NCBI GenBank assembly: GCA_021324155.1
Contig: JAJPJQ010000036.1
Span: 124,001 to 188,000 of the forward strand
Reading direction: 5' to 3'
Length of the DNA stretch: 64,000 nucleotides
Source: Pseudomonadota bacterium
GTDB lineage: Bacteria > Desulfobacterota > Binatia > UBA9968
Shown here: piece after piece, positions 1-64,000 of the stretch
Layout of the letters: every line of letters begins with the position of its first letter
Position numbering within the stretch: position 1 is the first letter of the stretch
The notes under the pieces: generated by a model
What the model saw: the letters and a program-made list of their open reading frames with translations, nothing else
What the model was told of the DNA's origin: nothing
The model's database searches: none
Made by a program: the position numbers and the translations under genes

Positions 1-63
1 GTAGTCGACGCCCAGGACTTTCAACAGATCGACGATCAGGTCGGAGCCGAATTGCGCGGGCAT
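1..63 (-). CDS. Thiamine-diphosphate-dependent enzyme, N-terminal fragment (runs off the window)
   Basis: Only the first 21 codons are present; the reading frame is open to the window edge. The start is well supported: a GGAGG Shine-Dalgarno lies 5 bases before the ATG. The peptide begins MPAQFGSDLIVDLLKVLGVDY, which resembles the N-terminus of acetolactate-synthase-like TPP enzymes, where the Pyr domain begins with a 'GSDLIVDLLKxLG' type helix. It lies 66 bases downstream of the cupin gene and is probably the last visible gene of the operon that begins with the ThyX-like gene. The family assignment rests on 21 residues and is tentative. Confidence 0.5.
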   Translation of the reverse strand, partial: MPAQFGSDLIVDLLKVLGVDY

Positions 64-129
64 GGGAACCTCCGATAAAGAATCGTTTCGAGTTTCAAGG
101 AAACCGCGATACTCGGAACGGAGTCGGCG

Positions 130-570
130 TTATTCGAAGAAGGCGTTCTCGATTAGCTCGGGATCGCCGTAGCCTTCGGCGGCGCGGCCGCCGATCTGCT
201 CGCCCTTGGGATTGATGCGGTGATCGAACTTCTCCGCGTGCGCGCCGAAGCGGATCATCACGAGCGGCTCGTCGCCGTAGTTGGCGAACTGGTAGAAGCA
301 GCCCTTCGGCAGCACGACGGCGTTGTTCTTCGCGACCGTGAACGGCTTCTCGTCGATGCCGGTGAACGTCGCGACGCCCTTCAAGACGACGAAAGTGTGG
401 TCCTCGTTCAAATGCGCGTGCAGCGCGTTCTCGCCCGTGCCGGTCGCGTAGCAGTGGATGCGAAACGTGCTGTTGTCGGTCTCTGAGAGCAGAATGCGGC
501 TGCGCCCCTTCTTCACCAGCTGCGTTTTCAGCTGGATCGTCTGCGGCTTTACGCTGGTATCGACGGCCAT
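130..570 (-). CDS. Small single-domain cupin protein
   Basis: A 146-aa protein with one cupin barrel. Around residues 51-65 it carries the metal-binding half motif HAHLNEDHTFVVLKG, and a second cupin motif with PKGCFYQFAN follows near residue 90. Proteins of this size are usually metal-dependent small-molecule binding or dioxygenase-type enzymes; the substrate cannot be told. A GGGAGGTG ribosome site sits 5 bases before the ATG. It follows three substrate-binding protein genes with a 13-base gap and precedes a TPP enzyme gene, so it probably acts on the same imported compound. Confidence 0.8.
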   Translation of the reverse strand: MAVDTSVKPQTIQLKTQLVKKGRSRILLSETDNSTFRIHCYATGTGENALHAHLNEDHTFVVLKGVATFTGIDEKPFTVAKNNAVVLPKGCFYQFANYGDEPLVMIRFGAHAEKFDHRINPKGEQIGGRAAEGYGDPELIENAFFE

Positions 571-583
571 GGCTCACCTCCCG

Positions 584-1567
584 TCAGAAAAGACCTTCCT
601 TCTCTAGCTTACGCACGACGCGGTCGTCAACGAGGTCCTCGGCCTTCAGGCGCCTGACCTGCTCGCTCGACCGGCCGAGGATGCGGATGACGTTGCGCAG
701 CCCCTCGACGTCGGGATAGACGCGCTTGTCGTAGAGCGTGCGCATCATCTCGTAGCCGGCCTCGGCGTCTTCGAGCTTGTCGAGGCGGAGGCTGCGCGCG
801 AGGCTCCGCACCACCGCGGATTTATTCTCGGGATTGTTGATGAAGCGAATCGCGTCGATCGACGCGCGCACCGCCTTCTCGGCGGTTTCGAAGTTGCGGT
901 CGAGCATCGCGCGCTTCGCCATGAGGCCGAGGCCCTGGAACGGAATGTTCATCTTGCCGAGGTCGCCGAGGATGGGAAAGCCCTGCTTCTCCATCTGCGC
1001 GCCGAAGGTGTAGCCGAGATACGCGCCGTCGACCGCGCCGGTCGCGAGCGCCTGCGCGAGCACGGATTGATCGCCGATGACGCGGAGCTGGATCTTGTCG
1101 CGCTCGACGTTGAGGCCCCACTTTTCGAAGGCGAGCAGCGTGAACATCCACACGCCGCCGCCGATGCTCTGCACGCCGACGCGCTTGCCCTTCAAGTCCG
1201 CAGGCGCGCGGATCGACGGATTGACGACGAAGGTGCCGTCGAGCTTGTTGATGAGCCCGGCGATGAAGACGAGGTCGAGGCCGCCCGCCATCGCGCCGAT
1301 CGACGCACCGGTCGCCGAGCCGGCGTGGAACTGCGTCTCGCCGGAGGCGAGCGCCGACATGCCGACCGGGCCGCTGCGCACGTGCACCACCTGCGCGTCG
1401 AGACCGTATTTGGCGAAGAGGCCGGCGTCTTTGGCGACGAAGAGCACGCCGGTGCGCTCGTTCAAGCCGCCGAAGGTGATGATCGCCTTCGGCGCCGGCG
1501 AGGCGGCGTGCGCCGCCGCGGCGCAGCAGAGCGCGAGATGGCACGCGAGAAGCGCGATCGTCCGCAT
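584..1567 (-). CDS. ABC-type substrate-binding protein, NMT1/TauA-like (copy 1 of a tandem triplet)
   Basis: A 327-aa exported protein with a clear N-terminal signal peptide ending near AHAA (residue 22). The body has the NMT1/SsuA/TauA fold signatures: 'VAKDAGLFAKYGLDAQVV' near residue 44, 'PADLKGKRVGVQSIGG' near 120, and 'GAVDGAYLGY' near 180. Such proteins capture small anionic or pyrimidine-like compounds in the periplasm. This copy is the most divergent of the three. It starts 8 bases after the next gene's stop, with AGGAG overlapping that stop codon. No permease or ATPase gene is nearby. Confidence 0.85.
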   Translation of the reverse strand: MRTIALLACHLALCCAAAAHAASPAPKAIITFGGLNERTGVLFVAKDAGLFAKYGLDAQVVHVRSGPVGMSALASGETQFHAGSATGASIGAMAGGLDLVFIAGLINKLDGTFVVNPSIRAPADLKGKRVGVQSIGGGVWMFTLLAFEKWGLNVERDKIQLRVIGDQSVLAQALATGAVDGAYLGYTFGAQMEKQGFPILGDLGKMNIPFQGLGLMAKRAMLDRNFETAEKAVRASIDAIRFINNPENKSAVVRSLARSLRLDKLEDAEAGYEMMRTLYDKRVYPDVEGLRNVIRILGRSSEQVRRLKAEDLVDDRVVRKLEKEGLF

Positions 1568-1575
1568 GGCTGCTC

Positions 1576-2559
1576 CTATTTATAGAGGTTTTCGAAATAG
1601 CCGCTGTCGTCGAGCTCTTTCACGAACGAGAGATCGACGAACTGCTCGGGACGCGCGCTTTTCGCGGCCGGACTGCGCTCGCCGAGCTCTTCGAGCGCCA
1701 TCTGCACGCCGCCTACTGCGGGATAGGGCTTGCGCAAAAGTATTCTCGTGTAATGCTCGTAGCCGGCTTCGATCTTTTCTATGTCGTTGCTGCGAGTGTA
1801 TTTCGCGATCACGTCCATCGTGAATTTCTTGTTCTTGAGATAAAAGCTCAAGCCCCGCGCGAGGCTCTTGATATATCTCAGCGCGACCTCGCGCGACTCG
1901 CGCGCGTAGCGCCGCGTCGTGACGACATCGCTGGTCAGTCCTTCGATGCCGAGAGCGCTCACGTCCAGCAGAACCGACAAGCCCATCCTTTTCCCGACGA
2001 TCATCTCTTCATAGGAGAGCGCGGCGCCGTCGATCGCGCCGTTGGCGAGCGCTGCCATGCGCAGCGGCGAATTGCCCACCTGCACGATCGTCACGTCGGC
2101 CGGCGTGAGTCCGAGTTTTTTGAGAATGTACTTGAGCAAAAAATCCGACGCCGAGCCCAAGCGGCTCACGCCGAGCTTTTTGCCCTTGAGCTGCGCGGCG
2201 CTGGTGATATTTTTCGAGACCACCATATAGGCCTGCGACGGATCTTTCTTCGCGCTCGCGAGCATCACCAGGTCCGACCCCGAGAGCGACGCGCTGATCG
2301 CCGCGCCGCCGGCCATGACCGCGATCGGCACGTCGCCCGCGAGCATCGCCTGCGTCAGCATCGTCGAGCTGCCGATGAAGAGGAGCTGGACATCGAGGCC
2401 GTTTTCCATGAACGCGCCGGATTCTTTGGCGACCCAGACGAGCGAATGGCCGATGCCGATCGTCGAGTAAGCGGAGCGAAGCCGGATCGACTGCGTCTGC
2501 GCCCATGCCGGCGCGGCGGCAAGAAACAAAAGCGCAATTAACGCGAGGCGCGTGCGCAT
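1576..2559 (-). CDS. ABC-type substrate-binding protein, NMT1/TauA-like (copy 2)
   Basis: A 327-aa secreted binding protein with a signal peptide of about 20 residues ending AWAQ. By eye it is much closer to the next gene (2568-3551) than to copy 1: both share 'RLRSAYSTI', 'KGKKLGVSRLGS' and 'NKKFxMDVIAKYTRSND'. Length, gap size and the junction sequence (TAG stop inside AGGAG, then CAGCC and ATG) are the same as at the neighbouring junction, pointing to tandem duplication of a whole gene-plus-ribosome-site unit. The ligand is unknown. Confidence 0.87.
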   Translation of the reverse strand: MRTRLALIALLFLAAAPAWAQTQSIRLRSAYSTIGIGHSLVWVAKESGAFMENGLDVQLLFIGSSTMLTQAMLAGDVPIAVMAGGAAISASLSGSDLVMLASAKKDPSQAYMVVSKNITSAAQLKGKKLGVSRLGSASDFLLKYILKKLGLTPADVTIVQVGNSPLRMAALANGAIDGAALSYEEMIVGKRMGLSVLLDVSALGIEGLTSDVVTTRRYARESREVALRYIKSLARGLSFYLKNKKFTMDVIAKYTRSNDIEKIEAGYEHYTRILLRKPYPAVGGVQMALEELGERSPAAKSARPEQFVDLSFVKELDDSGYFENLYK

Positions 2560-2567
2560 GGCTGCTC

Positions 2568-3551
2568 CTATTTACTGAGCGCGTCGATGTAGCCGCTCTC
2601 GTCCAGCTCTTTGACAAACGAGTTGTCGACGAACTGCTCGGGGCGCGCGGTTCGCGCCGCCGGGTTGCGCTCGCCGATCTCTTCCAGCGCGAGCGCGACG
2701 CCGCCCATGGCGGGATAGGGCTTGCGCAAAAATATCTTCGCGTTGTACTCGTATCCGGCGTCGATCTTTTCCACATCGTTGCTGCGCGTGTATTTCGCGA
2801 TCACGTCCATGCTGAACTTCTTGTTCTTGACGAAGAAACTCACGCCTTTGACCATGCTGCGGACATAGCGCATCGCGATGTCGCGCGACTCGCGCGCGTA
2901 GCGCCGCGTCGTGATGATGTCGCTGTTCAGCCCCTCGATGCCGTAGGTGCTGAGATCGAGGAGGATCGGGAAGCCGGTTTTCTTCGCCACCAGCATCTCT
3001 TCGAAAGAGAGCGCGGTGCCGTCGATGGCGCCGTTGGCGAGCGCCGACATGCGCACCGGCGAGGAGCCGACCTGCACGATCGTCACGTCGCGCGCGGCGT
3101 CGAGGCCGAGCTTTTTGAGCAGATATTTGAGCAGGAAGTCCGACGAGGAGCCCAGGCGGCTCACGCCGAGCTTTTTGCCCTTTAGCTGCGCGGGCGTCTT
3201 GATGTCCTTGGCGACGGCGAGAAAGACCTGCGCCGGATCTTTCTTCGTGCTGCCGAGGATCACGAGGTCGGAGCCGGAGAGCGTCGCGTTGATCGCCGTC
3301 GCGCCGGACATGATGACGATCGGCACGTCGGCGGCGACCACCGCCTGCGTGACCGTCGTCGAGCCGCCGATGAAAAGCAGCTGGAGGTCGATGCCGTTTT
3401 CTTTAAAGATGCCCGCCTCTTTCGCGACCCAGATGAGCGACTGGCCGATGGCGATCGTCGAATAAGCCGACCGCAGCCGCACCGGCTGCCCCTGCGCGCA
3501 CGCGGGCGCGGCGAGGACGACGGCGAGCAGTACGGCGGCGGCGATTTTCAT
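2568..3551 (-). CDS. ABC-type substrate-binding protein, NMT1/TauA-like (copy 3)
   Basis: A 327-aa paralogue of the preceding gene. The signal peptide ends at PACAQ (about residue 20), followed by the same QPVRLRSAYSTIAIG start of the mature protein and the hinge motif 'LKGKKLGVSRLGSSSDF' near residue 124. It begins 2 bases after the stop of the ThyX-like gene and its GGAG ribosome site lies inside that gene's end, so the two are likely translationally linked. This is probably the ancestral copy of the duplicated pair because it sits next to the operon's first gene. Confidence 0.87.
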   Translation of the reverse strand: MKIAAAVLLAVVLAAPACAQGQPVRLRSAYSTIAIGQSLIWVAKEAGIFKENGIDLQLLFIGGSTTVTQAVVAADVPIVIMSGATAINATLSGSDLVILGSTKKDPAQVFLAVAKDIKTPAQLKGKKLGVSRLGSSSDFLLKYLLKKLGLDAARDVTIVQVGSSPVRMSALANGAIDGTALSFEEMLVAKKTGFPILLDLSTYGIEGLNSDIITTRRYARESRDIAMRYVRSMVKGVSFFVKNKKFSMDVIAKYTRSNDVEKIDAGYEYNAKIFLRKPYPAMGGVALALEEIGERNPAARTARPEQFVDNSFVKELDESGYIDALSK

Positions 3552-3553
3552 GG

Positions 3554-5215
3554 TTACTCCAGGGCCGACTTCTTATACTCCGTCCGCATCTCGGACTGAA
3601 GCCGGCCGAGGCGGTATTCCTTCCAGTCGATGAACTTGGCCGCGCGCGCGAGCGCGGGATGCACTTCCCCGATCTTCCGCCACATCTCCTGGACGATGAA
3701 GCGGTAGTCGGGATGGCCCTGGGGCATCGTGCGCAGCTCGCCGATATGCACCGCCTCGCGCAGGTTCATCGTCATGGTCCAGCGGATCTTGTACGCGAAC
3801 GGCACGGCGTACTGGCTTTCGAGCGGCATGTCCGCGCGCATCGCTTCGGTGAGCCCCGCGGCCTTCTCCATCGCGCGGTCGAAATCCGCCTTGAAGCCGG
3901 CCTCGACGATCTCCGCCGGCGTGTCGTAGCCGTGCGCGGTCGTGAAGTCCTGGCGCTCCTGCGTCAGAATGCGGTGGCGGTGAAGGTCGCGGTAAAGCCC
4001 GAGATTGCCTACGACGTCGAAAGTGTAATAGACGCGCTCGAGCGCGCGCCCGGGCTTGTCGCGCCGGTGGCGTCGGCGGCCGAAATATTCGGCAAAGACG
4101 CGCTCGCGTTCTTCGCGCGATAATTTCGCCGCGAGCTTTTCCAGCTCGGCGAGCGGCCGGCGCGCGTGCGGGTAGAGAATCGCCGCCAGCGCCTTCTCTT
4201 CGCCGCGCTCATCGTACGAGACGATCGCCACCGGCTCGGCGGCGGCCGATGGCTTCGTTCCCGCGATGCGCTCCGCGACGGCGCGCGTCGCGCCGTAGGT
4301 CTCGGACAAGTATTCGCTCCGCTTCGCCCGCTTGACGAACGACGGAATCAATTGATTCAGCTCGCGGTGCATCGAGCGCGCGAGCTCCTGCATCTCGGTC
4401 AATTCGCTTGAGTAAAGTTTCGTCAGCAGATACTCGAAAGCCTGGCCAACGCCGAAAAAGCCGACGTTGGTCAGAGTCGCCGCCGGCAGATAGCCGCGCA
4501 GAATGTCGCACGCCTGCGTGCGGATCGTCGAGCGGTACGCGCCCTCGGCCCATTTCTTCAGCTTCTCGTCGTTTTGCGCCTCGCGGTAGCTCACCGCCGC
4601 GCCGGTCTCGGGATGGCGCAGCTCGATCTCGTCGATCGGCATCGAGCGCTTGACGAATTCGATCATCGGATCGATCTGCCGCGAATAGGTCTCGAAGAGC
4701 AGATTCATGACCGCGAGATATTCGTCGCGCCAGCGCGAGGCCATGATCTTCGGCTCGCGATAGAAGAGATAATTCCCCGCCCGGTCTTTCTGGTCGAAGC
4801 GCACGTAGCGCGTGGACTTTTCCAGCGGCGCGATGCCGATGCGCGCGTCTTCGAGAATATTCGCCGCGATGTTGGAGATGTTCTCGCAGGCGAGGTGCGC
4901 GCCGCCCAATTGCGCCACGGAATCGTCGCCGTAGCCGACCAGAACGCGGTCGTAGAAGGCGCGCGCCTTGGCGAGCGCGGCGCTGCTGTCGCCGGACGGC
5001 AACGCGCCGCCGAGCAGGTCTTTCAGCGCGAGCTCGGGATCGCCGAGGAATTCGTCGTAAAACGTCCGGCGCAGGCTCTTGGTCGAGCGGCTGTAGCGCG
5101 AGAAGAGCGCGCCGGCGACCTCCTGCGGCAGCTTGAGGCCGAAGACGTCGGCGTCGAGATTGGTGAAAAAAGGCGCCAGCGCCGTGTTTTCTTCCGGCGT
5201 GAACTTATCGGCCAT
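3554..5215 (-). CDS. Two-domain ThyX-like (FAD-dependent thymidylate synthase superfamily) protein
   Basis: A 553-aa protein, about twice the usual ThyX length, appearing to contain two Thy1-like halves. The N-terminal half has 'YGDDSVAQLGGAH' (about 95-107) and 'EKSTRYV' (132-138), which matches the Ser-x-Arg-Tyr end of the ThyX motif, but the RHR part is replaced (ARI). The C-terminal half has RHR at 413-415 ('LHRHRILTQERQDF'), but the serine seven residues further on is Asp423. ThyX enzymes use RHRx7S to bind FAD and dUMP, so here the motif is split between the halves. It is the first gene of an operon with three binding proteins and a cupin, an odd setting for thymidylate synthesis. It may be a distinct flavoenzyme. 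Confidence 0.7.
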   Translation of the reverse strand: MADKFTPEENTALAPFFTNLDADVFGLKLPQEVAGALFSRYSRSTKSLRRTFYDEFLGDPELALKDLLGGALPSGDSSAALAKARAFYDRVLVGYGDDSVAQLGGAHLACENISNIAANILEDARIGIAPLEKSTRYVRFDQKDRAGNYLFYREPKIMASRWRDEYLAVMNLLFETYSRQIDPMIEFVKRSMPIDEIELRHPETGAAVSYREAQNDEKLKKWAEGAYRSTIRTQACDILRGYLPAATLTNVGFFGVGQAFEYLLTKLYSSELTEMQELARSMHRELNQLIPSFVKRAKRSEYLSETYGATRAVAERIAGTKPSAAAEPVAIVSYDERGEEKALAAILYPHARRPLAELEKLAAKLSREERERVFAEYFGRRRHRRDKPGRALERVYYTFDVVGNLGLYRDLHRHRILTQERQDFTTAHGYDTPAEIVEAGFKADFDRAMEKAAGLTEAMRADMPLESQYAVPFAYKIRWTMTMNLREAVHIGELRTMPQGHPDYRFIVQEMWRKIGEVHPALARAAKFIDWKEYRLGRLQSEMRTEYKKSALE

Positions 5216-5282
5216 CGCGCATGCGTCTCCGTGAAAACTTTCACAATTCTATTCGCTTTGACGCTATTGAAACAAGGGGCAA

Positions 5283-5927
5283 GTGGTTCAGAATCTTCTC
5301 ATGCGAGTAACCGCCGCGATCCTCGCTCTGTCTTTGACTTCCTTGATTTTATCGGCGCCGCTCGAAGCCGCGGAGCCGCCCGCTCCCGGCCGCTATAAGA
5401 TCGATCCGGCGGAAAGCCGCATCGTCGTGCGCGCCTACGCGGCGGGATTTTTCTCCGCCTTCGCGCACGACCACACGATCGCCGCGCGCGACTTCGACGG
5501 CGCCGCCACCGTCGACGAACGCGGCGGCGCATCGCTGCGCCTCGCGATCCGCGCGGCGTCGCTCGGCGTCGTCGACAAGATCAGCGACGGCGACCGCCGC
5601 GATATCGAGGCGACGATGCGCGGCCAGGTCTTGGAGACGGAAAAGTTCCCCGAGATCGCCTTCCGGAGCACGCGCGTCGAGGCGCGCGCGAATGCCGACG
5701 GAAGCTATCAGGCGCGGATCGCCGGCGAGTTGACGCTCCACGGCGTTACGCGGGAAGTATCCTTTACCGCCGATGTAGCCGTCGAGAACGGCAGGCTGCG
5801 GGCGCGCGGGCGCTTCCCGCTGCTGCAAACCGATTACAAGATAACGCCGGTATCGATTTTCGGCGGGACCGTGCGCGTGAAGGACGAGGTCGAGATTACC
5901 TTCGACGTCGCCGCAGCGAAAGAATAG
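5283..5927 (+). CDS. YceI-family periplasmic lipid-binding-like protein
   Basis: A 214-aa protein with an N-terminal signal peptide ending about LEAAEP and then a YceI beta-barrel domain: 'GRYKIDPAESRIVVRAYAAG' opens it, 'FSAFAHDHTIAARDFDG' follows, and 'GELTLHGVTREVSF' near residue 150 is the typical YceI core strand. YceI proteins bind isoprenoid or other amphiphilic lipids in the periplasm. Two starts are possible: GTG at 5283 with AAGGGG upstream, or ATG at 5301, which gives a more typical signal peptide (MRVTAAIL). It is transcribed divergently from the ThyX-like gene and converges on the flavoprotein gene. Confidence 0.85.
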   Translation: MVQNLLMRVTAAILALSLTSLILSAPLEAAEPPAPGRYKIDPAESRIVVRAYAAGFFSAFAHDHTIAARDFDGAATVDERGGASLRLAIRAASLGVVDKISDGDRRDIEATMRGQVLETEKFPEIAFRSTRVEARANADGSYQARIAGELTLHGVTREVSFTADVAVENGRLRARGRFPLLQTDYKITPVSIFGGTVRVKDEVEITFDVAAAKE

Positions 5928-5932
5928 CGCGC

Positions 5933-7084
5933 CTACGGCTCGGCGCGGCAGACTTCGTCGACGAGCCGGTTGATGGGAAAATTGTTTTTCGTCTTGAGCC
6001 GCATCAGCGGCGCCATGAGATACGGGCGCAGGATGAGGGCGCGGATCAGCCGGTTGACGGCCTGGCGGCGCGCGAGGGCGCCGCGGCAGGCCGCGTCGTA
6101 TGCCGCGAGCTGACGCGCCGAGACATCGCCGCGCGTGAGCGCCGCGTCGGCCGCCGCCGCGGCCAGCTCGCCGCTTCTGAGCGCGAAATAGACGCCTTCG
6201 CCCGTGACCGGCTCGGTCACGCGGGCCGCGTCGCCCGCGAGCAGAAAGCCATCGCCGTAGCGGCGGCGCGGCGCGAAGTCGAGCGGATAGATCGACCTCA
6301 CTGCGGCGATTGTGGAAGGCGCGACGGTCTCGTGGAGATGAAGATTCTTCGAAAAATGATTTGCGACGATCGCGTCGATCGGTTGTTCGCGCGCGATCGT
6401 CCTATCGATGGCGAACGATAGATTCGCCGCGCCGCCGCCGAGCGCCATAACCCCGGCGTAGCCGCCGGGAAAAGCGTGAATCTGGATCTCGCCGGCGGGC
6501 ACCCGGCAGCCGGTGAGATTCAACTGAAAGCCGACGAAGCGCCCCGGCCTGCTTTGCGCCGTGATCGCGCCGAGACGCTGCGCGGTCCATGAATTCCGGC
6601 CGTCGGCGCCGATCACGAGGCGCGCAAAAAACTCCCGCTCACCCGAGCCGTTCTCGCCGCGCAGTTTCCAGCAGCCGCTCTCGCGCTCGAGGGCGGAAGG
6701 CTTCACGCCTTCATACAGCAGTGCGCCTTCGGCGACCGCTTGTTTGACCAGCAAATCGTCGAAAGCGCGCCGGCGCATGCCGACGCCGAAGACCCGCGTG
6801 AACGGAATCAAAGCTTCGGCCGACGCGGTCGAGACGCGGAACGCGGTTACTTTTTGATGATCGGAGGCGAGCAGCGCGTCGCGGATGCCGAGCCGGCCGA
6901 AAAGGTTCCAGCCGGCGGGATTTAAAAAATCGCCACAGAGCTTGTCGCGCGGGAAGACCGCCTTGTCGATCAGCGCGACCGCATAGCCGCGGCGCGCGAG
7001 GCAGATCGCCGCCGCCGAGCCGGCCGGGCCGGCCCCGACGATCGCGGCGTCAAAGCGGTTCACGGCCGAGCCACAGGCGCGCAA
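5933..7084 (-). CDS. FAD-dependent oxidoreductase, geranylgeranyl-reductase-like
   Basis: A 383-aa flavoprotein. The dinucleotide-binding motif 'AAIVGAGPAGSAAAICLARRG' lies at the N-terminus (about 13-33), the second FAD motif 'FLLAGDAARVTEPVTGEGV' near residue 275, and 'PRDKLCGDFLNPAGWNLF' near 45 resembles the geranylgeranyl reductase and related hydroxylase group. It is last in a three-gene unit with a ketosynthase and a methyltransferase, so it may reduce or hydroxylate their polyketide or lipid product. The true start may be the GTG at 7063 (VNRFD), which shortens the overlap with the upstream gene from 35 to 14 bases. Confidence 0.8.
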   Translation of the reverse strand: MRACGSAVNRFDAAIVGAGPAGSAAAICLARRGYAVALIDKAVFPRDKLCGDFLNPAGWNLFGRLGIRDALLASDHQKVTAFRVSTASAEALIPFTRVFGVGMRRRAFDDLLVKQAVAEGALLYEGVKPSALERESGCWKLRGENGSGEREFFARLVIGADGRNSWTAQRLGAITAQSRPGRFVGFQLNLTGCRVPAGEIQIHAFPGGYAGVMALGGGAANLSFAIDRTIAREQPIDAIVANHFSKNLHLHETVAPSTIAAVRSIYPLDFAPRRRYGDGFLLAGDAARVTEPVTGEGVYFALRSGELAAAAADAALTRGDVSARQLAAYDAACRGALARRQAVNRLIRALILRPYLMAPLMRLKTKNNFPINRLVDEVCRAEP

Positions 7085-7757
7085 ACACGCGGAACGGGAA
7101 CAGCGCCAGGACCTCCGCCGGACCGACGCCAGCGCGGCGAAAGAGCTTGCGCCATTCCTCCACGGTATAGGCGCGGCGCACTGAAAGCGGCGCGTCGACG
7201 CGCGTCATCACATTCGTGGTGAAAAGAATCGTGATCAGTTTGATGCCCAAATAGGCGAGCGGGTGGCGGACCAGATCGCTCACCAGCAGCGCGCGCCGCG
7301 CGGTATTGGCCCACGCGCGGAGCAGCGCCGTGATCTCGTCCTCGGAGAAGTGGTGCAGCATCTGGGACGCGAGAACGAAGTCGAAAGCGCCGGGCTTGAA
7401 CGGCGGCGTAAAGCCGTCGGCGCGCACGATGGCGATCTCCGGGTAATACGCAACACGCCGCCGCGCCACGGCGGCGGTCACCGGATGCGGCTCGAGCGCG
7501 ACGATGCGCGCCGCGAGCCCCCGTTTTCTCGCCCATTCGACGATCGCGATCGGAATATCCGCGCTGCCCGTGCCGACGTCCAGCAGGGAGAATTCTCTCA
7601 TCCGGTTCTGCTCGACGGTCGAGCTGAGAAACTTGAAGATGCCGCGCTTCGCGCCGAGGACCCGGTTGAGCGCGCGCAAGTTGCCGAGATCGCCTTCGAG
7701 CAGACGCGGCGAAGCGCCCGGCGAGTCCATCAGCTCTTTTTCTTCGCTGTGGCGCAT
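7050..7757 (-). CDS. SAM-dependent class I methyltransferase
   Basis: A 235-aa protein when started at the ATG at 7757, which is 2 bases after the ketosynthase stop; an in-frame extension to 7877 only overlaps that gene and looks unrelated. Motif I is 'LLDVGTGSADIPIAI' (about residue 56), followed by the acidic end of strand 2 ('IVALEPHP') and 'FDFVLASQMLHHFSEDEI' (motif IV region, near 130), a layout typical of UbiE/COQ5-like small-molecule methyltransferases. It lies between a ketosynthase and a flavin oxidoreductase, a combination seen in polyketide and quinone tailoring clusters. The substrate is unknown. Confidence 0.82.
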   Translation of the reverse strand: MRHSEEKELMDSPGASPRLLEGDLGNLRALNRVLGAKRGIFKFLSSTVEQNRMREFSLLDVGTGSADIPIAIVEWARKRGLAARIVALEPHPVTAAVARRRVAYYPEIAIVRADGFTPPFKPGAFDFVLASQMLHHFSEDEITALLRAWANTARRALLVSDLVRHPLAYLGIKLITILFTTNVMTRVDAPLSVRRAYTVEEWRKLFRRAGVGPAEVLALFPFRVFARLWLGREPL

Positions 7758-7759
7758 GG

Positions 7760-9031
7760 CTAGTCGCGGCGACGGACGACTAGCGCCGAGTTTTTCGAGC
7801 CGAAGGCGATACAGTTGCACAGCGCGACTGCGGCGTCGGCGGCGATGCCGCGGTTGGGCACATAGTTCAAGTCGCACTCGGGATCGGGCTCCTCGTAATT
7901 GATCGTCGGCGGCAGAAAGCGGTCGCGGAGCGCGAAAATGGCGGCAACGACGCCCGCCGCGCCCGACGCTCCCTGCGGATGGCCGATCATCGATTTGATC
8001 GAGCTCATCGGGATGTCGTACGCGCGCTGTCCGAAGCAGCGCTTGACCGCGAGCGTCTCAGTCTTGTCGTTCAAGACCGTGGAGGTGCCGTGGAGCGCGA
8101 TGTAGCCGACCTCGTCCTGGGCGACGCCGCCGTCTTCGAGAGCGAGCGCCATCGCGCGCGCCGGCTCCTCGCCGCTCGGGTCGAGGCGCACCATGTGGTA
8201 CGCGTCGCAGGTCGAGGCGTAGCCCAGAAGCTCGGCGTAAATCGGCGCGCCCCGCGAGCGCGCCCGCTCCTCCTCTTCGAGGACGAGCATCCAGGCGCCT
8301 TCGCCGAGGACGAAGCCGTCGCGCCCGCGGTCGAAAGGCCGCGAGGCCTGCTCCGGAGATTCGTTGCGCGCGGTCGAGATCACCCGCATGATCGAGAATC
8401 CGTGCATGATCCCAGGCGTGATCGTCGAGTCGACGCCGCCGGTGACGAGCCGGTCGGCCTGACCGAAGCGGATTAGATTGAAGGCGTAGCCGATCGCGTC
8501 GGTCGAGCTCGTGCAGCCGGTCGAGACGATGTGGCTCGGCCCGCGAAAATCGAAATGGAGCGAGATCTCGCTCGACAGCGTGCCGATGGTCGAGCTCGAG
8601 ACGTTGTAGGCGCTCGCCCTTCTGAGCTGATCGCTGAAATAAAGCCGGTATTGCTCCTCGGTGAAGTCCGGCGTGCCGCCGCCGCTGCCGAGGATCACGC
8701 CCCAGGAGCGCTTCTCTTCGAGCGTCATCGGCGCTTCGAGACCAGCCGACTGCAAGGCTTCCTGCGCCGCGGCGATCGCGAGCGGCACGGCGCGCCCCGT
8801 GCGCTTCAAATCCTTGGGCGAAAGATAGTGCTCGGGATGAAAGTTTTTGATTTCGCCGGCCACGCGGCAGGCGAGCGCCGAGGGATCGAACGAACCGATC
8901 GTCGCGATGCCGCTCTCGCCGTTTCGCGTCGCGCGCCAGAACGCTTCGGCGCCGATGCCGTTCGGACTCACCACCCCGATGCCGGTGACGACGACTTTTC
9001 GGGGATGAGGTTTTCCGTTGCTACGGCTCAT
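7760..9031 (-). CDS. Beta-ketoacyl-ACP synthase, FabF/KAS II type
   Basis: A 423-aa condensing enzyme with a complete Cys-His-His triad: Cys in 'IVSTGCTSSTDAIGY' (about 168), His in 'ALHGTSTVLNDKTET' (about 305) and His in 'SIKSMIGHPQGASGAAG' (about 342). It begins 'RKVVVTGIGVVSPNG', as in FabF. A stand-alone FabF followed within a few bases by a methyltransferase and a FAD reductase suggests a small secondary-metabolism or lipid-modification operon rather than the housekeeping fab operon; no acyl carrier protein is next to it. No convincing ribosome site precedes the ATG. Confidence 0.88.
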   Translation of the reverse strand: MSRSNGKPHPRKVVVTGIGVVSPNGIGAEAFWRATRNGESGIATIGSFDPSALACRVAGEIKNFHPEHYLSPKDLKRTGRAVPLAIAAAQEALQSAGLEAPMTLEEKRSWGVILGSGGGTPDFTEEQYRLYFSDQLRRASAYNVSSSTIGTLSSEISLHFDFRGPSHIVSTGCTSSTDAIGYAFNLIRFGQADRLVTGGVDSTITPGIMHGFSIMRVISTARNESPEQASRPFDRGRDGFVLGEGAWMLVLEEEERARSRGAPIYAELLGYASTCDAYHMVRLDPSGEEPARAMALALEDGGVAQDEVGYIALHGTSTVLNDKTETLAVKRCFGQRAYDIPMSSIKSMIGHPQGASGAAGVVAAIFALRDRFLPPTINYEEPDPECDLNYVPNRGIAADAAVALCNCIAFGSKNSALVVRRRD

Positions 9032-9123
9032 GTCGGAGGTGTATGGGGTAAGAGTCGCGCGCTGCCCTGATATTCTATCACGATTAGACGGCTGTTAAAG
9101 GCGGACGTTTACTGCACAGCTAA

Positions 9124-10032
9124 ATGAAAATCGTCGTTGCAGGCGGCACCGGCTTCATCGGGGCCGCGCTCATCAGAAATCTACAGAGCCGGGGTCATGC
9201 CGTCGTGCTGCTCACACGCGCGTCGGCGAAAGCGCTGGACCGATCGGAGACCGTCGTATGGCAGCCCGATGCGGAGCCGCGCCCTCGCCCTGCGCTGGTA
9301 GCGGCGGTCAACGGCGCCGATGCGGTCGTCAATCTTGCGGGCGAGCCGATCGCCGGAAAACGCTGGACGCGGGCGCAAAAAGCGCGGCTGCGCTCAAGCC
9401 GGATCGATACAACAAGGACCGTCGTGCAGGCGATCGCCGATGCGCAACAAAAGCCCAGGCTTTTACTCAACGCCTCGGCGGTCGGCTATTACGGCCCGCG
9501 CGGCGATGAAGAGATCAGTGAGGCGGAGCCGCCGGGAATGGATTTCCTTTCCCGGCTCTGCCGCGAGTGGGAGGCGGAGGCGCTCCGCGCCGAGGCGCAC
9601 GGCGTCGCCGTCGTGCGGCTTCGCACCGGCATCGTGCTCGGAAAAGGCGGCGGCGCGCTCGCGAAGATGATCCCGCCGTTCAAGTTGTTCATCGGCGGGC
9701 CGCTCGGCTCGGGCCGGCAATGGATGCCTTGGATTCACCTCGAAGACGAAGTCGGTCTGATCGAGCATCTGCTCGCGCCCGGCGCCGGCGGCGCCGTGAA
9801 CGCGACCGCGCCGGAGCCGGTGCGCATGAAGGAATTTTGCGCGGCGCTCGGCAAAGCGCTGGGCCGCCCGAGCTGGGCGCCGGTGCCTGCATTCGTGCTG
9901 CGCCTCGCCTTCGGCGAGATGGCTGACGTCCTGCTCACGGGCCAGCGCGCCGTCCCGTCGGAAGCGGAGCGGCGCGGCTATCGCTTCCGTTATCCGACGC
10001 TGCCCGAAGCGCTGCGGGATATTGTTTCGTAA
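9124..10032 (+). CDS. TIGR01777-type NAD(P)-binding epimerase-like protein (SDR39U1/YfcH family)
   Basis: A 302-aa protein with the N-terminal nucleotide motif 'KIVVAGGTGFIGAALIRNL', then 'GADAVVNLAGEPIAGKRWT' (about 70-88), 'LLNASAVGYYGPRGDEE' (about 118) and the C-terminal 'LPEALRDI' typical of the YfcH/SDR39U1 family. These are extended-SDR-like proteins of unsettled biochemical role, with a YYG motif in place of a classical YxxxK. It is transcribed divergently from the ketosynthase gene, with 92 bases between the starts. A bulged stem (GGTTTTA...TAAAACC) lies just after the stop but lacks a strong T run. Confidence 0.85.
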   Translation: MKIVVAGGTGFIGAALIRNLQSRGHAVVLLTRASAKALDRSETVVWQPDAEPRPRPALVAAVNGADAVVNLAGEPIAGKRWTRAQKARLRSSRIDTTRTVVQAIADAQQKPRLLLNASAVGYYGPRGDEEISEAEPPGMDFLSRLCREWEAEALRAEAHGVAVVRLRTGIVLGKGGGALAKMIPPFKLFIGGPLGSGRQWMPWIHLEDEVGLIEHLLAPGAGGAVNATAPEPVRMKEFCAALGKALGRPSWAPVPAFVLRLAFGEMADVLLTGQRAVPSEAERRGYRFRYPTLPEALRDIVS

Positions 10033-10119
10033 GCGCGGTTTTAGGGCGGTTAAAACCGCTCCTGCAAGCCAGGCGGCCGCTCCACTGCCTGCCGCACGTA
10101 TGTCACACGAACCTCCTCG

Positions 10120-10269
10120 CGTGAGTCCCACGAAAGCGGGAGTCCAGGCTTTTTAATTTCTTTTCGCTAAGTGCGATAACCGCAGCCTCGATGAAGCCCC
10201 GGTCCGGGCAAACTCGATGCGCTGTTTCGGATATTCTTACAACCCTGGACTCCCTTTCGCGGGGGTGAC
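10120..10269. repeat. Inverted pair of REP-like palindromic elements in a 303-base gap
   Basis: The gap 10033-10335 has no convincing gene. It holds two copies of an element in opposite orientation, at about 10120-10149 and 10244-10269. Each contains a small hairpin built from CCC(A/G)CGAAAG(C)GGG and ends in the 11-base string GGGAGTCCAGG (10138-10148; complement at 10244-10254). Paired, inverted, palindromic units of 25-30 bp in an intergenic space are the hallmark of REP/BIME sequences mobilised by RAYT transposases. No RAYT gene is present in the window. Confidence 0.7.
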
Positions 10270-10335
10270 GACTAAGGGCCACATCCCCAGCCAACCAGCC
10301 ACCGCGGTTAGTGGCCAAAACTCCGTTCGCCGTCT

Positions 10336-11163
10336 ATGATGGTTGGCATGGCTCCGATCGACTTCAAAAATTCCATCGCGCTCGTCACCGGCGCGTCAAG
10401 CGGCATCGGGCGGCAGGTCGCGCTCGATCTGGCCGCGCAGGGCGCGACCGTCGTCGCGTCGAGCCGCTCGCGCGCGCGCCTGGATGAGACCGCCGCGGCG
10501 CTCAAGCGCTACGGCGGCGCCTCGGAGGTGGTCGAATGCGACGTGAGCGACCCGGCGGCCGTCAAGCGCATGGTCCAGGATGCGCTCGCTAAATTCGGGC
10601 GCGTCGACATCCTCGTCAACAACGCGGGCTTCGGCGACTACCTGCCGCTGGCCGAGACTCCAATCGAGACGGTCGAATCGATGTTGCGCACGAACTATCT
10701 CGGCACCGTCTATTGTACCAAGGAAGCGTTGCCGTCGATGATCGCGCGGCGCTCGGGCGCCATCGTCAACATCTCGTCGATTTCGGGCATCATGGGGACC
10801 CCGGAAATAGGCCCCTATTGCGCGACCAAATTCGCCCAGATCGGCCTCTCCGAGAGCCTCTATCATGAGCTCAAGCCGCACGGCGTCCACGTGGCCGTGA
10901 TCTGCCCGGGGCCTGTCAGGACCAATTTTCGCCGCAGCTTCGACGCGCGCGCGCCGGAACCGCCGGAATTCATGGTGCTCGAATCTACCGACGTCTCGCG
11001 CGCGGTAATGCGCGCGATCGCAAAAAGAAAGTTCCGCATCGTCATGCCGCGCTCGCTCGCATTGATCTGCTACCTCAAAGGAGTTTTTCCCGGCGTAATG
11101 CGCTTTCTCATTTACCATGCGATGACGGCGGCGAGCCGGCGTTCTCGAGCGCCGAAGGCATGA
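10336..11163 (+). CDS. Short-chain dehydrogenase/reductase (classical SDR)
   Basis: A 275-aa protein with all classical SDR landmarks: the cofactor motif 'ALVTGASSGIGRQVALDLA' (about 15-33), 'ILVNNAGFGDYLP' (about 93), catalytic Ser in 'VNISSISGI' and the YxxxK pair in 'GPYCATKFAQIGLSESL' (about 158-174). The Ser-Arg pair near 'ASSRSRARLDE' suggests NADP preference, though this is an inference. A C-terminal segment after residue 235 is hydrophobic and basic (LICYLKGVFPGVMRFLIY), hinting at membrane association as in several lipid-acting SDRs. The start may be any of three nearby ATG codons (10336, 10339 or 10348); none has a strong ribosome site. Confidence 0.85.
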   Translation: MMVGMAPIDFKNSIALVTGASSGIGRQVALDLAAQGATVVASSRSRARLDETAAALKRYGGASEVVECDVSDPAAVKRMVQDALAKFGRVDILVNNAGFGDYLPLAETPIETVESMLRTNYLGTVYCTKEALPSMIARRSGAIVNISSISGIMGTPEIGPYCATKFAQIGLSESLYHELKPHGVHVAVICPGPVRTNFRRSFDARAPEPPEFMVLESTDVSRAVMRAIAKRKFRIVMPRSLALICYLKGVFPGVMRFLIYHAMTAASRRSRAPKA

Positions 11164-11169
11164 CATCTC

Positions 11170-11198
11170 TTGACAATTTAACGCTATTTTATTAAAAG
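11170..11198 (+). promoter_or_regulatory. Sigma-70-type promoter with a long leader
   Basis: A perfect -35 TTGACA (11170-11175) is followed after 17 bases by TAAAAG (11193-11198), four of six matches to the -10 consensus. The only gene it can serve is the small exported protein at 11301, leaving a leader of roughly 95 bases. That leader is GC-rich with self-complementary stretches (GCCGG...CGGTCGGC around 11221-11240) and could fold. Confidence 0.55.
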
Positions 11199-11300
11199 TC
11201 GCGCCAATCTGTCCTGGCTCGGCCGGCTATCCCCGGTCGGCTGATTACGAGAGCCGGGCAAATCTACGGGACGGCGGGGTGTGGAAAGGAGGGATAATAT

Positions 11301-11507
11301 ATGAAAAGCCGTGTATTTCTGTGGCTCGTGGCGGCCATGATCGGGTCCGCCTTGGCCCTTTCTCCTGCGATCTCTGCTCCGGCGTTTGCCCAAGAGAAGA
11401 AGGAAGAGAAGAAGGGCGACGAGAAGAAAAAGAGCGAGGGCAAGAAAGGCGACGAGAAGAAGTCCGACGAGAAGAAGAAGACCGAGGGCAAGAAGGGCGC
11501 CGAGTAG
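11301..11507 (+). CDS. Small exported Lys/Glu-rich repeat protein
   Basis: A 68-aa protein: a signal peptide of about 31 residues (MKSRVFLWLVAAMIGSAL..., cleavage near AFAQ) followed by a mature part made almost only of K, E, G, D and S in short repeats (EKKEEKKGDEKKKSEGKKGDEKK). A strong GGAGGG ribosome site lies 8 bases before the ATG and a strong terminator follows the stop by about 30 bases, so this is a real single-gene unit. The mature chain should be disordered and highly charged; similar small proteins are annotated only as hypothetical. A role in metal or polyanion binding is conceivable but unproven. Confidence 0.8.
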   Translation: MKSRVFLWLVAAMIGSALALSPAISAPAFAQEKKEEKKGDEKKKSEGKKGDEKKSDEKKKTEGKKGAE

Positions 11508-11537
11508 GCGTTCTCGCTCTCGATACTTGCCAACACA

Positions 11538-11569
11538 GCCGGGCGGGGTCTTCCCCGCCCGGCTTTTTT
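11538..11569 (+). terminator. Strong intrinsic terminator
   Basis: An 11-bp perfect GC-rich stem (GCCGGGCGGGG pairing with CCCCGCCCGGC), a 4-base loop and six T residues directly after the stem. It ends the transcript of the small Lys/Glu-rich protein gene. Confidence 0.93.
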
Positions 11570-11679
11570 GTGCCCACCCTTCTCTCGCTTTTAGCATCCG
11601 ACTGGCATATAGACGACGGAATCGCGCGGGCGGCCATGCTCGTCACGCGCCCAAATTACTGCTAAATTCAACGTAGAAA

Positions 11680-12426
11680 ATGAGATCGAAGCGACACCGG
11701 CTGCTGATACGCGGGGCGATTCTCGCCGCTCTCGTCGCGCTCATTTTCGTCATGAGCAGGTACGGACCGCAGCCGTTCAATGTCTTCGGTCCGCGGTGGG
11801 AGGAGCTCGAGGACCTCCAAGCCCAGCAGGCGCAAAGGGAGCGCATCACCGAGTTTCTCACCTCTTTCGGCCCGTACTCGTCCGCCGTATTCGTCCTGCT
11901 GCAGGCGCTCCAGGTGGTAGTCTCGCCGATTCCCGGCGAGCTCACGGGCATCGTGGGGGGCTTCGCCTACGGAAAAGTCTACGGATTCATCCTGTCGAAC
12001 ATCGGCCTTGCGCTCGGCTCCTGGATAGCATTCGAACTCGCGAGCATCCTCGGCCGGCCGTTTGTCGAGCGCCTGCTGAAGAAAGACGTGGTCAATAAAT
12101 TCGACTTTCTCACCGACAGCAACGCCGGCGTGACGATCACGTTCTTGATGTTCCTCATCCCGGGATTCCCCAAAGATATGCTTTGCTATCTTCTCGGCTT
12201 GAGCCGCATGCGGCTGCGGACGTTCCTGATCATCTCGATCATCGGGCGCGCGCCGGGAACCTACCTGCTGACCGTCCAGGGCGCCAGCGTGCGCGAGCAG
12301 GCCTACGGCACCACGGTTGTCCTTTTGGTCGTCTCAGCGGCCTTATTGTTCGCTGCTTACCTCTATCGCGCCAAACTGTTCCATTGGATCAAGAGCATGC
12401 ACGGCCAGGCCGAGCGGTCGAGCTGA
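11680..12426 (+). CDS. TVP38/TMEM64-family (VTT domain) membrane protein
   Basis: A 248-aa polytopic protein. After a short basic N-terminus there is one membrane segment (about 10-28), then a VTT/SNARE-associated domain: 'PIPGELTGIVGGFAYGKVYGF' (about 90) and 'FLMFLIPGFPKDMLCYLLG' (about 150), the conserved glycine- and proline-containing re-entrant region of the DedA/TVP38 superfamily, and a final membrane segment near 205-225. Members act in lipid scrambling or membrane homeostasis. It stands alone between the terminator at 11569 and the promoter at 12475. Confidence 0.88.
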   Translation: MRSKRHRLLIRGAILAALVALIFVMSRYGPQPFNVFGPRWEELEDLQAQQAQRERITEFLTSFGPYSSAVFVLLQALQVVVSPIPGELTGIVGGFAYGKVYGFILSNIGLALGSWIAFELASILGRPFVERLLKKDVVNKFDFLTDSNAGVTITFLMFLIPGFPKDMLCYLLGLSRMRLRTFLIISIIGRAPGTYLLTVQGASVREQAYGTTVVLLVVSAALLFAAYLYRAKLFHWIKSMHGQAERSS

Positions 12427-12474
12427 AACGCGCGCGTTTCTCTCCTTTTTTCTTGACGATCTGCTTCAGTAAGT

Positions 12475-12503
12475 TTGCCGGTATGTCGCCGTTCGTGTAT
12501 AAT
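12475..12503 (+). promoter_or_regulatory. Near-consensus sigma-70 promoter giving an almost leaderless mRNA
   Basis: TTGCCG (12475-12480), a 17-base spacer, then a perfect TATAAT (12498-12503). With the usual 6-7 bases from -10 to the first transcribed base, transcription would begin about 12510, and the signal-peptide ATG is at 12513. No ribosome-binding sequence fits between them. Confidence 0.75.
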
Positions 12504-12512
12504 CGGGCGGCT

Positions 12513-13301
12513 ATGAATAGTCATTTACGCATAATATTGATCACCGTAGCTTTGGTGCTTTTACCGGCGCTCGCCTTCGCGCAGTACACCGTCGTGCTGA
12601 AGAACGGGCGGCGCATCACCACGCAATCGTACCGCGAGGAAGGGAATACGATCAAAATCTACGGTCTCGGCGGCGAGGTCGCGCTGCCGCGCGATCAGGT
12701 GCAGACAATCCTCCAGGGCGAAGAGGGCCGGTCCCGCGGTCTCGATCTGCGCGAGCGGTCCTCGGGGGATGACGTGAGCCCGAGCGCGCCCACGCCCGCA
12801 CCGGCGGCGACCGGCAAACCGTCGACCGAAAACGTTCCACCTCCGGGAGATGAAAAGAATCAAGAAGAATCCGATTACCGCAAAAGAGTTCAGCTTCTTA
12901 CTGACGAGTTAAAGGCGGCGCAGAACAACTATTTCACGGCGGCCCGCGGCAACGCGTCACCCGAGCCTTCGGTGATCACTAACGACGACGGAATCCGCCG
13001 GCGCACCGACGACTTGAACGCGCGCCTACGCGATGCGCAGCAAAATCCGGGAGGCGCCGACGGCGGACCGGTGCGGCTTGAAAGTCCGTCGCCTTTCGTC
13101 GGCCAGCCTCCGGCGATCACGGAAATCCCGCCGGGGAACGTGCCGCCGACCGTGACCCCGCCGCCGCCCGGCTACACATCGCGCGAGCAGGAGCTGAGCG
13201 AATTGCGAAACCGCATGACGGAGCTGACCAAGCAGCGCGAGCAGGTGATCGAAGAGATGAAGCAGAAAAACTTAGAGACGGGAAATCTTTTCCTGCAGTA
13301 G
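12513..13301 (+). CDS. Exported hypothetical protein with C-terminal coiled coil
   Basis: A 262-aa protein with signal peptide MNSHLRIILITVALVLLPAL ending AFAQ. The mature protein starts 'YTVVLKNGRRITTQSYREEG' and 'VALPRDQVQTIL', a short beta-rich module found at the start of many exported deltaproteobacterial-type proteins that read as 'nutrient or stress' hypotheticals. A Pro/Thr-rich linker follows, then a charged helix (about 222-255, 'LRNRMTELTKQREQVIEEMK') that should form a coiled coil. The reading frame stays open upstream to 12183, but that part overlaps the previous gene and lacks a signal; the ATG at 12513 lies just after a promoter. Function unknown. Confidence 0.8.
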   Translation: MNSHLRIILITVALVLLPALAFAQYTVVLKNGRRITTQSYREEGNTIKIYGLGGEVALPRDQVQTILQGEEGRSRGLDLRERSSGDDVSPSAPTPAPAATGKPSTENVPPPGDEKNQEESDYRKRVQLLTDELKAAQNNYFTAARGNASPEPSVITNDDGIRRRTDDLNARLRDAQQNPGGADGGPVRLESPSPFVGQPPAITEIPPGNVPPTVTPPPPGYTSREQELSELRNRMTELTKQREQVIEEMKQKNLETGNLFLQ

Positions 13302-13304
13302 TTC

Positions 13305-13745
13305 CTAAAGCGCCGCCACAGCGGCCCGCAAACCAAGCAGATAGCTGTCCACTCCGAATCCCGTAATCTGGCCGACCACCGCCTCGGCAATGATCGAGCG
13401 CTTGCGGAACTCTTCGCGTTTGTAAATATTCGAAATGTGCACTTCGACCGCCGGAATGCCGGCGGCGGTAAGAGCGTCGCGTATCGCGATGCTCGAATGC
13501 GTGTACGCCCCGGCGTTCAGAATCAGCGCGCCGAACGCTTTCGGCGCCTCCTGGATCCAGCCGACGAGCTCGCCCTCGACGTTCGACTGACGCGCTTCGA
13601 TTTCGACGCCGAGCTCGGCGGCGAGCGCCGCGATTTTGCGGTTGATCTGATCGAGTGTGAGGCGGCCGTAAATCTTCGGCTCGCGCCGCCCGAGCATGTT
13701 GAGGTTGGGCCCATGGAGCACGAGAATTTTTCTTTTCTTCGCCAT
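13305..13745 (-). CDS. aroQ: Type II 3-dehydroquinate dehydratase
   Basis: A 146-aa enzyme removing water from 3-dehydroquinate in the shikimate pathway. Type II landmarks are complete: '[20 protein letters not shown]' with the catalytic Tyr (about residue 26), '[11 protein letters not shown]', '[18 protein letters not shown]' (substrate-binding Asn and the strand before the His) and '[15 protein letters not shown]' with the catalytic His (about 104). The ATG at 13745 shares its A with the upstream TGA (TGATG) and has AGGA 6 bases before it, so translation is coupled to the TPR gene; a GTG directly before it is less likely. It is the last gene of the aro operon. Confidence 0.95.
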
Positions 13746-14260
13746 CACGATCCTTTCGGATGCCGTTCGAGCCAGCGCGCGGCGACCTCCAGCTCCTGGC
13801 GGACGCGCTCTTCGCCGGCGTCGCGCGAGCCGTCACGCTCGACGACGCCCGTCAAGCGGACGATCTCATCGCGCACTCCCGGATTCGCGGACGCTTCATA
13901 AATCTGCCTGTAGACCTCGATCGCCTCGAGAAAATACCCCTGCTGCGCCAGCAGCCGCGCCATGCTCTCGGTCGCGAACGGCGCCGGCGGCCTGCGTCCC
14001 GCCTGATCGAGGCGCATGAGCGCAGCCGTGAGCTCGGCCGCTTCGCCGCCGAGCATGGGCTCGAGCGCCCGCGCGACGTCGAGCGCGCGTCCGAGCGCGC
14101 CGTTCTGATAGAGCAGGCGGCTCTTCAGCAGCAACGCGCGCCGGTGCTCCGGCGCGGCGGCGAGCACCTGCTCGACCGCTTCCAGCGCATCATCCACGCG
14201 GCCGCGACGGCGTAGCGACTCGGCGGTGTCGATGAGCTCGGAGCTGCGCGCGCGCTCCAT
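13745..14260 (-). CDS. TPR-repeat protein inside the aro operon
   Basis: A 171-aa soluble protein without signal peptide. Residues about 8-55 ('[38 protein letters not shown]') form tetratricopeptide-like helices, and a further unit near 97-130 ('[26 protein letters not shown]') matches a TPR hairpin. It sits between aroB and aroQ with a one-base gap and a TGATG overlap, so it is made together with the shikimate enzymes. Small TPR proteins of this kind recur next to aroQ/aroB in some deltaproteobacterial-type genomes; the partner is unknown. Confidence 0.75.
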
Positions 14261-14261
14261 C

Positions 14262-15356
14262 TTATCGCGACTCCTCGAGCCGGGCGACGATCTCGCCCGG
14301 CGCCAGCGCGTGGAAGCGCGTCGCGCCGATGCCTTTGCAGAGGATGAATTTGATCTTTCCGCCGGCGGATTTTTTATCGACTTCCATATGCTTGACGAGC
14401 TCCGCCGGGCTCACGTCGGCCGGAATCTCCGCCGGCAGCCCGGCGCGGACGACGAGACGGCGGATGCGCTCGAAGCTTTCCCGGTCACAGGCGCCTTCGG
14501 CGACCGAGATCGCCGCGGCCTGGACCATACCGATCGCGACCGCCTCGCCGTGGAGAAACGTCTCGTAGCCGGTGAGCGCCTCGAGCGCGTGGCCGACCGT
14601 ATGGCCGAAATTCAACACCGCGCGGAGATCGCTTTCGCGCTCGTCCTTCGCGACGACGTCGGCCTTGATCGCGCACGACGCGGCGACGACCTCCGTCAGC
14701 ATCGCGCTGTCGAGCTTGAGAATGTCGTCGAGCTTCTCTTCGAGGCGGCGGAAAAGCGCGGCGTCGGCGATGACGCCGTACTTGATCACTTCGGCTAAGC
14801 CCGCGACGACTTCACGCTTCGGCAGCGAGCGCAGCACGGCGACGTCGATCCAGACCAGCCGCGGCTGGTGGAAGGCGCCGATGAGATTTTTTCCTTCCTT
14901 GTGGTTGACGCCGGTTTTCCCGCCGACGCTGGAATCGACCTGCGCGAGGAGCGTCGTCGGCACCTGGACATACGAGATGCCGCGCAGGTAACTCGCCGCG
15001 GCGAAGCCGGTCACGTCGCCGACGACGCCGCCGCCCAGCGCGACGAGCGTCGAGCCGCGCTCGAATCGGGCGGCGACGAGCCGGTCGTAGATCGCCGCAA
15101 CGGCGTCGAGGTTCTTGTGCTCCTCGCCGGCCGGCAGAAAAATCACCGAGGTCTCGAAGCCGGCCTGCCGCAACGAAGCCTCGACCGGCTTCAAATACAA
15201 TCCCGCGATATTGCCGTCGGTGACGATCGCGGCCTTGTTGCCGAGGCCCGAGCGCCGCATCGCCGGACCCAGCTCCGCCAGATTCTTCTCGCCGACGCAA
15301 ATCGCATAGGATCGGTCGGCGAGATCGACATCGATCGTGCGTATGGACGGCGTCAT
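14262..15356 (-). CDS. aroB: 3-dehydroquinate synthase
   Basis: A 364-aa enzyme converting DAHP to 3-dehydroquinate with NAD and a metal ion. Family landmarks: 'LPAGEEHKNLDAVAAIYDRLV' (about 77), 'VALGGGVVGDVTGFAAASYLRG' (about 105), 'QVPTTLLAQVDSSVGGKTGVN' (about 132) and 'LNFGHTVGHALEAL' with metal-binding His residues (about 248). Its start overlaps the aroK stop by 4 bases (ATGA), so the two are translationally coupled. Normal length. Confidence 0.96.
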   Translation of the reverse strand: MTPSIRTIDVDLADRSYAICVGEKNLAELGPAMRRSGLGNKAAIVTDGNIAGLYLKPVEASLRQAGFETSVIFLPAGEEHKNLDAVAAIYDRLVAARFERGSTLVALGGGVVGDVTGFAAASYLRGISYVQVPTTLLAQVDSSVGGKTGVNHKEGKNLIGAFHQPRLVWIDVAVLRSLPKREVVAGLAEVIKYGVIADAALFRRLEEKLDDILKLDSAMLTEVVAASCAIKADVVAKDERESDLRAVLNFGHTVGHALEALTGYETFLHGEAVAIGMVQAAAISVAEGACDRESFERIRRLVVRAGLPAEIPADVSPAELVKHMEVDKKSAGGKIKFILCKGIGATRFHALAPGEIVARLEESR

Positions 15357-15865
15357 TGAACGGCTCGGAGAACTTCCTCCACGACCTGCTCGATGGAGAG
15401 ATTTTCCGTGTCTATGGTGGCGTGAGCCTGCGCGTAGACCGGCGCGCGCCGGCTCATGAGCTCGCGCACGCGCGTCTCGCGGTCGGCGACGTCGAGCAGC
15501 GGCCGCTTGCCGCCGCGGACGCGCCCGAGAATCGTTTCGGGCTTCGCCGTCAGGCAGACGAGCAAGGCTTTTTCTTTCAACAAGGCGAGGTTCTCCTCGT
15601 CCATTACCGCGCCGCCGCCGGTCGCGATCACTTGGCGCTCGCGCGCGAGAATTTCCTTAAGCTTTTGTTTCTCCAGCAGGCGAAAGCGCGCTTCGCCGTC
15701 GCGGTGAAAAATCTCCTGGACCTTGCGGCCTTCGTCGCGCTCGATCGCGCGGTCGACGTCGACGAAGCGCCAGCCGAGGCGGCGCGCGACTTTTCGGCCG
15801 ACGTCCGTCTTGCCGACCGCCATGAAGCCGGTGAGCGCGATGTTTTTTGGGGCGCCCGCGGGCAC
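15353..15865 (-). CDS. aroK: Shikimate kinase
   Basis: A 170-aa P-loop kinase phosphorylating shikimate. Walker A is 'GFMAVGKTDVG' (about 13-23), the shikimate-binding Asp-Arg pair lies in 'FVDVDRAIERDEG', 'GGGAVMDEEN' (about 82) is the Walker B/shikimate loop and 'RVRGGKRPLL' near 120 is the lid region. The C-terminal half begins 'MSRRAPVYAQAHATIDTENLS', the usual adenine-side helix. It begins 7 bases after the aroC stop and overlaps aroB by 4 bases. Confidence 0.95.
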   Translation of the reverse strand: MPAGAPKNIALTGFMAVGKTDVGRKVARRLGWRFVDVDRAIERDEGRKVQEIFHRDGEARFRLLEKQKLKEILARERQVIATGGGAVMDEENLALLKEKALLVCLTAKPETILGRVRGGKRPLLDVADRETRVRELMSRRAPVYAQAHATIDTENLSIEQVVEEVLRAVQ

Positions 15866-15872
15866 AAACAGC

Positions 15873-17069
15873 TCAGAAGCGCTTGATCTGCTCGAGGTAG
15901 CCTTCGTAATTGCGCTTGATCTCGCGCAGCGAGTCGCCGCCGAATTTTTCCAGGAACGCCGCGGCGAGCTCGAACGCCACGACCGATTCGCCCACGACCG
16001 CCGCGGCCGGCGCGGCGCAGACGTCGGAGCGCTCGACCGAAGCGTCGGCGGGCGCCTTGGAGCGCATATCGACGGAGTGCAGCGGGCTCATCAATGTGGA
16101 GATCGGCTTCATCGCCACCCGCGCGACGACGGGCGCGCCGTTGGTCATGCCGCCCTCGGTGCCGCCGGAGTTGTTGCTGCCGCGGTAAAATCCCGTGGGA
16201 ACGATCCGGGGCGTGCCTTCGCTGACCATTTTCTGCGGGTCGAAGAAAATCTCGTCGTGCACCTGCGAGCCGCGCCGCCGCGCCATCTCGAAGCCGAGCC
16301 CGATCTCCACGCCCTTCATCGCCTGGATGCTCATGAGCGCGCGCGCGAGACGGCCGTCGAGCTTCAAGTCCCATTGGGTGTGCGAGCCGAGCCCCGGCGG
16401 AACGCCGAGCGCGACGACTTCGAAGACGCCGCCCAGCGTATCGCCCTTCTTCTTGCAGTCTTCGATCAGCTCGATCATGCGCGCCTCGGCGCGCGGGTCG
16501 GCGACGCGGACCGGCGATTCCTCCGCGCGCGCGTAGGTCTCTTCGTACGTAAGTCCGTCGGTCTCCGCCTCGATGCCGCCGAGGGAACGGATATAGCCCA
16601 TGATCTTGACGCCGAAAGGCGCCAGCAGCTGCTTGCTGAACGATCCGACCGCGGTGCGCGTCACGGTGTCGCGCGCGCTGGCGCGCTCGAGGATGTTGCG
16701 GATGTCGGAATGATCGTATTTGAGGATGCCGTTTAAGTCCGCGTGGCCGGGGCGCGGCTTGGTGACGGCGATCGTCTCGTCGCGGTCCTCGGGCGCCGCC
16801 GACATCTTTTTGGTCCAATTCTTCCAGTCGCGGTTCTCGATGCCGAGCGCGACCGGCGAGCCGAGCGTCTCGCCCCAGCGTATGCCGGAGCGGATCGTCG
16901 CCTCGTCCTTCTCGATCAGCATCCTGCCGCCGCGGCCGTAGCCCTGCTGGCGCCGCCAGAGATCGTGATTGATCCCGGCGAGATCGATCGGAAAGCCCGC
17001 GGGCACGCCGTCGACGATCGCCGTGAGGCACGGCCCGTGCGATTCCCCCGCGGTAAAATATCGCAGCAT
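15873..17069 (-). CDS. aroC: Chorismate synthase
   Basis: A 398-aa FMN-dependent enzyme forming chorismate from EPSP. The family begins 'MLRYFTAGESHGP', so the ATG at 17069 (with AAGG upstream) is the start; a longer in-frame reading to 17162 runs into the terminator region and is not needed. 'RPGHADLNGILKYDHSDIRNILERASARDT' spans the conserved His and FMN-binding stretch (about 104-133), and 'GGxTNGAPVVARVAMKPIST' the second signature (about 290). First gene of the aroC-aroK-aroB-TPR-aroQ operon. Confidence 0.96.
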   Translation of the reverse strand: MLRYFTAGESHGPCLTAIVDGVPAGFPIDLAGINHDLWRRQQGYGRGGRMLIEKDEATIRSGIRWGETLGSPVALGIENRDWKNWTKKMSAAPEDRDETIAVTKPRPGHADLNGILKYDHSDIRNILERASARDTVTRTAVGSFSKQLLAPFGVKIMGYIRSLGGIEAETDGLTYEETYARAEESPVRVADPRAEARMIELIEDCKKKGDTLGGVFEVVALGVPPGLGSHTQWDLKLDGRLARALMSIQAMKGVEIGLGFEMARRRGSQVHDEIFFDPQKMVSEGTPRIVPTGFYRGSNNSGGTEGGMTNGAPVVARVAMKPISTLMSPLHSVDMRSKAPADASVERSDVCAAPAAAVVGESVVAFELAAAFLEKFGGDSLREIKRNYEGYLEQIKRF

Positions 17070-17116
17070 GGGCCTTATATTACTCCATTCGTCCCGGAGG
17101 TGCCACCGCCGGGCCG

Positions 17117-17151
17117 AAAACAGCTCCGGCGCGAGGAGGCTCGCGCCGGAG
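17117..17151 (-). terminator. Intrinsic terminator ending the pil operon
   Basis: A 12-bp perfect stem (CTCCGGCGCGAG at 17124-17135 pairing with 17140-17151) with a 4-base loop; on the minus strand it is followed by a short T run (17117-17120). It lies 34 bases after the pilQ stop and separates the pil operon from aroC, which must therefore have its own promoter in 17070-17116 or rely on read-through. Confidence 0.88.
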
Positions 17152-17184
17152 TCGTGGAACACTAAGTATGGCGAAACTCTGGAG

Positions 17185-19164
17185 TTAAGCGCCGTCGGTT
17201 TGCCGCAGCCGATTGCGCCAGAGCTCTTCGGCCGCCGGCAGGTTGACCGAGCCGGCCGAAACGATGCGCGGTGTGATGAAGACCATGAGTTCGCTGAATT
17301 CGTCCTTGGTCGTCTGGGTCTTGAAGAGCCAGCCGAAGAAAGGAACGTCTTTCAGCCAGGGAACGCCGCTTTCGTTGAAGCTTTTGTTCTCGCGCATAAT
17401 GCCGCCGAGCACGAGCGTCTCGCCGTCGCGCAACAGCACGTTGGCGAGCGCTTCGCGGCTGAGCTCGTCAGGCACCTGCGCGCCTTCCGACTTCGTGCCG
17501 AGCGTGCTGGATTTGACGTTGACGTTCAACAGAACGAAGCCGTCGCTCGACACCTGAGGCGTCACCGTCAAGACAATGCCGACCGGGATCTTCTCGGTCG
17601 CGACCGCCGCGCCCGCCGCGGCGCCGGTGCCGCTTGCGATATTGGTCGTGCCGGTTGGCAGAGCCACGCGCACGATCTGGAGGCTTTGAATCGTCGAGGC
17701 GACGTTGTTGAGCGTCACCACCGACGGACGCGAGAGCACCCGGACCTTGCCTGCGGTTTCGGCGGCCGTGAGCTTAAGGTTGATGTCCCTGAAGCCGCCG
17801 AAGCGCTGCTGCACGATCGAGAGAGCAAGTCCGATCGCGCCGGTGGCGGTCGAGGGCTGGAACGGAGCTCCGGCCGGATTCGAGCTGTCGATCGTCGCGC
17901 CGCCCTTGGTGAAGCCTAAATCCATGCCGAGCGCGCGCGCGAAGCTCGGCGTGGTTTCGATAATGTTCGATTCAATCAACACCTGCGGCGTGCGCGTATC
18001 CAAGCGGCTCGCGATCTCGTTCGCATCTTCGACGCCGCGTCTGATGTCGCGCACGAGGATGGTGTTGCTGCGGTCGTCCGGCAGGACGACGCCGCGCGGG
18101 CTCAAGACCGGCTTGATCTTATCGACAAGTTCCTTGACCTTGGCGTAATTGATGTTCAGATAGGCGGTCTGAAGCGGCTCGAGGCTCTCCTGCGCCTTCT
18201 GCGCCGCGAGCAGGGCGTCGCGCTCCGACTTCATCTGGCCTGCCGTCGAAATCCGCACGATGTTGCCCATTTGCTCCTTGCCGAGACCGTTCGTATCGAT
18301 GAGCAGATCCATGGCCTGGTCCCACGGCACGTCGACCAGGCGGACCGTGACCCGCTTCCTGACCTCGTCGGTAACGACGATATTCAGACCGCTCACCTCG
18401 GCGAGCAGACGGAAAACGTTTTTGATGTCGGCATCCTTAAAATCGAGCGAGATTTTTTGCCCCGTGTAAACCTTCGGTCCTTTGATCGCCGCCGTAGCCG
18501 CTCTCGTATCGGAGTTGGCGGTCGGCGCCGGCGCTGCGGCCGCCACAGCAGCCTGCGCAGCCGGGGAATCGACGCGCCGGCCGTTCTGCACCAGACGGAG
18601 ATCCTTTTTAGGCGAGGCTTGCGCGTTCAATGGGCCGACTACGAGCTTCAGACCGGTGCCGTCTGGCTCGATTGCATAGGCCGGGGTTTCAGCCGCAGCG
18701 ACTTCCATCACGAGGCGGAGGTTGCCCGGGCCCGAAGTCAGCCTCACAACGCTCAACCAGTTCGTATCCGCGCGAAAAGTATCGACGTCCGGCATCGCGG
18801 TCGCGGGTCCGAAGACATCGAGCACGATGCGGGCGGGCTGCGTAAGGGAGAAATGACGGTACTGGTTGACCGGCTCGGAAAACCGGACCTTCAACGTCGT
18901 CTGTCCGCGCTCTTCGCCGATCGAAAGGTCCTGAACTCTGAAAGCCTGATCCTGGAGCGGCGATTCTTTGATCGATAAAGTTTGAGCGGCCTGCTCGCGC
19001 CGGGCCTCCTCGGCTGCCCGCACCGCGCGCGAGTCGGGCGGCGGCGCCGTCGGCTCTTCGCGAACGGCCGGCGCGCAGCTCAAACCGCCGAGCAGCGCGA
19101 GCGTCGTCAACGCCGGTACAAGCGCGCTGCGCCGGGAATATTGTCGGATCGGTAAAAAATTCAT
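17185..19164 (-). CDS. pilQ: Type IV pilus secretin PilQ
   Basis: A 659-aa outer-membrane secretin through which the pilus exits. Order: signal region with 'ALLGGLSCAP' (a poor lipobox), AMIN domain about 80-160 ('TTLKVRFSEPVNQYRHFSLT'), secretin N0/STN domain about 230-300 ('ISLDFKDADIKNVFRLLAEVSG'), N1 domain, then the secretin core ('VRVLSRPSVVTLNNVAS' and 'ETLVLGGIMRENKS', about 560) ending with 'FGWLFKTQTTKDEFSELMVFITPRI'. One AMIN domain is visible. Last gene of the pilM-N-O-P-Q operon, 27 bases after pilP. Confidence 0.95.
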   Translation of the reverse strand: MNFLPIRQYSRRSALVPALTTLALLGGLSCAPAVREEPTAPPPDSRAVRAAEEARREQAAQTLSIKESPLQDQAFRVQDLSIGEERGQTTLKVRFSEPVNQYRHFSLTQPARIVLDVFGPATAMPDVDTFRADTNWLSVVRLTSGPGNLRLVMEVAAAETPAYAIEPDGTGLKLVVGPLNAQASPKKDLRLVQNGRRVDSPAAQAAVAAAAPAPTANSDTRAATAAIKGPKVYTGQKISLDFKDADIKNVFRLLAEVSGLNIVVTDEVRKRVTVRLVDVPWDQAMDLLIDTNGLGKEQMGNIVRISTAGQMKSERDALLAAQKAQESLEPLQTAYLNINYAKVKELVDKIKPVLSPRGVVLPDDRSNTILVRDIRRGVEDANEIASRLDTRTPQVLIESNIIETTPSFARALGMDLGFTKGGATIDSSNPAGAPFQPSTATGAIGLALSIVQQRFGGFRDINLKLTAAETAGKVRVLSRPSVVTLNNVASTIQSLQIVRVALPTGTTNIASGTGAAAGAAVATEKIPVGIVLTVTPQVSSDGFVLLNVNVKSSTLGTKSEGAQVPDELSREALANVLLRDGETLVLGGIMRENKSFNESGVPWLKDVPFFGWLFKTQTTKDEFSELMVFITPRIVSAGSVNLPAAEELWRNRLRQTDGA

Positions 19165-19191
19165 AGGGAAACTCCTTGAGCCTTTTATCCG

Positions 19192-19785
19192 CTACTCCGA
19201 GACGATCCTCATGCTGACGTCGCGGTTTTTCCTCGCCCCGTAGAAGTCGATGAAGCTCTCCTCGATCACGACCTCGGCAGGCTTGATCTGTTTGATTTTG
19301 CCTTCGTTCGGCCCTATCGGCGTCCCGACCCGCACGACATAGCCGAGACCGGCGGAATCCTCGACCATCGCGCGCGGATCCTTGATGTCCCATACGACGC
19401 CGACGAGACTCAGTTGGCCGATCTCATACCGCTCCAGCGGCGAGAGGTTCTCGCGCGGACGCCGCTTCGCCTGGGATTTCATCGGCGCTTGGAACGGATC
19501 GCGTTTTCCCACGGGAGAGTATTGCGGCGTATCCGGGCGCTGCGTTTTTGCCGGCGCCGCGAACGGATCGGCGCCCGTCGATACGGGCTGGGCGGACCCT
19601 TGACCGAGCTTGTCGCGAATCGCCGCCTTCAGGTCGTCGAGCTTTTGACCCATCGCCGAAGGCGTCTGGTTGAACTTGTCCACGGCCTCTTTCGTCTTCT
19701 GCGACGGCAAAGCTTCTTCCGAAAACCCTGCGCTCGCGAAGGCCAGGCCGGCAACGAGGGTTAAAGCGGTCGTCCAGAGCTTCAT
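19192..19785 (-). CDS. pilP: Type IV pilus lipoprotein-like PilP
   Basis: A 197-aa protein with a signal peptide of about 21 residues (LAFASAGFSE). It has no clear lipobox Cys, unlike Pseudomonas PilP. The disordered middle is rich in Pro/Gln/Lys, and the C-terminal beta-sandwich carries 'LERYEIGQLSLVGVVWDIKDPRAMVEDSAG' and 'GYVVRVGTPIGPNEGKI', which is the diagnostic PilP HR domain that contacts the secretin. It is 2 bases after pilO. Confidence 0.93.
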   Translation of the reverse strand: MKLWTTALTLVAGLAFASAGFSEEALPSQKTKEAVDKFNQTPSAMGQKLDDLKAAIRDKLGQGSAQPVSTGADPFAAPAKTQRPDTPQYSPVGKRDPFQAPMKSQAKRRPRENLSPLERYEIGQLSLVGVVWDIKDPRAMVEDSAGLGYVVRVGTPIGPNEGKIKQIKPAEVVIEESFIDFYGARKNRDVSMRIVSE

Positions 19786-19787
19786 GG

Positions 19788-20411
19788 TTATTTCTTCGCC
19801 TTTTCTTTGGCCGCTTTGTCCGCGGCGACCTTGGCGCGCTCCGCCTCGGAGAGGAAACGGAAGGTCGTCACGAGCGCTGTAGTGTCGACGACCGCGTCAT
19901 CGTTGCTGGGTTTCATGTTTTTCATTTCAATGTTGTTGATGTTGACGAGGCGGTTGAGACGGCCGACCTGATCGAAGAAAGCGACGAGGTTGTGAAATCC
20001 GCCGCGCACCGTCACATCGACGGGGATCTCGGAGTAAAAGTCTTGCGGGTTTTCCGGCTTCGGACGGAACAACAAGATGTCGAGGCCGGATTCACGCGCT
20101 TTGTTCGAGATGTTCGTCAGCAGATCCGGAATTTCTTTCTGATCGGGAAGCTCGGCGACGGCCTCCTTCAGCCTGGCCTCGTATTCGACCTTCATGAGCC
20201 GAAGCTTCGGCAGGTCGGCCACGAGCGCTTTCTTTTTGTCGCGATCGCTGCGCGCCGTACCGACGCTCTGTTCGAGTTCGGAGATCTGCACCGCGAGCCG
20301 GTCGTAGACGAACAGGTAGTCGAAGACCAGCAGGAGCACGATAATGCCGGCCAGAATGCCGAGCTTCTGCTGCCGCGGCAGCGAGAAAAGCCGCTCAATT
20401 AAGTCTTTCAT
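19788..20411 (-). CDS. pilO: Type IV pilus alignment protein PilO
   Basis: A 207-aa inner-membrane protein with a single membrane segment (about 16-35, 'LGILAGIIVLLLVFDYLFVY'), a periplasmic coiled coil ('ELEQSVGTARSDRDKKKAL') and a ferredoxin-like C-terminal domain ('LDILLFRPKPENPQDFYSEIP'). PilO pairs with PilN to align the secretin with the inner-membrane platform. Its start overlaps the pilN stop by 4 bases. Confidence 0.93.
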   Translation of the reverse strand: MKDLIERLFSLPRQQKLGILAGIIVLLLVFDYLFVYDRLAVQISELEQSVGTARSDRDKKKALVADLPKLRLMKVEYEARLKEAVAELPDQKEIPDLLTNISNKARESGLDILLFRPKPENPQDFYSEIPVDVTVRGGFHNLVAFFDQVGRLNRLVNINNIEMKNMKPSNDDAVVDTTALVTTFRFLSEAERAKVAADKAAKEKAKK

Positions 20412-21019
20412 GGCTTTGCCGCCTTTGCATCCGCCGACGCCGGCTGCGGCGCGGCTTTCGCCTGTTGCTCGGGCTGCGGCTGATAGAGCAGCCGCGAGCG
20501 CACGGCGAACTTTTTCAGCGCAAGCTTATCCTGCTGCATTTGCGCCGCCTCGACGAGCTCGACGTCTCTGAAATACTGCGTCCCCTGGAGCGCTTTCATG
20601 AAATCAGCGACCGTCTGGTTGTCGACGGCCATTCCGTTGAGAGTCAGGTTGCCGCTATTTTCCTTGAATTCCGTGACCCACAGTCTTTCGGGGGCGGAGG
20701 CGGAGAGACTCTCCATGACGCGCACGGGGCCGACTTTCTTCTTGCTCAGGCTTTCGATGACACCGACTTTTTGCTTGAGCGAGGCGATCGTCGCCTGCAG
20801 CTGAGCGACTTCCTTCGCGCTGTCTTCGATCGAGGCGATCTCGGCGCGAAGGCCCGACAGCTCGCGCTGGAGCATCGTCGTGCGGAACACCTGATACAAA
20901 AGCACCGCGACGCATACCGCGAGTACTCCGCCGATCCCGAGCACCGCGACCACGATGTCCTGGCGGCGGCCGAGCTCGGCTTCGATCTCACGTGTCGAGA
21001 GCAGGTTGATGCGGATCAT
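20408..21019 (-). CDS. pilN: Type IV pilus alignment protein PilN
   Basis: A 203-aa protein starting 'MIRINLLSTREIE', the classic PilN cytoplasmic peptide that inserts into PilM, followed by one membrane segment (about 23-45), a coiled coil ('LSGLRAEIASIEDSAKEVAQLQATIA') and a fimbrial-assembly domain. The tail is rich in Gln/Pro/Ala. It overlaps both neighbours by 4 bases (ATGA), giving tight translational coupling. Confidence 0.94.
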   Translation of the reverse strand: MIRINLLSTREIEAELGRRQDIVVAVLGIGGVLAVCVAVLLYQVFRTTMLQRELSGLRAEIASIEDSAKEVAQLQATIASLKQKVGVIESLSKKKVGPVRVMESLSASAPERLWVTEFKENSGNLTLNGMAVDNQTVADFMKALQGTQYFRDVELVEAAQMQQDKLALKKFAVRSRLLYQPQPEQQAKAAPQPASADAKAAKP

Positions 21020-22113
21020 TTGTCTCCTGGCCTCCTGATGGCGAGTCCGGCGCCGACGGCGAGCGCCGACGCGGAGTCGGCCAAGGCGTCCGGGTCGATG
21101 CCGCGCGCGATGCTGAAGCCGCGGAAGGGGTCCGTGAGCTCCACTTCGACTCCGAGTTTTTCGCCGATAATGCTCGCGAGTCCGGGCGTCCTCGCGCCGC
21201 CGCCGCTGAGATAAATCTTTTGGATGCCGCCCTCGTCGGCCATGTGGCGGTAGAGGCTCAAGGTCCGGCTGATCTCGGCCGCGAGATATTCGGCCGTCGG
21301 CTTGAGCAAGTTTTCGACCTCGGCCTGTTTTTTCGCGTCGGATCGCCCGCCGACTTTGAGCGCTTCCGCCTGATCGTAAGAGAGCTGCAGAGCGTGGACC
21401 AGCGCCTCGGTGAACGATTCGCCGCCGACCGGCAGGTCGCCGGTGAACGTCGATACGCCGTGCTTCAGAACGTTGATGCTCGTGTAGCGCGCGCCCACGT
21501 GGATGAGCCCGACGATACCGCTCGTCTCGAGCTCGTAGTTGATCTCGAACATATTCTCCATCGCAAAGTAATCGACGTCGACGATGGCGGGAACGAGCTC
21601 GGCATCCTTGATCGCCTCCGCGTAGCTGTTGATGATGTCTTTTTTCACCGCGACCAGCACGACGTCGATCTTGTCGCTGTTTTCAACGTAGTCGAGCGCC
21701 TGGTAATCGAGGTTGACGTTCTCGAGCGCGTCAGGAATCAGCTGGCTCGCCTGGAATTCGACGTTCGCGTCGAGCTCCTGCTCGCCTTGCGCCGGCAGCT
21801 GGATTTTCTTGATGATCGCAACGCGACCGGGGACCGACGCAACCACCTGCTTTGAGCGCACGCCGTGATTCTTGACGAGGTTTTGAATCGCTTTCACCAC
21901 GGCCTCTTGATCGGCGACCATATTGTTCTGGATCGCCATCGCCGGGATCGGCTGAATACCCATGTTCAGCAGACGGTAGCCGCTCTTATCGGCCTCGACC
22001 TCGACCATTTTGATCGAGCTCGAACCGATATCGAGAGCAACGTAGCCTTGGTTCCGCCGAAACGGGTTGACGGAGGAGAAATCCACGCTTTTCAACAAGT
22101 CTGTAATGGCCAT
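21016..22113 (-). CDS. pilM: Type IV pilus actin-like ATPase PilM
   Basis: A 365-aa cytoplasmic actin-like protein that forms the inner-face ring and binds PilN. Visible motifs: 'YVALDIGSSSIKMVEVE' (phosphate 1, about 25-41), 'QLPAQGEQELDANVEFQASQLIP' (PilM signature), 'GLIHVGARYTSINVL' (phosphate 2) and 'KIYLSGGGARTPGL' (adenosine). Length is normal for the family. It starts 2 bases after the small HTH gene and overlaps pilN by 4 bases. Confidence 0.95.
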   Translation of the reverse strand: MAITDLLKSVDFSSVNPFRRNQGYVALDIGSSSIKMVEVEADKSGYRLLNMGIQPIPAMAIQNNMVADQEAVVKAIQNLVKNHGVRSKQVVASVPGRVAIIKKIQLPAQGEQELDANVEFQASQLIPDALENVNLDYQALDYVENSDKIDVVLVAVKKDIINSYAEAIKDAELVPAIVDVDYFAMENMFEINYELETSGIVGLIHVGARYTSINVLKHGVSTFTGDLPVGGESFTEALVHALQLSYDQAEALKVGGRSDAKKQAEVENLLKPTAEYLAAEISRTLSLYRHMADEGGIQKIYLSGGGARTPGLASIIGEKLGVEVELTDPFRGFSIARGIDPDALADSASALAVGAGLAIRRPGDK

Positions 22114-22115
22114 AG

Positions 22116-22313
22116 CTATTGAGTGAACACCCGGTTTTTATGTGTGAGCTTGACGCCCAGCGCCTGGAGAATCTTTCGTTTCGTAGCCAGACGGCAGCTC
22201 ATCCCTTTTTCAATGCGGTCAATGGTCAACGGAGATATTCCGGCCAACCGCGCAAGCTCCGCTTTACTCAGCATCTTGGATTCCCGAATCCTTCGCAGAT
22301 TATTTTGTTCCAT
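22116..22313 (-). CDS. Small helix-turn-helix protein leading the pil operon
   Basis: A 65-aa protein that is essentially a single Cro/cI-type HTH: 'LRRIRESKMLSKAELARLAGISPLTIDRIEKG' (6-37) is a textbook XRE fold, followed by 'RLATKRKILQALGVKL'. It lies 2 bases before pilM and so belongs to the pil operon. It may autoregulate the operon or the divergent priA promoter, since the 327-base gap between the two contains a long dyad. The ribosome site is weak (GGATAG). Confidence 0.85.
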   Translation of the reverse strand: MEQNNLRRIRESKMLSKAELARLAGISPLTIDRIEKGMSCRLATKRKILQALGVKLTHKNRVFTQ

Positions 22314-22532
22314 CCATCTATCCGTCGATAATTCCGTTTTGGGCTGCCATTGTGGAAACCTGCGATCACGTTAAAACTCAATTCTTTAATTAGGTATAAT
22401 TATGCTCAATAAAGTATTGCTTCGACGTCATGCGATAATTGTAGGTTTCGGGTAAAGCAAGAAGTATGCACAGGGGATACCGCCGAAGTAAACGAGTCTT
22501 TCCAAGGGTTTTCCCCGAGCGACCCGCTAGGC

Positions 22533-22562
22533 TTGGCTGCATAAAACCGGAAAACGTACAAT
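22533..22562 (+). promoter_or_regulatory. Promoter for priA embedded in two interleaved inverted repeats
   Basis: TTGGCT (22533-22538), an 18-base spacer and TACAAT (22557-22562) form a reasonable promoter for priA. Two dyads are interleaved across it: GGCTTGG (22530-22536) with CCAAGCC (22594-22600), and AAAACCGGAAAA (22543-22554) with TTTTCCGGTTTT (22609-22620). The first arm of each covers the promoter; the second arm of each lies in the leader, about 20-45 bases before the ATG. The remaining gap, 22314-22530, contains an AT-rich stretch (TATAAT at 22395-22400) and no gene. Confidence 0.5.
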
Positions 22563-22640
22563 TTTTGTCATTTCGGTTACGGAAATAGCCGCTCCAAGCC
22601 GTGATTGCTTTTCCGGTTTTGAGCAGGTAATAGACCGAAA

Positions 22641-24848
22641 ATGCACAAGGGCCGGGCCTTTGCCGAGGTCATCATCCCGTCGCCCTTGAAAGAGCCGCTT
22701 ACCTACCAAATCCCTCCCGAGCTCGACTTGACGCCCGGAATGCGCGTCGTCGTCCCTGTCGGACGCCGTCGCGTGACCGGAGTCGTCGCAGAACTGGTTG
22801 CCGCGAGCCGAATCGAGCGCGTCAAGCCGATTATCGAGGCGCCGGATGGGCAGCCGGTCATGGACGAGGCGCTGCTCCGCCTCGGGCAGTGGATTGCCAA
22901 ATATTACTTGAGCCCGATCGGCGAGGTTTTAGCGGCCATGATGCCCGCCCACCTGCGCGGCGAAAGCCGCCGGGTGGTTTCGGCGAGCGAAGGCGAGTTC
23001 GCGGTCGACGGCCTGGAACGAAGGATCCTCGACGAGCTCGGCCGTAGTAAGACGGCCATCGGCCTCAAATCGCTGGCGAAGAAATTTCCGCGCGGCTTCT
23101 ATCCGGCGCTCGATGCCCTCGCGCGTATCGGGGCCGTGGAAATTCGCGAGCGAACGCGCCGGCAAAGAAAGAAGCCGGTAAGCGACGCCGAGAATGTGGC
23201 GCCGCCGAACGCGCTTTCACTCACCGCCGAGCAGCAGACGGCTTACGAAGCGATCGAAGCGGGTGTTGTCGCCGCGGGCTTCAGGCCGTTCCTCCTATAC
23301 GGCGTCACCGGCAGCGGCAAAACGGAAGTCTATCTCCGCGCGATGGAGCGGGCGCGCTCGGCCGGCAAGCGCAGCCTGATCCTGGTTCCGGAGATATCCC
23401 TGACGCCTCAGCTGCTCGATCGCCTGCAGGCGCGCTTTCCCGGCAAGGTCGGCGTCATCCACAGCGCGCTCACCGCCGGCGAGCGCTGGGAGGAATGGTG
23501 GCGCATCGTCCGCGGCGAAGTCGATGTGGTCGTCGGCGCGCGGTCAGCGATCTTCGCGCCGCTGCCGGAGCTCGGCCTTATTGTCGTCGACGAAGAGCAC
23601 GACTCCTCTTATAAGCAGGACGAGGGACTTCGCTACAACGCGCGCGACGTCGCGGTCGTGCGTGCCAAACTGGTCGGGTGCCCAGTCGTGCTGGGCTCGG
23701 CGACGCCGGCCGTCGAAAGCTACGAGAACTGCCGCGCCGGCCGTTACGCGCTTTTGGAGCTGAAAAAGCGTGTGGAGCGCCGCTCGCTGCCGGCCGTCGA
23801 GACGCTCGATCTGCGGGAAGTCTGGCCGACCAGCAGCGATAAACCGCGGCTTCTCTCGCCCATTCTTGCACAGGCGTTGCGCGATAACCTCGCGCGCGGG
23901 CGGCAAAGCCTGGTTTTTTTGAACCGGCGCGGTTTCGCGAATTTTCTCCAGTGCCGTCTCTGCGGCTTTGTACTCCGCTGCGCGCATTGCAGCGTGACGC
24001 TGACATTTCATAAAAGCGAGCGCATCGTCCTGTGCCACCACTGCGGCTGGCGCCAGGCCGCTCCCGAAGCCTGCCCGCATTGCGGCCACCCGGCTTTCCT
24101 CCCGGTCGGCTTCGGAACCGAACAGCTCGAGCATGAGCTCGCCGAGCTTCTTCCCGACGCGCGCATCGCGCGTATGGATCGGGACACGACGGTCAAGCGC
24201 GGCTCACAGGAAAAGCTCATCCGGCAATGGCAGCGCGGCGAGATCGACGTCCTCGTCGGCACGCAGATGATCACCAAGGGCCACGACGTCTACGGCGTGA
24301 CGCTGGTCGGCGCCGTGCTCGCCGATTTATCGTTGAACCTGCCGGATTTCCGCGCCGGCGAGCGCACATTCCAGCTGCTGAGTCAGGTCGCCGGCCGCGC
24401 CGGACGCGGCGAAGAGCCCGGACGCGTCATCATTCAGTCCTATGATCCCCAGCATTACGCGCTGCGCCATGTGCCGGCGCACGATTATCCGGCATTTTTC
24501 GCCGAGGAGCTCGAGTTTCGCCGCGCGCTCAATTATCCGCCGTTCAGCCGCCTGGTTCACCTGCGGCTCGAAGGCGCTCAGGCGCCGGCTGTCGAAAAAC
24601 AGGCGAAGCTCCTGGGCGACTGGCTCCGCGCTCAAGGCAGTCGTAGCGCCGGCGATTCTCAAATAGAAGTTCTCGGCCCTGCGCCCGCGCCGATCATGAA
24701 GCTACGCGGGCGCTTTCGCTGGCAGATTCTCCTCAAGGGAAAAAAGGGCCCGGCGCTGCTTGCGCTCGCCGCCGCGGCGCAGGCGCGGGTGCCGCGCACG
24801 AGCCGCTGGCGCCTTCACATTGATGTAGATCCTTACAGTATGTTATGA
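22641..24848 (+). CDS. priA: Primosomal protein N' (replication restart helicase PriA)
   Basis: A 735-aa superfamily 2 helicase that reloads DnaB at stalled forks. Order: N-terminal 3'-DNA-end-binding domain ('FAEVIIPSPLKEPLTYQIPPE'), Walker A 'LLYGVTGSGKTEVYL' (about 215), Walker B 'LIVVDEEHD' (about 315; DEEH), then the zinc-binding insert with paired cysteines 'CRLCGFVLRCAHC' and 'CHHCGWRQAAPEACPHCG' (about 435-485), and helicase motifs V/VI ('TQMITKGHDVYGV', 'QVAGRAGRGEEPG'). Complete. It starts the plus-strand housekeeping block. The ribosome site is weak. Confidence 0.96.
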   Translation: MHKGRAFAEVIIPSPLKEPLTYQIPPELDLTPGMRVVVPVGRRRVTGVVAELVAASRIERVKPIIEAPDGQPVMDEALLRLGQWIAKYYLSPIGEVLAAMMPAHLRGESRRVVSASEGEFAVDGLERRILDELGRSKTAIGLKSLAKKFPRGFYPALDALARIGAVEIRERTRRQRKKPVSDAENVAPPNALSLTAEQQTAYEAIEAGVVAAGFRPFLLYGVTGSGKTEVYLRAMERARSAGKRSLILVPEISLTPQLLDRLQARFPGKVGVIHSALTAGERWEEWWRIVRGEVDVVVGARSAIFAPLPELGLIVVDEEHDSSYKQDEGLRYNARDVAVVRAKLVGCPVVLGSATPAVESYENCRAGRYALLELKKRVERRSLPAVETLDLREVWPTSSDKPRLLSPILAQALRDNLARGRQSLVFLNRRGFANFLQCRLCGFVLRCAHCSVTLTFHKSERIVLCHHCGWRQAAPEACPHCGHPAFLPVGFGTEQLEHELAELLPDARIARMDRDTTVKRGSQEKLIRQWQRGEIDVLVGTQMITKGHDVYGVTLVGAVLADLSLNLPDFRAGERTFQLLSQVAGRAGRGEEPGRVIIQSYDPQHYALRHVPAHDYPAFFAEELEFRRALNYPPFSRLVHLRLEGAQAPAVEKQAKLLGDWLRAQGSRSAGDSQIEVLGPAPAPIMKLRGRFRWQILLKGKKGPALLALAAAAQARVPRTSRWRLHIDVDPYSML

Positions 24849-24861
24849 ATAAAGATTAGTT

Positions 24862-25401
24862 ATGGCGCTGCTGGAAATCCTAAAGTATCCCGATCCCATA
24901 CTGAAGCAGGTAGCAAAGCCGGTGACGAGCGTCACCTCCGAGACGGTGCGCCTGATCGAGGATATGGTCGAGACCATGTATGCCGCGCCCGGCGTCGGCC
25001 TCGCCGCGCCGCAAGTCGGTGTCTCGCGCCGCATCATCGTGCTCGATATCGACCACGACAACCCCGGCAAGAACCTGCTGAAGCTGATCAACCCCGAAAT
25101 CTCCGGGAGCGAGGGCGAGCTGCTTTGGGAAGAAGGCTGTCTCAGCGTCGTCGATTTCACGGTCGAGATCAAACGCGCCGCGCGCGTCGAGCTCAAGGCG
25201 CTCGATGAAAAAGAAAAAGAGCTTAAAATCGACGCCGAAGGGCTGCTCGCCGTCGCGCTGCAGCACGAGATCGATCACCTGAACGGCAAGCTCATCCTCG
25301 ATCGCGTGAGCCGTTTGAAGCGCGACCTCTACTCGCGCCGGCTGAAAAAAATGCTCCGCGGCGACAAGCCGCCGCCGGAAAATCCGCGGGTCATGATCTA
25401 G
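24862..25401 (+). CDS. def: Peptide deformylase
   Basis: A 179-aa metalloenzyme removing the formyl group from new proteins. All three family motifs are intact: 'GVGLAAPQVGVSRR' (about 46), 'EEGCLSV' with the metal-ligand Cys (about 93) and 'QHEIDHLNGKL' with two His ligands and catalytic Glu (about 134). It sits 13 bases after priA and before fmt, the usual def-fmt pairing. Confidence 0.96.
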   Translation: MALLEILKYPDPILKQVAKPVTSVTSETVRLIEDMVETMYAAPGVGLAAPQVGVSRRIIVLDIDHDNPGKNLLKLINPEISGSEGELLWEEGCLSVVDFTVEIKRAARVELKALDEKEKELKIDAEGLLAVALQHEIDHLNGKLILDRVSRLKRDLYSRRLKKMLRGDKPPPENPRVMI

Positions 25402-25443
25402 CCGGCCAGACGCCGGCATCGCCAAGCTTCTCTCTCAACTCCG

Positions 25444-26376
25444 ATGCGTATCGTCTTCATGGGCACGCCGCGCGTCGCCGCGCTTTCGCTCGAACGGCTG
25501 GTGCATTCGCCGCACACGGTTGCCGGCATTGTGACGCAGCCGGACCGCCCGGTAGGACGCGGTCAAAAGCCCGCGCCCTCCCCCGTGCGAAGCGTCGCCG
25601 AAAAGCACGGCGCGCCTGTTCTCGCGCCGGAAAAAATTCGCGACCCGGCCTTTTTGACCGCGCTGACCGCCTGGTCGCCGGACATCATCGTCGTCGTCGC
25701 TTACGGCCGCATCCTGCCGCGGCAAATTCTCGAGCTCGCGCCGCACGGGTGCCTCAATGTCCATTACTCGCTTTTGCCGAAGTACCGCGGCGCGGCGCCG
25801 GTCGCCTGGGCCGTCGTCAACGGCGAGGAAAAAAGCGGCGTCACGACCATGCAGCTGGTCGAGAAGATGGACGCCGGGTCGATTCTTCTTCAGCGCGAGA
25901 TCGCAGTAAGCGCGGACGAAACGACGGCGTCGCTGCAGGAGAAGCTCGCGCCCATCGGTGCGGATTTGCTGCTCGAGACGCTCGCGGCCATCGCCGACGG
26001 AACGGTCGCGCCGAAGTCGCAGGACGAAGCGTCGGCGACTTACGCGCCGATGATCAAAAAAGAAGACGGCAAGATCGATTGGAGCCTGCCTGCGGCCGCC
26101 ATCGAGCGCCGCGTGCGCGGCTTCACGCCGTGGCCCTCGGCCTACACGCAATTCCAAGGGACGCTGCTTAAAATCCATCGCGCACGCGTCGTCGAGGGCG
26201 AAAGCGGCGCGCCGGGAGAAGTCGTGCGCGCGAGTCGCTCGGATTTATGGGTCGCGACCGGCAACGGCGCGCTTGCCCTCGACGAAGTGCAGCTCGAAAA
26301 TCGCAAGCGCGTCAGCGCCGCGGAATTCCTGAATGGCAGCCGCATCGAAAAGGGCGCGCGCCTCGGCGCCGCCTAA
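25444..26376 (+). CDS. fmt: Methionyl-tRNA formyltransferase
   Basis: A 310-aa enzyme formylating initiator Met-tRNA with 10-formyl-THF. N-terminal Rossmann domain begins 'MRIVFMGTPRVAALSLERL'; the formyl-transfer loop 'NVHYSLLPKYRGAAPVAWAV' (catalytic Asn/His region, about 106-125) and 'SGVTTMQLVEKMDAGSILLQ' follow; the C-terminal OB-fold domain begins about 205 ('VRGFTPWPSAYTQFQG'). It lies 42 bases after def. Confidence 0.96.
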   Translation: MRIVFMGTPRVAALSLERLVHSPHTVAGIVTQPDRPVGRGQKPAPSPVRSVAEKHGAPVLAPEKIRDPAFLTALTAWSPDIIVVVAYGRILPRQILELAPHGCLNVHYSLLPKYRGAAPVAWAVVNGEEKSGVTTMQLVEKMDAGSILLQREIAVSADETTASLQEKLAPIGADLLLETLAAIADGTVAPKSQDEASATYAPMIKKEDGKIDWSLPAAAIERRVRGFTPWPSAYTQFQGTLLKIHRARVVEGESGAPGEVVRASRSDLWVATGNGALALDEVQLENRKRVSAAEFLNGSRIEKGARLGAA

Positions 26377-27715
26377 ATCCAGCCGGGCGATGGCCGCGGA
26401 CATTCTGCACGCGGTCGAGACGCGGCGGGCGTTCGCCGACATCTTGCTCGACCGCGCGCTCCAGGCGAGCGACCTTTCCGCCGCCGACCGCGCGCTGGCG
26501 ACCGAGATCGTCTACGGCACGCTCCGCTGGCGCGGCCGGATCGATTGGACGCTCGGTCTTCTGACGCGCCAGCCGCTGGAGGACATGGACGTCTATCTCA
26601 GAAATGTCCTCCGCCTGACGATGTATCAAATTATGTTCCTCGACCGTGTCCCGGCGTACGCCGCGGTCAACGAGGCCGTCGAGCTCGCGAAGCGCTACGG
26701 CGGGCGCGCCGCCGCCGGCCTCGTCAACGCCATCGCGCGGAGCTCGCTGCGCGACAAAGACCGGCTGGCGAATTTACGACTTGACGGCCATCAGGCGCGT
26801 CGGCTCAGCGTCACGTGGTCCCATCCCGAGTGGCTGGTGAATAAGTGGCTGGATTATTTCGGCGGCGGCGACATCGAAGCCTTGCTCAACGCCGATAACA
26901 AAGAGCCGCCGCTGGTCGTGCGAGCCAACCGGCTGAAAATCACGCGCGACGAATTGATCGGAAAATTTACGCAGGCGGGCATCGAAGCCGAAGCGGCGAC
27001 GCACGCGCCGCAGGCGATTCGAATCCGCGGCGGCGCGTCTATCCAGAAGCTATCCGGTTTCACGGAGGGACTGTTTTTCGTGCAGGGCGAGGCTTCACAG
27101 CTCGTTGCGCAGCTGCTCGATCCGCAGCCGGGCGAGCGCGTATGGGACGCAAGCGCGGCGCCGGGCGGCAAGGCGACGCACGTCGCCGAGCTAATGGGCG
27201 ACAAAGGAGAGGTCGTCGCGACCGATATTTCAGCGCGCGGCATCGAGCGGCTGCGCGAAAATATCGCGCGGCTCGGAATCGCGTCGATTCGCCCGGTCGT
27301 CGCCGACGCCGCTGTCGACCTGTCCGAAGCTCTCGCCGCGCCGTACGATCGGATTCTCGCCGATCTGCCGTGCACGGGTCTGGGAACGCTGCGCTCGCAT
27401 CCGGAGGCGAAGTGGCTAAAGTCGGAGGCCGACATACGGCGGCTCAGCCAGCTACAGAAGAAAATTCTCGAGCGCGTGTCGGCGTACTTGAAACCCGGCG
27501 GCACATTGGTCTATTCCACGTGTACGCTGACGCGCGAGGAAAACGAGGAGGTGGTAGAGGATTTCCTCCGCCGCCATAAAGAATATACTTTGGAAGACGC
27601 GGAGGAACTCCTGCCCGCAGGCGCGGAAAAGATGACGCGCGGAAAGTATTTTATGGCGCTGCCCCACCGCGACGATAGCGACGGTTTTTTTGCCGCGCGC
27701 ATGAGAAAGGCCTGA
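26333..27715 (+). CDS. rsmB: 16S rRNA m5C967 methyltransferase
   Basis: A 460-aa protein with an N-terminal NusB-like RNA-binding domain (about 20-150) and a C-terminal SAM methyltransferase: motif I 'VWDASAAPGGKATHVAELM' (about 268), motif IV 'ADLPCTGLGTLRSHPE' and motif VI 'YSTCTLTREENEEVVEDFL' with the catalytic Cys. Two starts are possible: ATG 26333, overlapping fmt by 44 bases, or ATG 26390. The family's N-terminal helix appears to begin at 'SSRAMAADILHAVE', just before the second Met, which favours the longer form. Confidence 0.93.
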   Translation: MAAASKRARASAPPKSSRAMAADILHAVETRRAFADILLDRALQASDLSAADRALATEIVYGTLRWRGRIDWTLGLLTRQPLEDMDVYLRNVLRLTMYQIMFLDRVPAYAAVNEAVELAKRYGGRAAAGLVNAIARSSLRDKDRLANLRLDGHQARRLSVTWSHPEWLVNKWLDYFGGGDIEALLNADNKEPPLVVRANRLKITRDELIGKFTQAGIEAEAATHAPQAIRIRGGASIQKLSGFTEGLFFVQGEASQLVAQLLDPQPGERVWDASAAPGGKATHVAELMGDKGEVVATDISARGIERLRENIARLGIASIRPVVADAAVDLSEALAAPYDRILADLPCTGLGTLRSHPEAKWLKSEADIRRLSQLQKKILERVSAYLKPGGTLVYSTCTLTREENEEVVEDFLRRHKEYTLEDAEELLPAGAEKMTRGKYFMALPHRDDSDGFFAARMRKA

Positions 27716-27716
27716 G

Positions 27717-28370
27717 ATGAAAATCGCCCCTTCGATACTGTCGGCCGACTTCACCTGCCTCGGCGAGGAGATCCGCAAGGTCGAGGATGCCGGCGCGGAT
27801 TGGCTCCACGTCGATATTATGGACGGCCATTTCGTCCCGAACCTTACGATCGGTCCGTTCGTGGTCGAAGCGGTGCGCAAGGCGGCGCGCGTGCCGCTCG
27901 ACGTGCACTTGATGATCAGCGATCCGGACAAGTATGCTCCGGAGTTCATCAAAGCCGGCGCGAATTGGGTCTCGGTCCATCCCGACACCTGCCCCGACCC
28001 TGCGAAAACTTTACAGCGAATCCGCGGCCTCGGCGCGAAGGCCTCGATCGCCGTCAATCCCGACGTGCCGCTGGAGAAAGTCGAGCCGCTGCTGGATCAT
28101 GTCGACATGATCCTCATGATGACGGTGTTTCCCGGCTTCGCCGGCCAGGCGTTCATCGCCGACGTGCTGCCGAAGATCGAGCAGGCGCGCAAGCTCGTCG
28201 CGGCGCGCAAGCTGCCGGTTTTGATCGAGGCCGACGGCGGGATCAAGGCCGACAACGTCGATATCGTGACGAAAGCCGGCGCGGAAGTGATCGTCTCGGG
28301 CTCCGGCATCTTCAAGACGCCGGACTACGCCGTGACGATCAAAAAAATGCGCAGCGCGGTGGGCGAATAA
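27717..28370 (+). CDS. rpe: Ribulose-phosphate 3-epimerase
   Basis: A 217-aa TIM-barrel enzyme of the pentose phosphate and Calvin cycles interconverting ribulose-5-P and xylulose-5-P. Motifs: 'APSILSADFTCLGEEI' (1-18), 'LHVDIMDGHFVPNLTIG' (metal His/Asp), 'LDVHLMISDPD', 'MMTVFPGFAGQAFI' (phosphate loop; usual SVNPGFGGQ) and 'IEADGGIKADNV' with catalytic Asp. It starts 1 base after the rsmB stop. Confidence 0.95.
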   Translation: MKIAPSILSADFTCLGEEIRKVEDAGADWLHVDIMDGHFVPNLTIGPFVVEAVRKAARVPLDVHLMISDPDKYAPEFIKAGANWVSVHPDTCPDPAKTLQRIRGLGAKASIAVNPDVPLEKVEPLLDHVDMILMMTVFPGFAGQAFIADVLPKIEQARKLVAARKLPVLIEADGGIKADNVDIVTKAGAEVIVSGSGIFKTPDYAVTIKKMRSAVGE

Positions 28371-28422
28371 TCGTTCCGCCGCCGATTGATTATTGCTTCG
28401 GCACGTGTAAGATTAATGCGAT

Positions 28423-28499
28423 CGGGGCGTGGCTCAGCTTGGTAGAGCGCACGGTTCGGGACCGTGAAGTCGCTGGTTCAAATCCAGTCGCCCCGACCA
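28423..28499 (+). tRNA. tRNA-Pro, anticodon CGG
   Basis: A full cloverleaf of 77 nt: a 7-bp acceptor stem (CGGGGCG with CGCCCCG), D arm with GGTAG, an anticodon stem CACGG/CCGTG enclosing the loop TTCGGGA with anticodon CGG, the T arm GGTTCAAATCC, discriminator A and an encoded CCA. It reads CCG proline codons. It lies 52 bases after rpe. Its last 25 bases recur as a direct repeat at 30317, marking it as an integration site. Confidence 0.97.
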
Positions 28500-28619
28500 C
28501 TTCTCTTTTCTTTCCAATCCACTTCTTTTAGGGAGTTTTGCGGGTCGTTCCGGGATGTACTTTCTAACGAGAAATGAAGATTTGTGCTGCAAAGTTTATG
28601 AAAGTACGTACTGGAAGAG

Positions 28620-30089
28620 CTAACGGTTGGTTAAGCTATAGATTATTGCGGCCGGCCGCTTCCGCTCCTCGTCGAAAAAGAACACCGCGACGGCATTGAC
28701 TGTCCCCGGATTCGCCGCGGGCCAGCCGTACACCCACGGCGGAGATTGCTCCCATAGCGAAAGCACCAAATACTTAGGCTTCTGCTGCGCCACTATGCGA
28801 TCGAAATCCTCCGGCTGCTTCGGTATCGCGTAGGAAGCGCGCTCCGAATAATACGTATTTTGGGGCACGCTCGAGGTTATGACGGAATCCTCGGGCCGCG
28901 AATGCGCCTTGATCCAGAGCCCGGCGTCCTGAACCGCGGCAAAGGAGTCGAGTTTGTCGGCGATGACGACATCCGAGTGCAGCGCCATCGACACGGCGGC
29001 ATAAATCAAAAATAACGTGACCGCGGCAACGGCTGCCGGAACATTGAAGCGCTTGAGATATTCATAACCTGCATCGAGCGCTAGGCCGGTCAAGAGAAAG
29101 ACTGCGGGGAAGATCATCGCGATGTAACGATCTTCGAAATGGTCGACCACCAGACTGAAAAAAAGGAACGGCACGATTGTCCAAAGGAGCAAAAGCAGAT
29201 CGCTCTGGATGGTTCTGTCGGTGGCGAGATCGCCGACGTGTCGGACGAGCACAGCGACAGCCAGCGCAAAGCCAGCGAGAAATACCAGCGTCACGAAGAT
29301 GTTCGTATAGTTAGGAAAGAATAGCAGGTAATCGATGAGAATGTGGCCGGGACCGACCACGGCTTTTCCCGCGGTCCTAAGCACGTCTTGTGACACGAAG
29401 GGAAAGAATGGGCTGCCGTAGGCGGCCCCGTAGTAGATCAAAAAGGGAAGAAAAACGGCGACGCCGAGGATTAAGGATACGAACCAACGTTTATCTTTCC
29501 ATAGCGCGTCTCTTTCAATGACGACCAGAAAAGCTGCTGCCACCAGAAAAAATATTCCGACTGTAAAGCGCATCGCCGTTCCTAGAAAGATGACCGGCAG
29601 CAACGCCCACGCGCTGTAGGTCGAGTTTCGATACACGGCTCTGACGAACAAGTATGCGGCGAGGACGACGAAGAAGACCTGCGGCACATCGACCAGCAAG
29701 CGCATCGAATAAAAAAGATCGATATAAAAAGCCGACCCCAGAGCAACGGCGTAAACTCCGATACGCTTACTCACAAGAAGCGCGCCGGTGCGATAGAGAA
29801 GAATCAGGGACGCCGTTGAGAGCACGACCCATAAAAAGCGCACTGCGGCTTCGCCGATACCGAGCTTGAAAAGGCCGGCGGCGAAAAAAGGTAAAAGCAC
29901 CGGCCGCGATTTGTACCAGCCGGTCTCCGGCGTGCCGAAAGCGAGCGATTTCGCTTTCACCATGTATTCCGCTTCGTCCCACCAGAGCGGCTGATCTTTC
30001 GTGATTAGGAAATAGTTGAGCCTGACCGCAAAGGCTAGGAGAAGAATCACAACGACAATCCAGTCGTAGATTTCCAATCGAGAATTCAT
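28620..30089 (-). CDS. GT-C fold membrane glycosyltransferase (ArnT/PMT-like)
   Basis: A 489-aa polytopic protein with roughly ten to twelve membrane helices and a soluble C-terminal part from about residue 390. After the first helix the loop 'DQPLWWDEAEYMVKAKSLAFG' (about 33-53) carries the acidic Asp-Glu pair typical of dolichyl/undecaprenyl-phosphate-dependent glycosyltransferases (GT39/GT83). Such enzymes move a sugar from a lipid carrier to protein or lipid A on the periplasmic side. It is the only gene of the tRNA-Pro islet, and is less GC-rich than the genes on either side. Confidence 0.75.
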   Translation of the reverse strand: MNSRLEIYDWIVVVILLLAFAVRLNYFLITKDQPLWWDEAEYMVKAKSLAFGTPETGWYKSRPVLLPFFAAGLFKLGIGEAAVRFLWVVLSTASLILLYRTGALLVSKRIGVYAVALGSAFYIDLFYSMRLLVDVPQVFFVVLAAYLFVRAVYRNSTYSAWALLPVIFLGTAMRFTVGIFFLVAAAFLVVIERDALWKDKRWFVSLILGVAVFLPFLIYYGAAYGSPFFPFVSQDVLRTAGKAVVGPGHILIDYLLFFPNYTNIFVTLVFLAGFALAVAVLVRHVGDLATDRTIQSDLLLLLWTIVPFLFFSLVVDHFEDRYIAMIFPAVFLLTGLALDAGYEYLKRFNVPAAVAAVTLFLIYAAVSMALHSDVVIADKLDSFAAVQDAGLWIKAHSRPEDSVITSSVPQNTYYSERASYAIPKQPEDFDRIVAQQKPKYLVLSLWEQSPPWVYGWPAANPGTVNAVAVFFFDEERKRPAAIIYSLTNR

Positions 30090-30316
30090 GTTAGAAAAAC
30101 CGTAGGTCGAGCTGTCAGCTACCCGCTTACGCGAAGATTCATTTCTACAAGCAGCATTCGCGTAGCGAAAGTAATGTAGGCAAACCCAAACCGTTTGGTT
30201 TTTAGTGAGAGGATTTTTCCCGGGCCGTTCCGAGACGCCGAGATGCCGTTCAGAAATTCCGATGAATCAAGCAACTTACGAGTCTTAAGGACGTTTAGAC
30301 TTTTTCTTTCCGACCG

Positions 30317-30341
30317 GGTTCAAATCCAGTCGCCCCGACCA
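30317..30341 (+). repeat. attR-like copy of the tRNA-Pro 3' end
   Basis: An exact 25-base copy of tRNA positions 53-77 (T arm, acceptor 3' strand and CCA). The upstream sequence does not continue as a tRNA. It ends 9 bases before the stop codon of the substrate-binding protein gene on the minus strand, so the insertion did not disrupt that gene. Confidence 0.9.
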
Positions 30342-30350
30342 ATTCTCTTC

Positions 30351-31316
30351 CTATTTCAGCTCGCGGTTTATTTCCTCGACCAGACTGAAGTCGAAAACCC
30401 TGTCGAGCGGGACTTCCTCCGTCACTTTCGTCTGCCGCTTGCGCTCGGCCAGCAGCGCCTCCATGCCGGCGCGGCTGAGCGTGCCGTCTTTGGAAGCTCC
30501 CTTGAGGTAAATGCCGTAGGTGTACTCGGCGGTCTCCTGATCGAGCTTGAGCCAGTTCTTCATGATCGTGACGACGGAATCGCGCCGCTTGGGATCGATG
30601 GAATAGCGGATGCCGCGCACGTTGGCGCGCAGGACCTTCTTGAGCTCGCCGCGCTGCTGTTCGATGATCCTCGTGGTCGTCGCCATGCCGACGAACGGCA
30701 GCTCGATTTCATCGGCAACGTCGACCAGCGAGCGCAGCCCGGCGCGCTTGGCGGCGACCACGCCCTGCGGCCCGAGCATCGCGGCGTCGATCTGTCCGAG
30801 CTTCAACTGCTCCAAGCGGATCGACTCGTCGCCGGTGGCGAGGATCTTGACGTCGCGCGCGGGATCGAGTCCGTACTTCTGAAATACTAGGCGCGTGATC
30901 ACATCGGTGCTGGCGCCGAAGGTGTCGACGCCGACGATCTTCCCGCGCAGCTCGGCCACGCTCTTGATTTGCGGCTTCGTCACGAGCGAATCCATGAGCT
31001 TGGTGGAAAAGAAAATGACGATCTTGAACGGCAGGCCTTTCAGGTTGGCGCTCGCCGCGGTGCCTGTCGCAGTCGTGCCCTGGATTTCCCCGTTCAACAT
31101 GGCCGCCGGCATGATCGACGGCTTCATCGTGATGTATTCCGCCGGCACGCCCTCGTCGGCGAAGAATCCCATTTTCAAAGCGACGATGGCGGGAAAATAG
31201 CTCGCCGACGGGCTCGGCACGCCGGTGCGCCAGGGAGCCGCGCTCGAAGGCGCCGCCCACGCCGCGCAGACGAAAAGACAAAGCCCGATCGCTTTTCTTA
31301 CATGAGCTGGCGTCAC
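30351..31316 (-). CDS. ABC-type substrate-binding protein, NMT1/TauA-like
   Basis: A 321-aa exported protein (signal peptide to about residue 27, 'AAPSSAAPW'). The body follows the NMT1 pattern: 'YFPAIVALKMGFFADEGV', 'SVAELRGKIVGVDTFGASTDV' (about 117-137), 'LGQIDAAMLGPQGVVAAKRAG'. It follows, 2 bases later, a split TPP enzyme gene pair and is the last gene of that operon. The proximity suggests that its ligand, or a derivative, is the substrate of the TPP enzymes. No transporter membrane component is encoded nearby. Confidence 0.83.
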   Translation of the reverse strand: MTPAHVRKAIGLCLFVCAAWAAPSSAAPWRTGVPSPSASYFPAIVALKMGFFADEGVPAEYITMKPSIMPAAMLNGEIQGTTATGTAASANLKGLPFKIVIFFSTKLMDSLVTKPQIKSVAELRGKIVGVDTFGASTDVITRLVFQKYGLDPARDVKILATGDESIRLEQLKLGQIDAAMLGPQGVVAAKRAGLRSLVDVADEIELPFVGMATTTRIIEQQRGELKKVLRANVRGIRYSIDPKRRDSVVTIMKNWLKLDQETAEYTYGIYLKGASKDGTLSRAGMEALLAERKRQTKVTEEVPLDRVFDFSLVEEINRELK

Positions 31317-31318
31317 GG

Positions 31319-31957
31319 CTATCCGCCTCCCCTCTTCAGTATCTTGATGTTCTCCAGCCGCTCGATATGCCGCGCGAACGAATATTTGTTTTCTCGCGTG
31401 TCCTGCCCGGGTCCGCGATCTTCGCGGAAATTTTTCGTCTGCCGCACGTCGACGGGGTCGATTTTGGCCACAATCATCGAAGGTCCGTCCTCTTTGAGCG
31501 CCTTCTCCGCGGCCACTTTAAATTCCGCTTCGGTCCTGACGATGCTCGCCTTCTCGATGCCGCAGCCGCGGCCGACGGCCGCGAGATCCATGTTGCCGGC
31601 GGTCGCCGTCGGCATGCCGGGCTTCCCCTTGCCCGGCCCGCCGGATAAATAGTTGCCGTTGTCGAACACGATGATCGTGAGATTCTTCGGCCTCTCGTTG
31701 CCGACCGTGCCGAGACTGCAGAGGTTCAGGATCAGGTTGCCGTCGGAGTCGAGCGCGATCACTTTCCTGTGCGGCAGAGCGAGGGCGAGACCGAGCGCGG
31801 TCGGCGTGCACATTCCGAGGCTGACGGACGTGAGGCTCGTCGGACCGCGCCCCGTGCGCTCCCAAAGTGGCGTCGTGGAGCCGATCGGCGTCACGACCAG
31901 CATTTCATCGTTAACCATCTCGCCAAATATGCTGATCAAGTCGGCGCGGTTTACCAT
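31319..31957 (-). CDS. TPP-dependent decarboxylase-like beta subunit (sulfopyruvate decarboxylase ComE type), copy 2
   Basis: A 212-aa PP-domain subunit when started at the ATG at 31957, which has GGGGGAGG just upstream; a longer in-frame reading to 32020 lacks such support. It resembles the C-terminal half of phosphonopyruvate/sulfopyruvate decarboxylases: 'SLGMCTPTALGLALALPHRKVIALD', then the TPP/Mg motif 'DSDGNLILNLCSLGT...FDNGNYLSGG'. The usual GDGN begins with Ser here (SDGN), an uncommon change in the cofactor loop. It overlaps the alpha gene by 7 bases. Confidence 0.8.
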   Translation of the reverse strand: MVNRADLISIFGEMVNDEMLVVTPIGSTTPLWERTGRGPTSLTSVSLGMCTPTALGLALALPHRKVIALDSDGNLILNLCSLGTVGNERPKNLTIIVFDNGNYLSGGPGKGKPGMPTATAGNMDLAAVGRGCGIEKASIVRTEAEFKVAAEKALKEDGPSMIVAKIDPVDVRQTKNFREDRGPGQDTRENKYSFARHIERLENIKILKRGGG

Positions 31958-32445
31958 AAAGCCTCCCCCGTAACCAGGACCGCCACCGGCTTGAGCCAAG
32001 CCTCGGCGCAAATCTGACAATCCGCGATCGTCTGTTTGATTTCATCCTTCCGGCTGACGATTTTATATGGGATGTCCATCGAGTTGAGCATGGGCTCGAC
32101 GAATTGTTTGTAAATGCCCATCCAGCGCGGGTCGCCGAGGTCGCCGCGGTAAGGGATGAGAACCAGCAGCGGCACCTCCTTGAGATGCAGCCGTGCCAGC
32201 GAGAAAGTCGCGACCAGCAGGCCAGAGGTCGCGATGATCAGCGCGGGCTTCTTGCCGCCGAACCACGCCCCCATCGCGATCGAGGCGCCTTCGGCTTCGT
32301 TGCCCGCTCCCACGTACTTCAACGAGGGGTCCTGAAGAATCTGCTCGTACACCTCATGAAACTGCGAGTCGGGAAGTCCGACCGTGAAATTGATTCCGGC
32401 CTCTTTCAGGCCGTCAACGACGATGCGTGCTTTTTCTATCTCCAC
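31951..32445 (-). CDS. TPP-dependent decarboxylase-like alpha subunit (ComD type), copy 2
   Basis: A 164-aa Pyr-domain protein, the N-terminal half of a split TPP enzyme. 'LKEAGINFTVGLPDSQFHEVYE' opens it, and 'YVGAGNEAEGASIAMGAWFGGKKPALIIATSG' (about 44-75) contains the Glu that activates TPP (NEAEG). It pairs with the beta gene that follows and closely resembles the alpha gene at 33062. Sulfopyruvate decarboxylase (ComDE) is organised in just this way; phosphonopyruvate or another 2-oxo acid is equally possible as substrate. Confidence 0.82.
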   Translation of the reverse strand: MEIEKARIVVDGLKEAGINFTVGLPDSQFHEVYEQILQDPSLKYVGAGNEAEGASIAMGAWFGGKKPALIIATSGLLVATFSLARLHLKEVPLLVLIPYRGDLGDPRWMGIYKQFVEPMLNSMDIPYKIVSRKDEIKQTIADCQICAEAWLKPVAVLVTGEALW

Positions 32446-32459
32446 GAAATCTCCTTTTA

Positions 32460-33065
32460 CTAGATATGCGTGTACCTCGGCCGCAGAATCTGTTTTCCTT
32501 CCGTGCGCTCGATGTAGCGGGCGAAGCGGTATTTGCCCTCCTTGCCGTCGAGCGTTAGCGTGGGTAGTTTCTCCACGGTGCCTTTGTCCACCTTTGCCAC
32601 GATGAAGCGGTGCCCGGAACTCCGCAGCGCGTCGCCCGCGGCCTGCGCGAAATCGTCGAGCACCGTGACGACGCGCGCATTTTCGATTCCGGCGCCTTTC
32701 GCGATAAGCGCGAGATCGGCTTTGCCGGCGGTCGCCGAGGGCAGCCCGCCGCCGCCCTCATACGTCTCGTTATCCAGCACGATGTGGAGCACGTTTTTGA
32801 GCCCCTGGTTGGCCATGTCCGCGAGGCTCGCGAGATTGAGCAGCAGATTGCCGTCGCCGTCCAAAATGACGACGCGGCGGTGCGGCAGCGTGATCGCGAT
32901 GCCGAGCCCGACAGCGGCGCAAAGGCCGAGGTTCACCTGGAGCAGATTCGCTTCGCTCGGCCTCAACGCGTTCCATTCCCGCGAGATCGGCCCAACGTTC
33001 GCGACGACGATGTCGTCCGGACCGAGCATCGCGGCGAGCGACTTGAAGCAATCGAAGCGCTTCAT
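32460..33065 (-). CDS. TPP-dependent decarboxylase-like beta subunit (ComE type), copy 1
   Basis: A 201-aa PP-domain subunit with 'NLGLCAAVGLGIAITLPHRRVVILDGDGNLLLNLASL', an intact GDGN cofactor motif ending at 'VLDNETYEGGGG' (about 84-112). It overlaps the preceding alpha gene by 4 bases (ATGA). Together with 31319 it shows that the alpha-beta unit has been duplicated. The C-terminal tail 'GKYRFARYIERTEGKQILRP' is shared in spirit with copy 2 (FARHIERLENIKILKRG). Confidence 0.82.
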   Translation of the reverse strand: MKRFDCFKSLAAMLGPDDIVVANVGPISREWNALRPSEANLLQVNLGLCAAVGLGIAITLPHRRVVILDGDGNLLLNLASLADMANQGLKNVLHIVLDNETYEGGGGLPSATAGKADLALIAKGAGIENARVVTVLDDFAQAAGDALRSSGHRFIVAKVDKGTVEKLPTLTLDGKEGKYRFARYIERTEGKQILRPRYTHI

Positions 33066-33562
33066 TTGATCGTCTCTCCGGTGAGCAGTACGGCCACGGG
33101 GCGCTGCCAGCTGATCGTCGATCCTTGCGCGTCGACGATCGCCTTTGTAACTTCTTCCGTCTTGCTCACGACGACGTGCGGGATGTGAAGCACACCGAGC
33201 AGCGGCTCGGTGGTGTCTTTATACGGTCCCATGAGCCAGAACGCGTCGCCGATGTCGCCACGAAAAGGGATGAGCAAAAGCAGCGGTAGCCCCCACGCCA
33301 TGCAAAGACTCGTGAGCGGCCAAGCGGCAACGAGAAGACCCGACGTGGGCACGAGCAGCGCGGGCCGCTTGCCGCTGAGCCACGCGCCCGCGCAGACGCC
33401 GACGCCGATCGCCTCGTTGCTCACGGCACAGTAGCTGAAGCTCGGATCGCCCGTGACCTTCTTCTGCAGCCCGGAAAAGTCCGAATCCGGCAGCAGCGAA
33501 ATAAAGTCCACGCCCGATTGCTTGAGGCCTTGAAGAACTGCGTCTACGGCTTGCGATTCCAT
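33062..33562 (-). CDS. TPP-dependent decarboxylase-like alpha subunit (ComD type), copy 1
   Basis: A 166-aa Pyr-domain subunit: 'LKQSGVDFISLLPDSDFSGLQ', the activating Glu in 'CAVSNEAIGVGVCAGAWLSGKRPALLVPTSG' (about 45-76) and 'IPFRGDIGDAFWLMGPYKDTTEPLL'. First gene of the five-gene minus-strand operon alpha-beta-alpha-beta-binding protein, preceded by a good promoter. Confidence 0.82.
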   Translation of the reverse strand: MESQAVDAVLQGLKQSGVDFISLLPDSDFSGLQKKVTGDPSFSYCAVSNEAIGVGVCAGAWLSGKRPALLVPTSGLLVAAWPLTSLCMAWGLPLLLLIPFRGDIGDAFWLMGPYKDTTEPLLGVLHIPHVVVSKTEEVTKAIVDAQGSTISWQRPVAVLLTGETIK

Positions 33563-33599
33563 GTGAGCCTATGATCGATGCGCGTATTACAATTTTTTT

Positions 33600-33629
33600 T
33601 CTATATTTCGTTTCCTTGGACCTTGTCAA
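33600..33629 (-). promoter_or_regulatory. Sigma-70 promoter for the TPP decarboxylase operon
   Basis: On the minus strand TTGACA (33624-33629) is followed after 18 bases by TATAGA (33600-33605). Transcription would begin some 30 bases before the ATG at 33562. It lies in the 178-base divergent gap shared with the isochorismatase-like gene; no matching promoter was seen for that gene. Confidence 0.65.
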
Positions 33630-33740
33630 TCAAACGCACTCATAGATTTCGCGCATTGCAATCTATTTCCACGGCCGTCCCATTGCTCAACGCGAGTGAA
33701 ATGCGCCATACTCGCGCAGTCAATCACGAAAGGGAAAACG

Positions 33741-34382
33741 ATGAATCCAGATCAGATCGAGCTTAAAAAAACCGGCATCCTTTTTTTCGACATTCTGAAC
33801 GGCTACTACCATCAGGCGAGCGAGGCTAACCGGGCGCGCAAGAAGCCGATGGTCGAAGGCGCGGTGCGCCTGATGAAGGCGGGACGGCAGGCCGGCATCC
33901 CGATCTTCTTCGCCAAAGGCAACCACCGCGCCGACGGCGCGACGTCGGTCCCACTGCTGACCGATACCAGAATCGACCTCAAGCCCTGGTCCGATGGCGG
34001 TCCGGGAAAAGAGAAGTCGGTCGCCGTACACGGGGGCACCGGATCGGACGTGATCCCGGAGCTCGACCCCCGGCCCGACGATTATTACATTCTCAAATAC
34101 CGCTGGAGCGCTTTTCACCAGACCTATCTCGATCTCGCGCTGCGTGCGGCGCAGATCGATACATTGATCGTCTCGGGCGGCTCGACGGACGTCGGCCTCG
34201 CGGCGACGATTTTCTCCGCCCGCGATCTGGACTACAACCTGATTATCGCTCGCGACGCGTGCGCCACGATCCACGACCAGCGCGCCCACGACACGCTCAT
34301 GGACCTGATGTTTCCGCGCATGGGCCGCGTCCGGACGGTCGATCAAGTTGTGAAAATGATCGACCAAGCGCGCGGCAAATAA
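33741..34382 (+). CDS. Isochorismatase-fold hydrolase lacking the usual catalytic Cys
   Basis: A 213-aa protein when started at the ATG at 33741, which has AAAGGGAAA upstream and is where family similarity begins; the frame stays open to 33696. The family triad is Asp-Lys-Cys: Asp is in 'GILFFDILNGYY' (about 16) and Lys in 'YILKYRWSAFHQTYLD' (about 118), but the segment that should hold the nucleophile reads 'SGGSTDVGLAATIF', with Gly where cysteine hydrolases have TDVC. Isochorismatases (EntB, PhzD) also lack the Cys and cleave vinyl ethers, so ether or amide hydrolysis by another route is possible. It is co-directional with the next binding protein gene, 32 bases away. Confidence 0.75.
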   Translation: MNPDQIELKKTGILFFDILNGYYHQASEANRARKKPMVEGAVRLMKAGRQAGIPIFFAKGNHRADGATSVPLLTDTRIDLKPWSDGGPGKEKSVAVHGGTGSDVIPELDPRPDDYYILKYRWSAFHQTYLDLALRAAQIDTLIVSGGSTDVGLAATIFSARDLDYNLIIARDACATIHDQRAHDTLMDLMFPRMGRVRTVDQVVKMIDQARGK

Positions 34383-34414
34383 ACGTCGCGAGAGAGATCG
34401 CAGGAGACGCTGCT

Positions 34415-35482
34415 ATGAAGATCGGCGCGGGAATGTTCAAGCTGCTTCTCATCGCCATCGCCGCGCTCGCCGTGCCCTATCAGGCACGCGGCGACGTCGA
34501 GAGCGTGCTGAGCGAAATCAACCGCAAATCGGCCGAGGAGCGCACCAAAATTCTCGTAGACGGCGCCCGGAAAGAGGGCGTCGTCCAGTATTTCGGCTCT
34601 TCGGGCGCGAGCGACATTCAGGAGCTCATCAAGGGTTTCAATAAAAATTATCCATTTCTCGACGTGCGCTATGCAAGATTGGGCGGACCGGCGGTCGTCA
34701 GCAGAGTCACCACCGAATACCGCGCGGGAGTCTTCAACGTCGACCTGATTTCGATCCGGGGGACGCTGATCCCGGACCTGATGAGCAGTAAAGTCATCGC
34801 GAGATATCGCAGCCCCATGAGGGACTTTTTGCGCAAGGGCTATTTCGACGCGGAAGGTTACCTGTCGGGCTATTATGCGACGGGATACACGCTTCTCTAC
34901 AACACGAACAACGTCAAGCCCGCCGAGGTGCCCAAGTCTTACGACGACCTTCTGCAGCCCAGATGGAAGGGAAGGCTCGTGATGGACAGAGAAGAATATG
35001 ATTGGCTCGCCGCAATGATCGATTTGATAGGCGAGAGCAAGGCGACCGCTTTTTTCAAGCGGCTCGTGACGGAGCAGGGATTACAATTCAAGCGCGGCCA
35101 TTCGCTCATCACGCAGCTCGTGGCGGCCGGCGAGCACGACCTGCTGATCGACGGATACGTGCACAGCGCGAGCCAGTTCAAGACGAAAGGCGCGCCGGTC
35201 AATTTTGTTTTCATGAATCCCACGGCCGTAAAGCCGCCTAGCAGCGTCGCCATCGCGGCGCGCGCGCCGCATCCCTATGCCGCCGCCCTGCTCGCCGATT
35301 ATCATCTTTCGAAGGAGGCTCAGGAGATCATGGCACACAACCAGTTCTACTGGACCTCGCGGCGCGACGTGAAGTGGGCGACCGAGCCCGGGACCGAGCT
35401 GCACGTCGTCTCGCCGATGGAATGGGGCGGCGCGAAGTACAACAACGTGAGCGCGCTGTTCCGAAAGATCATCGGGGATTAG
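34415..35482 (+). CDS. Extracellular solute-binding protein, Fe3+/AfuA-like
   Basis: A 355-aa protein if started at the ATG at 34415, which has AGGAG upstream and a signal peptide (MKIGAGMFKLLLIAIAALAV, cleavage near QARG); a longer in-frame reading overlaps the previous gene. 'ARKEGVVQYFGSSGASDIQELIKGFNKNYPFLDV' and 'LLYNTNNVKPAEVPKSYDDLLQPRWKGRLVMDREEYDW' are typical of type 1/6 binding proteins of the iron and thiamin/polyamine groups. It converges with, and overlaps by 4 bases, a paralogue on the other strand. Confidence 0.83.
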   Translation: MKIGAGMFKLLLIAIAALAVPYQARGDVESVLSEINRKSAEERTKILVDGARKEGVVQYFGSSGASDIQELIKGFNKNYPFLDVRYARLGGPAVVSRVTTEYRAGVFNVDLISIRGTLIPDLMSSKVIARYRSPMRDFLRKGYFDAEGYLSGYYATGYTLLYNTNNVKPAEVPKSYDDLLQPRWKGRLVMDREEYDWLAAMIDLIGESKATAFFKRLVTEQGLQFKRGHSLITQLVAAGEHDLLIDGYVHSASQFKTKGAPVNFVFMNPTAVKPPSSVAIAARAPHPYAAALLADYHLSKEAQEIMAHNQFYWTSRRDVKWATEPGTELHVVSPMEWGGAKYNNVSALFRKIIGD

Positions 35483-36495
35483 TTTTTAAAATAAATCTCC
35501 CGAAATTCTTTGCTATAGCGGTTGAGCTCCTCCGCGACGCCGGAGTCGATGGCGAAGAGCTTGAGTTTTGCGGGATTCATGTCCGGCACCAGCGGCTCGA
35601 TGTCGAGCCGGCCGGAGATGCGATTCGCGCCGCGCAGGACCGTCTGCCCTTCCTTCGATAGAATGAAATCCATCAGCAGGCGGGCCGCGTTCGGGTTGTG
35701 CGCCTTGGCCGCCACGGCGACCGGCGATATCGTGACAAACACCGGATCCGCCGTCTTCGCCCAGTCGATCGGCGCGCCCGCTTTTTTCATCGACTCGGTG
35801 CGGTGGGCGTAGATGATGCCGAGCGGAAACTCGCCCGCGGCCATCAGCTGCGCGACCATGGTGTGGCCGCGATTCCAATGGATCTGCTGCTGCGCCAGGG
35901 CGTTGTGAAACTTCAGCGCCTTTTCTTTTCCCCAGGCCTTGATCGTGCCGGCGTACCACTCGTACTCTTCCTGGTCCATGCCGATTTTGCCTTTCCACTT
36001 AGGATTGACAAAATCGTCCCAATTCTTCGGCGCGTCCTTCGGCGAAACCATTTTCGTGTTGTATCCGAGGACGTAATAGATGTTGTAGAGCGTCGCCCAG
36101 TAGCCGTCCGGGTCTTTAAACTGGTTGGGAAAAGCCGCGAACTCGGGCGAGCGGTGCGCTTGCAGCAGCCCGCGCCGCTTGAGCGCGTTGATCGTCGTTA
36201 GGTTGACGACGTCCATCGCGCTTCGACCGGCGGTGTCTTCGGTGAGCACACGGTTTAACAGCTGCTCCGATCCCGCGCGGAGCAGCTCGCTTTTGATACC
36301 GGGATATTTTTGCTCGAAGCGGGCGAGCAGCGCGTTGCTGTCGTTGATGTTGAGCGACGTATACCAGACGACCTTGCCCTCTTTTTTGGCGGCCTCGATA
36401 AGGCCCGCTGGCTGTCCCCACGCCGAGGCGGCGAAAAAGATCGCGAACGGCAAGATCGATGCACATCGACGCAGCTGCCGGACTTTGATTTTCAT
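35479..36495 (-). CDS. Extracellular solute-binding protein, Fe3+/AfuA-like
   Basis: A 338-aa exported protein (signal peptide ends 'FAASAWGQ'). It shares with its convergent neighbour the pattern 'AAKKEGKVVWYTSL', 'NPKWKGKIGMDQEEYEWYAGTI' and 'RGHTMVAQLMAAGEF', so the two are paralogues facing each other. In this family a Tyr pair usually holds Fe3+; that cannot be confirmed here, and many members bind organic ligands. It follows the gentisate-dioxygenase-like gene by 19 bases on the same strand. Confidence 0.83.
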   Translation of the reverse strand: MKIKVRQLRRCASILPFAIFFAASAWGQPAGLIEAAKKEGKVVWYTSLNINDSNALLARFEQKYPGIKSELLRAGSEQLLNRVLTEDTAGRSAMDVVNLTTINALKRRGLLQAHRSPEFAAFPNQFKDPDGYWATLYNIYYVLGYNTKMVSPKDAPKNWDDFVNPKWKGKIGMDQEEYEWYAGTIKAWGKEKALKFHNALAQQQIHWNRGHTMVAQLMAAGEFPLGIIYAHRTESMKKAGAPIDWAKTADPVFVTISPVAVAAKAHNPNAARLLMDFILSKEGQTVLRGANRISGRLDIEPLVPDMNPAKLKLFAIDSGVAEELNRYSKEFREIYFKN

Positions 36496-36514
36496 ACTTC
36501 TCCTGGCTCCGTTT

Positions 36515-37531
36515 TTATTCAGACCGAGGCTCTTCCCAATAGAAGCCGAGCGCTTCTTTTAGCGGACGGTCGTTGATCGAAAAAAGAATCGCCTCGTCGG
36601 CCGAAGCGTTCTCGTGGCCGTGCCACTGCCATGACGGCACGCTGAAGCAGTCGCCCGCGCTCCACTCGAGCACCCGATCGCCGACCTCGGTGCGGCCCGC
36701 CCCGCGAAAAGCGTGGTAGATCGTGTGGCTCGAGTGGCGGTGCTGTTTGGTTTTTTCGCGCGACCGCAGCATCTGGATCTCGCAGCCGATCGTGCGGAAC
36801 GTCGGCCCGCCGTTGCGCGGGTTCGCATAGCGCAGCAGCACGCCGTCGTAAGGATCGCCTTTCGTAGCGGCCAGCGCGGCCAGCGCGCGATAGGTTTCCT
36901 CCCACGGATATTTGAACGGCGGATCGGGAAAGTTGACGTTCTTTTCATAGGGCCGCGCGCGGCCGTAGCGGTGAATCGCGAGGTCCGGCGGCGCCTCGAC
37001 CGGCTGCTGCTTGCGGCCGAACATCTCGACGCGAATGACTTCGAGCGCTTTCACCAGCGGCCCGTCGTGGCCGTCGAGCCAGACGATATCCTCGGCGCTG
37101 CCGTTGTAGTGATCGTGCCAGGTCCAGTTGGGCGTGAGAATGAGATCGCCCGGCGACATGACGAAGCGCTCGCCCTCGACCGTCGTGTGCGCGCCGCCGC
37201 CGCGAACGACGAAGCGCAGCGCCGTCAGCGAATGGCGATGCGCCTTGGCGATCTCGGCGGGGCGCACGAGCTGCACCGACATGTGCACGGTCGGCGTCGC
37301 CCACCCCGCGCCGACCGGATTCGCGAGCCGGACGGTGCGGCGCTCCGACATCTCGAGGCTCACGAGCTCGCGCGCTTTGAGCAGCCCTTCATGAATGTGC
37401 TGCCATTTCCAGAGATGCGGCTCGAACGCGCTCTTAGGCTCGATGTCCTGCTCGAAGCCGGTGACGTTGCCGCTCCAGAAGCCCACCAGGTGGAGCGCCG
37501 CCAGCTCGCGATTGAGTTCGTCGAGAGTCAT
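36515..37531 (-). CDS. Gentisate 1,2-dioxygenase-like bicupin
   Basis: A 338-aa protein from the ATG at 37531, which has GGAGAAAAGCG in front; the frame continues to 37603 without support. Both cupin halves look metal-competent: the first has 'HRHSLTALRFVVRGGGAHTTV' and 'TPNWTWHDHYNG' (about 95-145), the second 'HRHSSHTIYHAFRGAGRTEVG' and 'PSWQWHGHENAS' (about 265-315). This matches gentisate or 1-hydroxy-2-naphthoate/salicylate ring-cleaving dioxygenases, Fe(II) enzymes that open hydroxylated aromatic acids. It is the last gene downstream of a binding protein and a diiron-like enzyme, suggesting aromatic acid use. Confidence 0.82.
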   Translation of the reverse strand: MTLDELNRELAALHLVGFWSGNVTGFEQDIEPKSAFEPHLWKWQHIHEGLLKARELVSLEMSERRTVRLANPVGAGWATPTVHMSVQLVRPAEIAKAHRHSLTALRFVVRGGGAHTTVEGERFVMSPGDLILTPNWTWHDHYNGSAEDIVWLDGHDGPLVKALEVIRVEMFGRKQQPVEAPPDLAIHRYGRARPYEKNVNFPDPPFKYPWEETYRALAALAATKGDPYDGVLLRYANPRNGGPTFRTIGCEIQMLRSREKTKQHRHSSHTIYHAFRGAGRTEVGDRVLEWSAGDCFSVPSWQWHGHENASADEAILFSINDRPLKEALGFYWEEPRSE

Positions 37532-37544
37532 CGCTTTTCTCCGG

Positions 37545-38525
37545 TCAGCGCAGCTTTTTGAAAAATCCTTCGCGTTCCAGCTCGTCGAGGAGGCTTTCGT
37601 CAAGGAACTGCTCGATATTGATGTCGCCCTTCGCCTCCCGATCGCGGTCGCCGACGAGCTCGAGAGCGTTGCGAATGCCGTCGCGGTCGATGCGCGGCGG
37701 GAACGAGAACCGCGGCGCGAAATAATCGTACGTCGCCTCGATGATTTTCGCGTCGGGCTGCTTGAGCCATTTGGTATACACCGCCATACCCTTCGCCTTG
37801 TCGGTCTTGAAGATGTGGACCGCCTCGCTGTAAGCGCGCACGAAGCGTTTCACCGTGTCGCGGTTTTTTTCCAGGAACGAGCGGCGCGTCGTCATGACGG
37901 TTTGGGGAAAACTCGCCTTCAGATCGCTGAGATTAGCGAGCACGGTCATGCCCATGCGCGCCGCCGCGATCGTCTCGGGCGGCGACAGCACGGTCGCGTC
38001 GAGCACGCGCGAAGATAATCCGGCGAGCCGCTCGGGCGCGCCGCCGGCGGCGAAGATCGTCATCGACGAGCGCGGCAGGTTCCATTCCTTGAGGGCGAGC
38101 GCGACGGCGAGGTCGGTCGAGCCGCCGAAGTTCAGGATGCCGATCTTCTTGCCGACCAGATCCGCGGGTTTGCGAATTTCTTTCTGCGCGATGAAGCTGA
38201 AGGGGAATTTATTGAGTGCGCCGCCGATGATAACGACGTCGCCGCCGCGGAGGCGGATCGGCAGCGACGCCGTGCCCGAGCCCATAGCGAAATCGATGCT
38301 CGAAGAGACGAGCGCGGCCATGCCGCGGGCGGCGCCGGTGATCAAGACCAGCTCGCCGTTGAGCCCGTGCTTCTTGAAGAGGCCGAGCTCGCGCGTCGCC
38401 CAGATCGGCCCCTGAAAGCCGGCAAAACCGTCATAAGCCGCGACCACCCGCTCGTCGGCGCGCGCGGCGCCGGGCGCGCCGATCAACAGCACGGCTGCGA
38501 AAACAAATAGCGCGCGAAGCTTCAT
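37545..38525 (-). CDS. ABC-type substrate-binding protein, NMT1/TauA-like
   Basis: A 326-aa secreted binding protein (signal peptide to about 'GAARAD', residue 24). 'GFAGFQGPIWATRELGLFKKHGL', 'RKPADLVGKKIGILNFGGSTDLAVALAL' (about 119-146) and 'ERLAGLSSRVLDATVLSPPE' are NMT1-type. Its start overlaps the stop of the candidate diiron enzyme by 4 bases and the dioxygenase-like gene follows 13 bases after its stop, so it is firmly part of a catabolic operon. Confidence 0.85.
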   Translation of the reverse strand: MKLRALFVFAAVLLIGAPGAARADERVVAAYDGFAGFQGPIWATRELGLFKKHGLNGELVLITGAARGMAALVSSSIDFAMGSGTASLPIRLRGGDVVIIGGALNKFPFSFIAQKEIRKPADLVGKKIGILNFGGSTDLAVALALKEWNLPRSSMTIFAAGGAPERLAGLSSRVLDATVLSPPETIAAARMGMTVLANLSDLKASFPQTVMTTRRSFLEKNRDTVKRFVRAYSEAVHIFKTDKAKGMAVYTKWLKQPDAKIIEATYDYFAPRFSFPPRIDRDGIRNALELVGDRDREAKGDINIEQFLDESLLDELEREGFFKKLR

Positions 38526-39274
38526 TTGCGCGCGGCCTCATTGAGCGACGCCTCGAGGATCGCTCCGTGGAGATCGATGGATGTGAGCGCGCAATATTCC
38601 AGCGTGTAGCCGGGCCGCACCTCCGCGCCCTCTTCCAATAGGCGCTGCAGCACCATTCGGCGGAAGCTTCCGTGGCCCATGACGCCTTCGTGCTCGCGCG
38701 TGTCGGCCTCCTCGTGGAGCGAAAAGTAGACCGCCTCAGCGGGCGTGAGGCCGTAATGTTTCGTGAGCGCCGTGTAGACTTCGCCGGCCCAGTGACCGAA
38801 GACTTCTTCGGTCGCGCCGGCGGAATAAAATTCCGCCACTGTCCCTTCCCACACGACCGCGCGGAACCAGTCGATCTTGGCGCGGAACTCGGCGAGCATC
38901 GGCGTGACGAAAATCTCGTCCTCGCCGATCCCGAGCGCCTTTCCGGTCTCGACCACGACGTGAATGTGGCCCGGCGGCTTGGGATGGATCAATTCGTCGG
39001 CGAGCTTCTCCGCCATCGCCGCCATCAAGTCGCGATGCTTGCGAAAAAAATGGATGTGCTTGTGATAAGAGGCGGCTTCCAGAGTGTTGATCTCGATCGT
39101 GTACGCGCCCCAGTTCTTGTAGAAGATGCGGAACGCTTCCTTCGGCAGCTTGCCGGCGGCGAGCGCGGTCATGAAACGCGAGGTCGTTACGCGCTCCTGC
39201 CAGCGCTGAGCGACCTTGCGATAAATTTCATCGACGTACGCCTTGGCCTCGGCGCCACCCATCTGTACGTTCAT
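38522..39274 (-). CDS. Heme-oxygenase-fold protein, candidate diiron oxygenase (TenA/PqqC superfamily)
   Basis: A 250-aa all-alpha protein of the PqqC/TenA/CADD superfamily. A set of possible metal ligands is present: Glu94-x2-His97 ('DELIHPKP'), Glu143/Glu148 ('WEGTVAEF') and His187-x3-Asp191-x3-His195 ('HEEADTREHEG'). This spacing resembles the E-x2-H / E / H-x3-D-x3-H pattern of heme-oxygenase-like diiron oxidases such as UndA; TenA thiaminases lack it. The gene is first of a run with a binding protein and a gentisate-dioxygenase-like enzyme. The chemistry is not known; oxygen-dependent decarboxylation or N-oxygenation are precedents in the superfamily. Confidence 0.7.
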   Translation of the reverse strand: MNVQMGGAEAKAYVDEIYRKVAQRWQERVTTSRFMTALAAGKLPKEAFRIFYKNWGAYTIEINTLEAASYHKHIHFFRKHRDLMAAMAEKLADELIHPKPPGHIHVVVETGKALGIGEDEIFVTPMLAEFRAKIDWFRAVVWEGTVAEFYSAGATEEVFGHWAGEVYTALTKHYGLTPAEAVYFSLHEEADTREHEGVMGHGSFRRMVLQRLLEEGAEVRPGYTLEYCALTSIDLHGAILEASLNEAARK

Positions 39275-39293
39275 CTTATCTCCTCGCGCTGCA

Positions 39294-40355
39294 CTAAAAT
39301 TTCAGCCGCACCTCGACGCCGCGCTTCGCGCACTCGGCGATGAACGTCGCGTGGATCTCCGGGTCCTGATCCTTATAGTCGATCTGCGTTCCGCCGGCCG
39401 ACTCGACCTCGAGCGTCTTCACCAGGTCTTCGACCTGATAGGTAAAGCCCCAGGGCTTGAGCGCGAGATAGCGCGCGGGCTCTTTGCCGGAATTAAAGTG
39501 CTGGTGAAACCATTTTGCCGGCGGCACGAAATAGCTCCCCGGCCGCCAGTCGATGCGCGTGCGCGGCTTGCCGGGCTCCCACAAGAGCGAATAGCCCTCG
39601 CCCGAAAGAATCAGGATGTGCGCCCCTGGTCCGTGCCAGTGCGCGCGCGGATACGTGCCGACGGGATACTCCTCGATATGCGCGCTGATCGTGTTGGCGG
39701 AGAAATGAAGCAGGATGCCGCGCGCGCCCTGCCCGCGCTTGCTGTGGTCCATCAGGCGAAAGCCCGGCACGTCGGCGATGAAGTTGGAATCCCAGGTGCG
39801 ATGCTCTTCGATCGCTTTGCCTTTGCCGTTGAAATATCCTTCCTCGCCGTTGAAGCGATCCGTAAAGCCGAAGGCGTTGTTGAAGATAAAATCGAGGTTG
39901 CGGAAGCGATTGATCATGACCGGCGCGTCGGTGAGCGCGACAAAACGCGCCGGCTCGTCGCCCTGCACATTGAAATGCTGCCGCCAGGTATTGAGCGGCG
40001 GCGAGAACATGCTCCCCTCCTGCCATTCGAACGTCTGCTTCCGGCCGCTCTCGTTCCACACGGTCGTCGCGCCGCGGCCTTTGACGACGTAGATGAGCTC
40101 TTCGAAGAGATAGTGCTCGGGTTTCGTCTGAGACTTTGCGGGAATTTCTACAGCATAGGAATCGCAGGCGCGACCCGCGCCGATGAGATTGATAAAAGCG
40201 CCGAGGACTCCCTTGCGCGACCACGGCTTAAGCTCAACGGTCCGCAAATCATCGATGGCGAGGCCGCGATAGATCGGCACGCCTTCGGTCTGCTGCCAAA
40301 TCTCGTACGGCGTCTTGTCGGTATAAGCCGCCCGCTTGGTAAGATCCACATTCAT
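39294..40355 (-). CDS. Bicupin protein of unknown substrate
   Basis: A 353-aa protein with two cupin domains separated by about 90 residues. The first ('YLFEELIYVVKGRGATTVW', about 82) has an incomplete His set. The second ('YPRAHWHGPGAHILILSGEGYSLLW', about 225) keeps a His-x-His pair and a later 'WFHQHFN'. Homologues annotated as 'cupin domain' often sit in catabolic islands with NMT1-type binding proteins. A GAGG ribosome site precedes the ATG by 7 bases. It is 19 bases upstream of the diiron-like gene and probably the first gene of that operon. Confidence 0.78.
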   Translation of the reverse strand: MNVDLTKRAAYTDKTPYEIWQQTEGVPIYRGLAIDDLRTVELKPWSRKGVLGAFINLIGAGRACDSYAVEIPAKSQTKPEHYLFEELIYVVKGRGATTVWNESGRKQTFEWQEGSMFSPPLNTWRQHFNVQGDEPARFVALTDAPVMINRFRNLDFIFNNAFGFTDRFNGEEGYFNGKGKAIEEHRTWDSNFIADVPGFRLMDHSKRGQGARGILLHFSANTISAHIEEYPVGTYPRAHWHGPGAHILILSGEGYSLLWEPGKPRTRIDWRPGSYFVPPAKWFHQHFNSGKEPARYLALKPWGFTYQVEDLVKTLEVESAGGTQIDYKDQDPEIHATFIAECAKRGVEVRLKF

Positions 40356-40442
40356 TTCATGCCTCGCGTGCTGTTTGCGGTGACGAGTGACGCACCGAAG
40401 TATCTATCGAAGACAAGGCGCCCGTTGCAAGCGGGGAAGCGA

Positions 40443-41312
40443 CTATGCGGTCAAAACCTCGAAGAACTCGGCCATGTGGTTGGTTATCAGCGAAAAATGG
40501 CCTTCCTTGGGATAGAAGCGCGGCCGGCATCGAAAAAGAGTCTCCGCGACGTGCCTTCCCATCGATGCGGGCACCGTCGCGTCCTCCTCGCCGTGCCACA
40601 GGTGGACTTCTTTGGAAATGTCTTCGAGGCGGAAAGCCCACGGCGACGCATATATCCGGCCTTCCCAGGCAGTACCGCGCGTCCCGGAGCGCACGGCTTC
40701 GAGTGTGCTGGCGACGAGGATATCTTTGAAGTCGGAGCCGAGCAGCGCCTGCCGGTCGGCCTGCGGCAGCGCGTCCGAGACGTGCTTCAAGTACCATTTG
40801 AAGTCGCGCTTGAGTTTCCACGCGGTGCGCGCGAACACAATGCGCAGGAGCCACGGCGCGGTGCGGCAGAGATAGAAAGTCCGCCGCGCGAGCGGCGACA
40901 TGGCGGCGCAGACCGACGGCGATTCCACGGGACCCAAGCCGCAGACGACGGCGACCGCGGTGAGCCGCTCCGGGATGCGCCGGGCGCACGCGAGCGCATA
41001 GGGTCCGCCGCCGGACACGCCGGCGACGGCGAAACGATCGAAGCCTAGAGCGTCGGCGAGTTCGCCGACATCGAGCGGCCAATCGAGAAGCGCGCGGTTG
41101 GCCTTGAAGTCCGAACCGCCCATACCAGGACGGTCGATGCCGATGAGACGCGCGTTGAAGCGCCGCGCCGTCGGCTCGGCGAGAGTAGCCTCCAGCCTGG
41201 AGCCCGGCCAGCCGTGAAAGTAAAAAATCGGCTTGCCGTGCGGCACGCCGTATTCGCAGAACGCGAGCCGCCGCCCGTCAGCGAGTGTAATCTGCCGCAA
41301 CTCCCCGACCAT
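40443..41312 (-). CDS. Alpha/beta hydrolase
   Basis: A 289-aa protein with the nucleophile elbow 'AVAGVSGGGPYALACA' (Ser about 100), an upstream oxyanion region 'IFYFHGWPGSRLEATLAE' and 'LIGIDRPGMGGSDFKANRALLDW', and the Asp/His pair toward the end ('HLWHGEEDATVPASMGRHV', 'FYPKEGHFSLI'). This complete triad fits an esterase or C-C bond hydrolase; 3-oxoadipate enol-lactonase-like and meta-cleavage hydrolases have the same shape. ATG at 41312 is preferred over a TTG three bases earlier. It is 87 bases upstream of the bicupin, probably in the same transcription direction and module. Confidence 0.82.
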   Translation of the reverse strand: MVGELRQITLADGRRLAFCEYGVPHGKPIFYFHGWPGSRLEATLAEPTARRFNARLIGIDRPGMGGSDFKANRALLDWPLDVGELADALGFDRFAVAGVSGGGPYALACARRIPERLTAVAVVCGLGPVESPSVCAAMSPLARRTFYLCRTAPWLLRIVFARTAWKLKRDFKWYLKHVSDALPQADRQALLGSDFKDILVASTLEAVRSGTRGTAWEGRIYASPWAFRLEDISKEVHLWHGEEDATVPASMGRHVAETLFRCRPRFYPKEGHFSLITNHMAEFFEVLTA

Positions 41313-41526
41313 CAAATGTCATTTAGCAGAAAATGAGGGGAGAGACGACGGCCGCACTCCCCGCTCTCACAGGAACCGACTCTGAATTTACTTTCCTAAT
41401 ACCGCGAGCGGGCAAGCTTTATTCGATGGGAACGGAATCGCGCAGCTCCGCATATTGAGCTGCAACAGTCACAACGGGGCTGAAGAGGGAAAGAAATCGG
41501 GAAAGGATCGAAGCGGGTCGATGAGG

Positions 41527-43080
41527 TTAAGAATCGCGCGGCGGGTTATCGAGAGAGGTCGACCAGGAACTAAGAGGAGCGTTGTCGGCGGCTGGCTGCG
41601 GGGTGACCTTGGCCTGGAAATCTTTCTTGTCCAAATTGTGCTCGCGCATTTTGCGGTAGAGCGTTTTTACGTCCACGCCGCTATGCCGCGCCGTCGGTCC
41701 GATTTTCCCGCCGAAGGCCTTCAACTGGCGGGCGAGGTACTGCTTCTCCTGTTCGCGCATCCAGTCGCGCAGCGAAACGTCGGCGAACATAGTGCGGTCC
41801 TCGAACGCGGACTGCGGCGCCGACTGTTCCGGCAATTCAATTTTGTCGATGATCCGGCGGCTCGTCATGACGATTGCGCGCTCGAGGACGTTTTGCAGCT
41901 CGCGGATATTTCCCGGCCACGGATACTGCATTAACCGGCTCATCGCCGCCGGACTCACGCCGGAAATTCTTTTCCTCAGCGCGAGCGGGTGATGACGGAT
42001 GAAATCGAGCACCAGGAGCTCGATATCTTTCCGGCGGTTGCGCAGCGGAACCAGATGGATCGGTATTACGTTGATGCGGTAATAGAAGTCCGTGCGCATG
42101 TGGCCGCTCGCGACGAGGTCTTTGAGCGGGACGTTGGTCGCGGCGATAACGCGCATATCGACCTGAATTTTCTTGCTCCCGCCGAGACGCATAACCTTCT
42201 GATCTTCCAACACGCGCAGCAATTTGGCCTGCATGGAGAGCGAGATGCTCTCGATCTCGTCGAGAAAAAGCGTGCCGGTGTGCGCGAGTTCGATTTTTCC
42301 CGGCCGCGCCTGATCGGCGCCGGTGAAGGCGCCGCGCTCATAGCCGAACAGCTCGCTTTCGAGCAGCGACTCCGGAACGCCGGCGCAGTTGATAGTGACG
42401 AGCGGCGCCTGGCCGCGCCTGCTTTGATAATGTATCGCGCTCGCGACCAGCTCCTTGCCTGTTCCCGTCTCGCCTTCAACGAGCACGGTCATGTCGGTGT
42501 CCGAGACCATGCGGATGATTTCAAAGACGCGGTGCATCTCAGGCGTTTTGCTGAGCATGCCGCCGAACTCGCACCGGTCCTTCAGGATGCGACGGAGATG
42601 GCGAATCTCGGTAAAGATCTGCGCTTTTTCAAGGACGACCCGCGTCGACTCCTGGATCGTCGCGGCGGTGAAGGGCTTGACGATATAATCGCTGGCGCCG
42701 AGTTTCAGAACCTCGACGGCGGTGCCGATATCGCCGTAGCCGGTGATTACGATGACGGGAACGTCCGCATAAAGCTCATGCACGCACTTCGTGAGCTCGA
42801 TTCCCGTCATGCCCGGCAGTCGGATATCCGTAATGATCAGATCGATATCTTCCGCCTCAAGGCGCTTCAGCGCTTCTTCGCCGGAAGCGCAAGCCGCCAC
42901 CTTGAAACCGCCGGCTACGTACAGCCGTTCGAGCTGTTGCCGAATGATCTCCTCGTCGTCAACGACAAGGATCGTCGGGACCGGTCCTGCGGCGGGCTTC
43001 TCACCGTCGATTTCGTCGGTTTTTTTTCGCTTGACGTTGACCGCCTGAACCGGCTTCAACGTTTTTTGCACGTCATCCAT
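41527..43080 (-). CDS. NtrC-family sigma-54-dependent response regulator
   Basis: A 517-aa regulator: an unusual 35-residue charged leader, a receiver domain about 36-150 with the acidic pocket 'LVVDDEE' and phospho-Asp85 ('IITDIRLPG'), AAA+ ATPase about 180-410 with Walker A 'GETGTGKE', the sigma-54-contacting loop 'GAFTGAD' and 'GTLFLDEIESISLSMQ', then a FIS-type HTH at the end ('GPTARHSGVDVKTLYRKMREH'). It lies 24 bases after the sensor kinase gene and is likely its partner; a good sigma-54 promoter lies 6 kb away at 48999. The 211-base tail region 41316-41526 holds only a GCAGCTC/GAGCTGC stem. Confidence 0.93.
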   Translation of the reverse strand: MDDVQKTLKPVQAVNVKRKKTDEIDGEKPAAGPVPTILVVDDEEIIRQQLERLYVAGGFKVAACASGEEALKRLEAEDIDLIITDIRLPGMTGIELTKCVHELYADVPVIVITGYGDIGTAVEVLKLGASDYIVKPFTAATIQESTRVVLEKAQIFTEIRHLRRILKDRCEFGGMLSKTPEMHRVFEIIRMVSDTDMTVLVEGETGTGKELVASAIHYQSRRGQAPLVTINCAGVPESLLESELFGYERGAFTGADQARPGKIELAHTGTLFLDEIESISLSMQAKLLRVLEDQKVMRLGGSKKIQVDMRVIAATNVPLKDLVASGHMRTDFYYRINVIPIHLVPLRNRRKDIELLVLDFIRHHPLALRKRISGVSPAAMSRLMQYPWPGNIRELQNVLERAIVMTSRRIIDKIELPEQSAPQSAFEDRTMFADVSLRDWMREQEKQYLARQLKAFGGKIGPTARHSGVDVKTLYRKMREHNLDKKDFQAKVTPQPAADNAPLSSWSTSLDNPPRDS

Positions 43081-43104
43081 GGCGATCGTCAGATATCCGT
43101 CCGT

Positions 43105-44202
43105 CTAGTCCGCCTGTAACGAGATGGTGAACAAGCCTCTCCGCGGATCGGGCTTCTGAAACGAGATGTCGCCGTTGTGGCGGCCGAGTATCTGCCGGGC
43201 AAGCGCGATACCGAGACCGGCCTGCTTACCGTTGACCTTGAGAAAGGGCCGAAAGACGTCGTTTTCTTTAACCGCCAGCGACGTCGCCGACGCGCAACCA
43301 ATTTGCAATGCGATCTGATGCTTGCCGTCGACCTCCTGGACCGCAATCTTGAGGTCGAGCTGGCCGCCGCCGGGAAGGAGAAAACCCGCGAATTCGATAA
43401 CCTGACCCAGTACCTTTCGAAACTCGTTCCAATCGAGACGCAACAGAGGCATCGCGCCCTGGCAGCGCACGCGCAGATCGATATTTTGTCGTCTGAGTTT
43501 AGTCTGCGTGTCACGCACTAATTCGTCGAGGATCGCCTTCGGGCTGGCGCGCGAAAGCTTCGGTTCGGGAGACGAGAAAAACTCGCGCAGATCCAGAATG
43601 GTCCGGCTGATTCGCTGGATGCTTTCAAGCAGGGACTGGTAATCGGAGACTTCCGTTCCGGTGGTCAAGCACATCAGATCGAATCCCGAGCTGATGATTT
43701 GAAGGTCGTTTTTGACGCCGTGAACCATGCTGTCGATGATGTCGCCCATTTGCTCGAAACGCTTCTCGTCGCGATCCCTGCGCCGCTCGCGGCGCAGATC
43801 GGACACATCCACATACACGCTGGTGATTCCTTCGCGCGCGGCGTCGCCTGCGTCCCGACACACCGAGACGTCACGGATCCAAAACTCTTTTTCACCTCGG
43901 ACGAAACGGTAATCGCAGGCTATCCTCTTTTCGCCGGACACCAGCTTATTCCACGCGGCGCTGAAGAGATCCCTGTCTTCCGTATGAATGTGGCTCATCC
44001 ACAGCGACGGGTTGGCCTCGAGCTCGCCGGCTTCAAAGCCGAACATCTCGCGAGCGCGGCGGTTAACGACCATTGCAGCATGCTCGCGATTCCAGACCAC
44101 GACAGCGCACGGGATGGCGTCAAGAATACCCGCCGCCGAGTTCGAATTCGACAAAAGAGTTGATCCGTTGAGATACGTCGATTCCATGATTTTGAGGTCC
44201 AC
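43105..44202 (-). CDS. PAS-domain sensor kinase-like protein with degenerate ATP-binding domain
   Basis: A 365-aa protein. A PAS domain covers about 20-140 ('CAVVVWNREHAAMVVNRRAREMFGFEAGEL'). A dimerisation helix carries the candidate phospho-His161 ('MVHGVKNDLQII'). The catalytic domain (about 245-365) keeps a G2-like 'GLGIALARQILGRHNGDI', but the N-box Asn appears replaced by Phe ('VLGQVIEFAGFLLPGGG') and no DxGxG G1 motif is visible. It could still act as a phosphatase, a receiver of phosphate from another kinase, or a scaffold. Starts: GTG 44202 or ATG 44187, neither with a strong ribosome site. It has its own promoter and is upstream of the NtrC gene. Confidence 0.8.
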   Translation of the reverse strand: MDLKIMESTYLNGSTLLSNSNSAAGILDAIPCAVVVWNREHAAMVVNRRAREMFGFEAGELEANPSLWMSHIHTEDRDLFSAAWNKLVSGEKRIACDYRFVRGEKEFWIRDVSVCRDAGDAAREGITSVYVDVSDLRRERRRDRDEKRFEQMGDIIDSMVHGVKNDLQIISSGFDLMCLTTGTEVSDYQSLLESIQRISRTILDLREFFSSPEPKLSRASPKAILDELVRDTQTKLRRQNIDLRVRCQGAMPLLRLDWNEFRKVLGQVIEFAGFLLPGGGQLDLKIAVQEVDGKHQIALQIGCASATSLAVKENDVFRPFLKVNGKQAGLGIALARQILGRHNGDISFQKPDPRRGLFTISLQAD

Positions 44203-44222
44203 GAATGCGCCGAAAGCTGATG

Positions 44223-44251
44223 TGTATACGCAAGTCGATATTGCCTGTCAA
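44223..44251 (-). promoter_or_regulatory. Consensus sigma-70 promoter for the sensor/NtrC genes
   Basis: On the minus strand a perfect TTGACA (44246-44251), 17 bases, then TATACA (44223-44228). The predicted start is about 15 bases upstream of the sensor kinase gene's GTG. The rest of the 249-base gap (44203-44451) is AT-rich. Confidence 0.85.
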
Positions 44252-44284
44252 GTATGACCGGGTAAAATTGCCCGTATTGAAACG

Positions 44285-44316
44285 AAAAGAGCGCTGAGAC
44301 CCTGGTCCCAACGCTC
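44285..44316 (-). terminator. Intrinsic terminator between the first phosphopantetheinyl transferase and the sensor kinase
   Basis: Arms 44289-44300 and 44305-44316 form a 12-bp stem counting two G-U pairs, with a 4-base loop; on the minus strand it is followed by TTTTCGTTT. It lies about 135 bases after the phosphopantetheinyl transferase stop and just before the kinase promoter, insulating the two units. Confidence 0.8.
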
Positions 44317-44451
44317 CAAACCACTCGTTTTTATACGCAAAAAGACTTATTTTTACGTTTTAAAAATATTTGGCCTTTGTACCCTATTTTTTTCGAAAGT
44401 ATCGATTATTTGTTAACAACCTATCGTTTCATTCGGCATTACCGGGAGAAG

Positions 44452-45249
44452 TCATGCAGGGACGCCATTTAGATTTTTGTTCAAAATTTCTTGTCGAAAC
44501 CGCCAATATCGAGTCCGCGGATTCATCTTGCCCTCAACGGCAGCCGCCGCGGCATAAGATGGTCCTGCGTCGATAGGCAAATACCGCCAGCGCTCGGCCT
44601 CTTTAGGTTCCTGACTAACATTCAGAAGCGCCGGCGGATCCGAAGGCGCGACGGAAACGCTAAAATCCTTTAGGCCGAAAGACAATCCTTCCCCTCGCGC
44701 TTTGATGTACGCTTCCTTTCGAGTCCAGCAATCGAAGAATGCTTTGCGCCTGTGGTGCGGCGGCAAAGCCATGAGCGCCGCAACTTCCTGGACGGAAAAA
44801 AATCGCGAAGCGAGGGATTCAACCTCCAGCTCACGATCCAGACATTCCACATCGACGCCGATCCGATGTCCTAAAGTAAATGCGTAAAGGGCTAGACCGC
44901 CCGAATGTGACAGGTTGAAATCGAAATGATCTTCAAGCCCCCTGACAAACGGTTTTCCGTTCGGGTTATAGGTAAAGGAGATATCCGCAGGTGGTTTCCG
45001 AAGATAACCTCCTAGCAAAATTCTCAGCAGCCCGCGTCCTGCAATGAAACGATTCCGGTCGCGCTCGAAATGGAAGCGCGCGGCGCGCTCCCGTTCGTCA
45101 TTTGTAAGGATTCCATGGAGCAGCTCGACATCTGCCGCCGCTATGTCAATTGACGCCAGCCATAAGTGAACTTCCTCGGTCGAAGCTTCGACCGATATCG
45201 GCGCCGGCTGCCAATTCGGGATTACTGCCTGATATTTCGTTGGGCACAT
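44452..45249 (-). CDS. Sfp-type 4'-phosphopantetheinyl transferase, copy A
   Basis: A 265-aa enzyme attaching phosphopantetheine to carrier proteins. Sfp-type motifs: 'GRGLLRILLGGYL', 'GKPFVRGLEDHFDFNLSHSGGLALYAFT', the Mg-binding 'GVDVECLD' (about 125) and 'FFDCWTRKEAYIKARGEGLSFGLKDF' (WTxKEAxxK, about 172-190). It lies downstream of the UDP-sugar dehydrogenase and is separated from it by 97 bases. The carrier protein at 62437 is an obvious candidate partner. The ribosome site is not evident. A paralogue lies at 47783. Confidence 0.92.
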   Translation of the reverse strand: MCPTKYQAVIPNWQPAPISVEASTEEVHLWLASIDIAAADVELLHGILTNDERERAARFHFERDRNRFIAGRGLLRILLGGYLRKPPADISFTYNPNGKPFVRGLEDHFDFNLSHSGGLALYAFTLGHRIGVDVECLDRELEVESLASRFFSVQEVAALMALPPHHRRKAFFDCWTRKEAYIKARGEGLSFGLKDFSVSVAPSDPPALLNVSQEPKEAERWRYLPIDAGPSYAAAAAVEGKMNPRTRYWRFRQEILNKNLNGVPA

Positions 45250-45346
45250 GCGGTCATCGAACCGCGACGGTTAAATAAGTCACGCCGAAGGGTCTCGGCC
45301 GGTCCTTTCCGTCCGGTTTTTTCTAATTTTCCTCGGCTGACCGCAT

Positions 45347-46687
45347 TTAAAGTCTTAAGACATTCGGACCAGGAAATGCCTTCATCGCGTTGCGCGTGTC
45401 GACAATCACCTGACTGTGGGTAGCGATCATCTGATAATCGAACCCGGAATGATCTGTCAGCAGAACGACGCAGTCGGCCGCGCGGAGCACCTCGGGCTTT
45501 AAAGCGACCGATTGCAGCGTCTTTCCGTTCAGCTCGAGCGAGGCCACATACGGGTCCGAGTATTCCACTAATGCCCCTTTTTCGCTCAAGCCTTTTACGA
45601 CTTCGATGGCCGGCGACTCGCGCACGTCGCTCGTATCGCGTTTGTAGGCCATCCCCAATGCCAATATTTTCGAACCTTTCAAGCTTCGTTGACGGTCGTT
45701 CAGCGCATCGGCGACGCGACTGATGGCAAAGGTCGGCATTTGATCGTTGATGTGTGCGGCGAGCTCTATCAGCCGCGGGTCGCCTCCGTTCATTCTCGCT
45801 TTCCAGGTCAAATAATAAGGATCCACGGGGATGCAGTGACCGCCGAGTCCGGGCCCGGGATAGAAAGGCATGAAGCCGAACGGCTTCGTCTTCGCCGCTT
45901 CGATGACTTCCCAAACATTGACGTTGAACTTGTGACACATGAGCGCCATCTCATTGGCGAGAGCGATGTTCACGCTGCGGAAAGTATTTTCCAAAAGCTT
46001 GACCATCTCGGCGCATTCAGGCGTCGACACGGGCACCACTTTTTCTACGAATTGGCCGTATAAGAGCGCCGCCAGCTCGACACAGTGAGGCGTCATGCCT
46101 CCGATGACTTTCGGAATATTCCGGGTGTTGTACTGCGGGTTTCCCGGGTCGACGCGTTCAGGAGAAAAGGCGAGAAAGAAATCGGTCCCGACTTCCAAAC
46201 CGGACTTTTCCAAAATCGGCAGCACGAGTTCGCGAGTCGTGCCGGGGTAAGTGGTGCTTTCGAAGATCACCAACTGCCCCGATTGTAGATGGTTGTGGAT
46301 CGCTTCGGCCGCCGCGATGACGTAGGAGAGATCGGGCTCTTTGGTTTTGCGCAGAGGCGTCGGCACACAGACGCTCACGGTGTCGAGCTTTTCCACCGCT
46401 GCAAGCGACTGTGTCGCTTTGAAACGCTTATCGTTCACTAACGACTGAAGCGTTTCATTCGGCACGTCGAGGATATGCGAGTTGCCGGAATTGACGCAGT
46501 CCACTTTGCGGCGATCTATATCTATGCCGGTGACCTGAAACCCCTCTTTGGCCATTTCGACGCCGAGGGGAAGGCCGACGTAGCCTAAACCGATAACGCC
46601 TACCTTGGCAGTGCGGTTTTGAATTTTCTTTTTAAGCTCTGCCGCCCTTCCGGATTTCGACACTGTTAATGGCTGAATTTGACCCAT
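45347..46687 (-). CDS. Nucleotide-sugar dehydrogenase (UDP-GlcNAc/UDP-GalNAc 6-dehydrogenase type, TviB/WbpO-like)
   Basis: A 446-aa enzyme oxidising C6 of a UDP-sugar to a carboxylate with two NAD. 'KVGVIGLGYVGLPLGVEMAKEGF' (about 29-51) binds NAD; 'ESTTYPGTTRELVLP' and 'SPERVDPGNPQYNTRNIPKVIGG' follow; the catalytic Cys is in 'GPGLGGHCIPVDPYYLTWKA' (about 263). The ATG at 46687 is preferred because AAGGAG lies 6 bases upstream; a second ATG 21 bases earlier has nothing. With the adjacent epimerase it could make UDP-N-acetylgalactosaminuronate, as in the Vi antigen pair TviB/TviC. Confidence 0.9.
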   Translation of the reverse strand: MGQIQPLTVSKSGRAAELKKKIQNRTAKVGVIGLGYVGLPLGVEMAKEGFQVTGIDIDRRKVDCVNSGNSHILDVPNETLQSLVNDKRFKATQSLAAVEKLDTVSVCVPTPLRKTKEPDLSYVIAAAEAIHNHLQSGQLVIFESTTYPGTTRELVLPILEKSGLEVGTDFFLAFSPERVDPGNPQYNTRNIPKVIGGMTPHCVELAALLYGQFVEKVVPVSTPECAEMVKLLENTFRSVNIALANEMALMCHKFNVNVWEVIEAAKTKPFGFMPFYPGPGLGGHCIPVDPYYLTWKARMNGGDPRLIELAAHINDQMPTFAISRVADALNDRQRSLKGSKILALGMAYKRDTSDVRESPAIEVVKGLSEKGALVEYSDPYVASLELNGKTLQSVALKPEVLRAADCVVLLTDHSGFDYQMIATHSQVIVDTRNAMKAFPGPNVLRL

Positions 46688-46737
46688 GTTGGTCTCCTTT
46701 TGTCCCATTTCGATTTATTCGTGCACTTTATCAGGAT

Positions 46738-47694
46738 TTAAACGCGAGCGTTGAAGGTCCATGCAATTTGGCGGCCAAAATATCGCAAGGTCTCGGCTAA
46801 GCCGTCTTCGAAGGATACTTGGGGATCGTAGCCGAGACAGCGCTGAGCCTCGGATATATCCGCTTGCGTATAACGAACGTCGCCGGACCTGGCCTCGGTG
46901 TGAAGCAACCGCAGCTTTGTACCGACCATCTCCTCAATGAAATCTATGACCTCGAGAAGTGTGTGCGATTTGCCCTGCCCCACATTGAAAACACCGCCGA
47001 CTCCTAGCTGCGAATGCGCGGCCTGCAGATTCGCCGCTACAACATTGTCGATATAGGTAAAGTCTCTCGACTGCAGTCCGTCGCCATGCACTTCAAGCGG
47101 CTGTCCCTGAAACGCCCAATTAATGAACCGCGGGATGACGGCTGCGTATTGAGAATTGGGATCTTGACGCGGCCCGTAGACGTTGAAGTACCGAAGTCCA
47201 ACAGTCTCCAAACCGTACAGGTCTGTAAACACCTTGGCGTAATATTCACCGGCAAGCTTCGAGACGGCGTATGGGGATATTGGATTGGTCTGATCGGCCT
47301 CCGATTTCGGCGCCACACTCGGACGACCGCCGTAGACCGACGATGAAGACGCATAAACAACGCGCTTGACTCCGGCATCACGCGCCGCAGTCAGTATGTT
47401 CAACATGCCCTCCACATTTACGCGATTCACCAGTCCCGGGTTTTCGACGGAAAAGGGCACGGATCGGAGAGCGGCCTGATGCAATACAACATCGACTCCC
47501 TGCATGGCCGTTGCAACGGCTGCCGGGTCAAGGATATCACCGCTGACGAATTCAAATTTATTTTCACAGGCTGCGAGATTCGCGAGCTTTCCAAAGCTGA
47601 GGTTATCCAAGACACGGACCCGCTCCCCCATTACGGCAAGTCTCTCCACCACGTGCGATCCAATAAATCCTGCGCCTCCGGTCACGAGATACAT
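46738..47694 (-). CDS. NAD-dependent UDP-sugar 4-epimerase (TviC/WbpP-like)
   Basis: A 318-aa extended SDR: NAD motif 'YLVTGGAGFIGSHVVERLA' (2-20), 'VLHQAALRSVPFSVENP' (about 71), catalytic Ser in 'VYASSSSVYGG' and YxxxK in 'SPYAVSKLAGEYY' (about 148). The group interconverts UDP-Glc/Gal or their N-acetyl forms; the adjacent dehydrogenase suggests the latter. A strong AAGGAGG ribosome site precedes the ATG. In the 88-base gap upstream, on the minus strand, CCGGCACGTGTGTTGAG (about 47782-47797) resembles a sigma-54 site but has a mismatch at the -12 GC. Confidence 0.9.
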   Translation of the reverse strand: MYLVTGGAGFIGSHVVERLAVMGERVRVLDNLSFGKLANLAACENKFEFVSGDILDPAAVATAMQGVDVVLHQAALRSVPFSVENPGLVNRVNVEGMLNILTAARDAGVKRVVYASSSSVYGGRPSVAPKSEADQTNPISPYAVSKLAGEYYAKVFTDLYGLETVGLRYFNVYGPRQDPNSQYAAVIPRFINWAFQGQPLEVHGDGLQSRDFTYIDNVVAANLQAAHSQLGVGGVFNVGQGKSHTLLEVIDFIEEMVGTKLRLLHTEARSGDVRYTQADISEAQRCLGYDPQVSFEDGLAETLRYFGRQIAWTFNARV

Positions 47695-47782
47695 GCGTCC
47701 TCCTTAAATTTTCGAGTCAACGTTGGGATGCAAACGCTTACACTACTGTAACGGTTTCGCTGAGACTCAACACACGTGCCGG

Positions 47783-48613
47783 CTATCGAGCCCTGACGAT
47801 TGGCACGTTCAACGGCGTATTTCTTCCAATGGTTTTGCCCGTTGTGCGCACGGGAAGTTCCTGCATGTTCCCCGTCAATTGCCAACATCGAATTTTCAGG
47901 TCCTTGCCTTCGACGGCGAGTGCTGCGGCGTAACGAGAATCCGGATTCAGGTCGAGTAGGGACCACCGCGAGACTTCATCGGGCTCTGTCGTCACTTCGA
48001 GAAGCGCCGCTGATGCGTCTGGCGCTACCGAAACACTGAAGCTATTACGCATGACCGTCAATCCGTGGCCACGCCCCTTGAGGTATGCCTCCTTGCGCGT
48101 CCAGCACGTGAAAAACGCCTTTGATCGGATTTCCTCGGGCAGCGATTTGAGCAAAGCTCTTTCTCGCTGAGAAAAGAACAGCTCGGCGACGACCTCCGGA
48201 ACGCGAACATCTCGGATACTTTCAATATCGATTCCCACCTCACGACCAAGAGTGACCGCGAAAAGAGCGATTCCTTCTGAATGCGACAAGTTGAAGCGCA
48301 GTGCGTGACCGTCCCGGACGGCCAGATAGGGCTTGCCATTCGTTCCATAGTTGAAGCAAATGCCGTCGGGACTTCGGTTCAGATATCTGCCCACAAGAAT
48401 CCGAAGAAGGGCTCTTGTCGCGATAAAGTCCTGCCTTTCACGGTGGAGGCTAAGCCGCTTCGCCCGCTGCCGCTCCTCCTCGGAAAGAGCCTGGCTGAGA
48501 CTTTGTACCCATTCGGGAGCATTGTTTAAAAATACCCTCCAAACATGCACTTCGTCCTGGCGAGCCTCAATGGAGTCAGGCGGCATTTTCCACAGCTGAT
48601 CAATATCGATCAT
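47783..48613 (-). CDS. Sfp-type 4'-phosphopantetheinyl transferase, copy B
   Basis: A 276-aa paralogue of the enzyme at 44452, alike over most of its length: 'ALLRILVGRYLNRSP', 'GKPYLAVRDGHALRFNLSHSEG', Mg site 'GIDIESIRDV' (about 126) and 'FFTCWTRKEAYLKGRGHGL' (about 172-190). The catalytic residues are intact, so both copies could be active. It follows a small membrane protein gene by 32 bases. Duplicate transferases flanking the two nucleotide-sugar genes suggest either a local duplication or different carrier specificities. Confidence 0.92.
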   Translation of the reverse strand: MIDIDQLWKMPPDSIEARQDEVHVWRVFLNNAPEWVQSLSQALSEEERQRAKRLSLHRERQDFIATRALLRILVGRYLNRSPDGICFNYGTNGKPYLAVRDGHALRFNLSHSEGIALFAVTLGREVGIDIESIRDVRVPEVVAELFFSQRERALLKSLPEEIRSKAFFTCWTRKEAYLKGRGHGLTVMRNSFSVSVAPDASAALLEVTTEPDEVSRWSLLDLNPDSRYAAALAVEGKDLKIRCWQLTGNMQELPVRTTGKTIGRNTPLNVPIVRAR

Positions 48614-48645
48614 GACAATCCTGGGTTTAATTAAGCTTGGCCCGT

Positions 48646-48810
48646 TTAAGCCTTCGGTTTGTTTCTCATCAACCTTTTAGTCCATGTAGCAATAAGTATG
48701 AGAATCACGCCCACGAGAAGAATTTTGACAGGATTAGAGAGTGAAAAAGCCTGGAAAGCCCAAGTGGCAGCGGCAATCGCACTAACTGTCAGTAATGTCG
48801 CTATAATCAT
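48646..48810 (-). CDS. Small two-helix membrane protein
   Basis: A 54-aa open frame (165 bases) beginning MIIATLLTVSAIAAATWAFQ, with two hydrophobic helices (about 2-22 and 27-44) joined by 'SLSNPVKI' and ending in a basic tail (TKRLMRNKPKA). A GGAG ribosome site lies 8 bases before the ATG, and the downstream transferase gene starts 32 bases after its stop, supporting a real gene. The positive-inside rule puts the C-terminus in the cytoplasm. Not recognised. Confidence 0.6.
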   Translation of the reverse strand: MIIATLLTVSAIAAATWAFQAFSLSNPVKILLVGVILILIATWTKRLMRNKPKA

Positions 48811-48830
48811 CGTTCAAACTCCATTCTGAA

Positions 48831-48871
48831 CAAAAAAACACGGTTTTTGTAGGAGAACTGCCAAAAACTGT
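48831..48871 (-). terminator. Hairpin with T run in the leader of the small membrane protein gene (possible attenuator)
   Basis: Arms 48840-48849 and 48862-48871 pair over 10 bp (one G-U), and on the minus strand are followed by TTTTTTT (48832-48838), ending about 20 bases upstream of the ATG at 48810. A terminator placed inside a leader is the layout of transcription attenuators. The plus strand also has a T-rich run after it, so it could instead be a bidirectional terminator. The rest of the 308-base gap (48811-49118) holds the sigma-54 site and AT-rich DNA. Confidence 0.55.
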
Positions 48872-48998
48872 AGTTTTTTCCCTTCACATTAGTAACAGGA
48901 AACCCGATTCATGTAACACGAAAGAGTAATCACAATTTTTGTCATTTTCACCCGTAAATAAGGGACTAACAAACACAGCAGAACCAAGAGCTTAGGTC

Positions 48999-49016
48999 TT
49001 GGCTTAATGCTTGCTT
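48999..49016 (+). promoter_or_regulatory. Sigma-54 promoter
   Basis: TTGGCTTAATGCTTGCTT: the -24 GG and -12 GC are separated by exactly 10 bases, and TTGGC and TTGC match the consensus (TTGGCACGNNNNTTGCW) except in the middle. Transcription would begin about 49025, some 95 bases before the ATG at 49119. The NtrC-type regulator at 41527 is a plausible activator. Confidence 0.72.
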
Positions 49017-49118
49017 ACAGGGGTATTCACCCGAGGTCGGTAAACTAAATTCGCTATCCAGGAAAATGACTTATTGCAAATACCGCCCGTGTGGAAGCGT
49101 TCTCTCCTTGAGGTAATT

Positions 49119-50945
49119 ATGCGTTTGAAAATAATGCCTTTCGCGCTCGGCTTTATCATCCTGATGTGGTCTACCGTCGCGTCAGCGGCTCAGTTGACCC
49201 TCACCTGGGCCGATAATTCGACAAATGAAGACGGTTTTAAGGTTGAAAGGGCAACGGGCAGCTCGGGCACTTTCGCTCAGGTAATTACGGTCGGCCCGAA
49301 CATCACATCTTACACTGATACGACGGTAGTCGCGGGTACTCAATATTGCTATCGAGTCAGAGCTTACAATGTCGCGGGCGATTCTTCGTATTCGAATGCC
49401 GCCTGCGGGACCGCACAGTCGGCACCGGGCACGGTCGGCCTCTCCATTACAAAGTCTGGAAACGGGAGCGGAACGGTAACAAGCGCGCCATCGGGCGTAA
49501 ACTGTGGAACGACCTGTAACGGCAGCTTTACAACAGGCAAGGTCGTAGCCCTCACGGCCACGGCTGCTTCCGGATCGACATTCACCGGTTGGAGCGGCGA
49601 CTCCGATTGCTCGGATGGATCGGTCACTCTCACCGTCAGCAAATCGTGCACCGCGACCTTTCAGCTCCAGACTTTCACGCTTTCAGTCAATGTAGTAAAA
49701 ACGGTTACGACTGCAGGGACGGGTAACGGCTCGGTTACGAGCGCGCCGTCAGGCATTAGCTGCGGCACGGATTGTTCGGAAGCCTATTCTAACGGCGCCT
49801 CTGTAACTTTGACGGCGACGCCGGCGACAGGATCCACTTTTACCGGTTGGAGTGGCGCGTGCACGGGAACCGGAACCTGCGCCGTATCCATGAACAGCAA
49901 TAAAACCGCGACCGCGACGTTCGCTGCACAAAGCGTCAGCCTCGTCGTGTCGAAGCATGGCAAAGGAAAAGTAAGCAGCACGCCTGCGGGGATCGACTGC
50001 GGCTCCAGTTGCTCTATGTCGTCTACAAGCGGCACAAGCGTCACTTTGACGCCGGTGCCCGATGCAGGCGCGACCTTTTTGGGTTGGAGCGGCGGCGGTT
50101 GCAGCGGCGTCGGCAGCTGCACCGTAACTCTCGGTGCAAGCATTTCTGTGACAGCGAATTTCACCGCCAATACTCCGGCGATGATCGGCGTCTTCCGCCC
50201 CAGCACCGGCGAGTGGTTCCTCGATAACGGCAACGGCGCCTGGGACGGTTGCAATACCGATTCTTGTCTGTCGAATTTCGGAGATCAAGGCGACGTGCCT
50301 ATCGTCGGTCCGTGGAACGGCGGCCTGCAGAGTCTGCCGGGAGTTTTCGATAGGAGAACGGCTACGTGGTATGTCGATGCCAACGGCAACTCCGCGCTCG
50401 ACGGCTGCGAGCTCAGCACCTGCGCGTTCGTGTTCGGCCAAGCAGGCGATAAACCTGTCGTCGGCGATTGGACCGGCACCGGCCAAAAGCGCATCGGCAT
50501 CTTTCGTCCAAGCACACACAGCTGGTACTTCGACCTCAATGGCAACGAAACCCTCGATAAATGCAAGCGAACCGATCTTTGCAAAAAGAGTTTCGGCCTT
50601 GCGGGCGATATTCCCGTCGTCGGTGATTGGTCGGGAACGGGGAAAACGAAAATCGGCGTCTTTCGTCCGACCACCGGTCAGTGGATTCTCGATCTGAACG
50701 GCGACATCAAAATGGGGAAACGCTGCTCCGGCGACTTCTGCGTCTCTTCCTTCGGTCAGGCCGGCGACCTTCCCGTCGTCGGCGACTGGGACGGCAGCGG
50801 CACGGACAACATCGGCGTCTTCCGACCGAGCACCGGCGACTGGCTGCTGGACCTCAACGGCAACGGCGTATTCGAAGGCTGCGTCGTTGATCTGTGCTAC
50901 AATTTCGGGCAACAGGGTGATTTGCCGGTCGTGGGGAGTTGGTAA
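49119..50945 (+). CDS. Secreted multidomain protein: FN3, Cys-paired InlB-like repeats, five C-terminal repeats
   Basis: A 608-aa protein from the ATG at 49119 (GAGGT 5 bases before; signal peptide ending VASAAQ). The frame stays open to 49074. Domains: a fibronectin III-like unit about 25-105; three Cys-containing bacterial repeat units (about 108-180, 190-267, 269-350) of the type 'GNGSVTSAPSGISCGTDCS...FTGWSGAC'; then five tandem units from residue 352 to the end. Each of the five has 'IGVFRPSTGxWxLDLNGN', a Cys pair and 'FGQAGDLPVVGDWDGSG'. Likely an adhesin or surface protein. There is no C-terminal anchor, PEP-CTERM or LPXTG motif; it ends GDLPVVGSW. The gene follows a sigma-54 promoter. 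Confidence 0.83.
   Translation: MRLKIMPFALGFIILMWSTVASAAQLTLTWADNSTNEDGFKVERATGSSGTFAQVITVGPNITSYTDTTVVAGTQYCYRVRAYNVAGDSSYSNAACGTAQSAPGTVGLSITKSGNGSGTVTSAPSGVNCGTTCNGSFTTGKVVALTATAASGSTFTGWSGDSDCSDGSVTLTVSKSCTATFQLQTFTLSVNVVKTVTTAGTGNGSVTSAPSGISCGTDCSEAYSNGASVTLTATPATGSTFTGWSGACTGTGTCAVSMNSNKTATATFAAQSVSLVVSKHGKGKVSSTPAGIDCGSSCSMSSTSGTSVTLTPVPDAGATFLGWSGGGCSGVGSCTVTLGASISVTANFTANTPAMIGVFRPSTGEWFLDNGNGAWDGCNTDSCLSNFGDQGDVPIVGPWNGGLQSLPGVFDRRTATWYVDANGNSALDGCELSTCAFVFGQAGDKPVVGDWTGTGQKRIGIFRPSTHSWYFDLNGNETLDKCKRTDLCKKSFGLAGDIPVVGDWSGTGKTKIGVFRPTTGQWILDLNGDIKMGKRCSGDFCVSSFGQAGDLPVVGDWDGSGTDNIGVFRPSTGDWLLDLNGNGVFEGCVVDLCYNFGQQGDLPVVGSW
50175..50942 (+). repeat. Five tandem 50-54-residue coding repeats
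   Basis: Units start near 50178, 50336, 50493, 50652 and 50811. Each encodes VFRP(S/T)TxxWxxDxNGN, then a Cys pair about 10 residues apart, then FGxxGDxPVVGxW. The second unit has drifted most (LPGVFDRRTATWYVD). The third to fifth are nearest to consensus. The acidic DxNGN loops resemble calcium-binding turns of VCBS/FG-GAP repeats. Confidence 0.8.
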
Positions 50946-50991
50946 CGACCTGATCGAAATTTTCTTACATCGACAGAATGGCGAGGCATCT

Positions 50992-53900
50992 ATGCGCAGA
51001 TATGTTCTAAAGCTCGGCTTTATTATTCTATTTCTCCTTAGCACTACCACGCTCGCATCAGCGGCGACTGTTCCGACCTGGGTGAATAATTTACCGTTCT
51101 GGCAGTGGTATTCCATTCCCAACACTGCCCTCTCAAGCGTTGAGCCGAATCCGCGGCCCTTGGGTGTCACTGGTCCTTCCTCAAAGATAGTTGCATGGAA
51201 TGGGGCGACCCTAAAACGGCAGGGGAGCGTTTATCTCATCGGTGCTGCAGGTGGACATGGCGATTACGCAGGAAATGAAGTCGACGCTCTGCAGTTGAAC
51301 ACGGAAAATCCCCAATGGGTTCAAATTAGTGCGCCGTCCGCCGACAGCCAAGTCATCAACAATTCGCAATTCTACCTGGACTTGAAGCCGTCGCCGACTC
51401 ACACGTACTATGCGTCACAATTCATAAATGCTCGTAACAGAATGTTGGTCATGCCCAGCCCAGGCATGCTGCTATCGGGCCTGCCCAATCCGCCATCCGG
51501 ATGGGCGTATACCGGCGATGCAGGCTATTCTTTCAGCTTCAACGTCTCGACAAATACGTGGGACGCGCCGGAGTTCATCGCGCGATATAGCGGCGGAGGT
51601 GACTTTACCGCAGCATTAGTCGTCAAACATCCGACAACAGAAGATATCTATTATAACCGTTACGGAGCGGGCTGGTGGAAATGGACGCAAAGCACCAATT
51701 CATGGTCAAGAGTGAGTGCAAACAACGAAGCAGGTAACTATGCAGCGGCAGCCATTGACCCAGGACGTAATCGCATGCTGGTGGTCGGCAGCTATGGAGC
51801 TACGGTTGCTCCACGGGTAAGGGATCTGAACGGCAATCTTATTTCCGCAAGCTTCGGTGGTTTGGGCTCCGGCCCATTGACGTTATCAGGCTACCCAGGG
51901 ATTGTTTACGATGAGACAAATGATAAATTTTTAGTATTTTACAATTCGGGTTCCGGCATTAGGATGTATCGCGTTGATGCTGCAACCTGGTTTGTAGACG
52001 CGCCGAGTGTAACTGGAACGCTCCCAAGCGATCGGCAAAATGGTATTCAGAACTCAGTCCAGTATGTGCCCGAGCTCGGCGGAGTTGTTATTGCAAATTC
52101 ATACACCGGCAACGTCATGTTCATGCGAACGTCCGGAGGCGGTGGTACAACGACTCCGCCGCCGCCGGACACTACTCCTCCAACCACTCCGTCCGGGCTA
52201 AGTGTAACGGCGATATCGTCTTCCCAGATCGATCTTTCGTGGAATGCATCGACGGATAATGTTGGTGTCACTGGCTATCGAGTTTACCGTGGCGGCGTAC
52301 AAATTGGCATCGCTACAAATACATCGTATCAAGACACCGGCCTTTCTGCATCAACGCAATATTCCTACACCGTGGCTGCCGCCGACGCCGCGGGAAATCT
52401 GTCGTCTCAAACAAATGCTGTAAGTGCGACAACCCAGGCTCGCACGTCAACGCCTCCATCCGGACTACCTTCTTTGACTCTCACCTCGACGAGCTCAGGG
52501 ATCAAACCCTTTGCAGTCGGCCATGTGTTTAAGCAAGGCGATGTGCCCGGCGGGTCGACGATTTCCGCTAACGTAACAGATTTTCAGGCCACGATTAAAA
52601 ATACCTGGCCGGATGGAAGTGCGAGATTTGCAATACTCTCAGGACGAGCTTCCTTAACAGCGAATACTCCTCTCGCCGTCAACCTCACTGTCGCCGCACC
52701 ACAGTCAGGCACAGCTCTCACAGAAGCAGATCTCGCGAACACGGGTATTACTGCGTCTATCCAATTCGGTTCGGTTGGAACCGTGAATCTTACGGATCTG
52801 ATCGGCGTAACCAGTACTCTCAGCAACGGAAGAATGACTCCTGGCCGAGTGCGGACATGGGTCAGCGGTCCTAAGATGTCGAGTTGGATCTACTATTCCA
52901 GAATCGGCTCGGATCCTCTTTTGTCCGCATGGTTCGAGGTACGCCTGTGGTCAGACGGTTCCGTCGAAGTTCTGCCGTGGGTGGAAAACTCTACATTGAA
53001 TGTGACGAACCCCAGCGGGAAGGGACCCGCAACCGTCACCTTCACTCTCGGCGGTTCACAACGATACAGCGGCACCCTCACGCTCGGACATCACACCCGC
53101 GCAGTGCTTGGGAGTGGTTCGACTTTCAGCCATTGGCTCGGCACTAATCCTGCGGTCACTCCAAAACATGATGTTGCTTATCTCCAGGCCACAAAGATGG
53201 TTCCAACTTACCGAGGCACCACAGCAAGCAACTCAGCATTATGGTCGCGCATCAAGCAAACATACACACCGCTGACGGAAGCTAACGTGCGATACGTGGG
53301 GATGGGCTCAGCGGGATATGCTCCATTCATCGGTCCTCTGCCGGAATGGGACGTTGCTTATTTAACAAGCCAGGGCGACTCACGCGCTTTAGCGTCGGTT
53401 ACCGTCAACGCGTACGCCGCCGGCGGCTTCGACATTCATTTTCGAGACGAGACGACAAATCAACCGCCCAAATTTTCCAGTTATCCAAATCTTTTGATCG
53501 GTGATAACGAGCCCGCCGGGCTGGGCACAAGCAGCACCAATACATTTACTCCGACCGCTAGTGGCACCAGCGGCGCCGGTTGGGATACGCCGCATCATCC
53601 TTCTTTGGGATACATGGCCTACCTTCTGCTCGGGCGCTTTTACTTCCTTGAAGAAACCCAATTCGTTTCAACGATGATTTATCTGCAGAACACAGATACC
53701 AACCGGCAATTTAGTCAAGGTGTCTTGCGCACAGATGTTGGTGCACTAACTACGCGCGGTGCTGCATGGGCATTGCGTACTTTGGTTCAAGCCGCGGCAA
53801 TCACGCCCGACGGAGATGCTTTACAGACAGAGCTTTTGAACAGTTGGGCCAACAATATAGCCTACTACCACGCAAAATATGTCGCCCAGCCAAATAACCC

Positions 53901-54546
53901 GCAAGGATGGGCGAAGCCTTATAGCAACTACAATGATCCTAATAGTCCTTACTACAATGCCACGTGGATGGAAGACTTTTTGACCTTCTCGTTTGGCTTC
54001 GGCAGCGCGATAAACTTAAATATTACAACCGCAAACAAAGCCAAATTGGACGCTTTGTTTGCATGGAAAGCGCAAAGCATTATAGGTCGCCTCGGAGGAA
54101 GCGGTGCTACCGAATTTTATTTTGCCGATGCAGCCCAGTATGTGTTCCCAGTCGCCTCATCGGCATCTTCCAATTGGGATACCGGCAGCGGACCTTGGTA
54201 CAACAATTTTGGCGAAGCTTACAACGCTCTCAAATCGTCTACAAATCCGAACGGCGCATGCAGCCTATGCACAGGCACGGGTAACAGCCTACGCGGCGGT
54301 AATTTCCCAGACGCAACAAGTTACTGGGGAAATCTTCAGCCTGCGATTTCCTATGCCGTTCAATTAAACGTGACAGGGGCGACGGCGGCATACAATAGAA
54401 TGATAGGAGCAACAAATTGGTCTCAGCTGACGGCGGGTTTTAATGACGATCCGGTTTGGGGCGTTGCTCCGTCGAGCACATCTGGTACGCCGCCGCCACC
54501 GCCACCCAGCTCCCCCTCAACACCATCGAATTTGAGCGTGCAATAG
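50992..54546 (+). CDS. Large secreted protein: beta-propeller-like N-terminus, FN3 domain, alpha-rich C-terminal region
   Basis: A 1184-aa protein from the ATG at 50992 with a signal peptide ending LASAAT; the frame's earlier part overlaps the previous gene. About 26-380 is Gly/Trp-rich with Kelch-like repeats. A Pro/Thr linker (near 382-395) precedes an FN3 domain (about 400-483, 'SQIDLSWNASTDNVGVTGYRVYRGG'). From about 490 a beta-rich part and then a helical part with many aromatic residues ('YNATWMEDFLTFSFGFG', 'EWDVAYLTSQGD') resemble the toroid of polysaccharide lyases, though no catalytic set was recognised. The end, 'PPPPPPSSPSTPSNLSVQ', is the start of another FN3 domain cut short by a stop. 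GC content is lower than in most of the window. Confidence 0.78.
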   Translation: MRRYVLKLGFIILFLLSTTTLASAATVPTWVNNLPFWQWYSIPNTALSSVEPNPRPLGVTGPSSKIVAWNGATLKRQGSVYLIGAAGGHGDYAGNEVDALQLNTENPQWVQISAPSADSQVINNSQFYLDLKPSPTHTYYASQFINARNRMLVMPSPGMLLSGLPNPPSGWAYTGDAGYSFSFNVSTNTWDAPEFIARYSGGGDFTAALVVKHPTTEDIYYNRYGAGWWKWTQSTNSWSRVSANNEAGNYAAAAIDPGRNRMLVVGSYGATVAPRVRDLNGNLISASFGGLGSGPLTLSGYPGIVYDETNDKFLVFYNSGSGIRMYRVDAATWFVDAPSVTGTLPSDRQNGIQNSVQYVPELGGVVIANSYTGNVMFMRTSGGGGTTTPPPPDTTPPTTPSGLSVTAISSSQIDLSWNASTDNVGVTGYRVYRGGVQIGIATNTSYQDTGLSASTQYSYTVAAADAAGNLSSQTNAVSATTQARTSTPPSGLPSLTLTSTSSGIKPFAVGHVFKQGDVPGGSTISANVTDFQATIKNTWPDGSARFAILSGRASLTANTPLAVNLTVAAPQSGTALTEADLANTGITASIQFGSVGTVNLTDLIGVTSTLSNGRMTPGRVRTWVSGPKMSSWIYYSRIGSDPLLSAWFEVRLWSDGSVEVLPWVENSTLNVTNPSGKGPATVTFTLGGSQRYSGTLTLGHHTRAVLGSGSTFSHWLGTNPAVTPKHDVAYLQATKMVPTYRGTTASNSALWSRIKQTYTPLTEANVRYVGMGSAGYAPFIGPLPEWDVAYLTSQGDSRALASVTVNAYAAGGFDIHFRDETTNQPPKFSSYPNLLIGDNEPAGLGTSSTNTFTPTASGTSGAGWDTPHHPSLGYMAYLLLGRFYFLEETQFVSTMIYLQNTDTNRQFSQGVLRTDVGALTTRGAAWALRTLVQAAAITPDGDALQTELLNSWANNIAYYHAKYVAQPNNPQGWAKPYSNYNDPNSPYYNATWMEDFLTFSFGFGSAINLNITTANKAKLDALFAWKAQSIIGRLGGSGATEFYFADAAQYVFPVASSASSNWDTGSGPWYNNFGEAYNALKSSTNPNGACSLCTGTGNSLRGGNFPDATSYWGNLQPAISYAVQLNVTGATAAYNRMIGATNWSQLTAGFNDDPVWGVAPSSTSGTPPPPPPSSPSTPSNLSVQ

Positions 54547-54570
54547 ATCTTTGAAAGCTCATGTTCAAGA

Positions 54571-55788
54571 TTACCAGGGGTGAGGTGGCGAAGAGCATTT
54601 CTCATGTGTGATACCGGCTTTCGCCAAAAGGTCATCGAGACGCAGTAGGGCATTTGACCAGCTGAGTTCGGCCTCAACATATTCTCTACCGCCGGCTGAC
54701 AGTCTCATGCCCAGATCGTCGTCGTCTAAAACAGAAATGACTTGATCGGCGAAAGTCTGTCGATCATCCGCAATTAGCAGCCGCGCTTGTGCGTTGACTC
54801 CCAGACCTTTAGCCGCCTTAGAGGTCGCGACTACAGGAATACCCATTGCCATGGACTCAAGAATCTTATTCTGAGTTCCACGAGCAATTCTCAAAGGAGC
54901 TATCGATACTGCCGCATCGGACATCGCTTGCCGCACATCCGCCACATATCCAGTCACTGACACGTTCGGGCCTTTTGCAAGCTCTTGAACCGATTTCACC
55001 GGATTTGAGCCTACGATCCGGAGCGCCGCGCCGGGCCTTTTGTTACGAATTAAAGGAAATATCTCCTTAGCAAAGAAATTTATTCCATCGACATTCGGGA
55101 AATAGTCCATTCGGCCTAGGAAAACGATAACCTTCGATCCCGGTTTCTTTTGATTCTGACGAAAATAACTTGCGTCAACACCGTTATGAATGACGCTGCA
55201 AGGCACATGGACATCGAGTGCCTTGAATTCTTCAAGCTCTGCTGGGCTGATTACTGCAGATTGGTCGAACTGCTGAGCGACTCCACGCTCGTATCGGCGC
55301 AGCTTGGCGGCCTCAAGCGCATAGCCCAACGATAAAGGAAAGGCTTTATACTTCGAATATTCCATCCACTTGGCAGAGTCGATGTCGCAATAGTCCAATA
55401 CTTTCCAAGCAGGATGCGGTCGACGCACATACTGTGCCGCAAACGCGCAGAAAACAAATATGGCGTCGAATTTGACCGTGTGAAGCCTTTCATCAATGCG
55501 CCTTTGTAGATTATCGGACCAAAAATACGCGACGGACGCCGGAACTGAAGTTGGAAAAGCTTTCAACGCCTGTAGCCAACGATTCCGTGGCGGAAGAATT
55601 TCGACGATCAGATCATCGCATGCATCGCGTAATCCTGACGCTTGGCGAAGTTCTTCCTCGGACTCTGCGAGGCTTGCTACTGTAACGGAATGTTTTTCAC
55701 TAAGATGGCGAATAAAATAATAGGCTCGAATTTTCGCGCCATGATCCGGTGGATAGGGAAGACGATGGCTGAGGAAAAGTATCCTCAT
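54571..55788 (-). CDS. Glycosyltransferase, exosortase/PEP-CTERM-associated sugar transferase type (TIGR03087-like)
   Basis: A 405-aa GT-B glycosyltransferase. The N-terminus 'MRILFLSHRLPYPPDHGAKIRAYYFIRHLSE' is characteristic of the STP1 sugar transferases that travel with EpsH/exosortase loci. The C-terminal nucleotide-sugar side has 'VIFLGRMDYFPNVDGINFFAKEIFP', 'VTGYVADVRQAMSDAAVSIAPLRIARGTQNKILESMAMGIPVVATSKAAKG' (about 283-333) with the conserved Glu. It is convergent with the large secreted protein gene and starts 5 bases after the ligase-like gene ends. Confidence 0.85.
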   Translation of the reverse strand: MRILFLSHRLPYPPDHGAKIRAYYFIRHLSEKHSVTVASLAESEEELRQASGLRDACDDLIVEILPPRNRWLQALKAFPTSVPASVAYFWSDNLQRRIDERLHTVKFDAIFVFCAFAAQYVRRPHPAWKVLDYCDIDSAKWMEYSKYKAFPLSLGYALEAAKLRRYERGVAQQFDQSAVISPAELEEFKALDVHVPCSVIHNGVDASYFRQNQKKPGSKVIVFLGRMDYFPNVDGINFFAKEIFPLIRNKRPGAALRIVGSNPVKSVQELAKGPNVSVTGYVADVRQAMSDAAVSIAPLRIARGTQNKILESMAMGIPVVATSKAAKGLGVNAQARLLIADDRQTFADQVISVLDDDDLGMRLSAGGREYVEAELSWSNALLRLDDLLAKAGITHEKCSSPPHPW

Positions 55789-55793
55789 TCTGG

Positions 55794-57122
55794 TCAGGCT
55801 TGTGAGAAGTTCGGGATTCTCGTGGCGTGCGGCACAATGTTCTTACTTCCAATCACAAAGGGCTTTATCTCCTCTCGTCGTCTTAGTCCTTTGACTATCA
55901 CAATAAAGGCGATGAAATAGTAGAGTAAATCGAAGTAAGCTGCGTCGATGAATGTACCGACAACTAAGTAAACGACTAAAGCGCTCTTGGTCATGTCGAC
56001 AAAATCTACGACGTGCTCTTTCCCGGCATAATTCTCTGACCGAAGACGCGTTAGTGACCTGAAGCAGCAGAGCAACAGCGACAACCAGATGATTGAACCC
56101 GGCATTCCCTGCTCACCAAATATCGTCAGCCACGTGCTATGGCATGACCACACCTTTCCTGGCCACCTGTCCTGAAACTCCGGATAAAATTTGTCGTAAC
56201 TTTCCAGCGTATAATAATCGAATCCGCCGCCGACCAACGGACGGGCAAATCCAACACGTCGGCAAAACTCCCAATTCCAAAATCGGCTTTGAGCCGACGT
56301 TTCCTGCTCATAATTGACCAGATCGTCATATCGTTGCACCAAATGTTGGGGAGCAATCATAGGCGCAACGCTTACAAGTACCATCGTCAATGCGCCGACT
56401 ACGCCGACCATGAGAAATTTGTTTTTGCTTTTGAGCACGCTAAGAGCCGTCGCGGCAAGCATCCCAATCCAAGCGCCTCGTGAATAGGTGCAAATGATTG
56501 CCGGATACGAAAACAACAACATGGCTTTAATTGAAAGACGCAGCCATTGCGCCTGGGCATTTTTCAACAAATAAATCAAAATCGGAATATTCATCGCGAG
56601 CGCGAGGCCGATCGAATTATTCGCGTAAAGGAAACTATTCTCCGGCCCGTAGACGATCATGCCGCCGCCGGTCGCCACGGCAAATATGCCGCCCTTTAGT
56701 CCGTAAAATCCCAAGGAAAGGCCAATAACGCTTACGAGCAGATGAAGCTTTTCGCTTGTATTAATCAGAACGATGGTGAGAATAATCATTAAAAAAATTT
56801 TTGAAACGTACACATACTTCTCTAAGGCTGTGTCCGGATAAAGCGCGAACATCGTCGAAATTCCCATGAAGCCCCAGAACAAAATCAGCAAAAACAATTC
56901 TCGATGTAATGGAAATGCCTTTCGTTCCGAGGAGATGAACGTTCCAACGAGTGTGCTGGCGGCTACCATCTGTGAAAATGGCATCGTGCGAGCAAAGCCC
57001 CATGTAAAGCTTTGGGGGGCAAAGACTCCGAGAAAAACATATGCGAGCAACCCGATGGACGGACGCATAATTCCCGCCAAAGCTGCGATGGTGACAATGC
57101 CTAATAGTATGATGTCACGCAT
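55794..57122 (-). CDS. O-glycosylation ligase-like polytopic protein, exosortase A-associated type (TIGR03097-like)
   Basis: A 442-aa membrane protein with ten or more helices. 'MRDIILLGIVTIAALAGIMRPSIGLLAYVFLGVFAPQSFTWGFA' at the N-terminus and 'PENSFLYANNSIGLALAMNIPI' and 'YSRGAWIGM' (the Wzy_C/O-antigen ligase region, about 205-215) match this family. Such proteins transfer or polymerise lipid-linked glycans in the periplasm. A periplasmic loop 'GFDYYTLESYDKFYPEFQDRWPGKVWSCHSTWLTIFGEQG' (about 300) holds the conserved His. It lies between two glycosyltransferases with 5- and 10-base gaps. Confidence 0.86.
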   Translation of the reverse strand: MRDIILLGIVTIAALAGIMRPSIGLLAYVFLGVFAPQSFTWGFARTMPFSQMVAASTLVGTFISSERKAFPLHRELFLLILFWGFMGISTMFALYPDTALEKYVYVSKIFLMIILTIVLINTSEKLHLLVSVIGLSLGFYGLKGGIFAVATGGGMIVYGPENSFLYANNSIGLALAMNIPILIYLLKNAQAQWLRLSIKAMLLFSYPAIICTYSRGAWIGMLAATALSVLKSKNKFLMVGVVGALTMVLVSVAPMIAPQHLVQRYDDLVNYEQETSAQSRFWNWEFCRRVGFARPLVGGGFDYYTLESYDKFYPEFQDRWPGKVWSCHSTWLTIFGEQGMPGSIIWLSLLLCCFRSLTRLRSENYAGKEHVVDFVDMTKSALVVYLVVGTFIDAAYFDLLYYFIAFIVIVKGLRRREEIKPFVIGSKNIVPHATRIPNFSQA

Positions 57123-57132
57123 GGTCGTGAGC

Positions 57133-58377
57133 TTAACTTTCTGGCGCCATTTGATGTAGGCAATTTGACAGTTCTAGGGTCTGATGTTTTCGAGAAAAGC
57201 GTTTTACCATTGCTGGATCCGGCAGTTCATGTCTCTTGGCTCGAACAGCATCGATAAACGAGGGAAGTCGTCTGTAAATTTCATCTTCATCCGCTAGATC
57301 AATAATGGTGGCACCGCCAACCTGGACTAACAGGGCACTCGTATCGCCCGCGCTAGTAGTCAATGCTAAAATAGGCTTTCGTAATCTCAGATATTCATAC
57401 GCTTTGGCGGGAATTTGATGATCGCAAGAGCCCGCTTGCAAAATTATCAAAGCATCCGCATCGGCACAGTCGTTAAGCGCTTCGCGATATGGCAGAGGCG
57501 GCAACAATCGCACAATATCGTCGATATTTAGTTCGGCAAGCAGTTTGCCATAATAGGCCTCTGAGCCGCTTGCCCGAAGATCAACGATAAGTTCTCTTGC
57601 GTTAACGCGTCCCTCTTTCTTCAATCGAGCAATCGCCCGAAAGAACGCGCGAGGATCTCTATCGTCTGTGTAAATTAATCCGGCGTGCAGAAGTCGAACG
57701 GGACGCGCGTGACAACTAGCACTCGGCTCGGAATTGATGCCGTCAAAATCATCATCGTCGAAGCCATTCGGAATTAGAATACAATTTTCAGACTTCAGCG
57801 CCGGATATCGGGTAAGGTACATCTGACGGGTGGAAGAAGCGGTGAAAACGAAACGAGCTGCGTGCTTTACCGCTCGACGCTCGATCCATAGATAGGTGCG
57901 GCGTGTCCAAACGTCTCGTGGATAATGATCTTCGGTCATTGAATCTCGAAAATCGGCAATCCAAGGTAGACCGGTCAAACGCTTCAAGGTCAAGCCGATT
58001 AGATGAGCCGTTGCGATTGGATAGGTAGACCATATAACACTTGGTTTGTACCGTTTAATTAGGCTCAATCCGCTGATTACCGCGCCGCACCACCAACTTA
58101 CCCACTGATCGGGCAAAGCCATGCTACGAAGATACCGTCCTCCGACAGATAAATGGCGTGCAGTGTCGCAAGCAAACGCACGGCGCACAACAACGTTCTG
58201 CGGTATTTCGGCAAGTTGCTGCACACCTGTTTTCGGGTAGGCCCGGGGGTTGGCAGTTAAGACAATCGGCTGCCAGCCGTTCTCGGGCAAATATCTTGAA
58301 AACTTCAGCGTCCGGTGGACTCCACTACCCCCTTCAAAAGGCGGATAGTGAAATGCGATCATTAGAACTTTTGGCAT
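57133..58377 (-). CDS. Group 1-like (GT4) glycosyltransferase
   Basis: A 414-aa GT-B enzyme. N-terminal 'PKVLMIAFHYPPFEGGSGVHRTLKFSRYLPENGWQPIVLT', central 'LPWIADFRDSMTEDHYPRDVWTRR', then 'RLLHAGLIYTDDRDPRAFFRAIARLKKEG' and the C-terminal 'PAKAYEYLRLRKPILALTTSAGDTSALL' with Glu in the sugar-nucleotide site. ATG at 58377 is used; a TTG precedes it directly. It is one of the exopolysaccharide assembly genes between the ligase-like gene and the aminotransferase. Confidence 0.85.
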   Translation of the reverse strand: MPKVLMIAFHYPPFEGGSGVHRTLKFSRYLPENGWQPIVLTANPRAYPKTGVQQLAEIPQNVVVRRAFACDTARHLSVGGRYLRSMALPDQWVSWWCGAVISGLSLIKRYKPSVIWSTYPIATAHLIGLTLKRLTGLPWIADFRDSMTEDHYPRDVWTRRTYLWIERRAVKHAARFVFTASSTRQMYLTRYPALKSENCILIPNGFDDDDFDGINSEPSASCHARPVRLLHAGLIYTDDRDPRAFFRAIARLKKEGRVNARELIVDLRASGSEAYYGKLLAELNIDDIVRLLPPLPYREALNDCADADALIILQAGSCDHQIPAKAYEYLRLRKPILALTTSAGDTSALLVQVGGATIIDLADEDEIYRRLPSFIDAVRAKRHELPDPAMVKRFSRKHQTLELSNCLHQMAPES

Positions 58378-58386
58378 CAAAGCTCT

Positions 58387-59532
58387 TTACGAAGTTACGA
58401 TTTGGCGTAAGCCGCTCGTTAAATTGGAAATGTCCTGCTCTTCAAGGCTTTGATGTATCGGCAAAAATACCAGATGATCGTATAAGAATTGTGCGCCCGG
58501 GTACGACTCAAGACGAAGAGTCGGATGAATCACCCCTCCCCATGTAGTCGCTGGTATACCGCGTGCGCGCAACGGTAGATGTAGGTTTTTTCTCTCGCTC
58601 AACAACGGAAACTCCCATGGGGTAATATTTTCTGGGAGTTTAGCGTACAGCGCGGTGACGCCGGGTAGATTCTCGATGGCGTCGGATAATTTCTGGTAGT
58701 TATGCCTCCGACGCGCAATGAGCGTTGGCAGATAAGTGTGCTCCACGATTTTCTTAGATATCCATGACATTCCGCGATTGACTGCATGGAGATCGAAACT
58801 GAGATCGTAGCTGTTCAAGTTGCGGGCATCGCGTGCAGTCGTGCTTAGATTACCGAAAATCTTCAGGAACACGGAGGCTAAAGCAACGGCTCGACTCCAT
58901 TGACGGTTGGCAAACGATCGCTCGAGCGTGTTTTTCAGAATTTTAAGTGAGAGAAAAGGGTTGGTTGTTTCCAAAACAATATTCAACTTCAAATCAGGAT
59001 TGTTAATAATTAACAACCCTCCATCGTAAATGGGAAAAAATTTACGCAAGCTGAAAACACCTATATCCCCAAAACTCCCCAGGAGGTTTCCGTCCGACAT
59101 ACCAGGCAGGACATGAGCACAATCTTCGATCAGATAAATGTTCCGTTTACGGCACAACGTCCGGAACTCTTCAATCGGCTGAGGGAAGCCACAATAATGA
59201 ATCGCCAATATCGCTTTCGTCTTCTCCCGAATGCGATCTTCGATGTGGCTGAAATTCGGCGTTAGATCGGCATTGATATCATAGAATTGAACTTCAGCTC
59301 CATACTGTAAAATTGCATCTACGAGAGTCGCGCAATGAAATGCAGGAACAAGAATTTGATCGCCCGGCTTGACAGCGAGGGCAGCCAAACCGTGATAAAT
59401 CGCATTTCTCGCCCAAAACAGATAATGGGCCGGTCTATTGCCAAATTGATTGAAAGGGCTGCGCGTTACGCCATCGGAGAAAAAGGAATTCCAGCAGAGT
59501 CGCGGCTCTTTTGGAAGAATGAAAGAATCCAC
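58387..59532 (-). CDS. DegT/DnrJ/EryC1/StrS-family PLP protein
   Basis: A 381-aa sugar aminotransferase-type protein starting with GTG. The pyridine-contacting Asp is in 'IYLIEDCAHVLPG' (about 137) and the PLP lysine in 'FSLRKFFPIYDGGLLI' (Lys164). Family members install an amino group on a nucleotide sugar. The segment around the lysine is less canonical than usual (SLRKFFPIYDGG versus the common SFxxxKxLTTGEGG), so another PLP reaction is possible. It ends 9 bases before the glycosyltransferase and begins 4 bases after the decarboxylase gene. Confidence 0.8.
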   Translation of the reverse strand: MDSFILPKEPRLCWNSFFSDGVTRSPFNQFGNRPAHYLFWARNAIYHGLAALAVKPGDQILVPAFHCATLVDAILQYGAEVQFYDINADLTPNFSHIEDRIREKTKAILAIHYCGFPQPIEEFRTLCRKRNIYLIEDCAHVLPGMSDGNLLGSFGDIGVFSLRKFFPIYDGGLLIINNPDLKLNIVLETTNPFLSLKILKNTLERSFANRQWSRAVALASVFLKIFGNLSTTARDARNLNSYDLSFDLHAVNRGMSWISKKIVEHTYLPTLIARRRHNYQKLSDAIENLPGVTALYAKLPENITPWEFPLLSERKNLHLPLRARGIPATTWGGVIHPTLRLESYPGAQFLYDHLVFLPIHQSLEEQDISNLTSGLRQIVTS

Positions 59533-59536
59533 CTAT

Positions 59537-60844
59537 TCATTCCGCTCGAGACACTCGGAAATGACCGACATTGCGCGCCGGCGAATCAGGCGGCTCCATG
59601 TTGTCAACAAACACCTCCTCCGGCGCCGGATGGCTCAAAAATCCGAGCGGGCTGGCGCTACGCGCGTATGCGCCGGACTGGAAGATACCGACGAGGTCGC
59701 CGATCGCAACCGGCGGCAGCTCGACCTCGCGGCCGAGAACATCGAGCGGCGTGCACAGAGGTCCGACGACATCGACGACTTCGCTCGGCTTTTGCTTCAG
59801 CTTGTTCACGACCGCGAGCGGAAAATTTCGCTTGATGACCTGGCCGAGGTTCCCCGAAGCTGCAAGGTGATGGTTCATACCGCCGTCCAGGATGACAAAC
59901 TTTTTACCGCGGGAAACCTTCACGTCGTTGACTCGCGCAACGTAAACGCCGGCTTCGGCGACGAGGTAGCGGCCCGGCTCCACGATAAAACGGGTCCCCG
60001 TAAAAAGCGGATCGCCCTCGATATCGCTCATCAACTCTGCCAGTGCCGTACGCAGCCGGTTCATGTCCAGCTCCCTCTCGCCTACAAAATAGCGGACGCC
60101 GAGCCCGCCGCCGAAATCGACGGTATCCAAGGGCCGTCCGAGCCTGCCGGCGAGCCGGCGTGCAATCTCTAAGGCCTTGCGGTATTGCCGCACCAGAGCG
60201 GCGCAATCGAGAATTTGCGTGCCCGTAAAGAGGTGAATGCCGCGAAAGTGAAGCCTCGGCCGTGTGAGGATTCGGGCGACGGCTTCATCGAGATTCTCCT
60301 CATCGATGCCGAAAGGCGCCGGCTTTCCTCCCATCAGCATCGCGCCGCCCTGCGCTTCCGCGGTTGGGTTGACGCGCACCGCGACGTTCGCTTTTACGCC
60401 CAGACGGCCGCTGATTTCACTGAGGCGGTCGATTTCGGCGATCGACTCGGCGTGGATCTCGCCGATTCCCTGCTGCAGAACCGCCTCAAGCTCGGCTTCG
60501 CGCTTGCCCGGCCCGGCGAACAAAACATTCCGCGGAGCGCATCCGGCGTCGATTGCGCGCTGAAATTCTCCGGCCGACGCGATTTCGAGGCCGTGCTCGC
60601 GGCCGACGAAGAATTTTAAAACTTCGCGGCTTGGGTTGGCTTTGACTGAATAATAGATCGACCAGCGCGGAGGCAGCGTCTGTTTAAGCAGCGACAATTT
60701 ACGCTCGATGACGGAGCCGTCGTAGATGAAAAGCGGCGTTCCGTGGCGCGCCACGATCGAGCTTACAGACATGCCGCTGATGCAGAGCTCGCCGTTCGAG
60801 GATGCAAAATAGCGCGCGATCAATTCGGCTGTTTGCTCCGTCAT
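59537..60844 (-). CDS. PLP-dependent decarboxylase, exosortase A system-associated type (TIGR03099-like)
   Basis: A 435-aa fold-type III (ornithine/diaminopimelate decarboxylase-like) enzyme. The PLP lysine is in 'IYYSVKANPSREVLKF' (about Lys68); 'DFGGGLGVRYFVGERELDM' binds the phosphate (Gly-rich), 'FIVEPGRYLVAEAGVYVARV' (about 285) and 'VVDVVGPLCTPLDVLGREVELP' (catalytic Cys, about 350) follow. Paired with the AMP ligase and carrier protein directly upstream, as in many exosortase A loci. The ATG at 60844 has AGGA 7 bases before it. Confidence 0.88.
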   Translation of the reverse strand: MTEQTAELIARYFASSNGELCISGMSVSSIVARHGTPLFIYDGSVIERKLSLLKQTLPPRWSIYYSVKANPSREVLKFFVGREHGLEIASAGEFQRAIDAGCAPRNVLFAGPGKREAELEAVLQQGIGEIHAESIAEIDRLSEISGRLGVKANVAVRVNPTAEAQGGAMLMGGKPAPFGIDEENLDEAVARILTRPRLHFRGIHLFTGTQILDCAALVRQYRKALEIARRLAGRLGRPLDTVDFGGGLGVRYFVGERELDMNRLRTALAELMSDIEGDPLFTGTRFIVEPGRYLVAEAGVYVARVNDVKVSRGKKFVILDGGMNHHLAASGNLGQVIKRNFPLAVVNKLKQKPSEVVDVVGPLCTPLDVLGREVELPPVAIGDLVGIFQSGAYARSASPLGFLSHPAPEEVFVDNMEPPDSPARNVGHFRVSRAE

Positions 60845-60852
60845 CACGAATC

Positions 60853-62421
60853 CTAGACGCCTTCGCGCCTCCGCAGCGCCGGATAATCGACCTTACCGCT
60901 CGGAGTTTTCGGCAGACCGTCGGAAAATTCAATGACTTTCGGCACCATGTAACGTGGGATACGTTCACTACAGAATTCGATCAGTCCGTCGGCGTCGACC
61001 GCTTCGCCGTCGCGTGGAACGACGAACGCCTTAATCGCCTGCCCCAGCGCTTCGTCGGGTATTCCGATCACGGCCGCCTCGCGCAGTTTGCCGCTTTGAA
61101 ACAATGCTTCTTCGACTTCGCTCGGGCTCACGCGGAAGCCCGAGGATTTGATCATGTTGTCGCGCCGCCCAACGAAGTAGAGAAATCCGTCGTCGTCCAT
61201 TTGGACGAGGTCTCCCGAGTAGCAGACCTTCTCGCCATTATCGACCTCAGGCGGCGAAAAAGGATGGGGACGCAAGACTCGCGCTGTCAATTCCGGCTGT
61301 CCCCAGTATCCCATCGAAACCGTCGGACCACGGTGCACGAGTTCCCCGACTTCGCCCGGTTTGCATGGCTCGCCTTTGTCGTTGACGACGAGAATCTCGG
61401 TATTTGGAATCGCCTTTCCCATCGACGTCGGTCGGCGATCCAGCTCTTCCGGCGGCAGATAGGTTGAGCGGAACGCTTCGGTCAATCCGTACATGAGAAA
61501 AATCTTCGTCGACGGCAGGGTCTCGCGCAACTCCGCGAGCACGGTTTGCGGCATGCGTCCCCCGGTGTTGGTGATGTAGCGTAGGTCCGGGAAGTCATGC
61601 TTCTTCATCGTCGAGTTGGGCTGCACCAATAGGCTCCACAGCGTCGGGACTCCCGCCAATCCCGTGACGCGCTCCTTCAAAAGCATCTGCACGATCTCTC
61701 TGGCGAAGGTAAAGGTCATGAGCACCAGCGTCGCGCCCTGCTGAAACGCCGTCATCAATTGGTTCAATCCCGCATCGAAGCTGAACGGGAGAACGGCCAG
61801 GATCCGCTCGGCGTCGGTTATCCCCAAATAGGTCGACACGATCGAGCTGCCCGCCATCACCTGCTCGTGGCTCAGCATCACGCCCTTGGGCTTTCCCGTC
61901 GACCCCGAGGTGTACATGATCGCGGCGAGATCTTTTTCGATGCCGACCTCGGGCATAGCTTGGGGCGCGGCTCTCTCAGACAGTTCGGCGAACGAAAGCG
62001 CCGGCAGCGAAACGTCGGCTCGTTTGTCGCCGACGACGATCACGAACTCGAGTGAAGGAATCTCCTGGATGACCTCGGCGATGGATTGGAGCTTGGCAGA
62101 TGTCGTAACGAGCGCCTTCATGCGGCAGTCTCGCGCGATATAAGCTACCTGATCGGGAAAGAGAAGACTGTTGATCGGAACGAACACACCGCCCGCCTGA
62201 GAAACCGCGAATATCGAGAGCACTTGCGGGACGGACGCCTCAAGATAAATGCCGACACGGTCGCCGCGAGCGACGCCCCCTTCCCGCAAACCTTGCGCGA
62301 GATTGGTCACGCGACCGCGAACCTCGCGGTAAGTCAATCGTTTGTCTCCGTGGACAAGTGCTTCCTTTTCCGGGAAGCGGCACGTGCTCGTCCGCAGCAT
62401 GTGATGTATGAGGAAGTCCAT
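60853..62421 (-). CDS. AMP-forming acyl-CoA/acyl-ACP ligase, exosortase A system-associated type (TIGR03098-like)
   Basis: A 522-aa ANL-superfamily enzyme. P-loop 'AAIMYTSGSTGKPKGVMLSHEQV' (about 166-188), 'LMYGLTEAFRSTYLPPEELD' (A5), 'YSGDLVQMDDDGFLYFVGRRDNMIKSSGFRVSPSEVEEAL' (A7-A8, about 410-450) and the adenylation lysine in 'GLPKTPSGKVDYPALRR' (about 505) are all present, so it should activate a carboxylate with ATP. The carrier protein gene 15 bases upstream is the likely acceptor. No strong ribosome site precedes the ATG. Confidence 0.9.
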   Translation of the reverse strand: MDFLIHHMLRTSTCRFPEKEALVHGDKRLTYREVRGRVTNLAQGLREGGVARGDRVGIYLEASVPQVLSIFAVSQAGGVFVPINSLLFPDQVAYIARDCRMKALVTTSAKLQSIAEVIQEIPSLEFVIVVGDKRADVSLPALSFAELSERAAPQAMPEVGIEKDLAAIMYTSGSTGKPKGVMLSHEQVMAGSSIVSTYLGITDAERILAVLPFSFDAGLNQLMTAFQQGATLVLMTFTFAREIVQMLLKERVTGLAGVPTLWSLLVQPNSTMKKHDFPDLRYITNTGGRMPQTVLAELRETLPSTKIFLMYGLTEAFRSTYLPPEELDRRPTSMGKAIPNTEILVVNDKGEPCKPGEVGELVHRGPTVSMGYWGQPELTARVLRPHPFSPPEVDNGEKVCYSGDLVQMDDDGFLYFVGRRDNMIKSSGFRVSPSEVEEALFQSGKLREAAVIGIPDEALGQAIKAFVVPRDGEAVDADGLIEFCSERIPRYMVPKVIEFSDGLPKTPSGKVDYPALRRREGV

Positions 62422-62436
62422 CGTTCGATTACCGCT

Positions 62437-62712
62437 CTATCGTCGCGCTGGTTCTTCCGACGGCGAGGCCTCGAGCTTGGTCCGCACGAACGCCGCCATG
62501 CTTGCGATCGAGTTGAAATTCTCCGGCAGAAGTTCGTCGTCGCTCACCGTGATGCGAAACTCCTTCTCGATAAACGCAACGACGTCGAGGACCGCCAGCG
62601 AATCCAAAACGCCGTTACCGAGCAGCATATCTTCGTCGCCCAGCTTCCGCGCCAACGGAAACCGCGCTCGAATAAACTCTCCAAGGTTCCTCATGTTGCC
62701 GTCAGATGTCAT
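62437..62712 (-). CDS. Acyl carrier protein of the exosortase A-type locus
   Basis: A 91-aa four-helix carrier protein with 'LLGNGVLDSLAVLDVVAFIEKEF' (about 31-53); Ser38 in the DSL motif is the phosphopantetheine site. 'VSDDELLPENFNSIASMAAFV' is the third-helix region. It is adjacent to the AMP ligase and GNAT genes, suggesting an acyl or aminoacyl group is loaded by the ligase and passed on by the acyltransferase. Two phosphopantetheinyl transferases in the same locus could activate it. Confidence 0.92.
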   Translation of the reverse strand: MTSDGNMRNLGEFIRARFPLARKLGDEDMLLGNGVLDSLAVLDVVAFIEKEFRITVSDDELLPENFNSIASMAAFVRTKLEASPSEEPARR

Positions 62713-62724
62713 TTGTTCTCTCTT

Positions 62725-63750
62725 TCAGCTGTCTCGATCGCCGTAGGTCAAAAACCAGTTCGAGAAGTCGAATGCGTGGGAATGCGACGGAGCGTAAGCG
62801 ATTATCGGACTCTTCTCTCGCGCCTTGAACCCGGCGCGTGAAAAAAGCGGAATCCACGGATGCGATTCGATTAGCGCTGCGCTGACGGTCACGACGCCGC
62901 GCTCGCGCAAAATCGCGGTGGCGCCGTTAAGTAGACACTCGATCATCAGCGGCTCGTCCACACCGAAGATATCGGCCAGCATTGCGTCTTCTCCGCTTTG
63001 ATTAAAGACGATATAGCCGAGAAGCTCCCCTCCACGCCGGGCGGTCAAAAGTTCATAACAGTACAGCGGATTGTCGAGATAGCGCCAGTTGAGATAATCG
63101 CCCGAGCGATTGGTACAGATTCCGTAACAGCCGGCCATCTTATCGGAGAGCGCGGAAAATTCCTCGCCGCAGTCTCCCGTGTGCAGCGCGACCGATACTC
63201 CATGCTTGGCGGTGCCGCTCATATCGCCGAGCCTGAGCAGGAGATTGCCGGCGCCGGCGACAATGCGTTGCGCGAGCGCACCTGTCACGATCTCTCTGGC
63301 TTTTCGATCGACGCGCAGCGGCTTGGCGAGGCGAACCATCTGGCGGACGGAGCGGATGCCGAGCCGTTGATAGACGGCCATCATCGCCGTGCTGGGAAAA
63401 TCATAGCAGAAAGCCGCGGCGCCGGCGTCGACACCCTCGAGGCATGCGCGCTGCAGTTGCAAAGCCGGACCGAGTGTCCGGTATTGCGGAGACAAACAGA
63501 AATCGGCTAAGACCCAAGCGGAAAATTGGCCGTTGCGGGTATGAGACTGCCTTGGAAACACGGCAGCCATACCAATTGTGGTATTGCCTTCATCCACCGC
63601 CAACCATGCCCGTCCCTCACCATGAGGGTTATTATAATATAACCAATCAAATCGGCGATCGTCTGAGGTAGAAGTTATTTCACGCCGGATTATATCTACA
63701 ATAGTGGCTTTATCGGCAGCCAACTCCGCTTTGCGAACCGTAATTTTCAC
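62725..63750 (-). CDS. Two-domain GNAT N-acyltransferase
   Basis: A 341-aa protein beginning with GTG and apparently made of two GNAT halves. The first has 'FSAWVLADFCLSPQYRTLGPALQLQRACLE' (about 76-105), the acyl-CoA loop region; the second has 'ELLGYIVFNQSGEDAMLADIFGVDEP' and 'LLNGATAILRERGVVTVSAALIESHPWIPLFSRAGF' (about 236-312). Similar proteins occur in exosortase-associated exopolysaccharide loci. It may use the acyl group on the carrier protein 12 bases downstream. Confidence 0.8.
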   Translation of the reverse strand: MKITVRKAELAADKATIVDIIRREITSTSDDRRFDWLYYNNPHGEGRAWLAVDEGNTTIGMAAVFPRQSHTRNGQFSAWVLADFCLSPQYRTLGPALQLQRACLEGVDAGAAAFCYDFPSTAMMAVYQRLGIRSVRQMVRLAKPLRVDRKAREIVTGALAQRIVAGAGNLLLRLGDMSGTAKHGVSVALHTGDCGEEFSALSDKMAGCYGICTNRSGDYLNWRYLDNPLYCYELLTARRGGELLGYIVFNQSGEDAMLADIFGVDEPLMIECLLNGATAILRERGVVTVSAALIESHPWIPLFSRAGFKAREKSPIIAYAPSHSHAFDFSNWFLTYGDRDS

Positions 63751-63831
63751 GTCTTTCGCGTGCTCGGCGTCATGGCACTCGTCAGCTTCGATTTTCCTTC
63801 TTACTCCCGTGTAATGAACTGCACTCCTCGC

Positions 63832-64000
63832 TCAATGAACGTTTTCTTTATTTTTCCACCGCAGCAACGCATTGAAGACGACGGGCACAAAATAGCCGAG
63901 AACGGCGGGGTCTGTTTGTATTTGATTTAGGATAAGGCCATTAAAACTCACACTACCACGTATCAAACTATGAATAAGATTCTGCACGAATTGGGTTCTT
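63832..64000 (-). CDS. Hypothetical protein, C-terminal fragment (runs off the window)
   Basis: An open frame of 55 codons ends at TGA (63832-63834) and continues past the edge. The visible end reads 'FVQNLIHSLIRGSVSFNGLI...DPAVLGYFVPVVFNALLRW...'. It lies 81 bases upstream of the GNAT gene in the same direction. Base composition is AT-rich like the rest of the locus. Too short to assign; it may belong to the same exopolysaccharide operon. Confidence 0.4.
   Translation of the reverse strand, partial: RTQFVQNLIHSLIRGSVSFNGLILNQIQTDPAVLGYFVPVVFNALLRWKNKENVH

What the first reader, a model, noticed from the sequence alone, without database searches (positions are those of the whole stretch)
38522..39274. 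Candidate heme-oxygenase-fold diiron enzyme in a catabolic operon
The 250-aa TenA/PqqC-like protein has Glu94-x2-His97, Glu143/148 and His187-x3-Asp191-x3-His195, a ligand pattern like that of heme-oxygenase-like diiron oxidases, a family whose members do unusual oxidative decarboxylation and N-oxygenation. It overlaps a binding protein gene and lies between two bicupins, which points to a new oxygen-dependent degradation step.
Basis: partly seen in the sequence, partly recalled or inferred. Interest (0 to 1): 0.62.

Follow-up and report, generated by a model that had tools for sequence, protein, structure and literature searches.

The report
Two-metal oxygenase for aromatic-acid breakdown
This gene belongs to a bacterial enzyme family predicted to use two metal ions and oxygen; its metal-binding helix is split by an inserted loop and it sits among genes for breaking down aromatic acids, a role not yet demonstrated for this type of enzyme in the literature I could search.

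Summary
The gene is real: 250 aa, minus strand 39274-38522, in a tight operon between two bicupins, overlapping an NMT1 binding-protein gene by 4 bp. AlphaFold2 (pLDDT 95.7) gives the heme-oxygenase fold, closest to the dimetal pABA synthase CtCADD (Z 24.5, 1.9 A over 212 residues). H97 and E143 vary. H195 is an extra conserved His in an inserted loop that splits the third metal helix. PqqC and pABA-synthase readings fail at key residues; TenA is not supported. The family is confined to one order of uncultured 'Deltaproteobacteria'-labelled bacteria; this genome has nine copies among at least 27 HDO-fold proteins, plus 41 UbiD decarboxylases. Of 65 copies outside the QueF-linked and FAD-operon branches, 56 lie within four genes of UbiD, cupin, DHDPS-type aldolase or related catabolic genes, against 0 of 10 QueF-linked paralogs. 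Best reading: a dimetal O2-using enzyme in aromatic-acid catabolism; metal, substrate and reaction remain unproven. New variant of a known kind.

The parts
38522..39274 (-). HDO-fold protein, 250 aa (the finding)
   Evidence: ORF; Pfam Haem_oxygenas_2 1.6e-9; AF2 pLDDT 95.7; CtCADD Z 24.5
38993..38995 (-). codon of E94, aligned with CADD ligand E81
   Evidence: 77/77 conserved
38966..38968 (-). codon of H103, aligned with CADD ligand H88
   Evidence: 77/77 conserved
38807..38809 (-). codon of E156, aligned with CADD ligand E142
   Evidence: 77/77 conserved
38714..38716 (-). codon of H187, aligned with CADD ligand H174
   Evidence: 77/77 conserved
38702..38704 (-). codon of D191, aligned with CADD ligand D178
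   Evidence: 77/77 conserved
38672..38674 (-). codon of H201, homolog of the canonical third His ligand (CADD H181)
   Evidence: 76/77 conserved; register test; A3 alignment; helix resumes here in both models
38675..38701 (-). inserted loop (residues 192-200) that splits alpha-3; holds the extra conserved His H195 (38690-38692)
   Evidence: H195 in 73/77
38591..38617 (-). family signature loop R220-x-G-[YWF]-x-x-[ED]-Y-C228, candidate substrate-carboxylate site
   Evidence: Y227 and C228 77/77, R220 R/K; used as scan pattern
39294..40355 (-). bicupin directly upstream (19-nt gap), conserved in close orthologs
   Evidence: Cupin_2 8.5e-12
37545..38525 (-). NMT1 solute-binding protein, 4-bp overlap
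   Evidence: NMT1 7.1e-18
36515..37603 (-). gentisate 1,2-dioxygenase-like bicupin; likely true start ATG near 37531
   Evidence: TIGR02272 280.6 bits against cut-off 442.1
35479..36495 (-). second extracellular solute-binding protein of the operon
   Evidence: SBP_bac_8 8.7e-22
40443..41315 (-). alpha/beta hydrolase, probable first gene of the operon
   Evidence: Abhydrolase_1 1.1e-14

Best explanation
[quoted passage not shown] Two metals, probably iron, are held by E94, H103, E156, H187, D191 and H201; H195 in the loop is a candidate extra ligand or acid/base. By analogy with UndA, AetD, PolF and MboA, a carboxylate-bearing substrate would complete the site, O2 would bind as a peroxo-dimetal species, and the substrate would be oxidised (hydroxylation, desaturation or oxidative C-C cleavage). 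The step belongs to the breakdown of an aromatic acid or its ring-cleavage product, beside cupin ring cleavage, UbiD decarboxylation and DHDPS-type aldol cleavage. Shown: fold, ligand conservation, split helix, gene context. Inferred: metal binding, O2 use, substrate class. Unknown: the exact reaction.
For: AF2 model and CtCADD as closest solved fold. All six 3H/3C positions filled and conserved in 76-77 of 77 relatives. Invariant columns across 21 HDO proteins at 13-42% identity to P0001 are essentially the ligands plus one Gly. A profile containing the family finds pABA synthases (7e-40), BesC, FlcD, HrmI, UndA, MboA and SznF in the PDB. Context: 56 of 65 loci have aromatic-catabolism markers within four genes, UbiD adjacent in 19; QueF-linked paralogs 0 of 10. 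Rieske oxygenases and FAA hydrolase in some loci.
Against: No metal, O2 or substrate data. The split alpha-3 is atypical and could alter or lose one metal. In the own genome alone the UbiD link of the nine copies is weak (2 of 9 within 5 kb, p 0.13). Orthologs are not independent, so context p-values are overstated. Characterised HDOs are biosynthetic.
Confidence: 0.6

Rival explanations
1. A metal-free PqqC- or TenA-like enzyme (cofactor-free oxidase or thiaminase-type hydrolase) that salvages a heterocycle brought in by the NMT1/THI5-like binding protein.
For: Pfam TENA_THI-4 hit at 3e-6; PqqC is the second-best fold (Z 22.4); NMT1 gene overlaps it.
Against: PqqC lacks equivalents of E94, H103 and H187 in the alignment, whereas all are invariant here. 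Neither PqqC nor TenA curated models match P0001 at E up to 1. NMT1 proteins are everywhere in this genome.
Confidence: 0.07
2. A self-sacrificing p-aminobenzoate synthase like CADD and NePabS.
For: CADD is the closest solved fold and sequence; TIGR04305 is the best curated model, though at 26.7 bits against a cut-off of 200; Y183 matches CADD Y170.
Against: The consumed Tyr27 and Lys152 align with M35 and V166, never Tyr and Lys in the family. Up to ten copies per genome in catabolic contexts.
Confidence: 0.04
3. A dimetal HDO, but making a small molecule (cofactor, redox metabolite or signal) rather than degrading one; the catabolic neighbours are incidental because such genes are abundant in this genome.
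For: Characterised HDOs are biosynthetic (PMC13108848, PMC13185094). Other branches of this same family sit beside QueF or in a B12-radical-SAM/SDR/FAD-oxidase/methyltransferase operon. Own-genome UbiD link of the nine copies is weak.
Against: 56 of 65 loci across relatives carry aromatic-acid genes within four genes, against 0 of 10 QueF-linked paralogs; conserved adjacency in several separate clades.
Confidence: 0.2
4. An accessory oxidase that matures a partner enzyme, for example oxidising the prenylated flavin cofactor of UbiD decarboxylases.
For: UbiD directly adjacent in 19 of 65 loci in several clades; the active UbiD cofactor needs oxidation (own knowledge).
Against: Most loci, including the window, have no UbiD within four genes; 41 UbiD against nine copies of this family.
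Confidence: 0.03

Closest known systems
CADD / NePabS self-sacrificing p-aminobenzoate synthases (NCBIfam TIGR04305)
   Same: Closest fold (Z 24.5, 1.9 A) and sequence; ligand positions; alpha-1 broken by a loop between Glu and His; Tyr183 = CADD Tyr170
   Different: Sacrificial Tyr27 and Lys152 absent; alpha-3 split by an insertion with an extra His; extra R-x-G-Y-x-x-E-Y-C loop; multi-copy in catabolic loci
UndA, BesC, AetD, PolF, MboA (3H/3C HDOs that oxidise carboxylic or amino acids)
   Same: Same fold and 3H/3C ligand types; likely carboxylate substrate
   Different: Continuous H-x3-[D/E]-x2-4-H motif; they act in biosynthesis on fatty acids, amino acids or peptides; sequence too distant to transfer a reaction
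SznF / RohS (3H/4C N-oxygenases)
   Same: Fold; alpha-1 interrupted by a loop (SznF); E61 (68/77) lies on the auxiliary helix where these have a seventh ligand, equivalence not established
   Different: Split alpha-3; aromatic-catabolism context
PqqC and TenA
   Same: Overall fold; weak Pfam TENA_THI-4 hit
   Different: PqqC lacks the equivalents of E94, H103 and H187; no curated PqqC or TenA model matches P0001

Membership tests
[quoted passage not shown]
   AF2 pLDDT 95.7; CtCADD Z 24.5, HrmI 21.1, UndA 20.5
[quoted passage not shown]
   By alignment: E94, H103, E156, H187, D191, H201, each in 76-77 of 77. Distances not measured
[quoted passage not shown]
   H187-x3-D191-x9-H201; helix broken at 193-200. 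This spacing describes the known members compared here; it is not used by the review as a requirement, so I file the protein as a variant
[quoted passage not shown]
   Needs protein
CADD-type pABA synthase | Sacrificial Tyr27 and Lys152 | tested here: not met
   M35 and V166 at these positions; never Tyr and Lys in 77 relatives
CADD-type pABA synthase | TIGR04305 above curated cut-off | tested here: not met
   26.7 bits against 200
PqqC | TIGR02111 curated model | tested here: not met
   No hit for P0001 at E up to 1; the divergent relative L023 reaches 29.8 bits against 240
TenA thiaminase II | Catalytic Cys/Glu/Tyr active site | not tested
   No residue-level alignment to TenA was made; only the lack of a curated TenA model hit
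3H/4C HDO subgroup (SznF, RohS) | Seventh ligand, Glu on auxiliary helix alpha-2 | tested here: inconclusive
   E61 is conserved (68/77) on that helix, but equivalence to SznF E189 was not established

The most novel reading that the evidence does not exclude
A catabolic branch of the HDO superfamily: a dimetal oxygenase with a split metal helix carrying a fourth histidine that performs a so far undescribed oxidative step on aromatic acids, expanded up to ten-fold in one uncultured bacterial order and paired with UbiD decarboxylases, ring-cleavage cupins and DHDPS-type aldolases.
Probability: 0.4. Interest if true: 0.72.

Novelty: new variant of a known kind. Interest (0 to 1): 0.52.

Why it matters
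About a dozen HDOs have known functions, described as biosynthetic (PMC13108848, PMC13185094). A branch used for degradation would widen what the fold does and add a possible O2-dependent step to aromatic-acid breakdown in soil and groundwater bacteria known only from metagenomes. The split alpha-3 helix with a second histidine is a natural variant of the flexible part of the site thought to control metal loading and O2 gating in HDOs, so it makes that question testable.

Tried and rejected
NMT1 binding protein as a functional clue: dropped, more than 150 copies in the genome. UbiD link within the own genome only: weak for the nine copies, strong across relatives. Plasmid search: no match. Direct measurement of side-chain distances: not possible, the tools give no model coordinates. 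E61 as a seventh ligand: could not be settled. No paper linking HDOs with UbiD or aromatic degradation was found in the open-access library, which misses most subscription journals. The automatic D-to-His spacing counts printed are confounded by other motif matches and are not used. The first gene-calling script picked antisense frames and was replaced.

Full report
1. The observation. The 250-aa frame at 38522-39274 is on the minus strand. It is real: nine family copies occur in the genome, the other eight at 32-70% identity; 77 family genes were collected from the own genome and relatives. It lies in a co-directional block with small gaps: alpha/beta hydrolase 40443-41315, bicupin 39294-40355 (19-nt gap to this gene), this gene, NMT1 binding protein 37545-38525 (4-bp overlap), gentisate-dioxygenase-like bicupin 36515-37603 (likely ATG near 37531), solute-binding protein 35479-36495.

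2. Fold. AlphaFold2 on a 34-sequence family alignment gave pLDDT 95.7 and pTM 0.91. The best solved match is the dimetal p-aminobenzoate synthase CtCADD (Foldseek E 2.8e-8; VIA-align Z 24.5, rmsd 1.9 A, 212 residues), then PqqC (Z 22.4), 3dde (21.4), HrmI (21.1) and UndA (20.5). A shared fold alone shows no function.

3. Metal site. Profile alignments place E94, H103, E156, H187 and D191 on CADD E81, H88, E142, H174 and D178 (CADD ligand numbers partly from own knowledge). All five are invariant in 77 of 77 family genes; H97 is H in 41, E143 is E or D, E148 is E in 74. As in CADD and SznF (PMC11611611), helix alpha-1 is broken by a loop between the Glu and the His (model helices 81-95 and 103-113). 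Three His and three carboxylates of this kind make up the 3H/3C set of most HDOs (PMC13108848).

4. The third histidine. AetD has H-x3-E-x2-H, MboA H-x3-D-x4-H (PMC13185094). Of the 18 other HDO proteins of this genome, all have the His pair with x6 between, with D, N or E in the middle. The window family has two conserved histidines after D191: H195 and H201. When the helix that follows the canonical third His is scored against the family, the register starting at H201 beats H195 by about 11 to 24 units in all 32 members that have both, without counting the His column. MAFFT, run on 21 HDO proteins, independently puts H201 in the canonical column: the invariant columns are E94, H103, G115, E157 (next to E156, gap-ambiguous), H187 and H201, with D191 at 90% or more. 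The divergent member L023 has no insertion and only the H201 equivalent. The two AlphaFold2 models agree: in P0001 alpha-3 is helix 182-192, loop 193-200, helix from 201; in the QueF-linked paralog L005 the loop is 188-203 and the helix resumes exactly at the equivalent His204. Whether H195 also binds metal is open. Convergence of the side chains rests on the alignment and the 1.9 A superposition, not on measured distances, because no coordinates were available.

5. What it is not. PqqC, in a profile alignment with this family and its neighbours, lacks the equivalents of E94, H103 and H187, and neither the PqqC nor the TenA curated model matches P0001. The tyrosine and lysine that CADD consumes (PMC13108848) align with M35 and V166, which are never Tyr and Lys in the family.

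6. Distribution. A scan of about 85,000 genomes with the signature R-[PAE]-G-[YWF]-[STG]-[LMY]-E-Y-C found 27 relatives, nearly all in metagenome assemblies labelled Deltaproteobacteria; this is a lower bound, because only one pattern was scanned. In 148 genomes of the class the family occurs in 30, all in one order: in the window's own bacterial family with 1 to 10 copies, in a second one usually with one. This genome has at least 27 HDO-fold proteins (26 by PF14518 plus one family copy), 41 UbiD and more than 150 NMT1 proteins.

7. Context across relatives. Of 77 family genes, ten sit divergently beside QueF near DnaB, with no aromatic-degradation marker within four genes. Two sit in an operon with B12-radical-SAM, SDR and FAD-oxidase genes. 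Of the other 65, 56 have at least one of UbiD, bicupin, DHDPS-family aldolase, Rieske oxygenase, FAA hydrolase, dienelactone hydrolase or amidohydrolase within four genes; UbiD is near in 26 and adjacent in 19, DHDPS near in 21, a cupin near in 21. Against the QueF-linked paralogs Fisher's p is 1e-7, and UbiD adjacency is far above chance if the genome has about 4700 genes (an assumption), but orthologs are counted separately, so both overstate independence. Markers were assigned by best BLAST hit to sequences typed with Pfam. Close orthologs of the window gene (L082, L085, L086, L089) keep a bicupin directly upstream and have Rieske or DHDPS-family genes nearby. Within the own genome alone the link of the nine copies to UbiD is not significant.

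8. How it most likely works. Fold, ligand conservation and context are shown; metal, O2 and substrate are inferred. In UndA, AetD, PolF and MboA a substrate carboxylate binds Fe1 and completes the site. The invariant R131 and the loop with R/K220, Y227 and C228 are candidates for holding such a carboxylate; Y183 matches CADD Tyr170, a redox-active residue. I propose a dimetal oxygenase or oxidase acting on an aromatic acid or on a carboxylated ring-cleavage product, with products passed to cupin, UbiD or aldolase steps. I cannot say which reaction.

9. Novelty. Characterised HDOs are described as biosynthetic (PMC13108848, PMC13185094), with one linked to desiccation tolerance (PMC13232832). 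No paper tying HDOs to UbiD or aromatic degradation was found in the open-access library. The split alpha-3 was not met in the other HDO sequences examined here. I rate it a new variant of a known kind.

Noticed in passing
Whole genome G000 (window = C27:124001-188000): At least 27 HDO-fold proteins, 41 UbiD and more than 150 NMT1 binding proteins in 4.8 Mb: an extreme expansion; among 14 control genomes only two have any PF14518 protein. Eighteen of these HDO proteins, some in tandem (L063), have the canonical motif and were not studied further.
   Followed up: partly
L049, L051-L054, L022 (holds L008), L027 (holds L015): Another branch of the family sits in a conserved operon B12-radical-SAM / SDR / FAD oxidase / HDO / O-methyltransferase, often followed by DHH phosphoesterase, RtcB and an ornithine-cyclodeaminase-like gene. 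Looks biosynthetic; product unknown.
   Followed up: partly
L019 (holds L005), L025 (holds L013), L036-L046: A third branch lies divergently beside QueF, near DnaB, PEPCK and a Na/H exchanger, with a longer inserted loop (D191-equivalent to His 16 residues), and may be the ancestral single-copy form.
   Followed up: partly
L050:9001-9678: One QueF-linked member has an in-frame deletion that removes the loop and both histidines: assembly error or loss of a metal site.
   Followed up: no
window 31319-33562: Two tandem pairs of sulfopyruvate-decarboxylase-like thiamine-diphosphate alpha/beta genes, with an isochorismatase-type hydrolase divergently at 33696-34382.
   Followed up: no
window 44452-45249 and 47783-48613: Two 4'-phosphopantetheinyl transferase paralogs flank a UDP-sugar dehydrogenase and an NAD-dependent epimerase.
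   Followed up: no
L048, L055: Close family members (66% and 62% identity) on contigs labelled Acidobacteria and Verrucomicrobia, with assembly names of the same style as several Deltaproteobacteria loci: misbinning or gene transfer, not resolved.
   Followed up: no
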